The position numbers and the translations under genes are program-made. Shown piece by piece: positions 1 through 64,000 of a stretch of 64,000 bases of DNA; position 1 is the first letter of the stretch, and every line of letters starts with the position of its first letter. Where the stretch lies: assembly GCA_016214905.1 (NCBI GenBank), contig JACRMQ010000007.1, positions 186,001 through 250,000 on the forward strand. Reading direction: 5' to 3'. Source of the stretch: Ignavibacteriales bacterium. GTDB taxonomy: Bacteria > Bacteroidota > Ignavibacteria > UBA10030 > SZUA-254. The notes beneath the pieces were generated by a model. It saw nothing but the letters and a program-made list of their open reading frames with translations. It did no database searches and was not told the DNA's origin.

Positions 1-1
1 C

Positions 2-958
2 GCTTTCGCCGGTGTATACAGCGGATTCGATCATTATTGGTTGGTAACTATATTTATTGTCTTTACTGCGTTCGGCGGTTCATTTATAAAACCTTCGGTT
101 CTTGGAACTGTTGCGGTAACTTCAACAGAAGAAACCAAGTCTTTAGGGTATGCGGTTTATTATTGGCTCGTGAATGCCGGCGCCATGATTGGACCTACAA
201 TTGCTTATTTCGTCAGAGATAGTTTTGGAAATGAATTTGTTTATATGGTTTCCGCGGTAAGTTGTTTGGCGATGATGTTTGTCAATATGATCTTGTACAA
301 AGAGGTCAAGAGTAAAAAAACAGAAGTGGTAGAATCGCTTGGTAAAAAATTTGCCAATCTCTTTGTGGTGCTCGCCAATTTTAAATTTATGATTTTACTT
401 TTAATATACTCTCTTTATTGGATTATCTTCTGGCAGGAATTTATCATCATCCCGTACTACATAACCGATTTCATCAGCGCGACCGCTCCATACGAAATTA
501 TACAATCGTGGGCCGGCGCGGGTGCAATTATATTGTTGCAGATTCCGGTCAACCGATTCACAAAAAATCTTCCCACAAGAAAAGCGCTGCTCGTTGGATT
601 TGCCATGTCGAGTTTGATGTGGATTATAATAGGTATTTTTCCGAGTATTCCGACAATTGCGGCAGGGATTGTTGCTTTCTCGATCGGAGAGATGATACAG
701 GCGCCGCGATATTACGAATATATTTCCGAAATCGCTCCTCCGGGACAACAAGGATTGTTTCAGGGTTATGCATTTCTGCCGATCGCAATTGCCCGCTTCG
801 TTGGCGACCCCATCGGCGGTTGGTTATATCAAAACTCAAAAGCATCCGGCAACATGAACCTTGTATGGGTTGGACTCATCGGAATCGGCGTGCTCGCAAC
901 TGTCTTGATGGCAATATATAATAAAGTTGTAACCGTGCAGGAAGCAAAACAAGCGTAA
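2..958 (+). CDS. MFS transporter, C-terminal portion (5' truncated by window)
   Basis: The frame is open from base 2, so the gene starts before the window and about 318 residues are visible. They hold alternating hydrophobic segments and short charged loops, with a basic cytoplasmic stretch (residues near KSKKTEVVESLGKKF) between the two six-helix halves, as in major facilitator superfamily carriers. The segment around NAGAMIGPTIAY is typical of an MFS helix. It is an inner-membrane secondary transporter; the substrate cannot be told from what is visible. An Nramp-type transporter gene follows 42 bp downstream on the same strand. Family call is fairly secure, substrate unknown. Confidence 0.75.
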   Translation, partial: AFAGVYSGFDHYWLVTIFIVFTAFGGSFIKPSVLGTVAVTSTEETKSLGYAVYYWLVNAGAMIGPTIAYFVRDSFGNEFVYMVSAVSCLAMMFVNMILYKEVKSKKTEVVESLGKKFANLFVVLANFKFMILLLIYSLYWIIFWQEFIIIPYYITDFISATAPYEIIQSWAGAGAIILLQIPVNRFTKNLPTRKALLVGFAMSSLMWIIIGIFPSIPTIAAGIVAFSIGEMIQAPRYYEYISEIAPPGQQGLFQGYAFLPIAIARFVGDPIGGWLYQNSKASGNMNLVWVGLIGIGVLATVLMAIYNKVVTVQEAKQA

Positions 959-1000
959 ACAATTCACGAACTCATTGAACGTTTCAGATGTTATTATTGT

Positions 1001-2863
1001 ATGAATAATAAAAACCAGAAGTCTGAATCACTCTCTGAGGTTCATCGCTCGGTTTCAATCCCGAAAAATGCAGGAACACTTAAACGTTTCTTAGCATTCA
1101 TCGGTCCCGCATATCTGGTAAGCGTGGGATACATGGATCCGGGTAATTGGGCAACCGATCTTGAAGGCGGCGCACGGTTTGGTTACTCTTTGATATGGGT
1201 TTTGCTGATGTCGAATCTGATTGCCGTTTTATTGCAAACACTTTCGGCCAGATTAGGAATTGTTACAGGAAGAGATCTTGCGCAGGCGTGCCGCGAGAAT
1301 TATCCGAAACCGGTCGCTTTCATCTTATGGGTGTTGTGCGAGATCGCGATTGCCGCCTGCGATCTTGCCGAAGTTCTTGGCACGGCTATCGGTTTGAATC
1401 TCTTATTGAATGTTCCGCTCCTGTATGGTGTTATCATCACCGGATTTGACACTATTTTATTTCTTGTCATTCAAAATTTCGGAATCAGAAAAGTTGAAGC
1501 GTTTATTGTTATGCTGATTTCAACTATCGGATTGTGTTTCGGTATTGAAATATTTTTAGCAGAGCCGGTGTGGGGAGAAGTTGCTAAAGGGTTTGTTCCC
1601 CACTTGACTTCAGAGAGTTTATATGTCGCAATCGGAATACTGGGTGCAACAGTGATGCCGCATAATTTATATCTTCATTCTGCGCTCGTTCAAACGCGCG
1701 CCGTATGCGAAACCGATGAATGTAAAAAGCAGGCATGCCGGTGGAATCTACTCGATACATCAATCGCGCTCAATGCCGCGTTCTTTGTGAATGCTGCAAT
1801 TCTTATTGTTGCCGCTTCGGTTTTCTACAAAAACGGAATTGTTGTAACAGAAATCCAGCAAGCCCATCATTTGCTTACACCGTTGCTCGGAACAACAATT
1901 GCCAGTACCCTTTTTGCGCTTGCTCTTCTTTCTGCCGGACAAAGCTCAACACTTACCGGTACACTCGCGGGACAAATTGTAATGGAAGGATTTTTGCAAT
2001 TCAAAATGCGTCCTGTAATCCGCCGGCTTATTACACGGATACTTGCAATTGTTCCGGCTGTAATTGTGCTAACAGTTAAAGGTGATGAGGGATCGTACGG
2101 ACTTCTTATTCTCAGTCAGGTTATTCTGAGTTTACAACTTCCGTTCGCCGTTGTTCCGCTGATTCATTTTACAAGCGATAAAGTAAAGATGAAACAATTC
2201 GCAAACAAGAAATGGGTTTTAATTCTTGCCTGGACCGCGGCGGTAGTCATTATAGCACTTAATGCGCGGTTGGTCTATGGTGTTTTATCGGGATGGATTG
2301 AAACGGCGGGAAGTAATGCGATTTGGATTTGGATTACGGTCATACCCATTATTATCGGCTGTGCCGGTTTACTTTTGTATATAACGTTTCCGAAATTATG
2401 GAGAAAAAGGAGAGAGGTTGCCATGCCAATTCCATCGCTTTCACTTTCACATCAAACATACAATAAAATTGGCGTTGCTTTAGATTTCGGAGGAATGGAA
2501 GAAACGGTGCTCTCTCACGCGCAATCTATTGCGCAGCATCATAACGCCGCTATTTATCTTTTCCATGTTGTTGAAGGAGTAAGTGGACAACTTTTTGGGA
2601 AAGAAGCATTTGACGATGAAGCGCGAAGCGACAAAGAACATATTGAAAATATTTCAGAACAACTGAGAACATTCGGTTTTGAAGTTCACACTCATCTTGG
2701 ATTCGGTAACGTTCCTAAACAACTCGTCAAGCTTGCGAACGAAACACAAATCGATTTACTCATTATGGGCGGTCACCGCCACAGCGGTTTGAAAGATTTA
2801 ATCTTCGGAACAACCGTTCCCAAAGTCAGACACGAATTGAAGATACCGGTTTTGGTAGTTTAG
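1001..2863 (+). CDS. Nramp/MntH-type divalent metal transporter fused to a universal stress protein domain
   Basis: The protein has 620 residues, about 150-200 more than a plain MntH. Residues about 30-470 form the Nramp core: DPGN at 46-49 in the first helix and MPHN near residue 222 in the sixth, the two metal-binding motifs of the family. It should be a proton-coupled Mn2+/Fe2+ importer of the inner membrane. From about residue 485 a cytoplasmic UspA-type domain begins (YNKIGVALDFGG) and ends in MGGHRHSGLKDLIFGTT, close to the Usp nucleotide-binding loop but with Arg where the third position is normally Gly. The fusion suggests regulation of metal uptake by a nucleotide or stress signal, which is inference. 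Start ATG at 1001. Confidence 0.9.
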   Translation: MNNKNQKSESLSEVHRSVSIPKNAGTLKRFLAFIGPAYLVSVGYMDPGNWATDLEGGARFGYSLIWVLLMSNLIAVLLQTLSARLGIVTGRDLAQACRENYPKPVAFILWVLCEIAIAACDLAEVLGTAIGLNLLLNVPLLYGVIITGFDTILFLVIQNFGIRKVEAFIVMLISTIGLCFGIEIFLAEPVWGEVAKGFVPHLTSESLYVAIGILGATVMPHNLYLHSALVQTRAVCETDECKKQACRWNLLDTSIALNAAFFVNAAILIVAASVFYKNGIVVTEIQQAHHLLTPLLGTTIASTLFALALLSAGQSSTLTGTLAGQIVMEGFLQFKMRPVIRRLITRILAIVPAVIVLTVKGDEGSYGLLILSQVILSLQLPFAVVPLIHFTSDKVKMKQFANKKWVLILAWTAAVVIIALNARLVYGVLSGWIETAGSNAIWIWITVIPIIIGCAGLLLYITFPKLWRKRREVAMPIPSLSLSHQTYNKIGVALDFGGMEETVLSHAQSIAQHHNAAIYLFHVVEGVSGQLFGKEAFDDEARSDKEHIENISEQLRTFGFEVHTHLGFGNVPKQLVKLANETQIDLLIMGGHRHSGLKDLIFGTTVPKVRHELKIPVLVV

Positions 2864-2893
2864 AGCTCACGCTTATCGCTGGCAACTACGCTG

Positions 2894-4453
2894 CTACTCG
2901 CTTGCTCTTCCTTCGCTTAATGTTTTCTCGTAATTATCCTTGAAACGTTTCACTCCGTTGAATATTGCCTCGCCTAAGCGCTGCTGTCCTTTTGCGCTCT
3001 TCAATATTTTTTCATCATGCTTATTGGAAAGATATCCAGTTTCTACAAGAACATTCGGCATCGATGCGCCAACCAAAACGTAAAACCCAGCTTGCTTCAC
3101 TCCGTTGTTCGGCAAATCGAGGTGTTTCCCCATTTCCTCTGTAAGAATTTCGGCAAATTGCTCACTGTATTTTACGTATGCACTTTGCGCCATCGTCAGA
3201 AGGATATAATTTTCCTCCGTTAATCGCTGGTACCGTTTTTCATATCCTTGCTCTAATTTCACAACCTCATTTTCTTTTTCTGCAATACGGAGAGCATTTT
3301 CCGTTTTGCCCGGTCTGAGAAGATAAATCTCAAATCCCGTTTCCGTACTTTTCTTTCGGGGCATCGAATTGCAGTGAATGCTAATAAACAACTTTCCGCC
3401 GGTTTGATTCGCAATCTGTCCGCGACGGTACAATTCCACGAATGTATCCGTTTTTCTGGTATAAACAACATCAACACCGGGAAGATTTTTTTCAATCAAA
3501 GCGCCCAGCTTTAAAGCAATTGGAAGCGTGATATCTTTTTCCCGCGTTCCGCCTCTGCTTATGGCTCCGGGATCGTCTCCGCCGTGCCCCGCATCTATCA
3601 CAACAACGTCTAATTTCCATTTCTCGCGCTCGCGTTGAAGTTCACGTTCATAATTCCTCGCCAAACGCGCATCTGCCTGTTCGGTTGAGAGAGTTTGAAT
3701 CGCAATCAGTATGTCTGTTCCGTTTTCAGCTACCATCGGCTCGGCACTATTTATCTGTCCCTTTAATCTGATCGTTATTTGAACGGATGTCGGATACTGA
3801 AACGCCAAAATTTGTTTTACGATTCCGGATGTTACGATATTCTTGATTTTATTTATATCGGCTTTTACATTCGCAATGGTGATGTAAAGCCATGTATCGT
3901 TACCAATTTGTTTGGGCCAGCATTCATAGTCGCTTGGTTTGATTTTATTCTCGATTCTAATGAGCAGCCCGTTAGATTTTTCCTCAAATTGAATTCCCGT
4001 AATATCGAAATATGATTTTTGTACCTGCTCGCCGATTATGATTTTATTTTTTTGAAACGCAATTTCTTCAGAGATGGCAATTTTTAAAAGAGGAATAAAA
4101 TATTCTAAAGGTGCAAAAAAAGATCCAGCGGCAAAAATAATATTCACCGGAAGCTGGTGAAGATTGGCGTTTTCTTTATTGTCTACAATCACCACGAATG
4201 AATTTCCGGCGGTTACACGTATTGTTATTTCATTGTTTCTTAGTTCTAACTTTTTTGAATTCTGATTTGTGTAAATCCGCAGATTTAACACATAACCTAG
4301 ATCGTTCAGCGACCCGTATGTGATATCATTTTTGATGAATGAGCCGATTTGAGTATTACGAGATTTGTTTTGGATGTATTCTATCGGAACAGAATTCTGT
4401 GCCGATGCTATGGCTATAAAAACAAAAATCGATAATATAATTTTATTCAACAT
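2894..4453 (-). CDS. N-acetylmuramoyl-L-alanine amidase (Amidase_3)
   Basis: The 519-residue protein has a signal peptide (hydrophobic residues 5-18, then ASAQNS), a beta-rich N-terminal region resembling AMIN/copper-amine-oxidase-like domains that bind the cell wall, and a C-terminal Amidase_3 catalytic domain from about residue 280. The zinc ligands and catalytic residues are visible: IDAGHGGDDPGA, the Glu of REKDI, ISIHCN and the catalytic Glu in LVETGYLSN. It should cleave the amide between MurNAc and the peptide stem in the periplasm, during daughter-cell separation or wall turnover. It ends in an unusual acidic tail (EGRASE). Eight bases separate it from the upstream yajQ stop, so the two are probably co-transcribed. 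Confidence 0.92.
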   Translation of the reverse strand: MLNKIILSIFVFIAIASAQNSVPIEYIQNKSRNTQIGSFIKNDITYGSLNDLGYVLNLRIYTNQNSKKLELRNNEITIRVTAGNSFVVIVDNKENANLHQLPVNIIFAAGSFFAPLEYFIPLLKIAISEEIAFQKNKIIIGEQVQKSYFDITGIQFEEKSNGLLIRIENKIKPSDYECWPKQIGNDTWLYITIANVKADINKIKNIVTSGIVKQILAFQYPTSVQITIRLKGQINSAEPMVAENGTDILIAIQTLSTEQADARLARNYERELQREREKWKLDVVVIDAGHGGDDPGAISRGGTREKDITLPIALKLGALIEKNLPGVDVVYTRKTDTFVELYRRGQIANQTGGKLFISIHCNSMPRKKSTETGFEIYLLRPGKTENALRIAEKENEVVKLEQGYEKRYQRLTEENYILLTMAQSAYVKYSEQFAEILTEEMGKHLDLPNNGVKQAGFYVLVGASMPNVLVETGYLSNKHDEKILKSAKGQQRLGEAIFNGVKRFKDNYEKTLSEGRASE

Positions 4454-4460
4454 TTTATCG

Positions 4461-4958
4461 TTATCTGTAATTTACAAACTGAATTGCAAATTTTAAATCT
4501 GCCTGCCAAAGCATGCTCATTATCGACTGCAAATCATCTTTACTCTTTCCGCTTACACGCACCTGATCGTCCATTATCTGCGACTGTACCTTAAGTTTTG
4601 TTTCCTTGATCATCTTGACGATCAACCGGGCGTTATCTTTATCGATGCCGTTTTGCAGTTTAATCGTTTGTTTAACCAAACCGCCTGCCGTCGGCTCAAC
4701 CTGACTGTAAGTCAACGCCTTCAAAGGAATGCTTCGCTTCACAAATTTTGACTGGAGAATATCAACCACCGCCTTCATTCTAAAGTCGTCGTCGGAAATA
4801 AGAGTAATATCGTGCTCTTTTTGATTCAGCTCAATAGATGATTTTGATCCTTTGAAATCGTAACGCTGGATGATCTCTTTCTTTGCCTGATTGATTGCGT
4901 TATCCACTTCCTGCATATCTACTTTTGAAACAATATCGAACGATCTTGTGTCGGCCAT
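4461..4958 (-). CDS. yajQ: YajQ family nucleotide-binding protein
   Basis: From the internal ATG at 4958 the product is 165 residues beginning [14 protein letters not shown], almost the length of E. coli YajQ. An upstream in-frame ATG at 4973 would add five residues, but the family starts at the MA(D/S)-SFD motif. Conserved stretches include [13 protein letters not shown] and [18 protein letters not shown]. YajQ proteins have two ferredoxin-like folds and bind nucleotides; some bind cyclic di-GMP and act with transcription regulators. Cytoplasmic. It lies just upstream of the amidase gene on the minus strand. Confidence 0.93.
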
Positions 4959-5173
4959 GGTTAAGTCTTTCAAAAAATAAGAATAATATCAGATTGAAAA
5001 AAACGATTTTAATAAAATCGAAATCAATTTCAATCTCGGAAAACTTGTCAAAGCATCGAACCGGTTGTGAATTTCCTGCCCGGTATTTTTATTTTTTGTT
5101 ATGATGATAACGGATAATGGATGTTTCATTTTGGTTGTTAGTTATTAGTTTTTGGTCATTGGTTAAATGCCGT

Positions 5174-6316
5174 CTATTTTAGACTCTCTTTAATTATTAT
5201 ATTTCGTTTCTTTAATTCTTCTATTAAAGGTTGAACGGGCACACATTGTTCCGGTGGCAAAACACCACGATCTTTGATTGTTCCATTGACGATCATCTGA
5301 GCAATAATTGATGTCGGGAACGAAGTTGTGCGCATCATCGAGGAAATTTTCGTTTTCTCATCGAAGTAATCGATCATTTCATATGTTAATGTTCTTTGTT
5401 CTTTGTTCTTTGTTCCTTGTATCCAGACACGCATCAAAATTAAATCATGTCCGCTTGATGGAAGTTTCTTCTTCAATAATTCCTGAAATAATTCCCGCGC
5501 AGTTTTTACCGAGTTACCAACCATCAGCGGCTCGGAACTTGCGAAGCCAAGATCAAGCAAGGTTTTAAACTTTTCGCAATGTCCTTTATACCTGATTGTT
5601 TTATAATCGAGCGTTTTAACTTTACCGTTGAACATGTTTGTTAAAGTAGAAATACCGCCCGAAGTGTTAAATGCCTGGACTTTGCCAAATGGCTGCGGAA
5701 ATTCAATCTCCTCCAGATCATCCATTGAAGAAACTTTTTGTGGTTTACCATTCCGAATCACTTCCGCCGGTTCAAGGTATTCGTTGATTAATCCTTCAAC
5801 AGAAAAAACAATCTGGTAGTTTAACGGAGGAACGGGATGTTGCGGCAAACCGCCGACACGAAGATGAATTTCGTCGACCGCATCAAAATATTTCGCACCG
5901 CCTGCGCCAAGTATGGCGGCAAGTCCGGGAGCGAGACCACAATTTGGAATTATCAAAACCCCCGCTGCTTTTGCTTTCTCGTGCAAGTCCATTTGTCTGT
6001 AAACAACATCCATGTTGCCGCCGAGATCGCAGAAATGTTTTCCGGTTTCAATAGCTGCTTTCGTTAACAACAGGTTATGGTTGTAAGATGTCGCCCCGCA
6101 AACAACATCGACTTGCTCCATTACATAAACAACATCGTCGTGGGAATTTACATCGAGCTTAACCGGCGTTACATTTGCTCCAATTGTTTTTGCCGCGCTC
6201 TCGGCTCTGTCGAAATCGATATCGGCAAGATATACTTTCTCGACTCCGCTTGAATGAGCGAGGTCATAAGCCAACGCGCTTCCCATCATTCCCGCGCCAA
6301 TCACCAATGCTTTCAT
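5174..6316 (-). CDS. Saccharopine dehydrogenase family protein
   Basis: The 380-residue protein opens with a Rossmann nucleotide-binding motif (VIGAGMMGSALAYDL) and an acidic residue at the end of strand two (ADIDFDRA), which favours NAD(H). CGLAPGLAAILGAGG and the following region match the saccharopine dehydrogenase-like C-terminal domain. Members act in lysine metabolism through saccharopine or in related imine reductions; the exact substrate is uncertain. Residues around IQGTKNKEQRTLTYEM are encoded by a run of four heptanucleotides (5392-5419), which looks like a simple-repeat expansion within the gene. No operon partner is evident; the next gene upstream is 65 bp away. Confidence 0.85.
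   Translation of the reverse strand: MKALVIGAGMMGSALAYDLAHSSGVEKVYLADIDFDRAESAAKTIGANVTPVKLDVNSHDDVVYVMEQVDVVCGATSYNHNLLLTKAAIETGKHFCDLGGNMDVVYRQMDLHEKAKAAGVLIIPNCGLAPGLAAILGAGGAKYFDAVDEIHLRVGGLPQHPVPPLNYQIVFSVEGLINEYLEPAEVIRNGKPQKVSSMDDLEEIEFPQPFGKVQAFNTSGGISTLTNMFNGKVKTLDYKTIRYKGHCEKFKTLLDLGFASSEPLMVGNSVKTARELFQELLKKKLPSSGHDLILMRVWIQGTKNKEQRTLTYEMIDYFDEKTKISSMMRTTSFPTSIIAQMIVNGTIKDRGVLPPEQCVPVQPLIEELKKRNIIIKESLK
5392..5419. repeat. Heptanucleotide tandem repeat (4 units) inside a coding sequence
   Basis: Three perfect copies of TTCTTTG and one TTCCTTG lie head to tail within the saccharopine dehydrogenase gene. On the coding strand they specify the basic loop NKEQRT. The 28-bp length is not a multiple of three, so neighbouring bases must have compensated. 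Confidence 0.85.
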
Positions 6317-6352
6317 ATAAATCTATTGGTTGTGAGTGGTGAGTTTCTATAT

Positions 6353-6380
6353 TTCATCCTTCGTCCTTCATCATTCATCC
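6353..6380. repeat. Heptanucleotide tandem repeat (4 units), intergenic
   Basis: Four consecutive 7-bp units (TTCATCC, TTCGTCC, TTCATCA, TTCATCC) fill most of the short gap between the glycosylase stop and the saccharopine dehydrogenase start. The length, 28 bp, equals that of the coding-sequence repeat about 1 kb away. Confidence 0.8.
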
Positions 6381-6381
6381 T

Positions 6382-7020
6382 TTATTTAAGTATTTGTCCC
6401 GTTTCCATGCACCAAAACAGTAAATCCAATTCATCCATTGGAATATGGATCCGTTTAGAAAACTTCCGAAATTTTTCCTCGATTTGCAAATAATTCTTCG
6501 GCGTCAAAGTTTTGGGCAATTCATGAATAACCCCAAGTTTGAGAAGATTTCTGAGAATATGACGGTCAAGTATCGCCAAATTACGATGACCGATATTTCG
6601 CAGAAAATGCGACGCTTCTTTCCATCCCAAACCTTTCACATTCTTTACTAACCACAATCGTAACTCTTCACTCGAATTGTTTTCCGAAATTTGTGTAGAG
6701 ATTGCCGGGAATTGTTCTTTAACCGCAATTAAGTATCTAGATTTATTTTTATGAAAACGGATGTAGCAATCTGTTCTCCGCAGGATCGGCTCGGGATAGA
6801 TATCTTTCGATTTGAATTTGTTTGACTTCAAAAGTGAAATTACCTTGTCGGCGTTTACCGCGCTAGACTGTGGAGTAAGCAAACAATAGGCAAACTCATA
6901 GAAATATTCCGACTTCGGCACAACAGAAAAATCATTTAATCGTTTTCGGATATCAGATTTCAGATTTCGATAATTCGATTTGAGTTCCGATAGTTTAAGA
7001 GGGGGAATATTTTTTTTCAT
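6382..7020 (-). CDS. N-glycosylase/DNA lyase, Ogg2-like (8-oxoguanine repair)
   Basis: The 212-residue protein fits the endonuclease III/Ogg superfamily, specifically the short archaeal-type Ogg2 group. It has a helix-hairpin-helix (VKGLGWKEASHFLRNIG) carrying the catalytic Lys, followed by the catalytic Asp in LAILDRHIL. No iron-sulfur cysteine cluster is present, unlike Nth. It ends in Lys (ETGQILK); a C-terminal lysine contacts 8-oxoguanine in characterised Ogg2 enzymes. It should excise 8-oxoguanine from DNA and nick the abasic site. It overlaps the upstream Nudix gene by four bases (ATGA), so the two are translationally coupled and form an oxidised-guanine defence pair. Confidence 0.88.
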   Translation of the reverse strand: MKKNIPPLKLSELKSNYRNLKSDIRKRLNDFSVVPKSEYFYEFAYCLLTPQSSAVNADKVISLLKSNKFKSKDIYPEPILRRTDCYIRFHKNKSRYLIAVKEQFPAISTQISENNSSEELRLWLVKNVKGLGWKEASHFLRNIGHRNLAILDRHILRNLLKLGVIHELPKTLTPKNYLQIEEKFRKFSKRIHIPMDELDLLFWCMETGQILK

Positions 7021-7415
7021 GATGGATGCTTAATATGACTTAACTTTTCAATCACGTTTTTGTTTCCCTCCAGTATATCATAATCTGATAGTTCGGAAAT
7101 TGGAACCCACCCGTAAGATTCAAAAACATTATTAATGATCTCACCTGAATATGATGTTACTATGTAATAAAAGAGATTGAACGTTCCACTATCGCTGTAA
7201 GCATATTCTTGGCGGTGATACAATTGCCCGACAACCGCGTCAATTCCTAATTCTTCTTTTAGTTCTCGGTATAAACATTCTTCCATAGTTTCGCCTGCGA
7301 TGACTTTTCCGCCGGGGAATTCCCACTTAAGCGAATAAGGCATATGCGGTTTGCGCTGACAAAGAAGTATCTCTGAGTTATTTCTGATAATAATACCAAC
7401 TGCCACTTTAATCAT
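7017..7415 (-). CDS. Nudix hydrolase, MutT-like (8-oxo-dGTP diphosphatase candidate)
   Basis: The 132-residue protein carries a complete Nudix box beginning GGKVIAGETMEECLYRELKE and closing EELGI, with the metal-binding REXXEE core. The overall size and the motif WEFPGGK match MutT, which hydrolyses 8-oxo-dGTP so that it is not incorporated into DNA. The family has many substrates, so the assignment rests partly on context: the gene overlaps the start of an 8-oxoguanine glycosylase gene by four bases. Cytoplasmic. The promoter probably lies in the 120-bp AT-rich gap shared with the divergent GIY-YIG gene. Confidence 0.88.
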   Translation of the reverse strand: MIKVAVGIIIRNNSEILLCQRKPHMPYSLKWEFPGGKVIAGETMEECLYRELKEELGIDAVVGQLYHRQEYAYSDSGTFNLFYYIVTSYSGEIINNVFESYGWVPISELSDYDILEGNKNVIEKLSHIKHPS

Positions 7416-7536
7416 AAAAAAAGATACACAAACATGCAGGGAAATACAAAGATTGATTAAATAAAAAATTATTGTTAAGTTTCTTCACGCTCAATCAATA
7501 TATTTATACAATGCCCATAAAAATGAAAACGACACA

Positions 7537-7905
7537 ATGAAAACAAGACAAGATATTATAAGAGAATATAAAGACCGTAAAAAACCGGCAGGAATATTTC
7601 AGGTAAAGAATACCGCTAACGGTAAATTTCTTTTAGGAAGCAGTTTAAATCTTGAAGGTCCGTTAAACAGTCACAAGTTCATGCTTACCATTGGGAGTCA
7701 TCGTAATGAAGCGTTACAGAAAGATTGGAATGAATTTGGCGGAGATAAATTTGTTTTTGAAATACTTGAGGTAGTTAAAGTAAAAGACGATCCGGATTTC
7801 AGTATTGCAGATGAACTTACATTGCTCGAGCAAATCTGGATCGAGAAGCTTCAACCATTCGGAGAACGCGGATATAATAACGAACCAAAAATCCGCCAGG
7901 CTTGA
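7537..7905 (+). CDS. GIY-YIG domain protein, probably catalytically altered
   Basis: The 122-residue protein has a degenerate GIY motif (AGIFQVKN), a degenerate YIG motif (KFLLGSSLNL) and the later KDWNEFGGDKFVFEILE and LLEQIWIEKL stretches typical of small GIY-YIG proteins. The segment after the YIG motif normally carries a catalytic Arg (usually KKRW); here it reads EGPLNSHK, so nuclease activity is doubtful. The Glu of the LLEQ helix is kept. Function unknown; members range from repair nucleases to inactive relatives. Single gene with its stop codon inside a downstream hairpin. Confidence 0.75.
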   Translation: MKTRQDIIREYKDRKKPAGIFQVKNTANGKFLLGSSLNLEGPLNSHKFMLTIGSHRNEALQKDWNEFGGDKFVFEILEVVKVKDDPDFSIADELTLLEQIWIEKLQPFGERGYNNEPKIRQA

Positions 7906-7929
7906 CTTAACAATGTATTATCAAGCCTG
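7897..7929 (+). terminator. Hairpin overlapping the GIY-YIG stop codon
   Basis: Arms CAGGCTTGA and TCAAGCCTG pair perfectly over nine bases with a 15-nt loop. The left arm includes the last codons and the TGA stop. A loosely T-rich stretch follows, so it may act as a terminator; it could also just protect the 3' end. Confidence 0.55.
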
Positions 7930-8052
7930 AAGCCTCTTTGTTTTCCCACCCACATCCAACATCAAAGATCTCATATCGTAATTAAATTTTTCTGTTGGAT
8001 TTATTTTCCAGAATCGTTACATTTAATTCCACAAAAGTTTTGAAAGAAATTC

Positions 8053-8910
8053 ATGGCTCACGTAACAAATCCTCAAGCTGAAGAAATATTAGACAAAGAA
8101 TTCAAATGCCTTAACGCCGGCTTTGTGCGGCTGGTAGATTATATGGGGGGCGACGAATCGATTGTTCAAGCCGCCCGTGTATCGTACGGCAAAGGAACAA
8201 AGAGTGTTAACGAGGATAGAATTCTTCTTCGGTATCTGATGCGCCATATGCATACAACGCCGTTTGAAATGGTAGAATTAAAATTTCACGTAAAGCTGCC
8301 GATTTTTGTCGCGCGGCAATGGATCCGCCACCGCACGGCAAATGTGAATGAACTTTCAGGACGTTATTCTATCATGAAAGATGAGTTCTACATTCCTTCT
8401 GCCGATACCGTAAAGAAACAAAGTGTAAACAACAAACAGGGGCGGTCCGACGAAGAAATCTCACCCGAGCTGCAACAAAAGATTTTGAATATTCTCCTCC
8501 AAGATCAACAAACTTCATATAATCATTATGAAGAATTATTAAGCGATAACATTGCTCGCGAGCTGGCACGCGTTAATCTGCCTCTTTCGCTATATACAGA
8601 ATGGTACTGGAAAATTGATCTGCACAACCTTTTGCATTTTCTTCATTTGCGTATGGATAAACATGCTCAATTTGAAATCCGTATATACGCCGAAACGATA
8701 GGTGAGATTGTGAGGTATGTCGCTCCAATGGCATGGGAAGCATTTGAAGATTATGTTTTCTACGGCGAACGATTTTCAAGAGCAGAACTAAAAGCTATTG
8801 CTGAAAATCTTGATATTCAGAAGATCACGAAAGAATATTTAGAAAAGTATAATCTAAAAGGTTTAGAGGCAGATGAGTTTTTAGAGAAGCTCAAGAAATT
8901 GAAGATGTAG
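8053..8910 (+). CDS. thyX: FAD-dependent thymidylate synthase ThyX
   Basis: The 285-residue protein contains the ThyX signature RQWIRHRTANVNELSGRYS (near residues 88-106; the family motif is RHRX7S) plus RMDKHAQFEIRIYAE, a conserved substrate-binding region. It makes dTMP from dUMP using methylenetetrahydrofolate and reduced flavin, replacing ThyA. The length is slightly greater than the 220-250 residues of many ThyX proteins, the extra being at the C-terminus (KYNLKGLEADEFLEKLKKLKM), which looks helical. It stands alone on the plus strand. Confidence 0.97.
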   Translation: MAHVTNPQAEEILDKEFKCLNAGFVRLVDYMGGDESIVQAARVSYGKGTKSVNEDRILLRYLMRHMHTTPFEMVELKFHVKLPIFVARQWIRHRTANVNELSGRYSIMKDEFYIPSADTVKKQSVNNKQGRSDEEISPELQQKILNILLQDQQTSYNHYEELLSDNIARELARVNLPLSLYTEWYWKIDLHNLLHFLHLRMDKHAQFEIRIYAETIGEIVRYVAPMAWEAFEDYVFYGERFSRAELKAIAENLDIQKITKEYLEKYNLKGLEADEFLEKLKKLKM

Positions 8911-8914
8911 AATC

Positions 8915-8933
8915 CCTGCCTGCTGCAGGCAGG
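8915..8933. repeat. Short perfect palindrome (CCTGCCTGC-T-GCAGGCAGG)
   Basis: Nine-base arms around a single T, directly after the thyX stop. The same palindrome with longer arms recurs at 58475-58495, and a diverged form closes the hairpin at 32238-32282. It looks like a dispersed extragenic palindromic repeat. Confidence 0.7.
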
Positions 8934-8954
8934 CGTTCCTCATTTATCCATCTT

Positions 8955-9005
8955 GCGTAGAATGGACAATTCTGGAATGTCCGATTTAAGAATCGGACTC
9001 TACGC
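8955..9005. repeat. Nested-hairpin element between thyX and arfB
   Basis: A closing stem GCGTAGA/TCTACGC encloses two possible hairpins: GGACA/TGTCC and GTCCGATT/AATCGGAC with a TAAG loop. The convergent genes meet here. The element overlaps the last codons of arfB, so its C-terminal residues (RRVESDS) are spelled by the repeat. Confidence 0.65.
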
Positions 9006-9414
9006 GCCTCATTTTTTTTATTTCCCCGCGACGTTTTTTTGAAATCAATCGCTTTTCTTTTCCTGCGAAAGAAATTTTTGTCTTAATCCTTTTCTTCTTT
9101 GGTTTCAACGCTTTCTGAAGTAGCTCGATAAATTTTCGAACAGTATCTTCTTTGTTTTTCCACTGACTGCGAGATTCTTGAGAAACAATGTGCAAGATTC
9201 CATCCAAATCAATTTGGTTTTTTAAATTATGCAGGATTACAGTTCGCTGATGATCGGATAACGACGTAGAGCTTGCGACATTGAAGAGTAATTCTACTTT
9301 TGTCTCTACTTTGTTTACATTCTGTCCGCCCTTACCGCCGCTTCGGGCAAACTTGAAACGTAACTCGGTGAGTGGAATTTCCAAATGTGCGTTGATATAA
9401 ATCTTATCCACCAT
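8986..9414 (-). CDS. arfB: ArfB/ICT1-type ribosome-rescue peptidyl-tRNA hydrolase
   Basis: The 142-residue protein carries the GGQ motif in the context FARSGGKGGQNVNKVETKVEL, followed by a basic C-terminal tail rich in Lys and Arg (KPKKKRIKTKISFAGKEKRL). This is the architecture of ArfB, which enters the mRNA channel of stalled ribosomes by its basic tail and hydrolyses the peptidyl-tRNA with GGQ. It lacks the large domains of RF1 and RF2. The last seven codons come from a nested palindromic element, so the natural C-terminus may have been altered by repeat insertion. Confidence 0.92.
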   Translation of the reverse strand: MVDKIYINAHLEIPLTELRFKFARSGGKGGQNVNKVETKVELLFNVASSTSLSDHQRTVILHNLKNQIDLDGILHIVSQESRSQWKNKEDTVRKFIELLQKALKPKKKRIKTKISFAGKEKRLISKKRRGEIKKMRRVESDS

Positions 9415-9548
9415 CTCTAAAATAATATGCTGTTTGAATTCTCAAATACTAACACACTAAAATACTCAAATACTTAAACAGTTCAAACCTTGCATTTTCT
9501 ATCAATCTTTGGTAAGTTGAATTACCCTGCTGTGCCGTTAGTTTTATT

Positions 9549-9593
9549 GTTCCGACGGGATTGCGGGGTGAGGTGTTTTCTGACCTCCGGAAC
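9549..9593. repeat. Nested hairpin upstream of mfd
   Basis: Closing stem GTTCCG/CGGAAC encloses a hairpin GAGGT/ACCTC. A further inverted repeat GGTAA/TTACC lies at 9511-9526. The shape matches other nested hairpins in this window. It lies about 50 bp before the mfd start and could affect its leader. Confidence 0.45.
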
Positions 9594-9640
9594 GATCCAT
9601 TAATTGATGTTAGATGTTCGATATTTGATAATTGAATTTT

Positions 9641-12600
9641 ATGGAAGAAGTTAAAAAAGAAATATTTCAATCAGATAAATTTAAAAGCTTCAGAGAAAAT
9701 ATTGAGAAGCTTAAACCGGGAGAAATATTGAAAGTAGAAGGAGTTGGCGGATCGCTTCTTGCATTTCAAGCATCTTTTGTGTTCGAAGATTCTCGGAAAC
9801 AGATTTTGTTGATCGCATCCGATGAAGATCGGTCTGAAAAATTACGCGACGACTGCGCACTTCTATTGGGCGAGCATTACGTTCGGTATTTCGGTGCTCG
9901 TCCGATGCATCAGGCGCAGATGCTCGATGTCTCTTCTTCAATCTCACAGATAGAAACATTGAAAGCGCTGACAACGGGAGAACGATTTCTTGTAATTGCA
10001 TCGCCCAATTCGATAGTTGAAAAATTACCACCCCGTGAAAGATTCACCGATACAATTTTCGAAATAGAAGCAAATCGTACTTACAATTTCCAGAAATTTA
10101 TTGACCGGCTGGATCAAACCGGATTTGAACGCAAAAACTTTGTTGAAAGTTACGGCGATTATGCCGTGCGGGGGGGCATTATTGATGTCTTTCCATACGT
10201 CGGTGAAAATCCAGTCCGCTTCGAGTTTTGGGGAGACGCGGTAGAATCGATTCGGGAGTTCGATGTTTTATCGCAGCGTTCTATCCGTGAATTGAAATCG
10301 GCGAGCATCGTTCCGAAGCTAACCGCGGATAACACGGATAATGCACAGATAAACACAGATTCATTATTCGATTACCTTGCCAAAGACGTTATTGTGATTC
10401 TTGATGAACCTGAAATCATCAAAAGAGAAATAGAAGAGTTGATCCGCGAAAATGTGGAAAACATTTTTACATATGAAGAGATCATAAAGAAAGCCACTGC
10501 ATTTCCCATCATCATCAATTCTTTCTTCAATGAAATAACTCATAACTTTCAACCGACACGGGCGGTCAAGCAACTCACAACTCTTAACACTCTCGACTTT
10601 AACTCTGTCTCCCAGCCATCGTTCAACGGTAGCGTTAATCTGCTGATCGATCATATCGCGAAACTTGAGAACGAACGATATAAAATATTTCTTTCAAGCG
10701 ATACTAAAGAAGAAGCTGAAAGATTGAAGGAGCTTATTGATGAGGCGGTAACAAATCCTGAAAAGATAGAAGATCGGAAGTTACGAAATTGGGAAGCGAC
10801 TCGTTCCGCACATCTCACATCTCAAATTTGTCCAGTGTTTCTTACTGAAACTATTCACTCCGGATTTATATCTCATGATTCAAAAATTGCGGTTTTCACC
10901 GAACATGAGATTTTCGGACGTTTAAAAAAACGCGGGCTTACAAAACGGCGTCGCTTTAAGGGTTTTTCACACAAAGAATTGAAACAACTTAAAAACGGCG
11001 ATTATGTTGTTCACGTAGATCATGGAATCGGAGAGTTTGCGGGGCTGACTAAAATAAAAGTCGGAGGCATTGAGCAGGAAGTAATGAAAGTTTTATTTCT
11101 TGAACAAGACACACTGTATGTGAACTTAAATTTTGTAAACCGCGTACAAAAATATTCTTCTCAGGAAGGTCATATTCCCAAACTTACAAAGTTGGGCGCG
11201 CCCGACTGGGAGCGGATGAAGGCAAAGGCAAAAAAACGGATCAAAGATATTGCACGCGAGTTGATTTCGCTTTACGCGAAACGGAAAAAAGAAAACGGAA
11301 CCGCGTTCTCGCCCGATTCACACTGGCAAAAAGAGCTTGAAGCATCGTTTATGTACGAAGACACTGTTGATCAGGCAACGGCGACTCTTGATGTTAAACG
11401 AGATATGGAAAGTCCGTCACCTATGGATCGCCTCATCTGCGGTGATGTCGGTTTCGGTAAAACAGAAGTTGCGTTGCGTGCAACTTTCAAAGCGGTTATG
11501 GACGGCAAGCAGGTTGCGATTTTGGTTCCGACAACTATACTTGCCTTGCAACATTACAATACATTTGTCGATCGCTTGCAGCGTTACACAACAAGGGTTG
11601 AAAATCTGACACGATTCAAATCGAAAAAAGATCAGAACCGGATTATAGAAGAAATGAAAAAGGGTTCGGTCGATATCGTTATTGGAACTCATAGATTGCT
11701 TTCAAAGGATATTGGATTTAAAGATTTAGGATTGTTGATTATCGATGAAGAGCACAGGTTTGGTGTATCTGCAAAAGAAAAATTACGACAACTGAAAGCA
11801 AGCGTTGATACATTGGCGTTAACAGCGACTCCGATTCCTAGAACTCTTCATTTTTCTCTCATAGGCGCGCGTGATCTTTCGCTGATAAATACTCCACCGC
11901 GAAACCGCATACCAATCATTACAGAAATTATTCCCGCTTCCGATGGCAGAAGAACTCAGTGGCATATTATACGTGAAGCGATTTTAAAAGAACTTCATCG
12001 CGGCGGTCAAATTTATTTTGTGCACGACCGCGTGCAGAACATTGACGCAATTGCCGAGCAAGTGAAAACGCACATACCTGAAGCCCGCGTTCATGTTGCG
12101 CACGGACAAATGACGGGGCATCAGCTTGAAAAAACCATGCTAGATTTTCTTGAGAAAAAATATGATGTTCTTGTGGCAACCAAGATAATCGAGTCGGGAC
12201 TCGATATTCCAAACGTCAACACGATCATCATCAACCGCGCAGACAGGTTTGGACTTGCCGAATTGTACCAGTTGCGTGGGCGGGTTGGGAGATCAAACGT
12301 TCAGGCATACGCGTATCTTCTGGTTCCCCCGATAAGCATTTTGCCGAAACATACGCTTCGCCGATTATCTGCAATCGAAGAATTTACCGAGCTTGGTTCT
12401 GGCTTTAATCTTGCAATGCGCGATTTGGAAATTCGGGGCGCGGGCAATCTCCTCGGCGCAGAGCAATCGGGGTTTATTATTGAGATGGGATTCGAAATGT
12501 ATGAGAGAATTGTGCGCGAAACAGTTGATGAGCTGAAGCAAGAAGAATTCAGCGATGTTTTTAAAGCGGAAGAACCCACATCCCACATTCCGCATCCCCA

Positions 12601-13102
12601 ATCGGTTGAATCAATCGTTGATGCTGATATTGATGCGCTGATCCCGGATTTTTATATCGAGAATGATGCCGAGCGGCTTGATATTTACCGCCGGCTTTAT
12701 CAGGCAACATCCGATGAAGAATTAAAATCGATGCGCGAAGAACTGAAAGATCGGTTTGGAGAATCTCCCGAAGAAGTTGAAAACCTTATTCAACTTGTTG
12801 AAGTGCGATTATTGGCTTCGCGTGCAGGTTTCCCGAAAATTATGATCAAAGAGCAAACGCTTGCAATAACACTTCCCAATGAAACGAATAAACAATTTTA
12901 CGGAGAGATCGGAGATGCTAATTCTCCGTTCCAGCGGTTGATAAAGAAAATCGCAAATGAAAAAAGAAAAGATATTAGGTTAAAACAAAACGAGAAAGAA
13001 CTTACACTTCAATTTAATCTGGAAGCAATTAAAGAACCTGGCAAACGTATTAATGAAATTAAAATCAGAATAGGAGAAATTGCTAAGTTATCCGAATCGT
13101 GA
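9641..13102 (+). CDS. mfd: Transcription-repair coupling factor Mfd
   Basis: From the ATG at 9641 the product has 1153 residues, the usual Mfd length (an in-frame TTG at 9632 is the alternative start). In order: a UvrB-like N-terminal module, the CarD/RID RNA-polymerase-interacting domain near residue 450 (GDYVVHVDHGIGEFAG), a RecG-like superfamily 2 motor with Walker A GDVGFGKTEVAL near residue 600 and the DEEH box in IIDEEHRFG near 700, helicase motif VI (YQLRGRVGRS), and the C-terminal TRCF domain. It displaces RNA polymerase stalled at lesions and recruits the UvrA repair machinery. Single gene; a redoxin gene follows 69 bp on. Confidence 0.98.
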   Translation: MEEVKKEIFQSDKFKSFRENIEKLKPGEILKVEGVGGSLLAFQASFVFEDSRKQILLIASDEDRSEKLRDDCALLLGEHYVRYFGARPMHQAQMLDVSSSISQIETLKALTTGERFLVIASPNSIVEKLPPRERFTDTIFEIEANRTYNFQKFIDRLDQTGFERKNFVESYGDYAVRGGIIDVFPYVGENPVRFEFWGDAVESIREFDVLSQRSIRELKSASIVPKLTADNTDNAQINTDSLFDYLAKDVIVILDEPEIIKREIEELIRENVENIFTYEEIIKKATAFPIIINSFFNEITHNFQPTRAVKQLTTLNTLDFNSVSQPSFNGSVNLLIDHIAKLENERYKIFLSSDTKEEAERLKELIDEAVTNPEKIEDRKLRNWEATRSAHLTSQICPVFLTETIHSGFISHDSKIAVFTEHEIFGRLKKRGLTKRRRFKGFSHKELKQLKNGDYVVHVDHGIGEFAGLTKIKVGGIEQEVMKVLFLEQDTLYVNLNFVNRVQKYSSQEGHIPKLTKLGAPDWERMKAKAKKRIKDIARELISLYAKRKKENGTAFSPDSHWQKELEASFMYEDTVDQATATLDVKRDMESPSPMDRLICGDVGFGKTEVALRATFKAVMDGKQVAILVPTTILALQHYNTFVDRLQRYTTRVENLTRFKSKKDQNRIIEEMKKGSVDIVIGTHRLLSKDIGFKDLGLLIIDEEHRFGVSAKEKLRQLKASVDTLALTATPIPRTLHFSLIGARDLSLINTPPRNRIPIITEIIPASDGRRTQWHIIREAILKELHRGGQIYFVHDRVQNIDAIAEQVKTHIPEARVHVAHGQMTGHQLEKTMLDFLEKKYDVLVATKIIESGLDIPNVNTIIINRADRFGLAELYQLRGRVGRSNVQAYAYLLVPPISILPKHTLRRLSAIEEFTELGSGFNLAMRDLEIRGAGNLLGAEQSGFIIEMGFEMYERIVRETVDELKQEEFSDVFKAEEPTSHIPHPQSVESIVDADIDALIPDFYIENDAERLDIYRRLYQATSDEELKSMREELKDRFGESPEEVENLIQLVEVRLLASRAGFPKIMIKEQTLAITLPNETNKQFYGEIGDANSPFQRLIKKIANEKRKDIRLKQNEKELTLQFNLEAIKEPGKRINEIKIRIGEIAKLSES

Positions 13103-13171
13103 TATGGTTTGTTCCATGTTTCGGCGGGATATACATTGACATAACAAGAAAAAAATACCATAGGAGATAAA

Positions 13172-13717
13172 ATGAAAGGAAATAAACTTAACATAAACGA
13201 CCCGATACCGGAGTTCGAAAATCTTCCATGCGTCGATGGAAAAAAATATTCTTCTTCCGATTTCAACGATGCTAAGATTTTAATTATCGTTTTCTCATGC
13301 AACCATTGCCCGTATGTAAAAGCATACGAGGATAGAATGATTGCAGTGCAAAAAGATTACTCTGAACTTGGTGTTCGGTTTATTGCAATAAATTCGAACG
13401 ATGAAAGAAACTATCCCGACGATAATTTTGATGAAATGGTTAAGCGGGCGAAGGCAAAGAGTTTCAATTTTAAATATCTTCGGGATGCAGACCAGCAAAC
13501 CGCCGAAGCATTCGGTGCGACACACACACCGCAATTCTTTGTGTTCGACCAGAACAGAAAACTCCGATATTCAGGCAAGATGGACGATAACTGGGAAAAT
13601 CCGAAAGCGGTAAAAGAAAATTATCTCCGCGACGCGTTGGAGGCGATACTTGTAAATAAAGATGTAAAAACTCCTGAAACGTTTTCCATCGGTTGTACAA
13701 TTAAGTGGAAGACGTAA
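13172..13717 (+). CDS. Thioredoxin-like/redoxin family protein
   Basis: The 181-residue cytoplasmic protein has a redoxin (AhpC/TSA-like thioredoxin fold) sequence with the dithiol motif CNHCPYVKAYEDRM at the first helix and the cis-Pro segment ATHTPQFFVFD. It lacks a signal peptide. The CXXC resembles thioredoxin more than a peroxiredoxin, so disulfide reduction or peroxide handling are both possible. AGGAGATAAA gives a clear ribosome-binding site before the ATG. Transcribed after mfd, perhaps from its own promoter. Confidence 0.88.
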   Translation: MKGNKLNINDPIPEFENLPCVDGKKYSSSDFNDAKILIIVFSCNHCPYVKAYEDRMIAVQKDYSELGVRFIAINSNDERNYPDDNFDEMVKRAKAKSFNFKYLRDADQQTAEAFGATHTPQFFVFDQNRKLRYSGKMDDNWENPKAVKENYLRDALEAILVNKDVKTPETFSIGCTIKWKT

Positions 13718-13725
13718 TTAGTCTC

Positions 13726-14300
13726 TCAATATGGAAGCGCTTTATATATAACACCAATTTCTAATCCCAGCGGATGCGGTATCGTGTTTTTGAAATCGAA
13801 CGGAATCGTTTGATCATTGCGACCGGTGTGGGAGTTTGTAACATCAAAATGTAAGTGTGGCGCGCCGCTGCTGCCCGAGTTACCGCTCAAACCGATTGTA
13901 TCACCCGGTGCAACATTCTGACCTGGAGTAACCAGAGCTCCATTCGTTGTCAGATGAACATAGCGCGCGTAGGTGGGGTCTTCATGTCTGACGATCGCTA
14001 CGTTTTCATGACCCGGCGTCTGATCATTATCTAAGTAACTCTCAAGGATGTAAACAACACGTCGGCTTCGGGTTGCGGTGATAAGTGTTCCTACCGGTAT
14101 AGCAAAATCTACCGCATACCTGAATGTGCCATTGTGCGAATTGGGATTATTAAATCCGAGAGAACATCTTTACTCCCAACCAACCGGATAAGGCAAAACA
14201 TATTTTGCCTCAACCGATGGAATGTTATCGTTCACAAGATTCTTTTCCTTGCATGATAGAAAAAAATACAAAGCAGATAGAATACAACAGTAGACTTCAT
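13726..14300 (-). pseudogene. M23 (LytM-type) peptidase lipoprotein, disrupted by two lesions
   Basis: Reading the minus strand from an ATG at 14300 (ribosome site AAGGAG just upstream), the frame gives MKSTVVFYLLCIFF and then breaks at a run of seven T (complement of 14260-14266). Adding one T restores a lipoprotein signal ending FFLSC and the continuation KEKNLVNDNIPSVEAKYVL. A second lesion follows: TAA (complement of 14170-14172) after LPYPVGWE, where the frame then continues through NSHNGTFRYAVDFA, NVAIVRHEDP, SGNSGSSGAPHLHFDV to the end. These are hallmark M23 metallopeptidase motifs (H-x(n)-D and HLHF). Either a genuine pseudogene or two sequencing errors. Confidence 0.82.
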
Positions 14301-14413
14301 ACTAATTTCTCCTTGTTTTTTTATGTTATACCATCTATATTTCTCCGAACGGTGGCTCGAGGAAACCGACAGCAAGTTCTGCCCAAATAAGTAAAAGCAC
14401 AACAGGAATAGAA

Positions 14414-14941
14414 TTATTTGGTCGTCTTGCTTCCCATCTGGATGCCAAGTTTTTCATATTCAATATCGTTCGGTTCCCACAATTCTATTTTGTTTCCTTC
14501 TATATCCATGATATGAACAAACTTTCCGTAATCGAATGTTTGAACGGTATCGGTTACAGTCACTCCTTCTTTTTTCAGTTCTTCAACGAGTGCCTCTAAA
14601 TTATCAACCCGGTAGTTTATCATAAACTCCTTTGTTGATGGTTCAAAGTAAGTCGTCTTTTCTTTAAACGGACTCCATTGCGAAAAACCCTTTTTAGTAG
14701 AGTCGGTAGCTTGCCGCCATTCGAACACTGCACCATACTGGTTAGTATTTAGTCCAAGGTGAATTTGATACCATTCTCTCATTTTCTTAGGATCTTTGCA
14801 TTTGAAAAAAATGCCGCCAATACCGGTTACTCTTTTCATTTTTGTATTGTCGCTTGAATTGTTTGTGATAATTGATTTAAAAGCAAAACCAAAATAAAAT
14901 GATGTTGCTAATGTCAAAGTTAGTAAAATTATCTTTTTCAT
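14414..14941 (-). CDS. VOC (glyoxalase/bleomycin resistance) family protein with N-terminal signal
   Basis: The 175-residue protein has a hydrophobic N-terminus (residues 4-22) that should export or anchor it, then a single VOC domain from about residue 37: VTGIGGIFFKCKDPKKMREWY and, at the end, HIMDIEGNKIELWEPND with the typical metal-ligand Glu in IELWEP. The domain resembles small VOC proteins of unknown substrate. An internal Met at residue 35 would give a cytoplasmic version, so the exported form is an inference. It is followed on the minus strand by the inactivated peptidase gene. Confidence 0.75.
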   Translation of the reverse strand: MKKIILLTLTLATSFYFGFAFKSIITNNSSDNTKMKRVTGIGGIFFKCKDPKKMREWYQIHLGLNTNQYGAVFEWRQATDSTKKGFSQWSPFKEKTTYFEPSTKEFMINYRVDNLEALVEELKKEGVTVTDTVQTFDYGKFVHIMDIEGNKIELWEPNDIEYEKLGIQMGSKTTK

Positions 14942-14947
14942 AGTCTC

Positions 14948-15181
14948 TCAATTTATTTTTGTGTCGAACACGATATACCATTTGTTACCAACTCGAGCAG
15001 GACAGGTAATATGCCTACCGTCCGGACTTATCTTCATTGAATCTGCAAGCCACGAATTATCACCCTGAGCGATCAGTCGATTTGTAATTATTTTAGTGGA
15101 AACTTTTTCCCTATCGCAACCGGATATGCCGATAGTCAGAAAAACAATAATAAAAAACAATGGCGTGCATTTAATAGTCAT
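14948..15181 (-). CDS. Small lipoprotein, probable remnant of a beta-propeller (PD40-like) protein
   Basis: The 77-residue product has a lipoprotein signal with lipobox IGISGC. The mature part contains one PD40/TolB-like blade motif, MKISPDGRHITCPARVGNKWYIVFD, and then stops. Proteins with this motif usually carry many such blades and run to 300 residues or more, so this is likely a truncated gene. It sits directly upstream of the VOC gene (six-base gap) and close to another decayed gene. Confidence 0.55.
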   Translation of the reverse strand: MTIKCTPLFFIIVFLTIGISGCDREKVSTKIITNRLIAQGDNSWLADSMKISPDGRHITCPARVGNKWYIVFDTKIN

Positions 15182-15435
15182 AATCTGTTTCTCCTCTTAA
15201 ACTTAGTGCGTGATACAGCGTGAGTGTTTCGTGCTCGCATTGGCATATAACAATTTATATACGCGTTGCTTAATTACAGCATACATAGCTGTAAAAACGA
15301 ATAACAGCAATGTCCGTTTTGTATTAACCATATTTAGTCAGTCATTGCATGTACGTAGGGAATTTATGGATTATCAAATCAAAAGTCAAAGTTTTTGAAA
15401 TCACCCCAACCATCATTCTATCATCATGCCCAAGT

Positions 15436-16170
15436 TTATTTGTTTTTATAGCAAGCATCAATAAGCTTGGGCAAAATCTCACCCGATTTTCCAATCAGCA
15501 CTTCATCAGCGTGATAGCTTAACTCAGTTCTTTCTAAATTAATTTCCACAACATAAGCTCCCACTCGTTTTGCAATCATCGGAAGCGATGCCGCGGGATA
15601 AACAACTGCCGAGGTACCGATCGAAAAAAATATTTCCGCTCTCTCTGCCACTTTCTCTCCGGCATCCCATTGATCTTGAGGAAGAAATTCACCGAACCAC
15701 ACAACATCGGGCCGTATTAATCCTCCGCAGGAACAGCGCGGCGCTTTTTCTTCTGTGATTATATCTTCGTTTGAGTAGCTCTTCCTGCAATCGATGCAAT
15801 AATTCCGCTCTATATTTCCATGAAGTTCATAAACGGTTTTGCTTCCGGCTCTGCGGTGAAGGTTATCGATGTTCTGAGTGATTATGGCAAAATGTTCGTG
15901 ATACTTTTCCATTTCTGCCAGCGCGTAATGTCCGGGATTTGGTTTGATGTCGGCAATGATTTTCTTTCGATACCGGTACCACTCCCAAACAAGATCCGGA
16001 TTGCGTATAAACGCATCAAAATTGGCAAGCTCTTCGGGTCGGAATTTTTTCCACAATCCATCCGCGCCGCGGAATGTTGGAACGCCGCTTTCAGCAGAAA
16101 TGCCAGCACCGGTGAAGACGGTAACCGTTTGAGCTTGATTCAGTTTTTTAATAAGTTGTTGGGAGAACAT
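15436..16170 (-). CDS. cobB: Sir2-type NAD-dependent protein deacylase (class III)
   Basis: The 244-residue sirtuin has the NAD-binding motif GAGISAESG at residues 21-29, TQNIDNLH, the catalytic His117 in YELHGNI, and a zinc knuckle of Cys125/Cys128 and Cys146/Cys148. Tyr65 and Arg68 in WYRYRKK form the YXXR pair that marks class III sirtuins (CobB/SIRT5), which prefer succinyl and malonyl lysines. It removes acyl groups from protein lysines, consuming NAD. Monocistronic by position. Confidence 0.95.
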   Translation of the reverse strand: MFSQQLIKKLNQAQTVTVFTGAGISAESGVPTFRGADGLWKKFRPEELANFDAFIRNPDLVWEWYRYRKKIIADIKPNPGHYALAEMEKYHEHFAIITQNIDNLHRRAGSKTVYELHGNIERNYCIDCRKSYSNEDIITEEKAPRCSCGGLIRPDVVWFGEFLPQDQWDAGEKVAERAEIFFSIGTSAVVYPAASLPMIAKRVGAYVVEINLERTELSYHADEVLIGKSGEILPKLIDACYKNK

Positions 16171-16252
16171 AAGAACTCAAAGATTTGAGATATGCGTTAT
16201 GCGATATGAGTATATCATCATACATCTAATATCTCATATCACACATCATATT

Positions 16253-18670
16253 TCAGTTCGGTTTCAATACAAGCTTATTCCATCCTTTTTGCTCGATTAA
16301 ATTCCAGTCGATTGTCGTTTGACGATAACCGCCGTTTAGCCAGAGCGATACCTGATCATCGTAATGATTTTGAAGCGGCTGTCCCGATTGACCAAGAGTT
16401 AAAACGCGGTAAGCGGAATTTGGTTGGGCAAGATCTACGATTTGCCTCATCGAGGGACATCCGAAAATCTGATATGAGCCGTTCAATCTAAAAGCCCCTT
16501 TGTTGATAGTCTGTTCACTACCACCTGCCGGAAACGGACCAACGTTAAAAACTTTATCTAACGGTTTTCGTTTGCCGAATGGATGTTCGAACATAGCAGT
16601 GTGAACTTTTCCCCATTGCCACATCTTCATCTCTGAACCGAGAGAAAGCATTAATTCATCGATCGCATTTTGAAAACTTTTTGTGATTATCATATCTCTC
16701 GATTCAACGGTGTCGGTCTTTACATCGTCGAACCATTGCGAGTTTCCATCCGAAAGCAATTTCTCTGTAACGCGGTAAGCAGGCGTGAGAGAATATTCAA
16801 AATCATACAAAACATCGGCACCGAGCTCATCTTCAAATGTATTTCGAAGAAAATTCACAAAAAAAACATTAACAATAGTTGTGGCAATGTCGCTCGTAGT
16901 TGCGCGGTTATTCCAATTTCGAAGATAAATAATTGCTTGTTTGATATAATCGTTATTTGAAGAATCGTTTGAGAATACACGAATTATATGACCCGCGAGC
17001 ATTTTACCGTAACCCGTTTCAACATCTTGTTGGAATTGCTGAAAATCCTGGGCCGAAATTTTTTCGAGTTTGAGAAGTTCTTTAATTCGTTCGTACCTGT
17101 GCCACGGTTCCCAGAGTGTTGATAGATAGTAAGGATAAGATTTTCCGGCGAGCGGCTGGTTGGCTGAAACAATATACCCATCAGGTGGATTCCATATCTT
17201 CGGTAATTTTTCAAATGGAATATAATCAACCCACTCATCCTCGCCGGTCGCACCGTCGAGCGGTAAAGCGGCGGAATGTTTTCCTCTTATCGGAACCCGT
17301 CCGGCAGTCCACATTCCAATATTACCCCGCGTATCTGCATAAATGGCACACTGACCCGGAACAGTAAGTTGTTTGAGACCTTCTTTAAACTGTACTGAGT
17401 TAGTGGATTTATTCATTCTATAAAAACCAAGTATTTCATCGCTCATCTCAAAACCTGTCCATCGAAGCGATACATTTTTTATCGCAACGGAAGAATCTTT
17501 ATTAATATGAATTGTGCTTGGATGTATGTTTGATATAATTGGTCCGTGATGTGTTGACAGAACATTAATGGCAACACTATCGTTTTTACCGATGTAAATT
17601 ACCTCTTCACACATTTTAACCGGTAATGAATTTCCCTTGAATCGATACGATGGATGTTTAGATGAATCAATTTGCTCGACATAAAAATCACAATCATCAA
17701 TCATTGCGTTTGTGAAACCCCACGCGAGTGAATCGTTCTGTCCGATAACAACCAGAGGAATTCCCGGAATTGAAACGCCGGCAACATTCCATCCGGGTGC
17801 TGTGAGGTGTATCTCGTACCATTTCGCAGGGAGGGATATTAGCAGATGCGGATCGTTTGCAAGAATCGGTTTTCCGCTTAACGATTTCGAGGAATCTATC
17901 ACCCATGCATTGCTTCCAGCCGAGAATGATCCCATTTGAAAATAATCTCGGTAAGAACGGATGAGCGAGAGAAAATCGTGCATGGTTTTTTGCTCTAATT
18001 TAGTTTCGGTAATTGGCGCTCCGTATTGTTCATCGGCTGAAAGGAGTTCTTTTAATTTTTCCGGCGGAACCAATGAGGCAATTTCCCCGTAAGTGAGATC
18101 TGTCCACCACGCAAAATTTAATTCCCAGGCTAATATTCGTGAGATAATCAATGAATGCTGCGGTTTCCATTCCCTGGGTTCATAATCGAGCATGTCGAAC
18201 TCGATCGGATATTTTCCTTTATGAGTAACTATGAATTGATTAACACCTTCGGCATAATCGTCAAGAAGTCGTCTTGATGTCGGGTGTAAATGAGCATAGA
18301 GTGATTCTGCGGTGTTCGCGATACCGAGAGTTCTGAAAAGTTTATCGAACTTCACTGTTGCCGTATCAAGGATTTCTGATAACCGCCCTTGCCCTACACG
18401 CCGAAACATATCCATCTGCCATAACCTATCTTGAGCGTGAACATATCCGGTTGCGAACATCAAATCATGCTCATCGCCGGCCGAAATATGAGGTACACCA
18501 TATTCATCCCGGTAAATATTTACATCCCCTTTAAGACCCTGAACAATAATTGATCCGGATGTTTCGGGAAATGATTTCGTAACAAGGTGGTAAAGGAAAA
18601 TTGAAATTGCCAGGAGAATTACGATTAGAGAAAAGCCAAGCCCGATGAATATTTTTGTAATTTTCGACAC
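16253..18670 (-). CDS. Penicillin acylase family protein (Ntn hydrolase)
   Basis: The 805-residue precursor has an N-terminal membrane segment (residues 8-29), an alpha region with EYGVPHISAGDEHDLMFATGY typical of penicillin G acylases, and the autoprocessing site AGSNAWV in which Ser253 becomes the N-terminal nucleophile of the beta chain. Later conserved blocks include GKPILANDPHL and SWGFTNA-like WGFTNAMIDDCDF. The enzyme should be exported, cleave itself and hydrolyse an amide such as an acyl-homoserine lactone or another N-acyl compound; the substrate is unknown. A terminator from the next gene upstream lies at 18708-18736. Confidence 0.93.
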   Translation of the reverse strand: MSKITKIFIGLGFSLIVILLAISIFLYHLVTKSFPETSGSIIVQGLKGDVNIYRDEYGVPHISAGDEHDLMFATGYVHAQDRLWQMDMFRRVGQGRLSEILDTATVKFDKLFRTLGIANTAESLYAHLHPTSRRLLDDYAEGVNQFIVTHKGKYPIEFDMLDYEPREWKPQHSLIISRILAWELNFAWWTDLTYGEIASLVPPEKLKELLSADEQYGAPITETKLEQKTMHDFLSLIRSYRDYFQMGSFSAGSNAWVIDSSKSLSGKPILANDPHLLISLPAKWYEIHLTAPGWNVAGVSIPGIPLVVIGQNDSLAWGFTNAMIDDCDFYVEQIDSSKHPSYRFKGNSLPVKMCEEVIYIGKNDSVAINVLSTHHGPIISNIHPSTIHINKDSSVAIKNVSLRWTGFEMSDEILGFYRMNKSTNSVQFKEGLKQLTVPGQCAIYADTRGNIGMWTAGRVPIRGKHSAALPLDGATGEDEWVDYIPFEKLPKIWNPPDGYIVSANQPLAGKSYPYYLSTLWEPWHRYERIKELLKLEKISAQDFQQFQQDVETGYGKMLAGHIIRVFSNDSSNNDYIKQAIIYLRNWNNRATTSDIATTIVNVFFVNFLRNTFEDELGADVLYDFEYSLTPAYRVTEKLLSDGNSQWFDDVKTDTVESRDMIITKSFQNAIDELMLSLGSEMKMWQWGKVHTAMFEHPFGKRKPLDKVFNVGPFPAGGSEQTINKGAFRLNGSYQIFGCPSMRQIVDLAQPNSAYRVLTLGQSGQPLQNHYDDQVSLWLNGGYRQTTIDWNLIEQKGWNKLVLKPN

Positions 18671-18707
18671 GCGCGCAGATCAATTAATTTATCATATTAA
18701 AATAAAA

Positions 18708-18736
18708 ATCCCGTCCAGTCAACGACGGGACGGGAT
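18708..18736 (-). terminator. Rho-independent terminator after the FadL/PorV-like gene
   Basis: Arms ATCCCGTCC and GGACGGGAT pair perfectly around an 11-nt loop. On the minus strand the stem is followed by a T-rich run (ATTTTTATTTTAAT), the classic layout. It separates the outer-membrane protein gene from the acylase gene. Confidence 0.85.
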
Positions 18737-18769
18737 AATATACCGTTTTAGTTTTTATTCTGCAATCGG

Positions 18770-20074
18770 CTAAAATCTATAAACCATTGTGGCTATAAGA
18801 GTGTGGGTTTTTACTTTCTCATTTGTATCTGTATAAAATGGCGGATCGAAATTAACCTGCTGGCTTGCATTCCAGAATCCGTAAGCGTAACCGAAATCGA
18901 GACGAACTGCATTTTCAATCGTCCACCCTAAACCGCCCGTGATAAATTTTTGGGCGTTTTCAGAAGTGTGAAATGTATAAGGCGATGGTATGTACGCAAA
19001 TCCGGCGCGTACACTAACATCGGAAAGTGGAATTTCATATTCAGCACCCGCACGGAAGTTGATGGTTGGCTCCATCTTTTCTTTTATAACTGTATTTTCT
19101 TGAAGTAGATCTGCATAAGTGTTTTTAAATTCCATTTGAGTCCAATCAGTATAATCAACATCTCCGGAGAGAAGCAGATCGCCGAACGCCCAGGAACCAC
19201 CCGCGCTGAAAACAAACGGTGTTGTTACGTCGAACTCGGAATAACCGGCATCTTTTGCAACATAGTCGCTGTCGGGAATGTCGTCATAATAATTTTCCGT
19301 ATCAGCCCAATCATCACGCATCGAGAGAGTCGAAGGTAATTTTACGTTAATGCCAAAACGCCCCTTTTTGTTTTTTGTTTCATACAGCAATCCAAGTCTT
19401 CCGGTAAATCCGCTGATATCTTCTTCGATAGTGTAAAGGCGATTGATTTCATAAAAATAATAATTGTTATTTATATCGCTTCCGGTATAATCTCTATTAT
19501 AGGAGTATGATCCGGAAATAACGTTGAGAGAGACACCAAGAAATAAACCACGCGCAGCTTCTATTGCTCCGGCAACCATCCAGTTGTTCAGTCCGCCGTT
19601 TTCTAAAACGTTTGTCCGAATATCGACATTATCCGGATAGCTAGCTGTGGTAGACTTTTCGTTGAAGGCATTTAAAGCAAGCGCTGTAGTAAAATCAACC
19701 TGTCTGCCGTACCCGATGGCAAAGACCATACTTCCTTTTTGTACCGGGAAAGGATAAACAAGTCCCAGACTGTTCAAATTCGTTTTGGAATTTGAGAAAG
19801 TTGATTTTTTCCCAAGAAAAGTATTTTCGTCTTTATATAAATAATGAGATAGCCCGAGTGAAACTTCGTTCCGCTTCACTTGTCCCAGCCCGGCAGGATT
19901 CCAATAAGCAGCCGAGAAGTCGTTTGCAATAGCCGTATAAGCGGTTCCCATCGCGAGGGATCGTGCGCCAAAGCCAACGCCGAGATATGAGAGTCGGTAT
20001 GCGTCTTCTTTGTACTGCCCAAACACCATCGAACTAAAAACGAACACCATTGATAATAAAATTAAACGTTTCAT
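18770..20074 (-). CDS. FadL/OmpP1- or PorV-like outer-membrane beta-barrel protein
   Basis: The 434-residue protein has a signal peptide ending VFGQ. The segment GARSLAMGTAYTAIANDFSAAYWNPAGLG near residue 35 is the signature of the FadL/PorV/PorQ superfamily. The remainder shows alternating amphipathic strands and ends in Phe (TMVYRF), the usual barrel terminus. It sits in the outer membrane; it could import hydrophobic compounds or serve type IX secretion, and sequence alone does not decide. A terminator follows directly. The next gene upstream encodes a Tyr-rich lipoprotein. Confidence 0.85.
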   Translation of the reverse strand: MKRLILLSMVFVFSSMVFGQYKEDAYRLSYLGVGFGARSLAMGTAYTAIANDFSAAYWNPAGLGQVKRNEVSLGLSHYLYKDENTFLGKKSTFSNSKTNLNSLGLVYPFPVQKGSMVFAIGYGRQVDFTTALALNAFNEKSTTASYPDNVDIRTNVLENGGLNNWMVAGAIEAARGLFLGVSLNVISGSYSYNRDYTGSDINNNYYFYEINRLYTIEEDISGFTGRLGLLYETKNKKGRFGINVKLPSTLSMRDDWADTENYYDDIPDSDYVAKDAGYSEFDVTTPFVFSAGGSWAFGDLLLSGDVDYTDWTQMEFKNTYADLLQENTVIKEKMEPTINFRAGAEYEIPLSDVSVRAGFAYIPSPYTFHTSENAQKFITGGLGWTIENAVRLDFGYAYGFWNASQQVNFDPPFYTDTNEKVKTHTLIATMVYRF

Positions 20075-20131
20075 AAATTTTCCGTGTTTTGCGTAATAAA
20101 AATTTTTAAACTGCGTCGAATTAGAAGAACT

Positions 20132-21091
20132 TTACGGACGTCTGTCGCGTGAACCGCTTCCGCCGCCTGAACTGCGACTACCGCCACCGCCGTCACTTCT
20201 CTTGCCGCCATCGTTTGATGGTGGAGGGGGATTGTTTCTCGGAGCCGGTGGAGGCGTATAACTTGGAGTTCTGTTCTCGCGCGGAGGTGGATTATTTGTC
20301 GGGGATTGCGGTTTATATGTTTCAACAGGTTTGCGCTGCGACCGTGTGTCTCGGCGGCGATTATCGGTTCTCACTTGCCGCTCTTGTCGAGGCGCGCGAG
20401 CCGGCTGATCGAACGATCGTTCTGTTGATCTGCTTTCACGTCGTGTATCAACCCTCGCAGCTCCTTCACGTCTTGTGACGGGACCTGAATTGTTCGTATT
20501 TCTGTTTGCTCCGGAAACACCAGTTGTAGTTCTATTCATCCCGGCACCTGTTGGCAAATCGAAATTTGTTCTTGCCGCTCCGCCAACCTCGTACTGGTTA
20601 TCACGGGTGCGTCGGGCATTATCGTTGCCCAACATCGTTCCATCGTTCCGCTTGCTTCCGTAAATTGACGATCCACCGTTGTAGTAATAATATCCGTAAT
20701 AATACGGCGGATAATAATAAGAAGGATACCAAGAAGAATAATACCAAGAATAAGGATAGCTATAATACCATCGGTCATAAGCCATCCAATTATAATCATA
20801 AAACCACGGATCAGAATATGCAATCGTGAACGCGGTAGAGGGCCAATACGTTGACGGATAATAATAGTTAAAACCTACTCGAGGTCGATAATTATCATCA
20901 CAACAATTACTCTCTGTATATTCTTCGTTCTCATCTTCTTGAGATTGTTCCTCGCTTTGAACAACCTCATCATAATCTTCTTCTTCACCGTAACGGGTAG
21001 TACCTATTTGAGTGTAACAACCCGGGAGCGATAGAAGAATAAACATGCTGACAAGACTCAGCAAACCAAAAAACGATAACTTTATTTTCAT
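20132..21091 (-). CDS. Lipoprotein with Tyr-rich and Arg/Pro/Gly-rich low-complexity regions
   Basis: Starting at the ATG at 21091 (MKIKLSFFG; an ATG at 21112 would add seven basic residues), the protein has a lipoprotein signal with lipobox SLPGC, an acidic linker (EEEDYDEVV to NEEY), a stretch dominated by Tyr, Trp, Pro and Ser (for example YYYPPYYYGYYYYNGG), then a long disordered tail rich in Arg, Pro, Thr and finally Ser/Gly (GGGSGSRDRRP). No enzyme domain is seen. It is probably surface or periplasmic and structural. A shadow frame in the same region gives another long open frame and is not counted. Confidence 0.6.
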   Translation of the reverse strand: MKIKLSFFGLLSLVSMFILLSLPGCYTQIGTTRYGEEEDYDEVVQSEEQSQEDENEEYTESNCCDDNYRPRVGFNYYYPSTYWPSTAFTIAYSDPWFYDYNWMAYDRWYYSYPYSWYYSSWYPSYYYPPYYYGYYYYNGGSSIYGSKRNDGTMLGNDNARRTRDNQYEVGGAARTNFDLPTGAGMNRTTTGVSGANRNTNNSGPVTRREGAARVDTRRESRSTERSFDQPARAPRQERQVRTDNRRRDTRSQRKPVETYKPQSPTNNPPPRENRTPSYTPPPAPRNNPPPPSNDGGKRSDGGGGSRSSGGGSGSRDRRP

Positions 21092-21172
21092 AATTCTTAC
21101 CCTTACTTTCAATAAATCTACTAAAACTGTGGCAATTGAAATGCCAAAAAATACATTCTCGTTATTTTTAAT

Positions 21173-21400
21173 TTACTCATAACTTGATAAGAAAACAAGC
21201 TTTTCGCTTGCAGATTGAATTAATTGCCTGATTGGGTGTGGGATAGATGAGACAAGAAACCATGTAATCGTATTATTTTCAATACATTGAACTAAATTAC
21301 CGTAAGGTAAGAATTCTCTATATTGATAAATTTTACTCCAAGGATGCGAATGGTCATAATTTGTGGGGATACTTATTCGTCTACTTAGTCGGAAAGAAAA
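21173..21400 (-). other. Open frame continuing past the stop of the upstream gene (possible remnant)
   Basis: Directly after the TAA of the gene at 21401-22159 the same frame stays open for 75 codons to a stop at 21173-21175. The translation (for example SHPWSKIYQYREFLPYGN and RQLIQSASEKLVFLSSYE) is not low-complexity, but it has no ATG and I recognise no domain. It may be chance or a decayed extension. Otherwise the 309-base gap between the two genes shows nothing. Confidence 0.25.
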
Positions 21401-22159
21401 TTAAAGTTTCTGAATATATTCGAGCAATATTGTTCGATTGCCGATGGTAACTTTTTCTTGGTTTTTTAATATATCTTTTAGGTTGAATCCAATCGAAAAT
21501 CCATCACCGATAGAAAGTCGTATGCTGCTATTAAGGTATCCTCGTCCTCTTCCGAACGCTTTTGCATGGCTATCGTTCCAGCCAAGATTATATTCCGCTA
21601 AGATAGAAACAATCGATCCAACCGATTTTTCGGCTCCGATAAAAATATTAGGGTCGCGATCCCCATCGGCACGCTCAAGACTGTAATTGATTCCACCATG
21701 AAAACTAAGGTTGCCAAGGAGTATATAATTTTTACTTCCAACGATATAAAATCCGGGCGATTTAACAGTAAATCTTTGCGTCGTCCGATTATATAATTCT
21801 TTTCCTTGAGAATCAAAACCAAAAGCGATTGCGGGGAAAACAATTGATTCATTTAGAAGGCGAAGACGAAAATTGATGCCTGGAAGTTCGTTCCTCTCGG
21901 GTGAACCATCTCCGACGATATTGACTCCGCCATAGGAGATGCCGAGATTCAGTATATCAAACAAACCAAGAGACGCAGAAACAAGAACACCGCCTTGTTG
22001 AAAAAATTCAATGTCTGTTGCAAGCGTACCGTGCGGAATTATTCCACCTGTCGGTGCATCAATAAGAAAGCGGGGCTCATATTTGGCGCTCGATCCAGCG
22101 CTGCCCTGCGACAGCGATGCAGTTGTGCAAATAACTATTAGAAACAGAAATTTTTTCAT
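21401..22159 (-). CDS. Predicted outer-membrane protein, unknown function
   Basis: The 252-residue protein has a signal peptide (hydrophobic core LFLIVICTTASLSQG) and then short alternating strands such as GVLVSASLGLFDILNLGISYGGVNIVG and ISIGDGFSIGFNLKDIL, consistent with a small beta-barrel. The stretch FLIDAPTGGIIPHG near residue 32 is seen in exported proteins of this bacterial group. No catalytic motif is apparent. It ends EYIQKL rather than in an aromatic residue, unusual for a barrel. Confidence 0.55.
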   Translation of the reverse strand: MKKFLFLIVICTTASLSQGSAGSSAKYEPRFLIDAPTGGIIPHGTLATDIEFFQQGGVLVSASLGLFDILNLGISYGGVNIVGDGSPERNELPGINFRLRLLNESIVFPAIAFGFDSQGKELYNRTTQRFTVKSPGFYIVGSKNYILLGNLSFHGGINYSLERADGDRDPNIFIGAEKSVGSIVSILAEYNLGWNDSHAKAFGRGRGYLNSSIRLSIGDGFSIGFNLKDILKNQEKVTIGNRTILLEYIQKL

Positions 22160-22263
22160 ATCATCAAAATATAACGATCACTGCAGTAAATGGCAACCGT
22201 TGCGCTTGCAAATTGTTTAAAAAAGATTATAATTTATATATTATCAAAAAAAGGAATTAATAG

Positions 22264-22575
22264 ATGCCGATCAAACCAAGCGAAAAAGAAGAAGAATATT
22301 TTCTTAAATTAGAAACCGCTAAATTAAAAAAACTCGCGGAAGAGCGCGATAAAGAAATGAAGAAAAAAGAGCGCGATGAACTAAAAAAACTTCATTGGAT
22401 GCACTGCCCCAAATGCGGTCAAAAATTAGAAACTATCAATATCACTAATGTTGAAGTTGACCGATGTTTCCACTGCAACGGTGTTTGGCTCGACGAGGGA
22501 GAGCTTGAAAAAATATCTTCGGCAGAGAAAAATAGGAAAAATATTATTTCTTCTATGGTGAAGATATTTAAATGA
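22264..22575 (+). CDS. Zinc-ribbon protein of the TFIIB-type (zf-TFIIB) family
   Basis: The 103-residue protein has a charged helical N-terminus (residues 5-42, almost all Lys/Glu/Arg) and a zinc ribbon: CPKCGQKLETI followed by DRCFHCNGVWLDEGELEKI. The second half is the signature of bacterial zf-TFIIB proteins. Their function is not established; they may bind nucleic acid or act as small zinc proteins. The 104 bp upstream hold an AT-rich region and a GGAATTAATAG leader. Convergent with the hydrogenase protease gene. Confidence 0.8.
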   Translation: MPIKPSEKEEEYFLKLETAKLKKLAEERDKEMKKKERDELKKLHWMHCPKCGQKLETINITNVEVDRCFHCNGVWLDEGELEKISSAEKNRKNIISSMVKIFK

Positions 22576-22603
22576 CGGTTTGAAACACCGAGGGTAACAC
22601 TTA

Positions 22604-23110
22604 TTAATGTGAATGATGTACGGAGGAATGTTTTGTACGGAATTCTTCGACAATTAAATCTATCACATATTCCGCCGCTTTTTTAACCGGAGAAGTCACG
22701 CTGTTTCCTTGAGCGAAATCTTTTCCTTCTATTCCATAAACGACAAGACGTTTTGGGAGTTGATTTAACGTTCGCGACATTTCCACCGCTTCCGCAACTG
22801 AAAAGTTATGTGATGAGTAATTGAAAAAATTCGTCGGCATTTTTTGTTTTACTGCATCGAAACGATAAATCATTCCCGGTTCAGAACCGCTGGATGCCGC
22901 GTCAACAACAACAACAACATCTTGATCTTTCCACTTTTCGATAAGTTTCGCACCGTCTCCGGTATCTTCGATGATTTGAATGGCTGAAATATTCAGTTTC
23001 CGCAATCGGCGCGCGATGTTAATTCCAACCGAGTCGTCGTTCCTAAACTCATTGCCGACGCCTATTACAAGCAATTTGGGAGGGTTTGATTTTGTTTGTG
23101 TCGACGACAT
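22604..23110 (-). CDS. [NiFe]-hydrogenase maturation protease (HyaD/HycI family)
   Basis: The 168-residue protein opens with LLVIGVGNEFRNDDSVG, the hallmark of hydrogenase-specific endopeptidases, and has the second nickel-probing region SSHNFSVAEA. It removes the C-terminal extension of the large subunit once nickel is inserted. The neighbouring alpha subunit ends in DPCISCATH followed by nine residues, which is the expected substrate. The protein ends in a His-rich tail (HSSVHHSH). Last gene of the minus-strand hydrogenase operon, 42 bp after alpha. Confidence 0.93.
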   Translation of the reverse strand: MSSTQTKSNPPKLLVIGVGNEFRNDDSVGINIARRLRKLNISAIQIIEDTGDGAKLIEKWKDQDVVVVVDAASSGSEPGMIYRFDAVKQKMPTNFFNYSSHNFSVAEAVEMSRTLNQLPKRLVVYGIEGKDFAQGNSVTSPVKKAAEYVIDLIVEEFRTKHSSVHHSH

Positions 23111-23152
23111 ACTTATCAGTTAACCGCTCTTGGGAATGGAAGATTATCGCCT

Positions 23153-24451
23153 TTATTCATGTTCAATTTCGAGTTTTAAAAAATGCGTGGCGCACGAAAT
23201 ACATGGATCATAATTGCGCACTGCCTGCTCGCACTGCCATGTTAACTTATCTTCAGGCAGCGATATGTTTTTTTTTACAAAATGATACAAATCTGTTTCA
23301 ATCGTTTTTTGATTTTGCGAAGTTGGAGGAACGATTTTAGCTTCAAGGATTGTGCCGTCGTTTGCGAGACGATATCGATGATAAAGAATTCCTCGCGGGG
23401 CTTCCGTGCATCCATACCCCGTGCCTTGTTTCGGTTTGATTTCGATAAACGATTTCTCGGGTCGTTTATATTGTTCGATGATACGAATCGATTCTTCGCA
23501 AGCGTATGCAAGTTCCACACTGCGGACAATGATGCTTTTAAAAGGGTTGAAACATTGTTTACCCAAACCTGCTTCGCGGGCGGCTTTTTGTGTTTTGCTT
23601 GACAATTTATCGAAGTTCAAACTGTATCGCGCCAGGGGACCAACATGATAAGGACCAACGCCAATATGCTCAGAATGCAATGCGTTTGCGTGTTCAAAGT
23701 GAATTTCCTGGAAATGTTTTTCATAATCCTGAACAGAAATATCGAGACCTTTGTTAGAGACAAGCCGACCGCCGGTTATCGGATATTCTTCAGGGTGGCG
23801 AAGCGAAACAAATTCGTAATCGTATTCAAAATCGGGGAAGTTAAATGTTGAAGTCCACTTGACAGTTTCCAACGAAGCATTTAATGCCCATTTTAATTTT
23901 TCGATCATCGGTTTTAATTCACGCTCAAGCGGTGTGCGATGGAATCCGCCGACTCGCGGATTTATCGGGTGGATTTCGCGACCGCCAACGATTGTCATAA
24001 GTTCGTTACCGATTTTTTTTATTTCAAGTCCGCGCTTAACAATTTCGGGATACTTCGAAGCAATCTGTATCGCATCTTCGTATCCTAAAAAATCAGGGGC
24101 GTGTAGCATATATACATGAAGCGCATGCGATTCTATCCACTCACCGCAATACAACAATCTTCGCAATGTGCGTAATTGTCCATCCACCTGAACACCGAAC
24201 GCATCTTCCATCGCCTGCGATGAACTCATTTGATATGCAACCGGACATATACCGCAGATACGTGCGGTAATATCGGGTGCTTCGCTGTAATCTCTTCCCC
24301 GCATAAATGCTTCGAAGAAACGCGGCGGTTCAAATATTCTGAACTTCACATCTTTCACTTCATTATCTTTTACACGGATGAATAATCCGCCCTCACCCTC
24401 AACGCGTGCCAAGTAATCGACTTTCACAATTTTCGCCGGTAATTTACTCAT
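23153..24451 (-). CDS. hydA: [NiFe]-hydrogenase large (alpha) subunit, group 3b-like
   Basis: From ATG 24451 the product has 432 residues; a GTG at 24460 is an alternative. The Ni-Fe ligands are in [12 protein letters not shown] (N-terminal pair) and DPCISCATH (C-terminal pair), with nine residues beyond the His that the protease would remove. In many hydrogenases the N-terminal motif is CGXCXXXH; here the last position is Tyr. It holds the active site for reversible H2 oxidation in the cytoplasm with NAD(P). It overlaps the delta subunit gene by eight bases. Confidence 0.93.
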
Positions 24452-25220
24452 GACTCTCACTTTCTAATCGAAACTCTTTTGCATATGCGTTAATACCTCT
24501 GAATGTTCTGATCAAATCGCGGTTGCTGATACCTTTCTTACTCCAGTATTCTGCTATAGAAGAAGTGTTTGGGGTTTCCTTCGGACCAAAACAACCGAAA
24601 CAACCCCGGTCATAAGATGGACACAACGCGTTGCATCCGGCTTGAGTTACAGGACCAAGGCAAATCTGGTCGTGTGCCACCATTCGGCAAACGACACCTC
24701 GCCGTTTACATTCGATGCACACACTGTAATGCGGTGTGTTCGGTTTTCGACCATTTAAAAAAGCATTTAACACTTCGACAAGCTGGTATTTATCGACTGG
24801 ACAACCGCGCAGTTCGAAATCAACTTTCACATGATCTGAAATCGGAGTCGATTTGCTCAAAGTGTGTATATATTCGGGAGACGCGTAGACAGCGGAAATA
24901 AATTCTTTTACATCACAGAAATTCTTGAGCGCCTGTATTCCGCCGGCGGTTGCGCAAGCACCTATGGATATTAACAATTTCGATTGGCGTCTGATACCGT
25001 GGATTCGTTCTGCGTCGTGCGGTGTTGTTATTGAACCTTCGACGAGAGATATATCGTAAGGACCTTTCACTACTGCACGCGAGGCCTCGGGGAAATTTGC
25101 AATATGGACTGCGTCTGCAACAGCCAACAATTCATCTTCACAATCGAGAATGCTCAACTGACATCCATCGCACGATGAAAATTTCCAAACAGCAAGTTTT
25201 GGTTTTGCTTTCTTTTTCAT
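24444..25220 (-). CDS. hydD: [NiFe]-hydrogenase small (delta) subunit, group 3b-like
   Basis: The start is placed at ATG 25220 ([21 protein letters not shown]), two bases past the gamma gene stop, rather than at an ATG 60 bases upstream inside gamma. The 258-residue product carries [10 protein letters not shown] for the proximal [4Fe-4S] cluster, [12 protein letters not shown] and [11 protein letters not shown], then [11 protein letters not shown] and [17 protein letters not shown] for the further clusters. It relays electrons from the Ni-Fe site to the gamma subunit. No Tat signal, so cytoplasmic. Confidence 0.92.
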
Positions 25221-25221
25221 T

Positions 25222-26082
25222 TCAAATTTCTCTTTTGATAAAGATATCTTTAACATTGTTGTACGGATAAACAGGACCATCCTTACAAATAAAAGTTGAA
25301 CCGCACTGGCAGTGCCCGCAGAATCCGATACCGCATTTCATATTCCGTTCCATCGATACATAAATATTATTGACCGCAACACCGCACTTCAATAAATCTT
25401 GAACGGAAAACCGCATCATGATTTCCGGTCCGCATACCATCGCCACCGTGTTAAAAGGATCGAAGTGCGACCGCGGAATTAACGTTGTTACAACGCCAAC
25501 GTTCCCCTTCCAATCTGAAGCCGCTCTGTCAACGGTTATAAGAACCTCCAGATCAAAACGTGCGCGCCATTGTTCTAATTCTTTCCTGTATAAAATATCG
25601 TTGGGTGTTCGGGTTCCATAGAGCAGAACAACTTTGCCGTATTTTTCGCGATTCGATAAAATATGATAGATCGAAGGTCTAAGCGGAGCTAATCCAATAC
25701 CGCCGGCAACAATTACAATATCGTTTCCGATAGATTCTTCAGCGGGCCAATGTGTTCCGAAAGGACCTCTAATCCCAACGAAATCTCCTTTTTTCAATTT
25801 CTGCATCGTGCGGGTTACACTGCCGACAGCACGAATTGTGTGCGTAAGCTTATTCCGGTCGGAAGGATCGCCGCTAATCGAAATCGGCACTTCACCAACA
25901 CCGAACATGTATAACATATTAAACTGTCCGGGTGTAAAATTAAATCCGTTTTTCGGCGGTTCAAGTTCAATTGTAAATGTATCGTGTGTATCCTTCTGAG
26001 TTTTTGTGATACGGAAATATTCCGGTATCATTTCTTGAGAAGGGATTATTTCTTTCGTTGATTTTTCAAGGATTGCTGTCAT
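25222..26082 (-). CDS. hydG: Hydrogenase gamma subunit, FAD/NAD(P)-binding oxidoreductase
   Basis: The 286-residue protein is of the ferredoxin-NADP reductase/dihydroorotate dehydrogenase electron-transfer type: a flavin-binding barrel ([20 protein letters not shown]), a nucleotide domain ([36 protein letters not shown]) and a C-terminal [2Fe-2S] cluster in [12 protein letters not shown]. It exchanges electrons between NAD(P)H and the delta subunit clusters. It overlaps the cNMP-domain gene by 17 bases and abuts delta. Confidence 0.92.
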
Positions 26083-26527
26083 ACATATCCAATAATCGTA
26101 ATCTGGTAGATTCGAGTCTTGAATCTACAATTGAGGCGAAACGCTTCAATAGTTCATATCCAAGATCATGATCTGATTCACATTTGTTACGCAGGCATTT
26201 TCCGTCCAAAGCGATTGCGCGGGTCAATTCACCGGCTACGGCATCGAAGCGCCATTGATATGGTGGTATTAACCACGACCAGCCGAGGATATCGCCCTCG
26301 GTTAGCGTATCGATGATGATAGAGCCGCGTCCCGGTGTGTAAATTTGCAATGCTACTTTACCGTTCCTGATGATATAAAATTGATCTGCCTCTTCGCCCT
26401 CGCGGAATATGATCTGTCCCGCATCAAATCTGACGTTGGAAGCACACCCGGTAATGAGCTGGAGGTGTTTTGGATCGAGTCCTTTTAAAAAAGGATGTTC
26501 ACTTAGTAATGGCTCCAGAGTTTCCAT
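26066..26527 (-). CDS. Cyclic-nucleotide-binding domain protein within the hydrogenase operon
   Basis: The 153-residue protein is a single cNMP-binding/CRP-type domain: FDAGQIIFREGEEADQFYIIRNGKVAL followed by ITDLTEGDILGWSW-like DTLTEGDILGWSWLIPP. There is no helix-turn-helix, so it cannot bind DNA the way CRP/FNR does. Its place between beta and gamma, with overlaps on both sides, indicates that it works with the hydrogenase, perhaps as an allosteric or redox-sensing subunit. That role is inference. Confidence 0.85.
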   Translation of the reverse strand: METLEPLLSEHPFLKGLDPKHLQLITGCASNVRFDAGQIIFREGEEADQFYIIRNGKVALQIYTPGRGSIIIDTLTEGDILGWSWLIPPYQWRFDAVAGELTRAIALDGKCLRNKCESDHDLGYELLKRFASIVDSRLESTRLRLLDMYDSNP

Positions 26528-27696
26528 TATCTGTTCTCCTTTAATGGTGTGGTTGTTGAATTATTTTTATCAGACATTCGAATAGCTGTAATTTCTTCTG
26601 TAACATCTATACCTACCGGGCACCACGTGATGCATCTTCCGCACCCCACACATCCACTCGTACCAAATTGATCATGCCATGATGCGAACTTATGCGTAAG
26701 CCAATGGCGGTAGCGCGAATAAACAGATGGACGTATACTTCCTCCGTGGATATATGAAAAATCCATTGTAAAACATGAGTCCCATTTTCGTGTTCGGTTC
26801 GCTTCTTTGCCTGTTAGATCGGTTGCATCTTCAATCGTCGTACAAAAACATGTGGGGCATACCATGGTACAATTTGCGCATGTAAGACAACGTTGTGCGG
26901 TTTGCTGCCATCGATGATTTTCGTTGTTACGAAGCAGTAGTTCTTTTATGTTTGTTGTGTCGACAGTTCTTCCCATAGCGGAAGCGGCTTTGTTAATAAG
27001 TTCTTCCGCTCCTTCAATTTCATAAACATTTGCCTCTGCTTTTGGGAGTTCTTTTATAATTTCTTCACCAACTTTTGAACCCTTCTCAACGACAAAGTAA
27101 TGGCGGTTTTTTTCAATAACCTCAGTCATTACGATATCATATCCCGATTTGATCGCCGGTCCCGTTGTCATAGAAGCACAAAAACAAGTTCCGCCTGCCT
27201 GCGTACAGTTTACACCAATTACCAATATATCGGATCGGCGATTTTGGAAACCGGTATCAGTAAACGGGCTATCGATAAAAACTTTATCGAGAATTCCAAT
27301 TGCGGTCAGGTCGCAAGCGCGAACTCCTAAAAAAGCAAGTTTTTGTTTTTTAAATTCTTCGGGAATAACGGTTGGCTTTCCGCCGCTAAGTTTCGTTTGC
27401 CATAATCGCGCAGTGGGCGGGTGAATATATTTTTTCCACGATTGAACCGTACTGTTAAATCCAAAAAGAGCTTTATCGCTACGCTTTTTCAAACGCATAC
27501 TTCCTGCATTTTGTTCTTCAGTCCAACCCTCAGGCAAATCATTGCTGCTCTCAAGCAGATCATACACGATTGATCCATCGCGTTTTGTAGGACCAATAAT
27601 TTGATACCCCGATTTAATAAGCGACGCAAAAAGAGCGTCAATATTTTTTCTCTCTATCGTTACAGCATTAGAAAGAGATTGCTCAGATGTTTTCAC
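26527..27696 (-). CDS. hydB: Hydrogenase beta subunit, 4Fe-4S dicluster protein
   Basis: The 389-residue protein resembles the beta subunit of group 3b hydrogenases and subunit A of anaerobic sulfite reductase. It has an N-terminal domain with Cys in VIGVNCTQAGGTCFCASM and two ferredoxin motifs near the end: CLTCANCTMVCPTCFC and CVGCGRCITWCPVGID. It is an electron-transfer subunit, possibly interacting with ferredoxin or polysulfide. First gene of the operon; AAAAGGAGATAAGTG gives a strong ribosome site. The 459-bp region upstream is shared with hemN. Confidence 0.92.
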   Translation of the reverse strand: MKTSEQSLSNAVTIERKNIDALFASLIKSGYQIIGPTKRDGSIVYDLLESSNDLPEGWTEEQNAGSMRLKKRSDKALFGFNSTVQSWKKYIHPPTARLWQTKLSGGKPTVIPEEFKKQKLAFLGVRACDLTAIGILDKVFIDSPFTDTGFQNRRSDILVIGVNCTQAGGTCFCASMTTGPAIKSGYDIVMTEVIEKNRHYFVVEKGSKVGEEIIKELPKAEANVYEIEGAEELINKAASAMGRTVDTTNIKELLLRNNENHRWQQTAQRCLTCANCTMVCPTCFCTTIEDATDLTGKEANRTRKWDSCFTMDFSYIHGGSIRPSVYSRYRHWLTHKFASWHDQFGTSGCVGCGRCITWCPVGIDVTEEITAIRMSDKNNSTTTPLKENR

Positions 27697-27858
27697 TTAT
27701 CTCCTTTTCGATACTACTGAACAAAATTCTATCGTATTTACTAATCACACAAGACACAGACAAATATCATTCCATTATATTGGATGTTTATCATGCTTAT
27801 AGGGGAATATTTTTTTAAGACAGACATTAACTTCTCATTCTTGAGGATTCAAATAATC

Positions 27859-27878
27859 CGATAAATCATGTTTTATCG
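27859..27878. promoter_or_regulatory. Perfect dyad CGATAAA-N6-TTTATCG between hydrogenase and hemN operons
   Basis: A perfect 7-bp inverted repeat with a 6-nt spacer (20 bp overall) lies 163 bp before the hydrogenase start and 207 bp before the hemN sigma-54 promoter. Size and spacing suit a dimeric regulator or an enhancer-binding protein. It is not an FNR box. Confidence 0.5.
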
Positions 27879-27897
27879 CATTTCCATGCTCAATGAA

Positions 27898-27922
27898 GAT
27901 GCATATAATTTTATTGTGCATC
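27898..27922. promoter_or_regulatory. Inverted repeat GATGCA-N13-TGCATC
   Basis: Six-base arms with a 13-nt AT-rich spacer, 20 bp beyond the previous dyad in the same 459-bp divergent region. It could be a second operator or enhancer site. The rest of the region is AT-rich with no open frame. Confidence 0.35.
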
Positions 27923-28084
27923 GGCTGAAATAAAAAATCCTCTATATTAGAATTAAGTGTTTGTTCATTAAGATATTTTATACTATTTTATTATCATGAA
28001 TGACAAGAAAAGTCGTTAATTTATCAAGCTTAAGAAGAAAATTTCCAGTGTCCAACTTTTTATTACAATTAATTCTTCCTTTTA

Positions 28085-28100
28085 TGGCATAACGATTGCG
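28085..28100 (+). promoter_or_regulatory. Sigma-54 (-24/-12) promoter for hemN and the NtrC-type regulator
   Basis: TGGCATAACGATTGCG matches the sigma-54 consensus TGGCACG-N4-TTGCW with GG and GC at the exact spacing. Transcription would start near 28110, giving a leader of about 46 nt before the hemN ATG at 28156. The second gene of this operon encodes a sigma-54 activator, which supports the call. Confidence 0.75.
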
Positions 28101-28155
28101 TTAAAATTTATTATCAATAAATGCATGTTCTAATTAAATATTCAGGCAAAACAAA

Positions 28156-29556
28156 ATGAATTCTGGTTCCGCGTTGTTGGGAGAAAATATCTTTTCATTG
28201 ATGAAAAAATACGATAAAGCCGGTCCTCGCTACACAAGCTACCCAACTGCCCCGATGTTCGCCGCTGATTTTGGTCCGGAAAATTATCGGGAAGAAATAG
28301 TCCGGTCTAACGGCAAGAATAATTCAACCGATCTTTCTCTTTATTTTCATATACCTTTTTGCGATACGCTTTGTTACTTCTGCGGGTGTACAACGGTAAT
28401 TTCAAAAAACAGAGATCGGATTAAGGAATATATCGGATATTTAAAACGCGAGATTGAGATGCTCGCGTCGGAAATCTCGAATACCAGAAAAGTTGTCCAA
28501 ATGCACTGGGGTGGCGGAACACCAACGTATCTTACCCCATCCGAAATCTCCGATCTTACAAAACACATAAAGAATCGATTCAACTTCTCCGAAAACGCTG
28601 AGGTCAGTGTTGAAATGGATCCACGCGATTTATCGTTCGAACATATTCAAGCTTTGAGCGCTAACGGTTTTAACAGGGTTAGCATGGGTGTTCAGGATTT
28701 TAATCCGGATGTTCTTGCAGCAATCAACCGCGATCAGGGCGAAGAGCTTACACGCAAGGTAATTGAGTGGACACGCACTTTAGGATTTAAAAGTTTAAAC
28801 CTGGATCTTGTTTATGGACTTCCGCTTCAAACCGTTGAATCGTTTGAAAGTACGCTCGATAAAATTATTGCAGTTTCACCCGAGCGAATCGCGGTATATA
28901 ATTTCGCGTATGTTCCATGGATGAAACCGCATCAGAAACTTATCAACCCCGATGACCTTCCTTCACCCGAGATAAAACTTGAACTTCTAACAATGACTAT
29001 TAAAAAATTTACAAGCAATGGATATGTATACATCGGAATGGATCACTTCGCGAAAGAAAACGACGAGTTGACTATCGCTCAAAAATCGAAAACACTTCAG
29101 CGTAATTTCCAGGGATATTCCACAAATGCAGGATGCGATCTTTTCGGCATGGGAATGTCGTCTATTAGTCACTTTACAACAAATTATGCACAAAACGCAA
29201 AAACCCTGACAGAATATTATCATGCAATCGACCACAATCGTTTTGCCACAGAAGTCGGTTATCGGATGTCGTTCGACGATCAACTCCGGAAATATGTGAT
29301 TCTCAGGTTGATGTGCGATTTAACGTTAAACTTCCATGACGTTGAAAATAAATTTAATATCAAGTTCGACGAATATTTTTCTGAGTCGCTTCCGAAACTC
29401 AACCCGTTCATCGAGGATAACCTCCTTGAGCGAAAAGCGGGTGAGTTGCTGGTTACGATGCAGGGAAGATTGTTTTTACGCAACATCGCAATGTGCTTCG
29501 ATGCATATTTAAATAATGTTTCGAAAGATAAACCCGTTTTTTCAAGAACAATTTAA
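28156..29556 (+). CDS. hemN: Oxygen-independent coproporphyrinogen III oxidase HemN
   Basis: The 466-residue radical SAM protein has the cluster motif CDTLCYFCGC (Cys69, Cys73, Cys76 plus Cys78) in the context SLYFHIPFC, the glycine-rich MHWGGGTPTYL, and MGVQDFNPDVLAAINRDQ. Length and motifs match true HemN, not the HemW-like chaperones, since it has the N-terminal extension with KYDKAGPRYTSYPTAP. It decarboxylates two propionates to form protoporphyrinogen IX without O2. The heme demand of the 62-heme cluster 3 kb downstream gives a clear context. Probably driven by the sigma-54 promoter upstream. Confidence 0.97.
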   Translation: MNSGSALLGENIFSLMKKYDKAGPRYTSYPTAPMFAADFGPENYREEIVRSNGKNNSTDLSLYFHIPFCDTLCYFCGCTTVISKNRDRIKEYIGYLKREIEMLASEISNTRKVVQMHWGGGTPTYLTPSEISDLTKHIKNRFNFSENAEVSVEMDPRDLSFEHIQALSANGFNRVSMGVQDFNPDVLAAINRDQGEELTRKVIEWTRTLGFKSLNLDLVYGLPLQTVESFESTLDKIIAVSPERIAVYNFAYVPWMKPHQKLINPDDLPSPEIKLELLTMTIKKFTSNGYVYIGMDHFAKENDELTIAQKSKTLQRNFQGYSTNAGCDLFGMGMSSISHFTTNYAQNAKTLTEYYHAIDHNRFATEVGYRMSFDDQLRKYVILRLMCDLTLNFHDVENKFNIKFDEYFSESLPKLNPFIEDNLLERKAGELLVTMQGRLFLRNIAMCFDAYLNNVSKDKPVFSRTI

Positions 29557-29562
29557 TAATTT

Positions 29563-30921
29563 ATGTCAGAAAAGATTTTAGTAGTAGATGATGAACAAAT
29601 AATCAGAGAGTCGATATCATTCATTTTAAAGAAAGAAGGGTATCATGTAAGCGAGGCGGAAAACGGCCGAATTGCGCATGAGAAACTGCTGGCAGAGCCA
29701 TTCGATCTGGTCATAACAGATCTTGAAATGCCCGAGATGAAGGGGATTGAACTGCTACACAGCATATCAAAAATGAGCCCCGATATTTCAGTAATAATCA
29801 TCACCGCATACGGATCTCTTGAAACTGCAATCGCGTCACTTAGATCCGGCGCAAGCGATTACATTTTAAAACCGTTGGAGTTCGATGAATTACTCGTGAA
29901 GATCCGCCGTTTGTTCGATCATAAAAAACTTGCGATGGAAAATCAATATCTCCGCAAAGAATTACATCGCGAGATAACCATGTCGACAATCGTCGGTACA
30001 AGTCAACCGATGCAGCGGGTGTTTGATTTGATTCACCGTGTATCCGCAACAGACAGCACCGTTTTAATAACCGGTAAGAGCGGTACCGGAAAAGAATTGG
30101 TGGCAAAAGCAATTCACTTTCACAGTCTTCGAAAAGATCAACCGTTCATCACCGTAAACTGCGGTGCGATTCCGGAAACACTTATTGAAAGCGAATTGTT
30201 CGGGCACAAGAAAGGATCATTCACGGGCGCCGTTGCCGATAAGATGGGATATTTTAAAGCAGCAGACAGAGGAACGCTATTCCTTGACGAGATCAGCGAA
30301 ATGCCGATGCAGCTTCAGGTAAAACTTCTCCGTGCAATAGAGCAGAAAGAAATTACTCCAGTTGGCATGTCCAATTCATTTTTGATCGATGTTCGATTCA
30401 TCGCAGCAACAAACCGTGATCTTCAAAAAGAAGTTGCAGCCGGAAGATTCAGGGAAGATCTGTTTTACCGTCTGAATGTGGTCGACATAAAACTACCATC
30501 GCTCGCCGAGAGGAAAGAAGATATTCCGCTGCTTGTAGATCACTTCATAAGTAAATTCCGGCAAGAAATGAGAAAAGATATTCAAGGCGCTGATAATACA
30601 GCTATGCAATTTCTGATACAACACGAATGGCGCGGAGAAATTCGCGAGCTGGAAAATGTGATTGAACGAGCTGTTATTTTTTGCAACGGCAAGCATATAA
30701 CGGTGAATGAACTTCCGGAATTTTTCGGCGCCGGAAAAAATCTGGATATGTTAGAAAATTATACCTCGCTCGAATCTGCTATGAATAATTTGGAGCGTCA
30801 GTATATTTTATCTGAACTAAGGAAACACCATTTTAATAAAGAAAACACCGCGCGTGCCCTCAAGATAAGTTTGCCAACACTATACCGGCGCATAAAAGAT
30901 TTATCCATCCCGCAAGAATAG
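29563..30921 (+). CDS. NtrC-family sigma-54-dependent response regulator
   Basis: The 452-residue protein has a receiver domain with the acidic pocket Asp9/Asp10 and phospho-acceptor Asp53 (ITDLEMPEMKG), a central AAA+ domain with Walker A TGKSGTGKELVA, the sigma-54-contacting loop GSFTGA (a variant of GAFTGA), Walker B LFLDEI and an arginine-finger region, and a C-terminal Fis-type helix-turn-helix (NTARALKISLPTLYRRIK). It should activate sigma-54 promoters when phosphorylated. Six bases separate it from hemN, so it is probably co-transcribed and perhaps autoregulated. No cognate histidine kinase is in the window. Confidence 0.96.
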   Translation: MSEKILVVDDEQIIRESISFILKKEGYHVSEAENGRIAHEKLLAEPFDLVITDLEMPEMKGIELLHSISKMSPDISVIIITAYGSLETAIASLRSGASDYILKPLEFDELLVKIRRLFDHKKLAMENQYLRKELHREITMSTIVGTSQPMQRVFDLIHRVSATDSTVLITGKSGTGKELVAKAIHFHSLRKDQPFITVNCGAIPETLIESELFGHKKGSFTGAVADKMGYFKAADRGTLFLDEISEMPMQLQVKLLRAIEQKEITPVGMSNSFLIDVRFIAATNRDLQKEVAAGRFREDLFYRLNVVDIKLPSLAERKEDIPLLVDHFISKFRQEMRKDIQGADNTAMQFLIQHEWRGEIRELENVIERAVIFCNGKHITVNELPEFFGAGKNLDMLENYTSLESAMNNLERQYILSELRKHHFNKENTARALKISLPTLYRRIKDLSIPQE

Positions 30922-30997
30922 GTAAATCACACAGTATGATTATCAATAATGAAATATTTTTCCGGAAATAACGTGGTTTTCGAATGATTTTAAGAAT

Positions 30998-31017
30998 AAA
31001 AGATCGGCATATCTTTT
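30998..31017 (+). terminator. Hairpin after the response regulator gene
   Basis: AAAAGAT and ATCTTTT pair over seven bases with the loop CGGCAT, followed by TGTGAG and then T-rich sequence. It may be a weak terminator or part of the leader of the Usp gene that starts at 31071. Confidence 0.4.
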
Positions 31018-31070
31018 GTGAGAATATTTTCGTATATTTCGTCATTAATTCTATGAAGAGAGCTGAATAA

Positions 31071-31592
31071 ATGAAGCAACTCGTGATAAAAAAGATATTA
31101 GTGGCGACAGATTTCTCGAAGCTTTCTTTCGAAGCTATGGGATACGCCGAAATGATATTTGGTTTGCAAGAACCCCAAATATACTTGATTCACGTAATTG
31201 AAAAAAGCTCAGAGCATTCGGAAACAAAGAAGAAGAAAAAGGGCGGAAAGACAAAAGCCGAGATTGAAAAAGATGCGATGAAACAACTTGGCACGGTTGC
31301 AAGTCAATATCTCTCCGAATGCGGCGCGATCTCACTTATAGTCAAACACGGAGATTCGTACCGAGAGATAGTGAAGTTTGCCCAGGAAGAGAAAATCGAC
31401 CTTATAATAATATCGACTCACGGGCGAACAGGAATCGCGCACGTACTAATGGGCAGTGTAGCTGAAAAAGTTGTCCGATATTCTCCGATTCCGGTTTTAT
31501 CGGTCAAGCCGGCGAAAGTTCAGATGAAGCTCATGGAAGAAGATGATGTTGAAGAGCAATTGCACATAAAATCTATAAACAATAAAAAATGA
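31071..31592 (+). CDS. Universal stress protein (UspA family)
   Basis: The 173-residue protein starts KKILVATDFSKLSFEAMGYA and ends with the ATP-binding loop STHGRTGIAHVLMGSVAEKVV, the standard Usp signature. A basic insert (KKKKKGGKTKAE) lies between the first helix pair, and the C-terminus has an acidic tail. Usp proteins aid survival in stress and sometimes bind ATP. It lies 64 bp before the cytochrome operon and may be co-regulated with it. Confidence 0.92.
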   Translation: MKQLVIKKILVATDFSKLSFEAMGYAEMIFGLQEPQIYLIHVIEKSSEHSETKKKKKGGKTKAEIEKDAMKQLGTVASQYLSECGAISLIVKHGDSYREIVKFAQEEKIDLIIISTHGRTGIAHVLMGSVAEKVVRYSPIPVLSVKPAKVQMKLMEEDDVEEQLHIKSINNKK

Positions 31593-31656
31593 AAAAGAAA
31601 TATCACTTAAAACAATCAACAAAATCTAAATGTACCAAAATAAAAAAGGGTCTACT

Positions 31657-32202
31657 ATGAAGTATACAATTTCTTTTCTCATGCTGATTGCAGTCACGCT
31701 ATTTTTTGTCGGTTCCGGAATTGCAGCCGACAACAAGTATGTCGGAGTAAAAACATGCTCGATGTGTCATAAGTCGGATGCGAAGGGTAATCAGTTCAAA
31801 GTATGGAGCGAATCGAAACATGCAAAAGCATTTGCTACACTAACATCCGATGCAGCGGCAAAGATCGCAAAAGAAAAAGGATTAAAAAAACCTGCCTCTG
31901 AATCCCAAGAATGTTTGGGATGCCATACCGTTACAGCAGATGCGAAATTACTTGAAAAAACTCTCGACGTCAAAGATGGTGTGCAATGCGAATCATGCCA
32001 TGGCGCTGGTTCAAATTACAAGGCGATGGGACTGATGAAAGATAAAGCAAAAGCAATCGCAGCAGGATTAACAGAGTACAAAGACGAAGCAGCAATTGAA
32101 AAGTTTTGCAAAACTTGCCACAACGAGAAGAGTCCCTCTTTTAAAGAGTTCAAGTTCAAAGCAATGTGGGATAAGATAAAACACCCGGCGAAGAAATCGT
32201 AA
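31657..32202 (+). CDS. Tetraheme cytochrome c (cytochrome c554-like), secreted
   Basis: The start is placed at ATG 31657, after the ribosome site AAAAAAGGG; an ATG 27 bases upstream is unlikely. The 181-residue protein has a signal peptide ending GIAADN and four CXXCH sites: CSMCH, CLGCH, CESCH and CKTCH. Spacing and motifs (VGVKTCSMCHKSD, GVQCESCHGAGS) resemble the cytochrome c554 family. It should be a soluble periplasmic electron carrier. First gene of the multiheme cluster. Confidence 0.92.
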   Translation: MKYTISFLMLIAVTLFFVGSGIAADNKYVGVKTCSMCHKSDAKGNQFKVWSESKHAKAFATLTSDAAAKIAKEKGLKKPASESQECLGCHTVTADAKLLEKTLDVKDGVQCESCHGAGSNYKAMGLMKDKAKAIAAGLTEYKDEAAIEKFCKTCHNEKSPSFKEFKFKAMWDKIKHPAKKS

Positions 32203-32237
32203 TATTCGTCAGGTTTAATAAATCATACACTATATAA

Positions 32238-32282
32238 TCCCTGCTGGTGCTCTCCCGCACATGGAGAACGTGCCGGCAGGGA
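32238..32282. repeat. Nested hairpin in the leader of the 13-heme cytochrome gene
   Basis: Closing stem TCCCTGC/GCAGGGA with an inner stem TCTCC/GGAGA. An in-frame ATG at 32261 lies inside it, which argues that the real start of the next gene is the later ATG at 32324. Confidence 0.6.
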
Positions 32283-32323
32283 ATCATTATCTCTCAACCT
32301 TTGATCCGATCTTTTTAAAACCC

Positions 32324-34483
32324 ATGATATTAATATTTATTTTATTGCTCATAGTCCAATCGACCGGTGTAGCACAATCGAACTCTGATTGTATTATGTG
32401 CCACAGCGATAACTCGCTTACAATGTCCCGCAGCGGAAAATCAGTTTCACTTTTTGTGAATGAAAAGACATTCGGCAAATCTGTTCACGGCGGTTTAACC
32501 TGTGTTACTTGCCACGAGGGGTTTAAGGCTGAAGACTTACCGCATAAATCGAAAATATCAAAAGTTGAATGTTTTGGATGTCATAATGATATTGGTAATA
32601 AACATTCTTTTCATCCTCAGTTGGGAAAATCATTAGCGGAAGGTAAGCGTCCCAATGTAAACTGCGTTGATTGTCATGGAAAACACGATATATTATCATC
32701 AAAATCTTCTAACTCGAAGTTTAATGAAAACAACAGTGCAGAATCTTGTACCGAGTGTCATTCAGATGTAAAAGATATATTTCTTACCTCTTCACACGGT
32801 AAAGCTCTCGAGGCGCAACAAAAAGGAGCGCCGAATTGTTTAACTTGTCACCGGCATGAAGTATCAAATCTCTCCGGCATACGAGATTCACTGCAATTCA
32901 AAAAAGAACAAGAAAAAATGTGCCTCTCATGTCATCTTGATAATCCGGATGTACAGGAAAAGGCATCTCCATCTGCCGGGTTTATAGCTGCATATGAAAA
33001 AAGCGTACATGGCAAAGCTTTGTTGAGGGGCAATTCAAAAGCGGCAAATTGTGTCGATTGCCACGGCAGTCATGAGATGAAAAAAAGTTTAGATCCATCG
33101 GCAAAAATCAGCAAGCTGCATATATCGGAAACTTGTTCGCAGTGTCACGGAAAAATTACAGAGGAATACAGCCAAAGTATTCATGGAACGGCGTTGCGAG
33201 ACGGAATATTGGAATCACCTACATGCACAGATTGCCATGGCGAACACAATATTTTAGACCACAACGATCCAAACTCGCGTGTCGCAAACACGAATGTTTC
33301 TGAAAAAGTTTGCTCTCCGTGTCATAGCTCTCTCAAGCTTTCTGAAAAATACGGATTAATGGGGAATAGAACCGAAACCTATCGCGACAGTTATCATGGA
33401 CTTGCCGTAAAAGCCGGTTCTATTGAAGTTGCAAATTGCGCAAGCTGCCACGGTATTCACAACATAAAACCATCCACAGATTCAACATCGATGATCAGTA
33501 AAGCAAATATGGTGAAAACGTGCGGCAAGTGTCACCCGGGGGCGAACGAACGATTCACTATAGGATCTGTTCATAGCACCACAGCCGATATCCAGGAGCC
33601 GCTTCTATACTGGATAGCCAATACTTATATTCTTATGATTATTCTTACAATCGGCGGAATGCTGATCCACAACATACTTGATTTTATCAGGAAATCGAAG
33701 CGTAAACTTATGATACGCCGTGGACTTATTCCCGAACCGCATCACGGAACAACAATGTATTTACGCATGAGCGCAAATGAACGCGTTCAACATGCTACAT
33801 TGGTAGTCAGTTTTATAACGCTTGTGCTCACAGGATTTGCGTTAAAATTCCCCGATGCGTGGTGGGTGGCACCCTTAAGAAACATTAGTCCGGTTATGTT
33901 TGATATTCGCGGCATTGTGCATAGAATTGCCGGCGTAATAATGATTGTTGCAAGCTTTTATCATATCTATTATATTCTTTTCGTTGAGCGTGGAAAAAAA
34001 TTGGTACGCGATTTATTACCCAGACAACGCGATCTAACTGATGTGATGGGTTTGATAAGATATAATGTTGGAATATCGGATATTAAGCCGAGATTTGAGC
34101 GGTTTAGTTACATAGAAAAAGCGGAATACTGGGCACTCGTCTGGGGAACAATAGTTATGGGTGTAACCGGATTTGTCCTCTGGTTCGATAATACATTTAT
34201 GGGACTTCTCACAAAATTAGGATGGGACGCAGCCCGCACCGTGCACTATTATGAAGCATGGCTTGCCACACTTGCAATAATCGTTTGGCACTTTTATTTT
34301 GTGATCTTTAATCCCGATGTTTATCCTCTGAATCTTGCATTCTGGAAGGGAACATTAACCGAAGAAGAAATGGAAGACGAGCATCCTGTTGAACTTGAGG
34401 AACTTAAGAAAGCAGAATTGCTGGAAGAAATAAAATCAGATCAACAAAAAATTCAATCACAGGAAGAAACTATTAAATTTTAA
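32324..34483 (+). CDS. 13-heme cytochrome c fused to a b-type membrane domain (CbcL-like architecture)
   Basis: From ATG 32324 (MILIFILLLIVQ starts a normal signal peptide) the protein has 719 residues. The periplasmic part carries 13 CXXCH sites. After it come a transmembrane helix (LLYWIANTYILMIILTIGG) and a b561/formate dehydrogenase gamma-like domain with His in QHATLVV, VHRIAG, FYHIYYI, VHYYEA and WHFYFV, suitable for two hemes b. It ends in an acidic cytoplasmic tail. The layout equals that of Geobacter CbcL (multiheme c plus diheme b in one chain), a menaquinol oxidase. The next two genes encode the same thing as two proteins. Confidence 0.9.
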   Translation: MILIFILLLIVQSTGVAQSNSDCIMCHSDNSLTMSRSGKSVSLFVNEKTFGKSVHGGLTCVTCHEGFKAEDLPHKSKISKVECFGCHNDIGNKHSFHPQLGKSLAEGKRPNVNCVDCHGKHDILSSKSSNSKFNENNSAESCTECHSDVKDIFLTSSHGKALEAQQKGAPNCLTCHRHEVSNLSGIRDSLQFKKEQEKMCLSCHLDNPDVQEKASPSAGFIAAYEKSVHGKALLRGNSKAANCVDCHGSHEMKKSLDPSAKISKLHISETCSQCHGKITEEYSQSIHGTALRDGILESPTCTDCHGEHNILDHNDPNSRVANTNVSEKVCSPCHSSLKLSEKYGLMGNRTETYRDSYHGLAVKAGSIEVANCASCHGIHNIKPSTDSTSMISKANMVKTCGKCHPGANERFTIGSVHSTTADIQEPLLYWIANTYILMIILTIGGMLIHNILDFIRKSKRKLMIRRGLIPEPHHGTTMYLRMSANERVQHATLVVSFITLVLTGFALKFPDAWWVAPLRNISPVMFDIRGIVHRIAGVIMIVASFYHIYYILFVERGKKLVRDLLPRQRDLTDVMGLIRYNVGISDIKPRFERFSYIEKAEYWALVWGTIVMGVTGFVLWFDNTFMGLLTKLGWDAARTVHYYEAWLATLAIIVWHFYFVIFNPDVYPLNLAFWKGTLTEEEMEDEHPVELEELKKAELLEEIKSDQQKIQSQEETIKF

Positions 34484-34488
34484 TTACG

Positions 34489-36504
34489 ATGAGATACTAT
34501 CATTCATTTCATCGATGGATTTTGTTCTTAACCTTATTAATTGTCCCGACCGGTTATTCCGTTGTTGCTCAAGAAAACAACGATTGCCTTGGATGTCATA
34601 ACGACCAATCGTTAACCGGTACAAAGAAGGGGAAAACAATTTCTGTCTTCGTTAACGAAAAACGATTTGGTTTGTCCATTCATAATTCGTTAACATGCGT
34701 TTCATGTCATACCGATCTTGAAGGAAAAGAACTTCCTCACGCAGACGATCTTCAACCGGTTAACTGCGGTAACTGCCACGCAGACGAACAAGCGCTTCAC
34801 TCTAAGTCTCTTCACGGCAAGGCCATCACGCGAGGAGACGCATTAGCACCGCACTGTTCCGATTGCCACGGTAAACACGATATCCTATCCGCAAAAAATC
34901 AAAATTCTCTTACTTCACCGTTAAAAATTCCATATCTCTGCGGCAAATGCCATCAGGAAGGGGCGCCAGTTCAAAAGCAACGGACAATTCATCAAGATCA
35001 TATTCTTGAAAATTTTTCCGAGAGCATCCACGGCATCGGTCTCCTGAAGAAGGGACTGATCGTTGCGCCGAACTGTGCAACCTGCCATACTGCTCACTCA
35101 ATTCTACCGCATACCGACGCGGCTTCATCGATTTCAAGAAAAAATATTGTTTCAACCTGCACAAAATGTCATGCGGAAATTGAAATCGTTCATCGCAAAG
35201 TGATCAAGGGCGAACTTTGGGAAAAACAAGAACACGTTTTGCCTGCGTGTGTAGATTGTCATCAGCCTCATAAGGTTAGAAAATTATTTTATGATCAGGG
35301 GATGGCGGATAAAGATTGCATGCGTTGTCACGATAAACCAGAAATTAAATCTTCAAAAGACAACCGCCCGCTGTATGTGAAATATACCGATGTGAAATTA
35401 TCGAAGCACATGAATATAGCATGCAGCCAGTGCCATTCCGAAGTTAATGCCTCGAATGTACGTCCTTGCGAAACAATCACAAAAAAAGTTGATTGCGCGT
35501 CGTGTCACGCAGAGGTAGGGACTCAATATCAAAAAAGTATGCACGGCAAACTAATAGCCAAAAACGATCCGAACGCTCCAAACTGCAAAGAATGTCATGG
35601 TACACATGGCATCTTAGGAAAATCTCAACCCGCTTCTCCTACTTTCGCCACAAATGTACCGTTACTTTGCGCACGATGTCACCGCGAAGGACAAAAAGCC
35701 GCTGTTCGTTATACCGGCGAGCAGCATCAAATAATTGAGCGATACACAGAAAGCATTCACGGAAAAGGATTGATGAAGAGCGGTCTCACGGTGACGGCGA
35801 TGTGCACAAATTGTCATACCGCACATAGCGTAATGCCGCACGCCGATTCTTCGTCGAGCATAAATCCGAAAAATATTACTGCCACATGTGGTAAGTGTCA
35901 TCACGGTATCGAAGATCAATTCGAAAAAAGTATACACGCGAAGCTTGTAGGCAAGACAGATAAACAGCTTCCGGTTTGCAACGACTGCCATAGCGCGCAT
36001 ACAATCCGCCGCGCCGATGAGTCCGGATTCAAACTCGATATAATGCAGAAATGCGGACGTTGCCATGAAGATATCGCGAAAACATATTTTGATACTTATC
36101 ACGGCAAAGTATCGCAGCTTGGTTACACTAAAACTGCTAAGTGTTACGATTGTCATGGTTCTCATGATATATTGGCTGTCTCCGATCCCAAATCGCATCT
36201 CAGTCACGACAATGTTGTCAAAACTTGTCAAAGCTGTCATCCCGGTGCAACGCGAAGGTTTGCCGGTTACTTAACTCACGCAACCCACCACGATCCAAAA
36301 AAATATCCGTTTTTATTCTGGACCTTTTGGGGGATGACAACACTGCTTGTTGGCACATTTATTCTTGGTGGAATTCATACACTTCTGTGGCTTCCGCGGG
36401 CATTAAAAATCCGCCGGATTATGAAAGCTGCTGAACAAAAGAAGCTCCAACAAACCGAAGAAAAATCAAACGCGAAAAAGGAGAATAATGGAAACAATAA
36501 ATAA
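34489..36504 (+). CDS. 19-heme cytochrome c with internal duplication and C-terminal membrane anchor
   Basis: The 671-residue protein has a signal peptide, 19 CXXCH sites and a C-terminal transmembrane helix (FWGMTTLLVGTFILGGIHT) with a basic tail. Two blocks about 240 residues apart are clearly related: SIHGIGLLKKGL, CATCHTAHSILPH and SISRKNIVSTCTKCH in the first match SIHGKGLMKSGL, CTNCHTAHSVMPH and SINPKNITATCGKCH in the second. Its N-terminal motif and its last heme (VVKTCQSCHPGATRRF) match the 13-heme protein, so the two are paralogs. Its last 17 bases overlap the following b-type gene. Confidence 0.92.
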   Translation: MRYYHSFHRWILFLTLLIVPTGYSVVAQENNDCLGCHNDQSLTGTKKGKTISVFVNEKRFGLSIHNSLTCVSCHTDLEGKELPHADDLQPVNCGNCHADEQALHSKSLHGKAITRGDALAPHCSDCHGKHDILSAKNQNSLTSPLKIPYLCGKCHQEGAPVQKQRTIHQDHILENFSESIHGIGLLKKGLIVAPNCATCHTAHSILPHTDAASSISRKNIVSTCTKCHAEIEIVHRKVIKGELWEKQEHVLPACVDCHQPHKVRKLFYDQGMADKDCMRCHDKPEIKSSKDNRPLYVKYTDVKLSKHMNIACSQCHSEVNASNVRPCETITKKVDCASCHAEVGTQYQKSMHGKLIAKNDPNAPNCKECHGTHGILGKSQPASPTFATNVPLLCARCHREGQKAAVRYTGEQHQIIERYTESIHGKGLMKSGLTVTAMCTNCHTAHSVMPHADSSSSINPKNITATCGKCHHGIEDQFEKSIHAKLVGKTDKQLPVCNDCHSAHTIRRADESGFKLDIMQKCGRCHEDIAKTYFDTYHGKVSQLGYTKTAKCYDCHGSHDILAVSDPKSHLSHDNVVKTCQSCHPGATRRFAGYLTHATHHDPKKYPFLFWTFWGMTTLLVGTFILGGIHTLLWLPRALKIRRIMKAAEQKKLQQTEEKSNAKKENNGNNK

Positions 36505-37336
36505 TACTGAAGCAAAAGAGTATCTCCGCTTTTCACGGCTGAACAGAATCTTACACATACTGATGATTGTGAGTTTCATATCGCTCGCACTTACCGGCAT
36601 GACATTGAAATTTTCTTACACCGGTTGGGCGGTAGTTTTGTCTCACGTTTTGGGTGGATTTGAAACAGCCGGTAACATTCATCGTGCAGCCGCTGTAATT
36701 ATGTTCGGCGTATTCTTCACTCATATTTACGACCTAATACGGAGAAAAAGAAAAGAATTCGGCACATGGAAAAAACTCTTATTCGGTCCCGACACAATGC
36801 TTTTCACGAAAAAAGATTTACAAGATTTCATCGGAAATCTGAAATGGTTTCTTGGCATAGGACCCAGACCGAATTATGGTCGGTGGACTTATTGGGAAAA
36901 GTTCGATTATTTTGCCGTGTTCTGGGGGGTTTTCGTCATCGGTTCTACAGGATTAACCCTTTGGTTTCCGGAAATTTTCACATTGATATTCCCTGGGGAG
37001 TTGATAAATGTGGCAACGATCATTCACAGCGATGAAGCATTGTTAGCAACAGGATTTATTTTCACGGTTCATTTCTTTAACACACATCTTCGGCCCGAAA
37101 AATTTCCAATGGATATCGTGGTTTTCACCGGCAGAATGACGCTTGAAGAATTCAAACACGATAAACCTGCGGAATACGATGAACTGGTTAAAAATGGTGA
37201 GCTCGAAAAATATCTTGTTGAACCTTACCCTCCAATAGTTCTTAAAGCAGTCAGAGTGTTCGGATGGATCGCGCTATCGCTTGGTTTTAGTATTACGGTG
37301 TGGATCGTTTACGCGATGATTTTTGCATACAGATAA
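36488..37336 (+). CDS. b-type cytochrome membrane subunit, paralog of the fused domain upstream
   Basis: The 282-residue integral membrane protein aligns with the C-terminal half of the 32324-34483 product. Both begin YLR(M/F)S, share VSFI(T/S)LxLTG and LKF, and keep His at equivalent places (LHILMIV, IHRAAA, THIYDL, IHSDEA, VHFFNT). It should bind two hemes b and oxidise quinol for the 19-heme partner, with which it overlaps by 17 bases. The pair is comparable to Geobacter CbcBA (separate b and c subunits). Confidence 0.9.
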   Translation: METINNTEAKEYLRFSRLNRILHILMIVSFISLALTGMTLKFSYTGWAVVLSHVLGGFETAGNIHRAAAVIMFGVFFTHIYDLIRRKRKEFGTWKKLLFGPDTMLFTKKDLQDFIGNLKWFLGIGPRPNYGRWTYWEKFDYFAVFWGVFVIGSTGLTLWFPEIFTLIFPGELINVATIIHSDEALLATGFIFTVHFFNTHLRPEKFPMDIVVFTGRMTLEEFKHDKPAEYDELVKNGELEKYLVEPYPPIVLKAVRVFGWIALSLGFSITVWIVYAMIFAYR

Positions 37337-37443
37337 ATTAATTTTTTCGTATATTTAATACCATAAAGTCTTAATACCGATTTATTATTCGTTATTCTGT
37401 TGATATTATTCAATCATAATTGTAGCCTAAAGATTTAATCTAT

Positions 37444-38937
37444 ATGAAGCGAATTTTTCCCCAATCCTTTTATAACATGATAACGCTGATAGGTTCTGCT
37501 ATTGCGGCGGTAAGCTTAGCGTTGATTATATTCCTAATCATTTTGGAAACATTTGCAACTCAATCTAAACCTTATATGGGAATAATCACTTTTGTGATTC
37601 TTCCTATGATTCTTTTCGTCGGAATATTTTTTATCTTTTTCGGAATAATCCGAGAACATCGCAGAGAACGACATGGGAAACCTCATGGGCTTCATCTTCC
37701 CCAAATAGATTTGAATAATCCGCATCACCGCACTGCATTTATTTTCTTTTCTATTGGAACAATTGTTCTGCTTGCATTCTCTGCATTTGGTAGCTTTAAA
37801 GCTTACGAGTATACTGATTCGGATCAATTCTGCGGAGAGACGTGTCATAATGTAATGGAACCCGAATATACCGCATATCAACACTCACCTCATGCGAGAG
37901 TGGGTTGCGCACAATGCCACATCGGGTCTGGCGCAGATTGGTTCGTTCGTGCAAAAATTTCAGGAAGTTATCAGGTATATGCTACCTTATTTAATAAATA
38001 TCCAAAACCGATTCCTACCCCCATCGAAAATTTGCGCCCCGCTCAACAAACATGCGAGCAGTGCCACTGGCCCAAACACTTCTTCAGCGAGAAACAACAT
38101 ATTAATAATTACTATATCTCAGACGAAAAAAACACCAAGTGGACACTTAACCTCCTTATGAAAATTGGCGGTGGTAACCCCGAGACTGGTCCCACGTCCG
38201 GCATTCATTGGCACATGAACATAGACAACGAAGTAACATATGCTGCAGTAGACACACAGCGGCAAATTATTCCCTGGGTGCGTTCAAAAAAACCGGATGG
38301 TACAGAAACTATATATCGCAGCACAGAAATCCCCGCATCTGAAGATACTCTGAAAAAAGCTTTCATACGACGAATGGATTGTATCGATTGTCATAATCGA
38401 CCGACTCATATTTATCATCCACCGGCGAGGTCGGTTAACCATATAATGTCGCTTGGCTGGATTGATCCGATGCTACCCAATATAAAAAATATTTCGGTAC
38501 AGGCGCTGGAAAACCCATACACAAGCAAGCAGAGCGCGATGGACTCAATAAAGCTTATCATACCGGAATATTATAAACTTAACTACCCTCAAATTTCATC
38601 GTCGGAAACCACAAAGATAAATCGCGCTGTGGTTGAGTTGCAAAAAATTTACAGCTTAAATTATTTTCCGGAAATGAAAGTGAACTGGAAAAATTTTAAC
38701 AATAATATCGGTCATTTGTATTACCAGGGATGCTTCCGGTGCCATGATGGAAAACATGTCAGCGAAACCGGAAAAGTTCTTTCGAAAGATTGTAATGTAT
38801 GTCATACCATACTAGCGCAGCAATTCGAACAAGATACAGTTCAATTATCGCTGGGTGGCATTGAGTATAAACACCCTGTAGATATCGGTGACGCGTGGAA
38901 AGAAACAAATTGTAGCGATTGCCATAATCCAAAATAA
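37444..38937 (+). CDS. NapC/NirT-family heptaheme membrane cytochrome (ImcH-like)
   Basis: The 497-residue protein has three N-terminal hydrophobic segments and then a NapC/NirT-type domain starting DQFCGETCHNVMEPEYTAY. The first heme site is CGETCH, a CX3CH rather than CXXCH motif, followed by CAQCH, CEQCH, CIDCH, CFRCH, CNVCH and CSDCH: seven hemes. Quinol dehydrogenases of this family take electrons from menaquinol at the outer face of the inner membrane. Size, heme number and family match ImcH of Geobacter, needed for high-potential acceptors; the equivalence is inference. It follows a 107-bp gap that may hold a promoter. Confidence 0.9.
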   Translation: MKRIFPQSFYNMITLIGSAIAAVSLALIIFLIILETFATQSKPYMGIITFVILPMILFVGIFFIFFGIIREHRRERHGKPHGLHLPQIDLNNPHHRTAFIFFSIGTIVLLAFSAFGSFKAYEYTDSDQFCGETCHNVMEPEYTAYQHSPHARVGCAQCHIGSGADWFVRAKISGSYQVYATLFNKYPKPIPTPIENLRPAQQTCEQCHWPKHFFSEKQHINNYYISDEKNTKWTLNLLMKIGGGNPETGPTSGIHWHMNIDNEVTYAAVDTQRQIIPWVRSKKPDGTETIYRSTEIPASEDTLKKAFIRRMDCIDCHNRPTHIYHPPARSVNHIMSLGWIDPMLPNIKNISVQALENPYTSKQSAMDSIKLIIPEYYKLNYPQISSSETTKINRAVVELQKIYSLNYFPEMKVNWKNFNNNIGHLYYQGCFRCHDGKHVSETGKVLSKDCNVCHTILAQQFEQDTVQLSLGGIEYKHPVDIGDAWKETNCSDCHNPK

Positions 38938-38962
38938 TTGTAATCATTTAATTAGGTGTTGA

Positions 38963-39703
38963 ATGAGAAAATTGCTTCACAAATTCAATGAACAAACTAC
39001 GCGGTTGATCATAGTTTTTGTTGTTTTGATTGGCCTGGTTTTGCTTTTAAGGTCTTTGCTTTCGCCTTCTTTGAAAGATCATCGGATACATGTACAAAAA
39101 GCAACCGAAAGAGAAATGGGGCGGCAGGTACAATTTTCAGGATCGGACGTTTGTGCAACGTGCCATGAGGAATATAACTTGAAGAAAAGTGGTTATCACA
39201 AAAATTTATCCTGCGAAACATGCCACGGAACAGCAAAAGCACATACCGATAATCCAACCGAAGCAAAACCCTATGTTCCGAGAAATCGCGATTATTGTAC
39301 GCGCTGCCATGCATTTGATCCTTCGCGTCCTACGGGATTTCCTCAAATTAATTCAACAATACACAATCCAATGAAACCCTGCTTCATGTGTCATAATCCG
39401 CATGATCCAAAACCGCCAAATGTTCCTCAGGATTGCCAGGCATGTCACGCAGAGATTGCACGTACAAAAGCTATCTCCTCACATGTGATGCTTGAATGTA
39501 CAATATGCCACGAAGTTCCAACAGAACATAAAGTCGCACCGAGAAATATTAAAGCATCCATTCCGGTTGAAAGAGAGTTTTGTGGAAAATGTCATGGAAA
39601 GCAATCGAATGTAAAAGAAGCTACAAAAATAGATCTCGCCACGCACGGAGAAAAATATCTTTGCTGGCAATGTCATTATCCACATATGCCCGAGGTAGAA
39701 TAA
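38963..39703 (+). CDS. Octaheme cytochrome c, membrane-anchored
   Basis: The 246-residue protein has an N-terminal signal anchor (LIIVFVVLIGLVLLLRSLL) without an obvious cleavage site and eight CXXCH sites: CATCH, CETCH, CTRCH, CFMCH, CQACH, CTICH, CGKCH and CWQCH. The close spacing resembles NrfB/NapC-like wires rather than an enzyme. It probably carries electrons between the NapC-like protein or the NrfD complex and downstream acceptors. One base separates it from the ferredoxin gene. Confidence 0.9.
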   Translation: MRKLLHKFNEQTTRLIIVFVVLIGLVLLLRSLLSPSLKDHRIHVQKATEREMGRQVQFSGSDVCATCHEEYNLKKSGYHKNLSCETCHGTAKAHTDNPTEAKPYVPRNRDYCTRCHAFDPSRPTGFPQINSTIHNPMKPCFMCHNPHDPKPPNVPQDCQACHAEIARTKAISSHVMLECTICHEVPTEHKVAPRNIKASIPVEREFCGKCHGKQSNVKEATKIDLATHGEKYLCWQCHYPHMPEVE

Positions 39704-39704
39704 A

Positions 39705-40445
39705 ATGGATAGAAGAAAATTCGGAACAAAATTTTTTACGCTTGTTGCATCAAGTACATTTATTGGTGCTTGGCTAAAGAAAGCCACGGCACAATCAAGC
39801 GGATATGATCCTTCAAAACATTATTACGGAATGGGAATTCAAATCAACAAATGTATCGGATGCGGTCGTTGCGCAGATGCGTGCAAAGATGAAAACAACG
39901 TTCCGAAAGAACCTTTCTTTTTCCGAACATGGGTTGAACGATATTTAATTAAAAAAGATGGTGACGTAACGGTGCAAAACATTGATAAACGTATTAACAA
40001 TACTTCTGAAAATGTCACTGAAAAAGATATTCTCAGAAGCTTCTTTGTCCCAAAACTTTGTAATCAGTGCGATAATCCCCCATGCGTACAAGTATGTCCT
40101 GTTGGGGCAACATTCAAGACAGAAGATGGTGTGATAATCGTTGATGAGGATCGCTGCATCGGATGTCGTTACTGCATTCAAGCATGCCCGTACGGTGCGC
40201 GTTATTTACATCCCGAAAATCAAACAGCCGACAAATGTACTTTCTGCTATCATCGCATTACCAAAGATTTACTCCCCGCGTGTGTGGAAGTATGTCCAAC
40301 TCAGGCAAGAATATTTGGCGATTTGAGAAGTAGCACAAGCCCACTGGGCAGATTCAAACGTTTGAATAAATTACATGTTTTAAAACCATTTCTAAATACG
40401 GAACCAAAAGTTTCTTATTCCGATCTTGATGGAGAAGTAAGATGA
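39705..40445 (+). CDS. Four-cluster ferredoxin subunit with Tat-like signal (NrfC/DmsB family)
   Basis: The 246-residue protein has an N-terminal MDRRKFGTKFFTLVASS resembling a twin-arginine signal and ending near KATAQS. Sixteen Cys in four clusters follow: CIGCGRCADAC, CNQCDNPPCVQVC, CIGCRYCIQAC and CTFCYH with CVEVCPTQ. This matches the [4Fe-4S] subunits that pair with NrfD/PsrC membrane subunits. It overlaps the NrfD-like gene by four bases (ATGA). Electrons would pass from the NrfD quinone site through this protein to a periplasmic partner, here probably the octaheme cytochrome. Confidence 0.93.
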   Translation: MDRRKFGTKFFTLVASSTFIGAWLKKATAQSSGYDPSKHYYGMGIQINKCIGCGRCADACKDENNVPKEPFFFRTWVERYLIKKDGDVTVQNIDKRINNTSENVTEKDILRSFFVPKLCNQCDNPPCVQVCPVGATFKTEDGVIIVDEDRCIGCRYCIQACPYGARYLHPENQTADKCTFCYHRITKDLLPACVEVCPTQARIFGDLRSSTSPLGRFKRLNKLHVLKPFLNTEPKVSYSDLDGEVR

Positions 40446-41659
40446 CACAGCCAGTACATCAGATGCTATATGAGTTATTAAAACAAGCTACGGGGTTTAT
40501 TTACCCGAACGAAATTGAAGTCCACTGGGGTATTCTCGTTGTTGTGTATCCATACCTCACAGGACTTGTCGCCGGCGCGTTTATACTTGCCTCGCTTGTA
40601 AAAGTGTTCAACGTTAAAGAAGTGCAATCTGTATACCGGCTCGCTCTTCTAACTGCGCTTTCATTTTTACTCATCGCACCTCTTCCGCTATTACTGCATC
40701 TTGGCCACCCCGAAAGATCTTTCGAGATTTTCCTTACCCCAAATTTTACATCGGCAATGGCAATGTTCGGTTTTGTGTATGCGTGGTATTTAATGGTGGT
40801 ACTGTTGCTAGAAATTTGGTTCACTTACAGAAAAGATATTATTCTCTGGTCGAAGAACGAAAGTTTTACTATGCGATGGATCCACAAAATTTTATCGTTA
40901 TTCTCTACAGATATCAGTGAGAAGGCAACTTTATTCGATAAAAAGATGGTGAAAGCAATTACTATTATCGGTATACCATCCGCATTTCTATTGCACGGTT
41001 ACGTTGGTTTTATTTTCGGTTCCATCAAAGCTAATCCATGGTGGAGCAGTGTTCTTATGCCCATTGTATTCCTCTTTTCTGCAATTGTATCGGGTATTGC
41101 ACTGGTGATATTAATTTATATGGTTGTTACTCCGTCGAGAAAACAAAAAATTGATATGGCTTGTCTTGATAAAATGGCATCTTATCTCTTTTATGCGGTC
41201 ATTATTGATTTCTCTCTTGAGTTTCTCGATTTCATACATCGCCTGTACGAAAGCGAAGAGTCAATCAAAATACTTTCGGATTTGGTGGTTAACAAACTTT
41301 TTATCAGTCTTGGAATTATTCAGATACTTCTTGGCATGCTGCTTCCACTGGGAATAATGGTTGTTATAAAACTCTTCCGTGTCGATGCTGAACTGCGAAA
41401 ATTGCTATACTTTGTTTCGGCGATTCTTATTCAACTCGGGATATTCGCGACGAGATGGAATGTTGTGGTCGGCGGTCAAATGTTCTCAAAAAGTTTCAGA
41501 GGATTGACAGCTTACAAAATGGAGTTGACCGGTATCGAAGGATTATTGATGACGCTCGTTCTTCTTGTTTTACCATTTATTGTATTAACGATACTAATAA
41601 AAATATTGCCTCCGTGGGAACATGCCCCCGTTAGCGATCTTGAAGCTGTATCAGATTAG
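40442..41659 (+). CDS. NrfD/PsrC-type integral membrane quinone oxidoreductase subunit
   Basis: The 405-residue protein has about nine to ten transmembrane segments and the NrfD family features PLPLLLHLGHPERSFEI early on and IPSAFLLHGYVGFIFGS midway. NrfD subunits have no heme; they bind quinone and connect to the ferredoxin subunit. No molybdopterin or other catalytic subunit is encoded nearby, so this pair differs from a standard Psr, Nrf or Dms complex and more resembles an electron-transfer module such as those in alternative complex III or the Geobacter Cbc clusters. Confidence 0.92.
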   Translation: MTQPVHQMLYELLKQATGFIYPNEIEVHWGILVVVYPYLTGLVAGAFILASLVKVFNVKEVQSVYRLALLTALSFLLIAPLPLLLHLGHPERSFEIFLTPNFTSAMAMFGFVYAWYLMVVLLLEIWFTYRKDIILWSKNESFTMRWIHKILSLFSTDISEKATLFDKKMVKAITIIGIPSAFLLHGYVGFIFGSIKANPWWSSVLMPIVFLFSAIVSGIALVILIYMVVTPSRKQKIDMACLDKMASYLFYAVIIDFSLEFLDFIHRLYESEESIKILSDLVVNKLFISLGIIQILLGMLLPLGIMVVIKLFRVDAELRKLLYFVSAILIQLGIFATRWNVVVGGQMFSKSFRGLTAYKMELTGIEGLLMTLVLLVLPFIVLTILIKILPPWEHAPVSDLEAVSD

Positions 41660-41671
41660 GAATGGATCATT

Positions 41672-42127
41672 ATGAATAATAATGCTTTAAGTCAACCGGA
41701 ACGGAGTAAAAGAGATTTTTTAAAAATCCTATTTTCGGGAGGATTGATCGCTCTTGTCGGATCGGTTTTATATCCAATATTCGCGTACCTCAAACCACCC
41801 AAGCAAAGCGAAGTGGAAGTATCAAGCGTTAAGGTCGGAAAATTAAAAGATATTGAAAATGAGAGCGGACAAATTATAAAATTCGGAAGTAAACCTGTAA
41901 TTCTAATTCGAACAACACAGGGTGATCTTCGGGCATTTTCGGCAACATGCACACACCTCGATTGCACCGTCCAATATCGAAAAGATATGGGAATGATTTG
42001 GTGCGCATGTCATAACGGAAAATACGATCTCACCGGACGAAACGTGTCTGGCCCGCCTCCGCGGCCATTAACCGAATTCCGAGTGGTTGTTCAAGGAGAA
42101 GATGTATTTGTTTCGAAAACGTCATGA
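41672..42127 (+). CDS. Rieske [2Fe-2S] protein
   Basis: The 151-residue protein has a membrane anchor after [12 protein letters not shown] (twin-arginine-like) and the two Rieske boxes [10 protein letters not shown] and [14 protein letters not shown], with GPPPRPL following as in bc and b6f complexes. It takes one electron from quinol at the outer site of cytochrome b. It overlaps the cytochrome b gene by four bases. Confidence 0.96.
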
Positions 42128-43203
42128 AAACTTTCCTGCAAAAATCTTATCGCTGGGTTGACGATCGGGTACAATTAGATAACCTTGTTCATTTCATGGG
42201 AAAAAAATATGTTCCCGTGCATCGGCATTCAATCTGGTATTATTTCGGCGGTGTGTCGTTGTTTCTTTTCATCATTCAGGTAGTTACGGGTATCATGTTG
42301 CTGCTTTATTATAAGAGCGGCGAAGATGCTGCGTTCGAAAGTATCCAATATCTGATGTCGAAAGTTGAATTTGGCTGGCTCATTCGGTCGGTTCATAGTT
42401 GGGCTGCGAATCTTTTTATTCTGGCTGCGATGATCCATATGTTCAGCGTTTTTTTCGAAAAAGCGTACCGTAGACCGAGAGAAATTACTTGGGTAACGGG
42501 TATGTTGATGTTTTTCTTGGCCCTTGGTTTCGGTTTCAGCGGTTATTTACTTCCCTGGAACGAACTTGCATTCTTTGCCACTAAAGTAGGAACTGATATT
42601 GCCGGTGTTGTTCCGGTGGTTGGCAAACCATTGTTGGTTTTCCTCCGTGGCGGTGAGGAGGTTACAGGTGCAACACTTTCGCGATTCTTCGGATTCCATG
42701 TTGCTGTATTCCCAGGAATTTTTACTGTTCTTCTTGGCATTCATCTCGTTTTAGTTCAGCGGCAGGGAATAAGCGAACCTCTTGGTATTTCCCATGAACA
42801 CGGCAAAGAATTAAAAACGATGCCCTTTTTCCCCAATTTCTTACTAAGAGATTTACTTCTCTGGCTTCTAGTCCTTAATATAATTGCGATTCTCGCTGTC
42901 TTCTTTCCTTGGGAACTGGGAAAAAAAGCCGACGCGTTCGCCTCGGCACCGGCGGGTATTAAGCCGGAATGGTATTTTATGTTCATGTTCCAAACATTAA
43001 AATACATTCCGGCAAAAGTAATTTTTATCGATGGTGAAATTTTAGGAATAATGTTCTTCGGTGTTGCAGGACTCTTGTGGCTTATTGTTCCTTTTTGGGA
43101 TAAAGCAAGCGCGCGCGGAAAACAAAATCGTCTTTTAAACTACATCGGTTTATTCGTTGTTTTCTACATCATTCTCTTTACAATTATAGGATGGCTCGCA
43201 TGA
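42124..43203 (+). CDS. Cytochrome b of a bc-type complex
   Basis: The 359-residue protein carries the two heme b pairs (His in RSVHSWAAN and [18 protein letters not shown] and LGIHLVLVQ) and the quinol-oxidation loop motif PEWY in [14 protein letters not shown]. About eight helices; the C-terminal part is shorter than in mitochondrial cytochrome b. With the Rieske protein it forms the core of a quinol:cytochrome c reductase. There is no c1 or f gene; an 11-heme cytochrome overlaps its end and is the likely replacement. Confidence 0.95.
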
Positions 43204-44675
43204 AGAGATTTGATTTCTTATCGGTGATAACCCTTTTCATTACTGTAATTCTGATGCAGTATATGGCTTTTGCGGGAGATCAGTGCTATCGATGTCATCG
43301 CGCAAACGGTGATAAACCTTCGGCATTATTTAAAAATGATGTGCATTCGGCAAAAGGTATTTCATGCGCCGGGTGTCATGGTGGAAATTCTAAAACCGAT
43401 GATATGGAAAAAGCCATGGATACCAACGTCGGATTCATCGGGGTTCCAAAGGGTGATGAAATCTCAAAAACGTGCGCCGGCTGCCATTCGAATCAGGATA
43501 AAATGAGAGGATTTAGTTCGTCGCTGCCGACCAATCAACTGGATAAACTTCAAACGAGTGTGCATGGACAATCTTCGGTAGCAGGCGGCGAGCATATTGC
43601 ACAATGTATTACATGCCATGGCGCTCATGGTATTGTTTCAGTCAAAAATCCGGTTTCGCCCGTTTATCCTCTTAATGTTATTAAAACCTGTTCGCAATGT
43701 CATTCCAATCCTAATTTCATGAAAACATATAATCCGTCGTTACCTATCGACCAACTCGAAAAGTATATGACCAGCGTGCATGGAATGAAGAACGCAAAAG
43801 GCGATTCGAAAGTTGCAGAATGTGCAAGTTGCCATGGTAGTCATGATATTCGTGATGCTAAGGATGTAAAATCGAAAATATATCCGGTGAATCTCCCGGG
43901 AACATGTTCAAAGTGTCATAGTGATGCGAACTACATGAAAGAGTACGGAATTCCAACCGATCAATTTGATAAATTTGCGAAAAGTGTTCACGGCAATGCC
44001 CTTTTAAAGAAGCACGATGTTGCGGCGCCGGCTTGTAATGATTGCCACGGAAATCACGGTGCAACACCGCCCGGCGTTGAATCGATATCGAATGTTTGCG
44101 GAACATGTCATGCTTTGAATGCGGAACTGTTTTCATCAAGCCCGCACAAAAAAGTTTTTGATGAAAATAAATTGCCCGAGTGCGAAACATGTCACAGCAA
44201 CCATGAAATCATTACAGCAAGCGAACAACTCCTTGGCACCACTTCAACGGCGGTTTGCAGCCGATGTCATAGCGAGAACAAAAACCAAAAAGGTTTTGTT
44301 GTTGCAAATACGATGCGACGATTGATGGATAGTCTTGCTTCCTCGGAAAAAAACGCTTCTATGCTTGTGAATAATGCTGAACAAAAAGGAATGGAAATAT
44401 CTGAAGCGAAATTCAAGCTCCGCGATGTTCATCAGGCATGGATGCAATCGCGCACTATGGTTCATTCATTCAATACCGATAAATTCGGAGAATCGGCTTC
44501 CAAAGGATTATTGGAAGCATCTAATATCAGTTCGGAAGCACAGCATGCAATCGATGAATATTATTTTAGACGGTGGGGCTTGGGGATTGCAACGTTGATT
44601 TTCTCAATAGTTAGTATAACTTTGTACCTGATAATTAAACGAATTGAACGTAAACAAGAGAACAAAGAAAAATAA
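43200..44675 (+). CDS. Undecaheme cytochrome c, probable electron acceptor of the bc-type complex
   Basis: The ATG at 43200 overlaps the cytochrome b stop (ATGA), so translation is coupled; a start three codons earlier is possible. The 491-residue protein has a signal peptide ([23 protein letters not shown]), 11 CXXCH sites and a C-terminal transmembrane helix ([17 protein letters not shown]). Three modules repeat the pattern DQLxKxxxSVHG followed by CXXCH-GxH. The C-terminal 120 residues before the anchor are a heme-free helical region with [20 protein letters not shown], as in NrfA-like or octaheme proteins. Confidence 0.9.
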
Positions 44676-44694
44676 TCTAAACGGAAAGTAAACA

Positions 44695-46947
44695 ATGAAT
44701 ATCGGACATATCACAATAATAATCGCATTTCTCGCTTCGATGGCTGCAATGATCTTCTATTTTATTGAAGCAAGAAAAAATAATCAACCAAGCGCCGGCA
44801 AAACTCAATCCTCATTAAAACGCGAAATAGCAAAACGTATATATTATCTCAGCGTTGGTTTCGGTTTAATTGCCGGGATTGTTTTATACTATGCGCTGTT
44901 CACTCATCAGTTTCAATATTCGTATGTAGCTCACTATAGCTCCAGCGATCTATCTACGTTTTATATTATATCTTCATTTTGGGCGGGACAAGAAGGGACA
45001 TTTCTTCTTTGGGCGTTGCTCGTTGGCGTTATGGGGATTGTTTTTATCAGATCGACAAAAAGTGATGATCCATACACAATGTCGGTCGTAAGCTTATTCA
45101 ATGCGTCATTATATTTATTATTAATTTCGAAAAGCCCTTTCGAGCTTACAATCCCCGCTCCACTGGAAGGAAACGGACTAAACCCGCTTCTTCAAGATCC
45201 ATGGATGGTGATTCATCCTCCAATATTATTTGTAGGATATGCCGCTACGATTTTTCCATTCGGACTCGTTGTTTCCGGTTTGATTCGCCGGAATTACACG
45301 AATTGGAATAAACTTGGATTATCATGGTCGCTTTTTGCGGCTGTTATGCTCGGCGCTGGTATCATCATCGGTGGCTTCTGGGCTTATGAAGTTCTTGGCT
45401 GGGGTGGTTATTGGGGATGGGATCCGGTTGAAAACTCATCGTTGGTTCCATGGCTTGTGCTTCTTGCGTTGATTCATGGTATACTCATTCACCGCGCAAA
45501 AGGATCGCTTCAACGAACAAATATGTTCCTCGCGTTGTTGTCTTTCATCCTGGTTGTTTATGCAACCTTTCTAACGCGTAGTGGAATACTCGCAAACTTT
45601 TCTGTTCATTCGTTTGCTGATCTCGGATTGAACAACTATCTCATAGGGATGATGCTTGCAAGCATCGTGATCGGATTAGGATTTTTCGCTGTCAGATTCT
45701 CGGAAATTAAATCGAACAAAATCGATGCATCCGGTCTTAACCGAGAAGTAACTTTACTGATCAGTATGTATGTTATCCTGGCGGCGGCGGCTTTTACTTT
45801 TGTCGGAATGTCATCTCCAATTATCACCGGTCTTCTTGGCAATGCTTCACAGGTTGATATTTCATTCTACAATAAAGTTAATTTCCCTGTGGCTATCGCG
45901 ATGGCGATATTGCTTGGCATAGTTCCTTTTCTCAGCTGGATGGAAGACAAAAAAGGGAATTTATTGAAACGTTTCTCTATGCCTCTTGCCCTAACAGTTC
46001 TAGGTTGCGCGATTGCATACGTTGCAGGCGTAACATCTTGGACGCTTTTGTTATTTGTCGGAAGCGCCGTGTTCGGTTTGGTTGTTAACGTAATTGTAAC
46101 ATTCAGACAATATCGCACCGGTTGGCTCCACATCGGCGGACCGATTTCGCACATCGGTGTATCTCTCATGCTTATCGGAATCATCGGCTCCGGAAAATTT
46201 GATGAATCAAAACAGATCATTTTAAAACAGAACGAACCTCAGACTCTGTACGGATATCAATTTACATTCAAAGGTGTAAGCGATCCGCAAGCCCTTAAAC
46301 CATTAATGAATATAGAAGTTTCAGATGGCAAGACCTCGTTCATGGCCACACCCAAATTATATTTCAGCAATTACAATCAGGCAGTAATGCGCGAGCCCGA
46401 TATTAAAGTTCTTCCTTTGAAGGATCTTTATATTTCACCACTCGAACTTCAGGCCGACGAACATCAACACGGTCATGATCCGATGATGGTGATCGCCAAA
46501 GGTGAAACTCAGGAATTTATGGGATATAAAATTACATTCACAAAGTTTGACGTGGGACAGCATGGAATGAATGCCATGATGAGCGTTGGAGCCGTGTTAA
46601 ACATTGAAGCAAACGGGAAAACTGAAGAAATAATTCCGGTATTATCGTTTAACGAAAAAAATGAACGGGTTCCCGTTCCTGTGGATTTGCCGGTGTTAAG
46701 TGGATATAATAATATGAGCGGACAAAAACCGCAGATTGCTTTAACAGCTTTAAGCGTAGAAGAAAAGAAAGTTGAGTTGGCGTTCCTCGGTTTTACCGCG
46801 CATGAAAATCACGCAACAACACAAGCGCTTGTTGTGGACATAAGTTTGAAGCCGTTAATGATGGTTGTTTGGACGGGTGTTGTGTTGGTAATATTAGGGA
46901 CCGTGATTGCTTTCCGGCGCCGAACCTTGCAGAAAGATCTTGTTTAA
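44695..46947 (+). CDS. ccmF: CcmF-type cytochrome c heme lyase
   Basis: The 750-residue polytopic protein has the WWD motif WGGYWGWDPVENSSLVPWL for heme handling, plus HPPILFVGY and periplasmic His loops typical of CcmF. The C-terminal part has a soluble periplasmic domain (residues about 510-710) and a last helix (MMVVWTGVVLVILGTVIAF). It attaches heme to apocytochrome CXXCH sites. A dedicated copy inside the operon suits its heavy heme load. A CX3CH site in the NapC-like protein may need a special lyase. A terminator follows. Confidence 0.93.
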   Translation: MNIGHITIIIAFLASMAAMIFYFIEARKNNQPSAGKTQSSLKREIAKRIYYLSVGFGLIAGIVLYYALFTHQFQYSYVAHYSSSDLSTFYIISSFWAGQEGTFLLWALLVGVMGIVFIRSTKSDDPYTMSVVSLFNASLYLLLISKSPFELTIPAPLEGNGLNPLLQDPWMVIHPPILFVGYAATIFPFGLVVSGLIRRNYTNWNKLGLSWSLFAAVMLGAGIIIGGFWAYEVLGWGGYWGWDPVENSSLVPWLVLLALIHGILIHRAKGSLQRTNMFLALLSFILVVYATFLTRSGILANFSVHSFADLGLNNYLIGMMLASIVIGLGFFAVRFSEIKSNKIDASGLNREVTLLISMYVILAAAAFTFVGMSSPIITGLLGNASQVDISFYNKVNFPVAIAMAILLGIVPFLSWMEDKKGNLLKRFSMPLALTVLGCAIAYVAGVTSWTLLLFVGSAVFGLVVNVIVTFRQYRTGWLHIGGPISHIGVSLMLIGIIGSGKFDESKQIILKQNEPQTLYGYQFTFKGVSDPQALKPLMNIEVSDGKTSFMATPKLYFSNYNQAVMREPDIKVLPLKDLYISPLELQADEHQHGHDPMMVIAKGETQEFMGYKITFTKFDVGQHGMNAMMSVGAVLNIEANGKTEEIIPVLSFNEKNERVPVPVDLPVLSGYNNMSGQKPQIALTALSVEEKKVELAFLGFTAHENHATTQALVVDISLKPLMMVVWTGVVLVILGTVIAFRRRTLQKDLV

Positions 46948-46966
46948 AAGATTTTAACGCAATTAT

Positions 46967-47009
46967 AAACCCCGCCGGTTATATTTATCGCGCGGGGGTT
47001 TTTTATTTT
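46967..47009. terminator. Bidirectional terminator between ccmF and trmH
   Basis: AAACCCCGC pairs with GCGGGGGTTT (one bulged G) across a 16-18 nt loop, and TTTTTTATTTTTT follows on the plus strand. It ends the cytochrome operon and overlaps the 3' end of the convergent trmH gene. Confidence 0.8.
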
Positions 47010-47575
47010 TTCAACCATTCTAAAAATAATTTTTCTTTTTCATCTGGCGTGAGTGAATGATCTCCGCCTTTTAATGCTCGCTGGCGAAACGCTTCGTACA
47101 ATGTCACCGCGCAAGCGACCGACACGTTCAAGCTTTGAATCATCCCGGCCATCGGAATTAAAAAATTTTGATCTGCCAGTTTAGCGGCTTCATTCGATAC
47201 GCCGCGATGCTCATTTCCAAAAACGATAGCCACTTTCTTCGTCAAATCGAGCTCGTATAATGATTTTGATTTCTTTCCCATATGGGTTGCAAATATAACA
47301 TATCCCTCAGCATGAAGTGTATCGTAACATTCTTTGATTGTTGAATGTTTTCTTCGTTTCACCCATTTGCTCGCAGTGGCGGAACTTTTTTTTCCCAGTT
47401 TGGGGAATTCTTCATCGATGTATAAAAGATGTACTTCGTTAACACCAATCGCGTCGGCAGAACGAAGCATGGCGCTAACGTTGTGCGGATCGTGGATATC
47501 TTCCATTACAACTGTCAGATCGGATTGGCGATTCGCAATTACACGAAGAAATTTTTCGCGGCGGCGCTCTGTCAT
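47003..47575 (-). CDS. trmH: TrmH/SpoU-family RNA 2'-O-methyltransferase
   Basis: The 190-residue protein has the three SPOUT motifs: VVMEDIHDPHNVSAMLRSADA near the N-terminus, IVFGNEHRGVSNEAA and MAGMIQSLNVSVACAVTLYEA at the knot. It methylates a ribose in tRNA (G18 by similarity to TrmH) or rRNA using SAM. The small size and the SLNVSVA knot fit TrmH rather than RlmB. It overlaps the EamA transporter gene by four bases and is last in a three-gene minus-strand operon. Confidence 0.9.
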   Translation of the reverse strand: MTERRREKFLRVIANRQSDLTVVMEDIHDPHNVSAMLRSADAIGVNEVHLLYIDEEFPKLGKKSSATASKWVKRRKHSTIKECYDTLHAEGYVIFATHMGKKSKSLYELDLTKKVAIVFGNEHRGVSNEAAKLADQNFLIPMAGMIQSLNVSVACAVTLYEAFRQRALKGGDHSLTPDEKEKLFLEWLKK

Positions 47576-48456
47576 ATTTTTTCTTCCTGCTTTAACTGTA
47601 AAATACCGATCGCGAGTAAAACAAGAACAGCGCCGGCAATTTGAACAGCAGACAGCACTTCATGCACAATAAAGTATGCTGAGATTATCGCGACAATCGG
47701 TTCAAATGTGGCGGTAATGATCGCGCGCGATGCTGTTAGATATCTCATACCGGAAAAATATAAAGAGTGGGGAATCAGTATAGATATCATCGCAAAACCG
47801 AAAAATATTCCCCATGTTTCCAAAGAATATCCCGCACTAAGAATAATCCACGGCGGATTAATAATTGCCCAGAATATCGAAGCGAATAAAAAAGCATAAA
47901 CGAGGCAAGTCCAAACATTATATCGCTTCAATAAACGTTTCAGCCAGATGTTTGTAAAACCCCAGCAAAAAGCCGATGCGATTCCCATTAACAAACCAAG
48001 TTGATTAATTGATATGATTGAAAAATCTTTACCGACAACCGCGAAATAACATCCTACCAGAGATACAACGCTCGCAGTGATTTTTATTAAAGTGATTTTT
48101 TCTTCACGTGTTATCACCGCGTATAACAAAACAAGAAGTGGCGCTAAATATTGTAAGAGGATCGCCGTGGAGACGTTGGTTGAGGCAATTGTAAAATAAT
48201 AAGTAAAATTGGATCCTGCTGCACCAAGAATGCCGAGCATTGCGAATTTGTAGAAATCTTTGAATTGGACTTTTAAAAAATGTCTTTTGAAAATCGCAAA
48301 ATATGATAAAAGCGCGATGCAGGAAAATGTCATTCTGAGTTGCACGAGTGTTAGCGTATCCACATCGTGAGTGAACAGAAATTTTGCTATCGTTGCCGCG
48401 ATACCCCAAAAAGTTGTGGCAGCGAGTATTAAAAGATACCCCTTAAGTGATTTCAT
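47572..48456 (-). CDS. EamA/DMT-family transporter
   Basis: The 294-residue protein has ten hydrophobic helices in two EamA repeats, starting GYLLILAATTFWGIAATIAKFLF, and the conserved SRAIITATFEPIVAIISAYFIVHE near the end. Drug/metabolite family carriers export amino acids, nucleosides or other metabolites; substrate unknown. Overlaps its neighbours by four bases on each side, so it is translated as part of the operon with the TPR-like protein and TrmH. Confidence 0.9.
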   Translation of the reverse strand: MKSLKGYLLILAATTFWGIAATIAKFLFTHDVDTLTLVQLRMTFSCIALLSYFAIFKRHFLKVQFKDFYKFAMLGILGAAGSNFTYYFTIASTNVSTAILLQYLAPLLVLLYAVITREEKITLIKITASVVSLVGCYFAVVGKDFSIISINQLGLLMGIASAFCWGFTNIWLKRLLKRYNVWTCLVYAFLFASIFWAIINPPWIILSAGYSLETWGIFFGFAMISILIPHSLYFSGMRYLTASRAIITATFEPIVAIISAYFIVHEVLSAVQIAGAVLVLLAIGILQLKQEEKI

Positions 48457-49010
48457 TCTTCCGGCGGTTGGTTCGACTTCTGGTTGGTGCCTTCGTCAAA
48501 TTTACGTTTATAAAACATGCTCATCTCGTCGTTCCCGGATTGTTCGTAGAGATGCGCAAGCTTTTCATAAATTGGTAAAGGTTCCGGAACAGAGTTTACC
48601 CCTTGTTTTAGAAAATCGATAAGAAGATGAATCGGTGGTATTTTCAAATCGTGTTCATAACAATCTGCGGCATCTAGATATGGAGCCATAGCTTCCGGTT
48701 TAGCGGCAGAAGCTTTTTTATAATATTGGAGCGCAAGCTCGTAATTATCGTATACAGAGTGCATTACTTCAAACACACTTGCCAGCCACATGTACACATC
48801 GTAAGAAATATGAGAAAATTCTTTTGCTAATTTTTCACCGAAGAGCGAAAGCTCTTCTGCTTTCAGTGCTGAATTCCAAAACAACAATCTGTATAATTCT
48901 ATGTCGTCAATTCGTTGTTCTATCGCTTGTTCGAAAGCATCGAATATCTCATTGAATTCCTTCGAAGATTCGAATCGTTCCCTTATTTCATCTTGAGTTA
49001 GCTTAGCCAT
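48453..49010 (-). CDS. TPR-like helical repeat protein, function unknown
   Basis: The start is taken at ATG 49010 (MAKLTQDEIRERFESS), preceded by a purine-rich ACGGA, rather than at an ATG 60 bases upstream. The 185-residue cytoplasmic protein is alpha-helical with repeats such as YELALQYYKKASAAKPEAMAPYLDAADCYEHD and IYEKLAHLYEQSGNDEMSMFYKRKF, which fit tetratricopeptide motifs. Probably a scaffold. First gene of the operon with the EamA transporter. Confidence 0.7.
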   Translation of the reverse strand: MAKLTQDEIRERFESSKEFNEIFDAFEQAIEQRIDDIELYRLLFWNSALKAEELSLFGEKLAKEFSHISYDVYMWLASVFEVMHSVYDNYELALQYYKKASAAKPEAMAPYLDAADCYEHDLKIPPIHLLIDFLKQGVNSVPEPLPIYEKLAHLYEQSGNDEMSMFYKRKFDEGTNQKSNQPPEE

Positions 49011-49141
49011 TCCGTTAATATAATAAATTATCGACTTTGCCAAAATAACAAAGCGTTTCATGAAAATCAAGCCCCATCACTCGATTTGATAGTGTGGAAA
49101 TAATTCCGTAATTTTTGCAAACTTTAATAAAGGAGATTAAA

Positions 49142-49897
49142 ATGCAAGAAATACGCTCAAATCAGCAAGAACAGCCGATTTCATCGTTTATGGAGCGCGC
49201 TGTCGATATATTCGCCGCACCATCAAAAGTTTTTGAGGAAGTTGCTAGAGTCCCCGTCCAAAAATCATCATGGGTTCTGCCATACTTATTGATGCTCGTA
49301 CTTGCTTTGCTTACCACGTTTGTCATTCTATCCGACCAAACGCTCAGAGATCAAGCCCTGGAACCGCAAAGACAGGCAATGCAAGAGCGCGTGGATAAAG
49401 GTGAGATGACTCAGGAACAAATGGATCAAGCCACAGAGATGATGGAATCTTCAACCATGATTATCATATCCGGTTCGGTGATGTCTGTAATATATGTAAC
49501 CATCAGTATTTTCGGTGCGCCACTTATTTTTTGGTTAGCTATTAAAATGTTCTTCAAATCGAACGCACCTTATAAAAAATTACTCGAAGCATACGGACTA
49601 TCAACAATCATTGGTCTTCTGAATGTAATAGTTACATTATTGATGATGCAAGTTTTTGCTTCGATACTCGCGACACCGGGCGCTTCACTTTTAATAATGG
49701 GAAATTTCGACAGGAACAGTCTCGCGCACTCTATAATTGCTGCAATCAATTTTATCTCTATATGGCAAATGGTTGTTTTCGGAATCGGTCTTTCCAGATT
49801 ATCTAATAAATCTACCGGAGCCGGCATTGGAGTTTCTCTTGGTTTCTGGTTTTTGTGGATCATTGTTATTTCTCTCGTCGGATCGATGATGAGATAA
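49142..49897 (+). CDS. YIP1 family membrane protein
   Basis: The start is ATG 49142, eight bases after a strong AAAGGAG; an upstream in-frame start has no such site. The 251-residue protein has a cytoplasmic N-terminus with AVDIFAAPSKVFEEVARVP, the family signature, then about five transmembrane segments. An acidic loop (KGEMTQEQMDQATEMME) lies between the first two. YIP1 proteins in bacteria are of unknown role. Monocistronic by position. Confidence 0.85.
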   Translation: MQEIRSNQQEQPISSFMERAVDIFAAPSKVFEEVARVPVQKSSWVLPYLLMLVLALLTTFVILSDQTLRDQALEPQRQAMQERVDKGEMTQEQMDQATEMMESSTMIIISGSVMSVIYVTISIFGAPLIFWLAIKMFFKSNAPYKKLLEAYGLSTIIGLLNVIVTLLMMQVFASILATPGASLLIMGNFDRNSLAHSIIAAINFISIWQMVVFGIGLSRLSNKSTGAGIGVSLGFWFLWIIVISLVGSMMR

Positions 49898-49961
49898 AAT
49901 AATCTCAACACGGTAGCCGCAGTCACGATAAAAGTACACAATTTATTCTTCAGGAAATTTT

Positions 49962-51023
49962 ATGGAAAATATTAACCGCAGAAAATTTATTAAAACCACA
50001 GCGCTATCCAGCGTGGCGGTCGCAACATCGTCCATTTTAAATCTTGAATCGTTGGCATCTGCGAAAGGTGGGACTGCGGCTAAACCAATAGCCATATCAA
50101 GCGGCAACGGAACGAAGGCTCTGGAAAAAGCGATGGAGATGATTAAAGAAGGAAAAGACGCGCTGGATGCCGTAATTGCCGGCGTAAATATCGTCGAAGA
50201 CGATCCGAACGATATGAGCGTTGGATACGGAGGATTGCCGAACGAGGAAGGTGTTGTGGAACTCGATGCGGCTGTAATGCACGGACCAAGTTACAGAGCC
50301 GGTTCCGTGGCGGGTATCAGAAATATAAAAAACCCTTCGAAGGTTGCACGAATAGTAATGGAACGTACCGATCATGTCCTTTTGGTCGGAGAAGGAGCGT
50401 TGAAGTTCGCACGCGCGCACGGCTTCACCGAAGAAAACTTACTCACCGATCAAGCGCGGGAAGCGTGGTTAAAATGGAAAGAAAATTTAAGCAAAGAAGA
50501 CGATTGGCTTCCTCCGCACAAGATTGAAGATAAAGATATCGGACAGATTTTTGAAAAATATCTCCGGAATTACGGAACAATCCACATGAGCGCGCTCGAC
50601 ATGAACGGAGATCTATCGTGCGTTACCACAACAAGTGGACTTTCATTTAAAATTCCGGGACGCATCGGAGATTCACCGATAATAGGCGCCGGCTTGTATT
50701 GCGATAACGAAGTCGGCTCTGCCGGTTCAACCGGACGGGGCGAAGCGAATCTTTTAAACTGCAGTTCGGTCATGATTGTAGAATGGATGCGTCAGGGAAA
50801 ATCGCCCGAGGAAGCATGTTTGCTTGCCTGCAAACGCGTGAACGAACGATGCCGCGAAAAACGTTTGCAGGATGATCAGGGAAAATTCAAATATGGCGTA
50901 TCATTTTACGCGATCAATAAGAAGGGCGAGCACGGCGGCGCTAATATGCGCAGTGGCGGCTCATATCTTATTCACGACGGCACCGCGGTTAAGCGTATCG
51001 AATCTGCTTATCTCTTTAAATAA
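49962..51023 (+). CDS. N4-(beta-N-acetylglucosaminyl)-L-asparaginase (glycosylasparaginase family)
   Basis: The 353-residue protein has a Tat signal (NRRKFIKTTALSSVAVATSS) and belongs to the Ntn-hydrolase asparaginase 2 family. The alpha chain carries GGLPNEEGVVELDAAVMHG and the predicted cleavage site is before Thr in YGTIHMSALDMNGDL, near residue 206. GLYCDNEVGSAGSTGRGEANL is the beta-chain substrate site. It should cleave itself in the periplasm and release aspartate from glycosylated asparagine or from isoaspartyl peptides. Confidence 0.92.
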   Translation: MENINRRKFIKTTALSSVAVATSSILNLESLASAKGGTAAKPIAISSGNGTKALEKAMEMIKEGKDALDAVIAGVNIVEDDPNDMSVGYGGLPNEEGVVELDAAVMHGPSYRAGSVAGIRNIKNPSKVARIVMERTDHVLLVGEGALKFARAHGFTEENLLTDQAREAWLKWKENLSKEDDWLPPHKIEDKDIGQIFEKYLRNYGTIHMSALDMNGDLSCVTTTSGLSFKIPGRIGDSPIIGAGLYCDNEVGSAGSTGRGEANLLNCSSVMIVEWMRQGKSPEEACLLACKRVNERCREKRLQDDQGKFKYGVSFYAINKKGEHGGANMRSGGSYLIHDGTAVKRIESAYLFK

Positions 51024-51042
51024 TAAAAAAATATTTTATGGT

Positions 51043-51108
51043 AAAGGTAGGGTCTTCTCGAAGTGAGGCATTCGGCACAGGTTGCAGCCACCAACCTAGA
51101 CCTACTTT
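51043..51108. repeat. Nested-hairpin element A (51.0 kb)
   Basis: A closing stem AAAGGTAGGGTCT/AGACCTACTTT (two bulged G) contains the hairpin AGGTTG-CAGCCAC-CAACCT at 51079-51097. It lies just after the asparaginase stop. Together with element B it occupies much of the 364-base gap before the sigma factor gene; I see nothing else there apart from an AT-rich leader with GAGGGGGGATTT as ribosome site. Confidence 0.6.
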
Positions 51109-51142
51109 CTAATCAACCCCAATCGAAAACCAGCTACAGAGG

Positions 51143-51219
51143 AAGGTTCTCGAGTTAATAGTTTTATCATAGAGTATCGTGAGCCGAAGGCTCATCAGCC
51201 TCTGGCTGAAGAGAACCTT
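51143..51219. repeat. Nested-hairpin element B (51.2 kb)
   Basis: A perfect 9-bp closing stem AAGGTTCTC/GAGAACCTT encloses two perfect hairpins with 3-nt loops: GAGCC-GAA-GGCTC (51181-51193) and CAGCC-TCT-GGCTG (51196-51208). The layout matches the elements at 56.97-57.21 and 58.1-58.3 kb. Confidence 0.75.
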
Positions 51220-51387
51220 AAATACAACCCTGCCTGTAACTTCACACATCTTTCTTTCATCTTGCTACTCATCCCATATTTTTGTATTTTTTTGATGATC
51301 GTTATTATTAATATCCACCGTATTCGATTTTATTGAAGAAAATCACCTTTTGAGTTCTGTCTTGAGGGGGGATTTCAACATATTTTC

Positions 51388-51966
51388 ATGAGCAAACCAT
51401 ATCCAAACAAAACATATCGCGAGTTTGAAACAGAAGCCGTTCCGCATATGGACATTCTTTTCAACTATGCTCTCAGGTTGACGGGTAATCCTGATGATGC
51501 CAACGATCTTGTTCAGGAAACATTCATGAAGGCTTTCAGGTTCTGGGATAAGTACGAGAAGGGAACAAACATTCGCGCGTGGTTGTTTAGGATAATGAAA
51601 AATTCATACATCAACCGTTACCGCAAAGAAACAAAAGAACCGAACACTGTTGATTATGAGGAGATAGCCAACTTTTATAATACGATCAGGCATCAATATA
51701 CCGACCAGAACGATTTGCAGGAAAAAATATTCGGCGGACTGCTCGAAGATAATGTCGCACGCGCCATGGAATCGTTGCCCGAAGATTTTCGCACTGTCGT
51801 TATTCTATCGGATATAGAGGGATTAAGTTACGAGGAAATAGCCGAGTTTGTAGATTGTCCCATAGGTACGGTCAGATCGCGTTTGCACCGGGGAAGAAAA
51901 ATGCTGCAAGTAACTCTCTTCGATTACGCGAAAAAACATGGTTATATAACATCAAAAACAGCCTGA
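51388..51966 (+). CDS. ECF-type RNA polymerase sigma factor (sigma-70 family)
   Basis: The 192-residue protein has sigma region 2 (ALRLTGNPDDANDLVQETFMKAFRFWDKYEKGTNIRAWLF) and region 4 (LPEDFRTVVILSDIEGLSYEEIAEFVDCPIGTVRSRLHRGRKML), with no region 3: an extracytoplasmic-function sigma factor. No anti-sigma gene is next to it; the downstream gene is a TlpA-like lipoprotein. It may answer envelope or redox stress, which is inference. GAGGGGGGATTT lies upstream as ribosome site. Confidence 0.95.
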   Translation: MSKPYPNKTYREFETEAVPHMDILFNYALRLTGNPDDANDLVQETFMKAFRFWDKYEKGTNIRAWLFRIMKNSYINRYRKETKEPNTVDYEEIANFYNTIRHQYTDQNDLQEKIFGGLLEDNVARAMESLPEDFRTVVILSDIEGLSYEEIAEFVDCPIGTVRSRLHRGRKMLQVTLFDYAKKHGYITSKTA

Positions 51967-52099
51967 ATCGTGAATCCAAATACAGCATCCAATCGTACAA
52001 TAGATATAAAACGGCGGTATGATTTTAAAATTTTATGTTGACGCCCCACAGTCAACCGTTTTGATAATTCAGTATTAATATTATTTGAAAGAATTTTTT

Positions 52100-52666
52100 A
52101 TGAAATCGAAATATTTATTTTTTTCATTATTAGTTGCCATCGTTTTGATTACGGGTTGCGCGAAGAAAAAAGAACAATCGGGTGAAGTTGAATCTGCCGG
52201 TTCCAAGGCAGCGAATGTCTCAGAAATCTCGAACTTCGAAAAACGCGCAGACCTTGCACCCAATTTTTCATGGAAAGATAAAGATGGCAAAACGATATCG
52301 TTCGATACATTCCGCGGAAAAGTCACGCTCGTAAATTTCTGGGCAACATGGTGCGGACCATGCAAGCGCGAGCTTCCCGATCTGATTGCTCTAAGCAAAG
52401 AAATGGAGACCAAGGGAGTGAAGGTGATCGGAATTTCAACAGACCGCGGCTCAAACGTTATCGACGATGTAAAATCTTTCGTTTCCCAATCGGGCATAAC
52501 ATACCAGATTGTTATTTCTACCGAAGATCTTGAAGAAGCATACGGCAACATTCGGGTTATACCGACAACATTTTTAATCGATGCCGACGGAAAGATCGCC
52601 GAGACAATTGTAGGCGGGAGATCGAAAGAGCAATTCGCCGAAGCGATTAACGCCCTGCTGAAATAA
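52100..52666 (+). CDS. TlpA/ResA-like thiol-disulfide oxidoreductase lipoprotein
   Basis: The start is the ATG at 52100; a TTG at 52085 is an unlikely alternative. The 188-residue protein has a lipoprotein signal (lipobox LITGC) and a thioredoxin fold with FWATWCGPCKRELPD (CGPC active site near residue 87) and cis-Pro in RVIPTTFLIDADG. It is anchored on the periplasmic side and reduces disulfides; ResA/TlpA proteins keep CXXCH cysteines reduced for heme attachment, which would suit the cytochrome cluster 5 kb away. That link is inference. Confidence 0.93.
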   Translation: MKSKYLFFSLLVAIVLITGCAKKKEQSGEVESAGSKAANVSEISNFEKRADLAPNFSWKDKDGKTISFDTFRGKVTLVNFWATWCGPCKRELPDLIALSKEMETKGVKVIGISTDRGSNVIDDVKSFVSQSGITYQIVISTEDLEEAYGNIRVIPTTFLIDADGKIAETIVGGRSKEQFAEAINALLK

Positions 52667-52679
52667 TTTTTTTCTTTTG

Positions 52680-52729
52680 AAGACCTCCGGTTTTTCCTTA
52701 TTGATCTCAGTGAAAAAACCGGAGGTCTT
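52680..52729. terminator. Strong bidirectional terminator
   Basis: Arms AAGACCTCCGGTTTTT and AAAAACCGGAGGTCTT pair perfectly over 16 bases with an 18-nt loop, and T runs lie in both directions. It sits between the TlpA-like gene and the convergent small membrane protein gene. Confidence 0.9.
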
Positions 52730-52746
52730 ACAAGTTAATGACCGAT

Positions 52747-52929
52747 TTACGTTTTCGGAGTTTGCTCGGTTGCCTTTTTGGCGTTCTTCTTTCTCACCGC
52801 AAGCCCGAGAATGAAGAACACAACTCCTACGCTAAGATACGCAGCTCCTTTTTCGCTAAGCAAGGTTAACATGAGGAACATAAATGCAACTAAAAAGAAA
52901 GCATATCCTGATTCGAAGAACTTTTTCAT
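52747..52929 (-). CDS. Small two-helix membrane protein, unknown function
   Basis: The 60-residue product has two hydrophobic stretches (YAFFLVAFMFLMLTLLS and YLSVGVVFFILGLAV) and a basic, polar tail (RKKNAKKATEQTPKT). It is bounded by a strong terminator at its 3' end, which supports its being a real transcription unit. No family recognised. Confidence 0.6.
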   Translation of the reverse strand: MKKFFESGYAFFLVAFMFLMLTLLSEKGAAYLSVGVVFFILGLAVRKKNAKKATEQTPKT

Positions 52930-53044
52930 CCGATCCGCGTTTCTATTGTTAATGTAACTTCAAATGGTGCGCCACAAATGATTGCTACTGTTGTTGGGCG
53001 TTCGTTGTCAATTATCTGCTTATTTGAATACTTGGAAAAAAATA

Positions 53045-53830
53045 TCAATTGTTCTCTCTAATAGACTTTCGCCAATCCATCATTCCCTTATAGGTTGTTT
53101 CATAGGTAACACTATCAGCCATCACTTGCTCAAAATTCAGCCTCTTAACATTAATTAGATATTCCATCATCAGACCCCATACATAGTGAGGGCGATGTAC
53201 CTCTGCGGTTGGATTCCACCGGGAGTCGTCAAGATATATATCAATTCGTTCGGATATCGAGTAACCACTCTCTTTGGGTGCAACAAACTGGTTAACGCCA
53301 TACTCACAGTATCCTTCGGTTTTCCATTCCGGCAAAACCTTATCGGCAAAACTTCCGTAGGCGTCGGTTATATATCCATGCATGAGTTCATGGGTTGCCA
53401 CATGCACAACGCTTCCCTCACGTGTCAAATACTTAGGTTGTCCTCCGGTTTTAATTCTCAGTTCGTCAATGAAATCTTCATTTATATACGCACTGCCCAT
53501 AAAATGGAAGCCCATTATCCGGTTAGCTCGCACTGTCAGGCTGGAGAAAAAGGTAAACTTTTTCTGGCTTGAGCAAAGACAGAGATTGTATTTTCTAACA
53601 GGATCATAGATTGGGACCTCCTGAAGGTGTAGGAATACTTCAGACATAATGGAATCGGTTTTTTGTCCGATACGATTTTCACTGTATACGGTAATGGATC
53701 CGTACTGCTTTTCTTCCGAGAATAAAAGTCCGGGTGTCGACAGAATTAGTATGTCCAACAGGATCAATGCGATGATTCCCCCGACTATTGCTCCTGTCCA
53801 TTTGAATAATTTCTTGATAATCGTAGTCAT
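53045..53830 (-). CDS. Membrane-anchored HEXXH metallopeptidase-like protein
   Basis: The 261-residue protein has an N-terminal transmembrane segment (GAIVGGIIALILLDILIL). Near the middle THELMHGYITDAYG gives an HEXXH zinc motif (His147, Glu148, His151), and WKTEGYCEYG about 20 residues later offers the third ligand Glu, the layout of gluzincin peptidases. The enzyme should face the periplasm. I do not recognise a named family. It belongs to the minus-strand accessory island; the gap before its start is 118 bp. Confidence 0.7.
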   Translation of the reverse strand: MTTIIKKLFKWTGAIVGGIIALILLDILILSTPGLLFSEEKQYGSITVYSENRIGQKTDSIMSEVFLHLQEVPIYDPVRKYNLCLCSSQKKFTFFSSLTVRANRIMGFHFMGSAYINEDFIDELRIKTGGQPKYLTREGSVVHVATHELMHGYITDAYGSFADKVLPEWKTEGYCEYGVNQFVAPKESGYSISERIDIYLDDSRWNPTAEVHRPHYVWGLMMEYLINVKRLNFEQVMADSVTYETTYKGMMDWRKSIRENN

Positions 53831-53895
53831 CTTTTCATTAGGAAGAGAAGTCGATAATTATGATTTAATTATTCTGTCCATAAGATTACTTCTGT

Positions 53896-53957
53896 CTTCG
53901 CTCGCGGTATTCCGCTCGAAGAGTGGGACGAGCGAATGGTTGCGGCTGTTATGTGCC
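53896..53957. repeat. attC-like half site and nested hairpin at the 3' end of the HEPN-like gene
   Basis: On the plus strand TTCGCTCG (53896 onward) pairs with CGAGCGAA and encloses the small hairpins CGG-TATT-CCG and CTC-GAA-GAG. GTTGC-GGCT-GTTATGTGCC at 53939-53957 follows. The same core, with a different 4-nt spacer, lies inverted at 54568-54586 on the other side of the gene. The stop codon of the HEPN-like gene (TAA) lies in the core, as RYYYAAC boxes often do in integron cassettes. No GTT-type box is seen on its far side, so the site would be incomplete. Confidence 0.45.
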
Positions 53958-54572
53958 GTGTCGTAAACTGCCCTCAATTTCACACTCGACTTGTTTCTCC
54001 AATCGATCTAGAAGCTGCGAACTGACAGTTGAATCCGCAGATAGACTATAGATTAGCCAATCGTTTGTCGCCATCCTGCGCTTTGTGGGAGAGACAGTTT
54101 TCGCATCTGTCGGGATGGGGTAACGCCCTGCCCACAACACAAACTGCTCGAGTCTTTCAAGCAGTTCCTTCTCGTCCGAAGACAACGAGAAATTGATTTC
54201 CGATATTAGGCCCAGCAAGTCATGCCTCTTGAGCCGTTTCAGCTTACCGTTCTCAGTAACACGTGGATGGTGAATGACTGAAATCGCCTTAGCATAGTTC
54301 TCGATTGCATATCCAACCAAGAGCAAATAGATTGGGCCGATCTTTGGTTTCAGACAATCATCCTTTTCTGGGCGACCACTCGGTGGTTCGCCGTCAAAAT
54401 GAGGTCTGAGAATTGATGCTCCCTGCCTAAGCGATCTTGCATAGCCCAACCAATGCCTTGGATCGGAGGCGGCCGATTCATATATCCGTCGGAAGAGATT
54501 TGCGGTGATCTCTTCACCTTCCTTTTCGGTTTCTGCTTGCGTCTTGATCATAAAGTCACACCGGCATGGCAC
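53949..54572 (-). CDS. HEPN-like protein of unknown function
   Basis: The 207-residue protein (ATG 54572; ATG 54551, MIKTQAETEKEGEE, is also possible) is mostly alpha-helical. YLLLVGYAIENYAKAI followed by KLKRLKRHDLLGLI resembles the substrate- or partner-binding helices of HEPN-type proteins, and LFQFVLWAGRYPIP-like EQFVLWAGRYPIPTDA is seen in similar uncharacterised proteins. A clear RX4-6H nuclease motif cannot be assigned with confidence. The base composition looks richer in GC than its neighbours. It is flanked by inverted attC-like cores, so it may be a mobile gene cassette. Downstream of the repeat protein gene, with a 120-bp gap. Confidence 0.55.
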   Translation of the reverse strand: MPCRCDFMIKTQAETEKEGEEITANLFRRIYESAASDPRHWLGYARSLRQGASILRPHFDGEPPSGRPEKDDCLKPKIGPIYLLLVGYAIENYAKAISVIHHPRVTENGKLKRLKRHDLLGLISEINFSLSSDEKELLERLEQFVLWAGRYPIPTDAKTVSPTKRRMATNDWLIYSLSADSTVSSQLLDRLEKQVECEIEGSLRHGT

Positions 54573-54708
54573 ATAACGTGTGCAACAAAAATGCTGTTGC
54601 GAAGCGAACTCTTATTGACGAATTTCTTGTGAGTGTAGCAATAGTTCATTTTACATTTTTGTTGCTTTTAGTTGCAGTTGCCCATTTTCAATTTATAACT
54701 TGTTAGAT
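54568..54708. repeat. Candidate attC-like recombination site between the repeat protein and the HEPN-like gene
   Basis: Read on the minus strand, the site begins with ATCTAAC (54702-54708), a perfect RYYYAAC box overlapping the last codons of the upstream gene, and ends with GTTGC-ACAC-GTTATGTGCC (54568-54586). Inside, GCAACAAAAATG and CATTTTTGTTGC form a perfect 12-bp inverted repeat. The R/L-box spacing at one end (about 4 nt) suits attC; at the other end the inner box is farther away than usual, so the call is tentative. Confidence 0.45.
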
Positions 54709-56933
54709 ATACCGAGGGCGTCTAGTATCTCTTTCGCTTTTTCAATATGTTCTTCGGAAATCGCAGAACCATGATCGAACTCTCTAAAGGTTCGTTGATC
54801 AATACCGCGCCTTCTAAGATGGGATTGGATGGCTGATCGGTTGTAGCCGTCTGTTATTGCCCAAACGCCGGCTTGAATTGTCATTGTATCTTCACCTTGA
54901 GACTGAATAAGGAACGAAAGCAAAGAGTCTGACACTCGTGAAACACCTCCAAAGCCATCATTTAAATTCGGTATTGGAAGATTTGCATTTATACAAGACG
55001 CAGGTATATCAAGTTGTGTATGCGACCGGGCAGAAATTGTGAAGCTGTGATCATAACGGGTGACCATATTCTGATGATTGCCATTTGCGACAAAATATGT
55101 ACCATGAGGTATGTACACACTTATACTCGAGTTCGTGCGATTCTCAATTTCCACTTTGATATTTGTTATGGTTTGGCCCCACCCTCGAATTCGAATATCC
55201 CCACTCCTATGAAGACCAAAAATGTCAACAAATCCTTCTGGAGCGAATAGTGTATCCACCTCAACATAGTAGGAAATATGTTTGCTTTTTATTCCATCTG
55301 TTATTGTTTGAAATATTTTTGCGAGACCTGTTGTTGTTCTATTGGCAACCCCCTTAACAACGATTTGCCGAATTCTATCATGGATCGAGTTTTCTCCAAC
55401 TGCTGCACGTGTACCTTCATCTGTTAACCTTCGGGTCGCGCAATATGCGATGAAGAGATTGGGATCATTAGTGGCAATATCCGCAATCATAGATTGATTT
55501 GGGAGTCTCATCGCTAACGTTATTCTCATGTTCTTGTTTTCAAAATTTCTCTTGCGATCATAGGATATGAGTTTACCCATGGCACAAATTCTAGTCTGAT
55601 AATCTGGTGCTGTATGGGCAATGTCCTCCAATGTCGAATTGTCTGTGACCTTACCCAGAGATAGATATCGAATTTCAGCATCCGAGGCATTTTTCACAAT
55701 ATCTGATAAAATTGATTGGTTTGTAATTCTCTCAAGTGCACTCTTTCTAGATTTTGACTTACGGGCATTTTTAGCAAAGTCTGCCAAGAACGTTTGATCT
55801 TTCAGTTTTTCGAAGGCAGCCATTCTAATCTCTTCTGTGGGCTCATTCTTGGCAATATCGAATAGTATTTTTTGGTCATCTATTCTGCCCACGGCAATTT
55901 GCATAATTTGCAGACGACGATCACCAGTCATGATAGAGTGCAGCAACGATTGGTTAGTGAGCTTCGCTACAGCAATTCCTTTGACTTCTGAGTCGTAAAC
56001 ATTGGCTGCGATTTCTTCGAGATAAGGCTGATCGGAGATTCGCCCAACAGCGGCTTCTTTAACTTCTTTGCAAGGATCCCTTCGTGCAATCTCTGCCAAA
56101 GTGGATTGATCTTGGATATTTGAAATTGCTGCTTTCCTCACGCTTTCAGTGGGATCATTGTATGCAATATGGCTTAGAAGCTTTTGATCAGTAATCATAG
56201 TAACAGCAGCCTCCCGTACATCGACTCGAGAATCATTCTTAGCAAATTCTGCCAAGATTGTTTGATCCGTCATTCTGAACACGGCAGACTTACGAACCAA
56301 GAGATTTGAATTTTGTTCTACAATAGTCCTTAGGACGGTTTGATCGTTAATTTTAGATGTCGCTATCTGGCTGATTTGAGGGTCCTTACTGTATTCTACC
56401 ATTTCTGCTAATAGTGTTTGATCGGTGATTAGCTCGGCGGCAATTCTTCGTATAATGGGTTGATAAGCAATATCAGCAACTTCAGCTAGTCGTCGTTGGT
56501 CGGTTAGGGATTGCAGGCGATCCGCTATTTCTCTGAGGAGCAGTTTGTCATTAATATGAGCAACGGCTAACTTGAGAATCGTAGATTCATCGTTTGCGGG
56601 GTATTGCTCGACTACTTTTTGGAAGGTACCCAAGTCACCAATTCTCTTTAGTGCAGCTTCCTTGATTGAATAGTCTATGTCATCATAGGGAAGGTCATGA
56701 ACACGCCAAAGTAGATCACGGTCTCGCAGATTGTTGAAAGCTATCTCTCCAAGCCCACGCCCCTTGTGTTCAATGACGACCTCCACAATCAAAGCCGGAT
56801 CTGTGAGTCGGCGTGCTGCATCTTCCTTGATGTTGTAGGTGCCGCCATTCTTTACTAGATCTCTTAGCAACTTCTGGTCGGTGATTCCGTCAACATGTTC
56901 CGTTTTCTCCGGTGAATTTTCCAACGGTTTCAT
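54693..56933 (-). CDS. Large protein of about sixteen 26-residue HEAT-like repeats with a unique C-terminal domain
   Basis: The 746-residue cytoplasmic protein (no signal peptide) has repeats of 26 residues from about residue 18 to 460, consensus I-x-D-Q-x-x-L-x-x-I-A-x-N-x-x-x-x-E-V-R-x-x-A-V; examples are ISDQPYLEEIAAN and ITDQKLLSHIAYN. They form a helical solenoid. Residues about 540-746 are different: VYIPHGTYFVANGNHQNMV, IQAGVWAITDGYNRSAIQ and RRRGIDQRTFREF, a beta-rich part plus helices that I cannot assign. It is likely a protein-binding scaffold with a sensor or effector end. First gene before the HEPN-like gene. Confidence 0.75.
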   Translation of the reverse strand: MKPLENSPEKTEHVDGITDQKLLRDLVKNGGTYNIKEDAARRLTDPALIVEVVIEHKGRGLGEIAFNNLRDRDLLWRVHDLPYDDIDYSIKEAALKRIGDLGTFQKVVEQYPANDESTILKLAVAHINDKLLLREIADRLQSLTDQRRLAEVADIAYQPIIRRIAAELITDQTLLAEMVEYSKDPQISQIATSKINDQTVLRTIVEQNSNLLVRKSAVFRMTDQTILAEFAKNDSRVDVREAAVTMITDQKLLSHIAYNDPTESVRKAAISNIQDQSTLAEIARRDPCKEVKEAAVGRISDQPYLEEIAANVYDSEVKGIAVAKLTNQSLLHSIMTGDRRLQIMQIAVGRIDDQKILFDIAKNEPTEEIRMAAFEKLKDQTFLADFAKNARKSKSRKSALERITNQSILSDIVKNASDAEIRYLSLGKVTDNSTLEDIAHTAPDYQTRICAMGKLISYDRKRNFENKNMRITLAMRLPNQSMIADIATNDPNLFIAYCATRRLTDEGTRAAVGENSIHDRIRQIVVKGVANRTTTGLAKIFQTITDGIKSKHISYYVEVDTLFAPEGFVDIFGLHRSGDIRIRGWGQTITNIKVEIENRTNSSISVYIPHGTYFVANGNHQNMVTRYDHSFTISARSHTQLDIPASCINANLPIPNLNDGFGGVSRVSDSLLSFLIQSQGEDTMTIQAGVWAITDGYNRSAIQSHLRRRGIDQRTFREFDHGSAISEEHIEKAKEILDALGISNKL

Positions 56934-56975
56934 ACTATTCCTCTTGTTCTAAGGGCAATTGCAACTAACGTTGCG

Positions 56976-57035
56976 CGGGAAAAACGAAGTGGGCGGACGA
57001 GTCGAAGACTCGGACGAACATTGGAGTTTTTCCCG
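56976..57035. repeat. Nested-hairpin element C (57.0 kb)
   Basis: A perfect 10-bp closing stem CGGGAAAAAC/GTTTTTCCCG encloses the perfect hairpin CGAGTC-GAA-GACTCG (56998-57012). GC-rich compared with its surroundings. About 20 bases nearer the repeat-protein gene, GTTAGTTGC on the minus strand (with GCGCAAC before it) resembles an attC right box. Confidence 0.7.
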
Positions 57036-57045
57036 ATGATGGGCG

Positions 57046-57167
57046 ACGTTCGCGGAGCGAACGGCTCTTCGCCCATCGAGGGCGTAGCCCGCGCAACGAT
57101 GCGCAAACGTTCGCGGAGCGAACGGCTCTTCGCCCATCGAGGGCGTAGCCCGCGCAACGATGCGCAA
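57046..57167. repeat. 61-bp direct tandem duplication of a palindrome-rich unit
   Basis: Two back-to-back copies (57046-57106 and 57107-57167), apparently identical. Each holds the hairpins CGTTCGC-GGA-GCGAACG and GGGC-GTA-GCCC plus GCCC-ATCGA-GGGC. Open frames across it on both strands are artefacts of the repeat. Confidence 0.85.
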
Positions 57168-57210
57168 CGCTTTGAGCGAAGCACGAAGTGCGGAGCGAAT
57201 GTTGCGCATC
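57159..57210. repeat. Nested-hairpin element D (57.2 kb)
   Basis: A perfect 10-bp closing stem GATGCGCAAC/GTTGCGCATC encloses CGC-TTTGA-GCG and GCAC-GAA-GTGC (57181-57191). It begins in the last bases of the second 61-bp copy. Confidence 0.7.
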
Positions 57211-57558
57211 ATCTGTAATTACGCAATATTGCGTTGTTCTCGTTTTTAGTTTTTGCTTGTTTAAGCAGTTTTTGTGTTTCATTTGATATTTTATATTCGT
57301 CTTTCATGCAAGCTCATCATCATACTCACGCACTCTAAATATCCCTATATCAACTTCCACTGCGCGCGAGTTCTCTCAATATCTACCCATCTCTTCGTGA
57401 TGTTTAAATTAGGGAACATTCTTCAAAGAGTCAAGCAAATTATCTTCTCTCAACACTAGACTTTCATCTTTTTTATTACCATATCTGCATAACCGTCTCC
57501 CATTAAAAGGTACCGCGTGTACATAAGCGGTGCTTAAGTTTATTTATTGGCAATAATG
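57211..57558. other. Non-coding stretch with little recognisable content
   Basis: About 350 AT-rich bases with no supported gene. The only structure is the perfect 14-bp palindrome ACGCAATATTGCGT at 57221-57234. Short open frames lack family signals and ribosome sites. Confidence 0.5.
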
Positions 57559-57578
57559 CTTAAAATGTACATTTTAAG
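57559..57578. repeat. Perfect 20-bp palindrome (half-site CTTAAAATGT)
   Basis: A fully symmetrical 20-bp sequence without a spacer, ending four bases before the 21-bp repeat array. It could be an operator or a recombination landmark. Confidence 0.6.
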
Positions 57579-57582
57579 GGGA

Positions 57583-57959
57583 AATACGGTTTACATATTC
57601 AATCGGAGAGTTCTAACTTCCAACCGGTGCTCTTTCAGAAGCTGTGCGGGACTCCCCATTTTGAATATGTAAGTTAGCACTTACTGTCTGCAACTTCCCA
57701 GATTCAATTCGGGACTTTCCACTTTCAATATGCACGGGTTATCGCGCCGCCGTACACTTTCCAGATACAATTTGTAACATCGCACTTTAGATCTGCAACT
57801 CCCCAAATTCAATCCGCAACTCCGCACCGAGAATACGGGACTATACGGCGGAATCTGCAGGTTCGCACTTTCAATTCGGGGAGTTGCACTTTCAATCTGC
57901 AAACTCGCACCTGGCAAGTGCCCACTTGCACTTTCTGTTCGGGGAGTGTATGGTGACAG
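57583..57959. repeat. Array of about 18 degenerate 21-bp tandem units
   Basis: On the plus strand units end mostly in CAAT or CTGT, for example CTGCAACTTCCCAGATTCAAT (21 nt, split here as 57688-57708). All units are 21 bp except one of 20 (57835-57854). On the minus strand a unit reads like ATTGAAAGTGCGAAxTTGCAG, that is heptads IESAxLQ. The 20-bp unit breaks the frame, and two short minus-strand open frames cover the two halves. No start signal or family supports a gene. Confidence 0.75.
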
Positions 57960-58105
57960 CGATAATTACCCCGATACCTTCTGCGTTTACCCGCACGGGA
58001 GGTGCGCACTGTATCCTGCTTGATGGGAAACCCACGCCGTTAATTGGAGACACCGCTACTGCGAATACATGCTGGGAGTGGCTGACCAATAAGTAAGATT
58101 TAGGT

Positions 58106-58199
58106 GGTAGTCGCAACCTTTTGGTTGAGTTTCTGCTATGCTTTCGCAGACATTCCGCCAAAGGCGGATGAGCCTATGGCTCAAAAGTCTGCGGCTACC
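58106..58199. repeat. Nested-hairpin element E with four internal hairpins (58.1 kb)
   Basis: A closing stem GGTAGTCGCA/TGCGGCTACC (one G-T pair in ten) encloses, in order, AACC-TTTT-GGTT (58115-58126), TCTGC/GCAGA (58132-58150), CCGCC-AAA-GGCGG (58155-58167) and TGAGCC-TAT-GGCTCA (58169-58183). GAGCC/GGCTC also occurs in element B. Confidence 0.75.
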
Positions 58200-58228
58200 A
58201 GAAATATTTTCTTTTTAGCAACATCGTG

Positions 58229-58327
58229 TAGCCGCAATCTCCTCCCGGCTTTAACCCGAGATGATTGCGTATCATGCCAAACAGCGCGGACATTTACCTT
58301 TAGACACCCGATAAATGTCCGCGGCTA
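58229..58327. repeat. Nested-hairpin element F (58.3 kb)
   Basis: A closing stem TAGCCGC/GCGGCTA encloses GCAATC/GATTGC (58234-58268) and GGACATTTA/TAAATGTCC (58288-58320). The outer stem is part of the same TAGCCGC/GCGGCTA motif seen in element E. Confidence 0.7.
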
Positions 58328-58350
58328 AGTCGGGTTTGGCTTCATAAAAC

Positions 58351-58387
58351 AAAAAACGGCTCATTTTTTTGCGCGAGCCGTTTTGTT
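58351..58387. terminator. Terminator-like hairpin after element F
   Basis: AAAACGGCTC and GAGCCGTTTT pair perfectly over ten bases around a 12-nt T-rich loop, with A and T runs on the two sides. It could end transcription on either strand. Confidence 0.65.
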
Positions 58388-58423
58388 TAGGGGTTGACCA
58401 AAAAGTACTTTACTGTCACTCCC

Positions 58424-58495
58424 GCATGTTTTAAGCGGGAGTCCAGTCCCCAGATTTATTCAGATTCCTGGATTCCCTGCCTGCCGCAGGCAGGG
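58424..58495. repeat. Two-hairpin extragenic repeat before the phospholipase-like gene 3' end
   Basis: ACTCCCGC/GCGGGAGT (9-nt loop) and the palindrome CCCTGCCTGC-C-GCAGGCAGGG (58475-58495) lie 30 bases apart, joined by CAGTCC and CTGGATT. The second palindrome is the one found after thyX. The arrangement resembles REP/BIME-type paired palindromes. Confidence 0.6.
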
Positions 58496-58508
58496 ACTCT
58501 ACACTATG

Positions 58509-59642
58509 TTACTTCATCAAAATTAATTTCTTTGTCTCACTGTATTTACCCGCGTGAATTCTATAGTAATAAACTCCGCTTGGTAAATTGCTTGCATCCC
58601 ATTTCACATTATAAGTGCCCGGATTCAACATCTCGTTCACTAAGGTTTCAACTTCCCTTCCCAATGCATCGTAAATCTTTAGAATTGTCAATTGACAATT
58701 GCCGATTGTAAATTGACAATTTGTAACGGGGTTGAACGGGTTCGGGTAATTCTGTTCCAGCGAAAATTGTTTCGGCTGAGATTTATATTCGGTTGCAACA
58801 TTTGTTACCGCTTGCGCGTCGAGCCATGCGCTGTACCACAAAAATGCAATTGCGACTGTGGCTGTTTGAATCCGTTCACGCGTAAAGCGTTGGGTTTTAT
58901 CCCAAAGCGCGGCGTAATATTCTGCCGGCGGTGTTCCGCTGCCGCTCCAGCCCGAAATATTTTTCGCGTAAGTGTCGGCTATTAAAACAGAATCTACCAA
59001 TGCCTGCGATTGCAGTATCAACTCGAATGAATAATCGAGAGGAAAATAAATATACCGCGCGCTGTCCTGAGAAATTGTCAGCAATGACTGATACGCTGTA
59101 ATCATCCCCGTTTCATATCGGTTGTGGATGCCGTTGTTGCCTGTTAAAAATCCGTCGTAGTTTTCGGTGCAATGCAGCGGTTGTGTTGCATCGGCAATAT
59201 AATGACCTAAATCGCTCATCGTCGATTCTGCTTTAATGTAATCTTTACGAATGAATTGTGATCTGAGAGAATCGAGAGTAAGAACGATTGCCCACGGCAG
59301 CGTTCCTGTTTCACGAACGTATGATCGCCCATAAAGCGCGATCATTGAATCGAGGTTGTGCGGAATTGTTTTAAAATTCGGATAGACATCGATATCTATA
59401 TAGTGCCGTTTATCTTCGGCAAAGAATGATGTGTCTGTGTAATCTTTTCTGTAGTCGGGCGCGGAAGCATACGAACGGTAAAACAAACTGTCTTTCTTCA
59501 GATCAGCCATTGTTTCAGGCAAATGTATCGGCGTTTTCAGGTTTATTAACCTATGTCCGGTTGAACCCCAGCTTAATGCAAAGTTATGAATTAAGAATAA
59601 GATCGGGATGCATCGCAGCGCGACGCGGAAAAATTTTAACAT
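58509..59642 (-). CDS. Secreted phospholipase C/S1-P1 nuclease-like enzyme with type IX secretion C-terminal domain
   Basis: The 377-residue protein has a signal peptide ending ALSWGSTGHRLIN, where Trp and His near the mature N-terminus are zinc ligands in this superfamily. DLGHYIADATQPLHCTENYDG and NGIHNRYETGMI supply the other His and Asp ligands. Residues from about 297 (FSLEQNYPNPFNPVT) form a T9SS type A sorting domain ending SETKKLILMK. It should cleave phosphodiesters outside the cell. Between NPFNPVT and LKIYDALGREV there is an insert NCQFTIGNCQLTI encoded by two 21-nt repeats (58684-58725). Confidence 0.85.
   Translation of the reverse strand: MLKFFRVALRCIPILFLIHNFALSWGSTGHRLINLKTPIHLPETMADLKKDSLFYRSYASAPDYRKDYTDTSFFAEDKRHYIDIDVYPNFKTIPHNLDSMIALYGRSYVRETGTLPWAIVLTLDSLRSQFIRKDYIKAESTMSDLGHYIADATQPLHCTENYDGFLTGNNGIHNRYETGMITAYQSLLTISQDSARYIYFPLDYSFELILQSQALVDSVLIADTYAKNISGWSGSGTPPAEYYAALWDKTQRFTRERIQTATVAIAFLWYSAWLDAQAVTNVATEYKSQPKQFSLEQNYPNPFNPVTNCQFTIGNCQLTILKIYDALGREVETLVNEMLNPGTYNVKWDASNLPSGVYYYRIHAGKYSETKKLILMK
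58684..58725. repeat. Two 21-bp repeats inserted in the T9SS domain
   Basis: Units 58684-58704 and 58705-58725 match at most positions; the first holds the 14-bp palindrome TTGTCAATTGACAA. They encode NCQFTIG and NCQLTIL in the C-terminal sorting domain. The 21-bp size equals that of the array at 57.6-57.96 kb. Confidence 0.75.
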
Positions 59643-59654
59643 GATTTCTTTCGG

Positions 59655-62084
59655 TTACGCTAAAAGTTCTTTGAAGTGATGCGCATAAGCGATAAGCGTT
59701 TGATCGACCATATAATGAACCGTATCCTTTTCGAACGATCCGTCTTTCAAACGTTTACCTGCCCGAGTGCCTGTGAGAAGTTCTATACCTTCATCAATTG
59801 TTTTGATAGCGTAGATATGGAACAAATTTTTCTCAACCGCCTCGATAACATCGCGACGAAGCATCAGATCTTTTTTATTCTGATACGGAATCATCACGCC
59901 CTGTGTTCCGGTTAAGCCGCGTTTGTGACAGATATCGAAAAATCCTTCTATCTTCTGATTCACACCGCCTATAGGTTGTATCTCGCCGTTCTGATTGACC
60001 GAACCTGTAACGCTGATTTCTTGCCTTAACGGAATATTGGCAAGACTTGAGAGTATGGCGTAGATCTCAGTCGATGATGCGCTGTCGCCGTCGATGCCTC
60101 CGTAATTTTGTTCGAACGTAATGCTTGCATTCATTGTGAGCGGTTTATTGTGAGCGTACCTGCCGTGCAAATAACCGCTGATGATCAGCACGCCTTTATT
60201 ATGAATAGGTCCGCTCATCGCAGCTTCGCGTTCGATATTTATAATTCCGCGCCTCCCGATAGAAGTTTTTGCGGTGATCCTGCTCGGCATACCGAACATA
60301 TACTCGTGCATATCGAGCACCGAAAGGCCGTTGACCTGTCCGACAACAGAGCCGGTTGTATCAATCAAAATTGTTCCTTCATGAATCAATTCTTTTGATT
60401 TTTCTTCGATCAGCTTGATCCGTTCTATATGTTCATCTATCGCTTTTTGAACATGAATTGCCGTAACTATGGAGCTTTCAACTTTTCCCGCCCAATAATT
60501 TGCTTCTCTAACAACATCCGCGATCACGTTGAAACGCGTTGAAAGTTTATTCTGCCTGCCGGAGAGCCGGACACCATGTTCTATCACCGCGGCAATACCC
60601 TTATTATCGAACGGAAGAAGTTTTTCATCTTCACATATCATTGTGATGAAATGAAGATACTTGTTGATCGTGAAATTTACCTTCGGCATCTCTGTATCAA
60701 AGTCGGCGCGGACTTTAAATATTTTTTTGAAATCATCATCCTGCTCGTAAAGAAGAAAATAGATATATGCGTCTCCAAGCATCACGACTTTCACATCGAT
60801 TTCAACCGGTTCGGGTTTGAAGGCGGAGCTCGTACCGAAAATTCCGCTTTCAGCAGGTTGGATATCGAGTAATCCGTTTCGTAAAGTACGCTTCAGAGTT
60901 TGCCACACACCCGGTTCAACAAGCGCGTCTAGCGCGTTGATCACCAGAAATCCGCCGTCGGCTTTAAGAAGAGATCCTGCTTTGATTAAAGTAAAATCTG
61001 TGCGCCAAATACCGTTGCGATCAACTTCCCGTTCGATTGTTCCGAAAATATTTTTGAATTTAGGATTTGTTTCGATAATGATTGGAACACCTTTGGTGCG
61101 CGAGTTATCGACCACGACGTTTACCTGATATTCAACAAATAAATCTTCTTCTTTTTCCTGAGGTTGCATGCCGGGAATTTGAGGAGTCTGCTCGTCGGTA
61201 ACACGAAATCGGTTGAGGTCTAACATCACGCTTTCCTGAACCTGATCCAGGTACTCATGTAATTTTTTTTCACTGTATTTTCTTCTAAGATCGTCTACGC
61301 TCTCTTTGACTAACGGAAGAATAAAACGCTCAGAGAGATTTTCCACAGATTCTTTTGCTTTCTTTTCTATGTTCCGCAGCTCCCGAAGCATTAATTCCAT
61401 CTGTCCTTCTAATTGAGTGCGGTCTTGCATCATTTGTTCGACCTGTTGTTTAGAAATTTTTCCTTCTTTCACTAATGCATCTAATTGGTCGAATGTAATA
61501 GGTTGACTTTCGTGCAGCGGAGCAATATCGGGGCGCATCATAGGACCGACCTGAACCTGAATAACCTCGAATCCACGCTCACGGACTTTCTGTTCAAAAT
61601 CTTTGAGAACGCTGCGTTGACGTTCCTGGAAAAATTCCATCGATCGTTTTCGTTCTTCTTTAAAACGTTTACTCTCGAACACTGCAGGAATATTTTTTAT
61701 GAACTCCTGAACAAGGTTTTCCATATCTCCCTGAAGTTTCGATCCCTGGCCCGCAGGTAAAGTAACAAGAATCGGTTGATCGCTGTTCAAAAAGTTGTGC
61801 AGGTAACAATGATCGCGTAATGTAGTTTTGCCATGCTGAAATTCGGATAAGAGCCGCTTAATCGTGGTCATACGTCCGGTGCCGGAGAATCCTGTTACGA
61901 AAACATTGTATCCGGCATGCTTCATCTCCAAACCCATCCTCAAGGCTCTGAGGGCGCGGTCTTGTCCGATTATCTCTTTCGTTGCCTTAACATCTTTTGT
62001 GGTTTTCACTTTGAGTGTCTTCGGATCACAAATCCAGCGTAATTGAGACGGCGGAATTTCTTTTAAAGATATGGTTTTCGGCAT
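59655..62084 (-). CDS. Lon-like ATP-dependent protease (AAA-lon family)
   Basis: The 809-residue protein has an N-terminal AAA domain with Walker A GFSGTGRMT, where the usual Lys is Arg, a long coiled-coil insert (about residues 170-290, for example QVEQMMQDRTQLEGQMELML), a second ATPase part with LLKADGGFLVINALD, and a C-terminal Lon protease domain with catalytic Ser in DGDSASSTE and Lys in GVNQKIEGFF. It should degrade proteins in the cytoplasm. The layout resembles the COG1067 group of Lon-like proteins rather than LonA. Single gene. Confidence 0.9.
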   Translation of the reverse strand: MPKTISLKEIPPSQLRWICDPKTLKVKTTKDVKATKEIIGQDRALRALRMGLEMKHAGYNVFVTGFSGTGRMTTIKRLLSEFQHGKTTLRDHCYLHNFLNSDQPILVTLPAGQGSKLQGDMENLVQEFIKNIPAVFESKRFKEERKRSMEFFQERQRSVLKDFEQKVRERGFEVIQVQVGPMMRPDIAPLHESQPITFDQLDALVKEGKISKQQVEQMMQDRTQLEGQMELMLRELRNIEKKAKESVENLSERFILPLVKESVDDLRRKYSEKKLHEYLDQVQESVMLDLNRFRVTDEQTPQIPGMQPQEKEEDLFVEYQVNVVVDNSRTKGVPIIIETNPKFKNIFGTIEREVDRNGIWRTDFTLIKAGSLLKADGGFLVINALDALVEPGVWQTLKRTLRNGLLDIQPAESGIFGTSSAFKPEPVEIDVKVVMLGDAYIYFLLYEQDDDFKKIFKVRADFDTEMPKVNFTINKYLHFITMICEDEKLLPFDNKGIAAVIEHGVRLSGRQNKLSTRFNVIADVVREANYWAGKVESSIVTAIHVQKAIDEHIERIKLIEEKSKELIHEGTILIDTTGSVVGQVNGLSVLDMHEYMFGMPSRITAKTSIGRRGIINIEREAAMSGPIHNKGVLIISGYLHGRYAHNKPLTMNASITFEQNYGGIDGDSASSTEIYAILSSLANIPLRQEISVTGSVNQNGEIQPIGGVNQKIEGFFDICHKRGLTGTQGVMIPYQNKKDLMLRRDVIEAVEKNLFHIYAIKTIDEGIELLTGTRAGKRLKDGSFEKDTVHYMVDQTLIAYAHHFKELLA

Positions 62085-62183
62085 AATAATTTTTCAGTTA
62101 TTCAAAGATTTCTCCTCAAAATAAGAACGTTTTGAGTAAATGGCAAATCTAAGGACCTTACACCGAGAGCTAAAAAAATTCTC

Positions 62184-62212
62184 TTGACATTTTCGGATAT
62201 AAAGAGTAATTT
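62184..62212 (+). promoter_or_regulatory. Sigma-70-like promoter for the BNR-repeat gene
   Basis: TTGACA (62184-62189), a 17-bp spacer and TAATTT (62207-62212). The leader to the ATG at 62269 would be about 50 bases. It is the clearest -35/-10 pair I saw in the window. Confidence 0.55.
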
Positions 62213-62268
62213 GATTTAGACTTTATTTCCACGAATATCTATATTCCATAAACCTACGAGGTACTTTT

Positions 62269-64000
62269 ATGCGCCGCATGTTCACTGCTTTACTGAGTTG
62301 CGTGTTTTTTGCGACATCGTTATTAACGATTATACATTTTTCCAAAGATAATAACCCAATATTTAAAGAAGAGAGAAAATCGGAGCGATCCGGAGCAATG
62401 GAAGCATTAGACTTCTGGACACAAGCTCGTTCTTATCCGGACACAGATATTCCAACGAGTAAATTTTATACCGCTTTCAAATCTTCTAAAACCAAACTGC
62501 GCGAAGTATCGAACGTTCTCAGCGCCGGTAGTATCTGGGACCCGATTGGTCCGCTTAATTTGCAAGGACGCACAAAATGTGTTGCTATCAATCCCAAAAA
62601 TCCAAGCGTGATTTATGTCGGCACGGCGAGCGGTGGATTGTGGAAATCAAAAACCTCCGGGCTTGGCGCAGATTGGGAACAAGTAAGACTTGGTTATCCC
62701 GTGCTTGGTGTAAGTTCTATTGTCATTGATCCTGCGGACACCAATATCATGTACATCGGTACCGGAGAAGTTTATCGCAGGAATAACTCCGTTGGCGGTT
62801 TAGTGCAGAGAACAACTCGCGGTAGTTACGGAATCGGTATTTTGAAAACAACTGACGGTGGATTAACTTGGGCAAAAAGTCTCGACTGGTCTTACAACCA
62901 ACGGCGGGGAGTTCAAATGCTTAAAATGAACCCGATGAATCCGAAAACAATTTGGGCGGCTACAACCGAAGGCGCATTTAAAACTGTAGATGGTGGTGAA
63001 TCTTGGAGTCTTGTTTTAGGTGCTCAAATGGTAACAGACATTGTGATTCATTATTCCGATAGCAATAAAGTTATGGCAGCGTTCGGAAATTTTACAAACA
63101 GCACAGTAGTATTTACAACCAATGGCGGGGACAATTGGTTAAATTCGCCGCTTCAAAGTTATACGGGAAAAACTCTTCTCGCGGTTTATCCGAAAAATTC
63201 CGACATAGCGTATGCGAGTGCGGCAGACAGCACAAGCGGAGTTGCCGGATTATATCAATCGACAAATTTCGGACAAAATTGGAATTTAATGAGATCATTT
63301 CCAGCAGGATCAATGTATGGTGTTCAGGGGTGGTACTCACATTACGTTGCCGTTCATCCGGAAGATTCAAGCATTATTGTTCTCAACGCCGTTGGAAGAG
63401 CTAAGTCTACAAACAGTGGGATCGCTATTACGAGTGTTTCAAGCGGGTATTCAGACAATCATGGATATGCTATCGATCCGACTAACCCGAACATTTTTTA
63501 CGCGGCGAACGATGACGGTATATATCGTTCAACCAACTTCGGAAGTTCTTACACCAACATCGGTTTTGGGATACAGTCGGGTCAAATCTATAACGGATTT
63601 TCATGCTCAACAACCGATTCACTTATCGCCCTCTCGCAATCTCAAGATCATATTCCGGGTTATCGTTATCTCGGCTCTACAACATGGGATCATGCAAGCG
63701 CAAGAGATGAATCGGGCTGGACTGCAATTACTCCGGGCAATGATAATATTATGTATGCGGTTACGAGATATGGTGGTTCTATATACAAATCAAACGATCG
63801 GGGTGCAACATTTTCATATGCCGGTGGTTTCAGTGCGGGTAGCGAAGGAACCGCGGCTTGGAATTCTCCTGTTGTTGTATGCCCCGCTCAAGCATCTGTT
63901 TTATATATGGGAACTAAAAAGATTTTTAAATCAACAACCGCTGCCGGTTCCTGGTCTGCTACGAATGGCGGCAGTAATCTCGATGGCAATCCGGTTTTAT
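62269..64000 (+). CDS. Exported BNR/sortilin-type repeat protein (3' truncated by window)
   Basis: The frame runs open from ATG 62269 to the window end, 577 codons. It has a hydrophobic N-terminus (residues 4-22), then repeated Asp-box/BNR motifs: KTTDGGLTWAKS, KTVDGGESWSL, TTNGGDNWLN and STNFGQNWN, typical of a beta-propeller like those of sialidases or Vps10/sortilin. Motifs such as GRTKCVAINPKNPSVIYVGTASGGLWKS are seen in long secreted proteins that end in a type IX sorting domain, which would lie beyond the window. It probably acts on the surface; no catalytic residues were recognised. Confidence 0.85.
   Translation, partial: MRRMFTALLSCVFFATSLLTIIHFSKDNNPIFKEERKSERSGAMEALDFWTQARSYPDTDIPTSKFYTAFKSSKTKLREVSNVLSAGSIWDPIGPLNLQGRTKCVAINPKNPSVIYVGTASGGLWKSKTSGLGADWEQVRLGYPVLGVSSIVIDPADTNIMYIGTGEVYRRNNSVGGLVQRTTRGSYGIGILKTTDGGLTWAKSLDWSYNQRRGVQMLKMNPMNPKTIWAATTEGAFKTVDGGESWSLVLGAQMVTDIVIHYSDSNKVMAAFGNFTNSTVVFTTNGGDNWLNSPLQSYTGKTLLAVYPKNSDIAYASAADSTSGVAGLYQSTNFGQNWNLMRSFPAGSMYGVQGWYSHYVAVHPEDSSIIVLNAVGRAKSTNSGIAITSVSSGYSDNHGYAIDPTNPNIFYAANDDGIYRSTNFGSSYTNIGFGIQSGQIYNGFSCSTTDSLIALSQSQDHIPGYRYLGSTTWDHASARDESGWTAITPGNDNIMYAVTRYGGSIYKSNDRGATFSYAGGFSAGSEGTAAWNSPVVVCPAQASVLYMGTKKIFKSTTAAGSWSATNGGSNLDGNPVL

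Follow-up and report, generated by a model that had tools for sequence, protein, structure and literature searches.

Arrays of diverged units on a 21-bp step upstream of integron-like platforms in an Ignavibacteriales genome

Why should a tandem array keep its step almost to the base while its units have drifted until they are only ~41% alike? The question is raised by an array in the window (the whole 64,000-nucleotide stretch analysed here, positions 186,001 to 250,000 of contig JACRMQ010000007.1 of an Ignavibacteriales bacterium), in which a sequence-only reading had counted about 18 units of 21 bp, one of them of 20 bp. That count is right, 377 being 18 x 21 - 1, with the 20-bp unit placed by eye near 57828-57869 and the ends of the array fuzzy by ~20 bp. 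The autocorrelation of 57583-57959 that had been suggested as a check peaks at lag 21, and again at lags 42 and 63, far above shuffles: identity at lag 21 is 0.413 vs a shuffle mean of 0.251 (z 6.8; reached by none of 2000 dinucleotide shuffles), lags 42 and 63 give z 7.7 and 8.0, the neighbouring lags 20 and 22 give z -0.1 and 1.6, and the top value over lags 5-69 is 0.449 vs a maximum of 0.347 among 500 shuffles. There is also a weaker 7-bp sub-period (lag 7 z 3.9, 0/2000). Tandem Repeats Finder, the other check proposed, does not list the array at score 30, as is expected of units so little alike; the 21-bp step is nonetheless plain from autocorrelation. Folded as DNA, the array scores z -1.5 for the plus strand and -2.3 for the minus strand, which is the promoter orientation; for each strand, 4 of 100 shuffles do as well.

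Does the array stand alone? At least 17 arrays make up its family, 10 of them in the same genome (G000), six in G001, the only other genome of the genus searched, and one in G006, which belongs to another genus of the family. Three families of units, A, B and C (the window array being B), look unrelated, and all keep 21 bp; profile comparison found no resemblance of type B to A or C (p 0.06-0.98). Type-A arrays (n=12) have a constant core, TT|RCGACRA..C, and a variable remainder; core and terminal units are held in common, the rest differs, and the vocabulary of units is common to both species. A search of 20 genomes with the window array gave matches in its own genome only, where the type-B copies are, besides the window, C7:31060-31369 (90%) and C4:157899-158275 (79%, full length, no indel). 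The piece common to these copies is window 57286-58063, its ends being known as limits of similarity. The left flank alone (57286-57582), searched against the same genome at E <= 1e-3, found 10 places, eight of which adjoin a 21-bp array and two of which (C7:552k and C7:1260k) have none; five of the eight arrays were new, with quite different units and a much higher self-identity (comb score 0.67-0.77 vs 0.47). An even 400-kb sample of the genome added one further strong array, C6:176k. In that sample, 11 short-period segments exceeded the threshold, 9 of them with period 7, and degenerate 7-bp intergenic tracts were seen at L106:7071, L110:12811, L125:5671 and elsewhere. The C6:176k array, which is of type A, lies upstream of a SocA/Panacea-domain gene and a gene for a 1594-aa DUF4011-helicase-nuclease protein (L117:6500-13476, that is, G000:C6:176.5-183.5k), the latter matching the PADLOC candidate defence model PDC-S37 with 1749 bits.

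Beyond this genome, the end of the type-A array was modelled from five sequences, and this model (R1) was run over 98 genomes of the order. It returned the five training loci, C5:182k in the window's own genome and six arrays in G001, together with one weak match in each of four other genomes; the two of these that were examined (L128, L129) are not arrays, and the census leaves out the other two (L130, L131). This search covers type A only, under stricter filters, and may have passed over arrays of types B and C in other genomes. The G006 array lies upstream of an integrase (sequence JAGVIE010000027, 'Bacteroidetes bacterium isolate DeMMO2_4'); read in register its spacing is about 20-22 and not strictly 21, a CAATG-like core returning roughly every 21 bp between diverged spacers. 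Among 21-bp signals near distant integrases, L150 is one short stretch and L154 and L156 look like protein-coding or AT-rich repeats, and none of the three was counted as an array; the one contig of the viral collection that matched a type-A pattern carries a coding repeat there. The plasmid and phage records searched gave no match to the array.

What do these arrays stand next to? A promoter and leader lie just downstream, in the same orientation, at all members except C6:176k, G001:C48 and G006. The association is biased, because the first eight arrays came from the leader search; among the eight found without recourse to leader or integrase, six have the same arrangement. The distance from array to promoter is 70-193 bp, with rough ends. 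On the minus strand of the window the order is array, transition, promoter, leader with mini-ORF, attI-like site and cassettes (Table 1). A consensus promoter scan does not list the promoter-like hexamers. The mini-ORF resembles the C-terminal tail (KDEHKI..TQKLLK) of an integrase encoded at C1:164.7k, so the window platform looks like the same platform with its integrase gene lost. The attC-like site folds no better than its shuffles (z -0.55 and -0.31), with the arms present, and the second cassette gene has no Pfam or PADLOC match. Further repeats are found close by: an exact 61-bp tandem duplication (x2) at window 57046-57167 in the GC-rich segment, with related sequence behind the integrase at L038; a short dispersed repeat (GACCAATAAGTAAGATTTAGGTGGTAG) at window 58080-58110, copies of which, inverted with respect to the array, also lie near those at C1:163.9k, C4:111.4k and C6:764.1k; and a 7-bp repeat, AATTGAC, at window 58683-58721, within the C-terminal part of a 377-aa gene (NCQFTIGNCQLTI).

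Table 1. Features of the array and its platform in the window
Feature	Position	Strand	Basis or remark
Flank common only to the two other type-B copies (C7:31k, C4:158k)	57960..58063	-	
21-bp array, type B, 18 units (one of 20 bp)	57583..57959	-	Autocorrelation, other copies, unit profile
Array-promoter transition	57441..57582	-	Alignment; copies 86.5-89.4% identical
Promoter-like hexamers TTGACT - 17 bp - TAATTT	57406..57434	-	Read in sequence; recur at 14/17 arrays
Conserved leader, dispersed repeat	57286..57405	-	Search of own genome
32-codon mini-ORF MKDEYKI..ETQKLLK..	57209..57307	-	Stop overlaps attI-like site
attI-like site CGCAATATTGCGTAATTACAGATG	57210..57233	-	Exact match; control pattern 0 in 98 genomes
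GC-rich ORF-less segment after attI-like site	56949..57208	-	Also behind integrase locus
First cassette gene, 746 aa	54693..56933	-	Weak HEAT-like repeats, below Pfam cut-off
attC-like site: 12-13-bp arms and GTTATGTGC box	54561..54692	-	Read in sequence; arms appear in folds
Second cassette gene, 207 aa, then truncated attC (GGCACATAACAGCC)	53949..54572	-	

How far is such a platform an integron? The leader at C1:164.7k continues into the gene of a tyrosine recombinase of 308 aa, for which integron integrase is the best-matching family; the recombinase scores 245 bits against TIGR02249 (the IntI subfamily), below the cut-off of 265, and 230 bits against XerA_Arch, above the cut-off of 220. 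Its alignment to IntI4 (2a3v) skips ~40 residues (query 188-212 vs chain 177-241), a stretch which we take to be the IntI-specific insert between the catalytic patches and which this integrase lacks. Because the integrase falls below the IntI cut-off and is without these residues, the platform is called integron-like. The recombinase is present in 33 of the 98 genomes and the attI-like site in 10, the control pattern matching nowhere; in six genomes the putative attI lies beside the integrase, 27-101 bp after it. Behind C1:164.7k, a cassette segment (L038:4640-4762) folds as an attC on the bottom strand (z -2.7). At G001:C8, the orthologous locus, no alignment to the cassette region is seen, which bears on cassette recombination only indirectly.

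The sequence-only reading had taken a kept period in diverged sequence as a sign of selection on length, and this is supported by the type-B copies. The arrays of the window and C4:158k differ by 80 substitutions and 0 indels; they are 79% identical between flanks that are 89-96% identical, so that the array diverges faster, through substitutions alone. Against C7:31k there are 32 substitutions and a single indel, of 42 bp (two units). In orthologous non-coding DNA of G000 and G001 near the window, 591 aligned bases hold 12 indels and 93 substitutions (coding DNA: 7 indels, 1430 substitutions). One indel per 7.8 non-coding substitutions leads one to expect ~10.3 indels per 80, and the Poisson probability of seeing none is ~3e-5, a figure that comes from a small non-coding sample and from arrays that are paralogues, not orthologues. 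No slip was found in any of the eight own-genome arrays fitted, by a fit that penalises slips and passes over the 20-bp unit of the window.

In the sister species, G001:C8 shows synteny with window 44-64 kb to either side of the array, over 5281 bp at 86.8% on one side and, past the cassettes, over 4290 bp at 83.8% plus two shorter blocks on the other. It retains the promoter and leader as well (194 bp, 81%), but its array is of type A, not B. C4:158k and G001:C15 likewise carry B vs A as judged from the upstream side, the alignment downstream being limited to promoter and leader. C6:374k and G001:C10 are syntenic on both sides and have one unit block in common, G001:C10 carrying in addition a block of the kind seen at C6:765k. 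An unrelated array with an equal 21-base step thus occupies the same place in the sister species, which suggests that the step counts for more than the letters. Whole arrays could come to differ at orthologous loci through exchange between platforms or through fast turnover in place; the evidence favours exchange, because a type-B piece with its flanks is spread over three loci. The special copying mechanism that had been suggested for the array survives in part, in another sense, in that inner units turn over whole and the array differs at the orthologous locus.

What could the array be for? We give about even credence to its being a non-coding multi-site element, constrained in phase and exchangeable, that lies upstream of the platform promoter and probably serves to bind protein. 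It would offer many equally spaced sites to one cooperatively binding protein, and the bound protein would act on the platform promoter through regulation or chromatin architecture. Evenly spaced sites for a cooperative protein would make the gain or loss of a base a target of selection, and the sequence of the units would meanwhile change by turnover of whole units within an array and by exchange of whole arrays among dispersed platforms. The 21 bp may represent a step of 3 x 7 bp, not two turns of the helix, because the composition of the arrays has a 7-bp and no 10.5-bp rhythm: in nine representatives, AT/GC power along the unit profile is highest at 7 bp (six of the nine have the type-A core in common, and so are not independent), and helical phasing by composition was rejected, the 10.5-bp rhythm being absent (p 0.95). 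It is possible rather than probable that what is selected is rhythm and not sequence, the array being a swappable module of this genus's integron-like platforms, constant in its 21-bp (3 x 7) step alone, with one unit family taking the place of another at a given locus. Against the multi-site element stand the two arrays without a platform leader (C6:176k and G001:C48) and the two leader places without an array; moreover, most integrase or attI loci in relatives are without an array, so integrons of this kind manage without one.

The main rival, which we hold to be somewhat unlikely, is a functionless, neutral minisatellite that hitch-hikes with dispersed copies of the platform; since slippage adds or removes whole units, the period would be inherited and not selected. 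The type-A arrays look much as this would predict, their inner units (9-22 in number) being homogenised locus by locus between conserved terminal units and arranged in block mosaics, and so do the two-unit indel among the type-B copies and the degenerate 7-bp tracts elsewhere in the genome. Slippage does not, however, purge indels of 1-3 bp from diverged units, where none was seen and ~10 were expected, nor does it put arrays that are unrelated but equal in step at corresponding places in sister species. Neutral turnover is thus an explanation of how whole units come and go, and not of the missing small indels or the unrelated arrays of equal step. Might the units instead be arm-type or DR-like sites that bind the integrase, for recombination or autoregulation? 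At two loci an integrase adjoins the array, several types of unit contain ATTGC/GCAAT strings similar to the attI palindrome, and attI is matched more closely by 5 of 15 unit consensuses than by shuffles (p < 0.05); the other 10, type-B units included, show no such resemblance, some arrays occur without a platform, and array-free integrase loci are the rule (2 of 30 have an array). The resemblance not being general, we set this proposal aside as improbable. A heptad-repeat protein, living or decayed, is the least probable of all, for although 21 bp make seven codons, indels are few, and plus-strand ORFs of 119 and 136 aa run through the C7:31k and C4:158k arrays, the IESAxLQ heptads visible on the minus strand are interrupted by stops, all six frames of the window array are broken, 8 of the 17 arrays are without a stop-free frame, substitutions show no codon-position bias against C4:158k (22/28/26) and an excess on second positions of the plus-strand frame against C7:31k (7/16/8), no frame is kept open with a synonymous bias, and no Pfam or NCBIfam family matches (one hit, DUF6193, lies below cut-off at E 0.12). 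Stops and codon positions likewise exclude coding as the cause of the missing indels. An Rfam scan gave three weak matches, none reaching its gathering score, and hence no known RNA family.

Copying slippage is the usual explanation of tandem arrays, and sequence that of upstream control regions; here, unrelated arrays that keep an equal step at orthologous loci, and a pair of copies with 80 substitutions but without an indel, allow selection on spacing to be told apart from selection on letters. The findings also point to integron-like platforms at many loci and without integrases, in a little-studied lineage of bacteria; the integrase of this lineage scores under the curated cut-off for integron integrases. 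A literature search of titles and abstract starts found no report of tandem arrays upstream of integron platforms, and in the literature searched there was no link of arrays to an integron-like platform, no period locked over unrelated families and no account of differing arrays at orthologous loci. As described in the available part of the report on Treponema chromosomal integrons, whose integrase is transcribed towards attI, these resemble the present platforms in running from integrase through attI to cassettes in a single direction, and a 21-bp array upstream is not mentioned in that part (PMC3607928); unlike them, the integrase here is without the ~40-residue IntI4 insert, and several platforms in the genome have no integrase. 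The heptanucleotide repeats TAACTGA of Beggiatoaceae, Cyanobacteria and Bacteroidetes, for which binding of a regulator has been proposed, are likewise direct repeats on a 7-bp step in intergenic DNA upstream of genes, and their indels come in steps of 7 nt; going by the portion of the source at hand, they consist of one fixed heptamer near start codons, whereas the present units are of 21 bp, change in sequence and lie upstream of a promoter (PMC4679880). The closest known system is BrickBuilt of Porphyromonas gingivalis, which the accessible part of its description presents as a dispersed intergenic element with a 23-nt tandem minisatellite and promoter activity (PMC4596501). Both systems are dispersed and combine a minisatellite core of conserved and variable unit columns with a conserved leader and tail on either side. 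BrickBuilt, however, has one unit family, 0-11% mismatch within an element and inverted-repeat ends, whereas the arrays described here comprise three unrelated families, with units down to ~41% alike, a period of 21 and an integron-like platform downstream.
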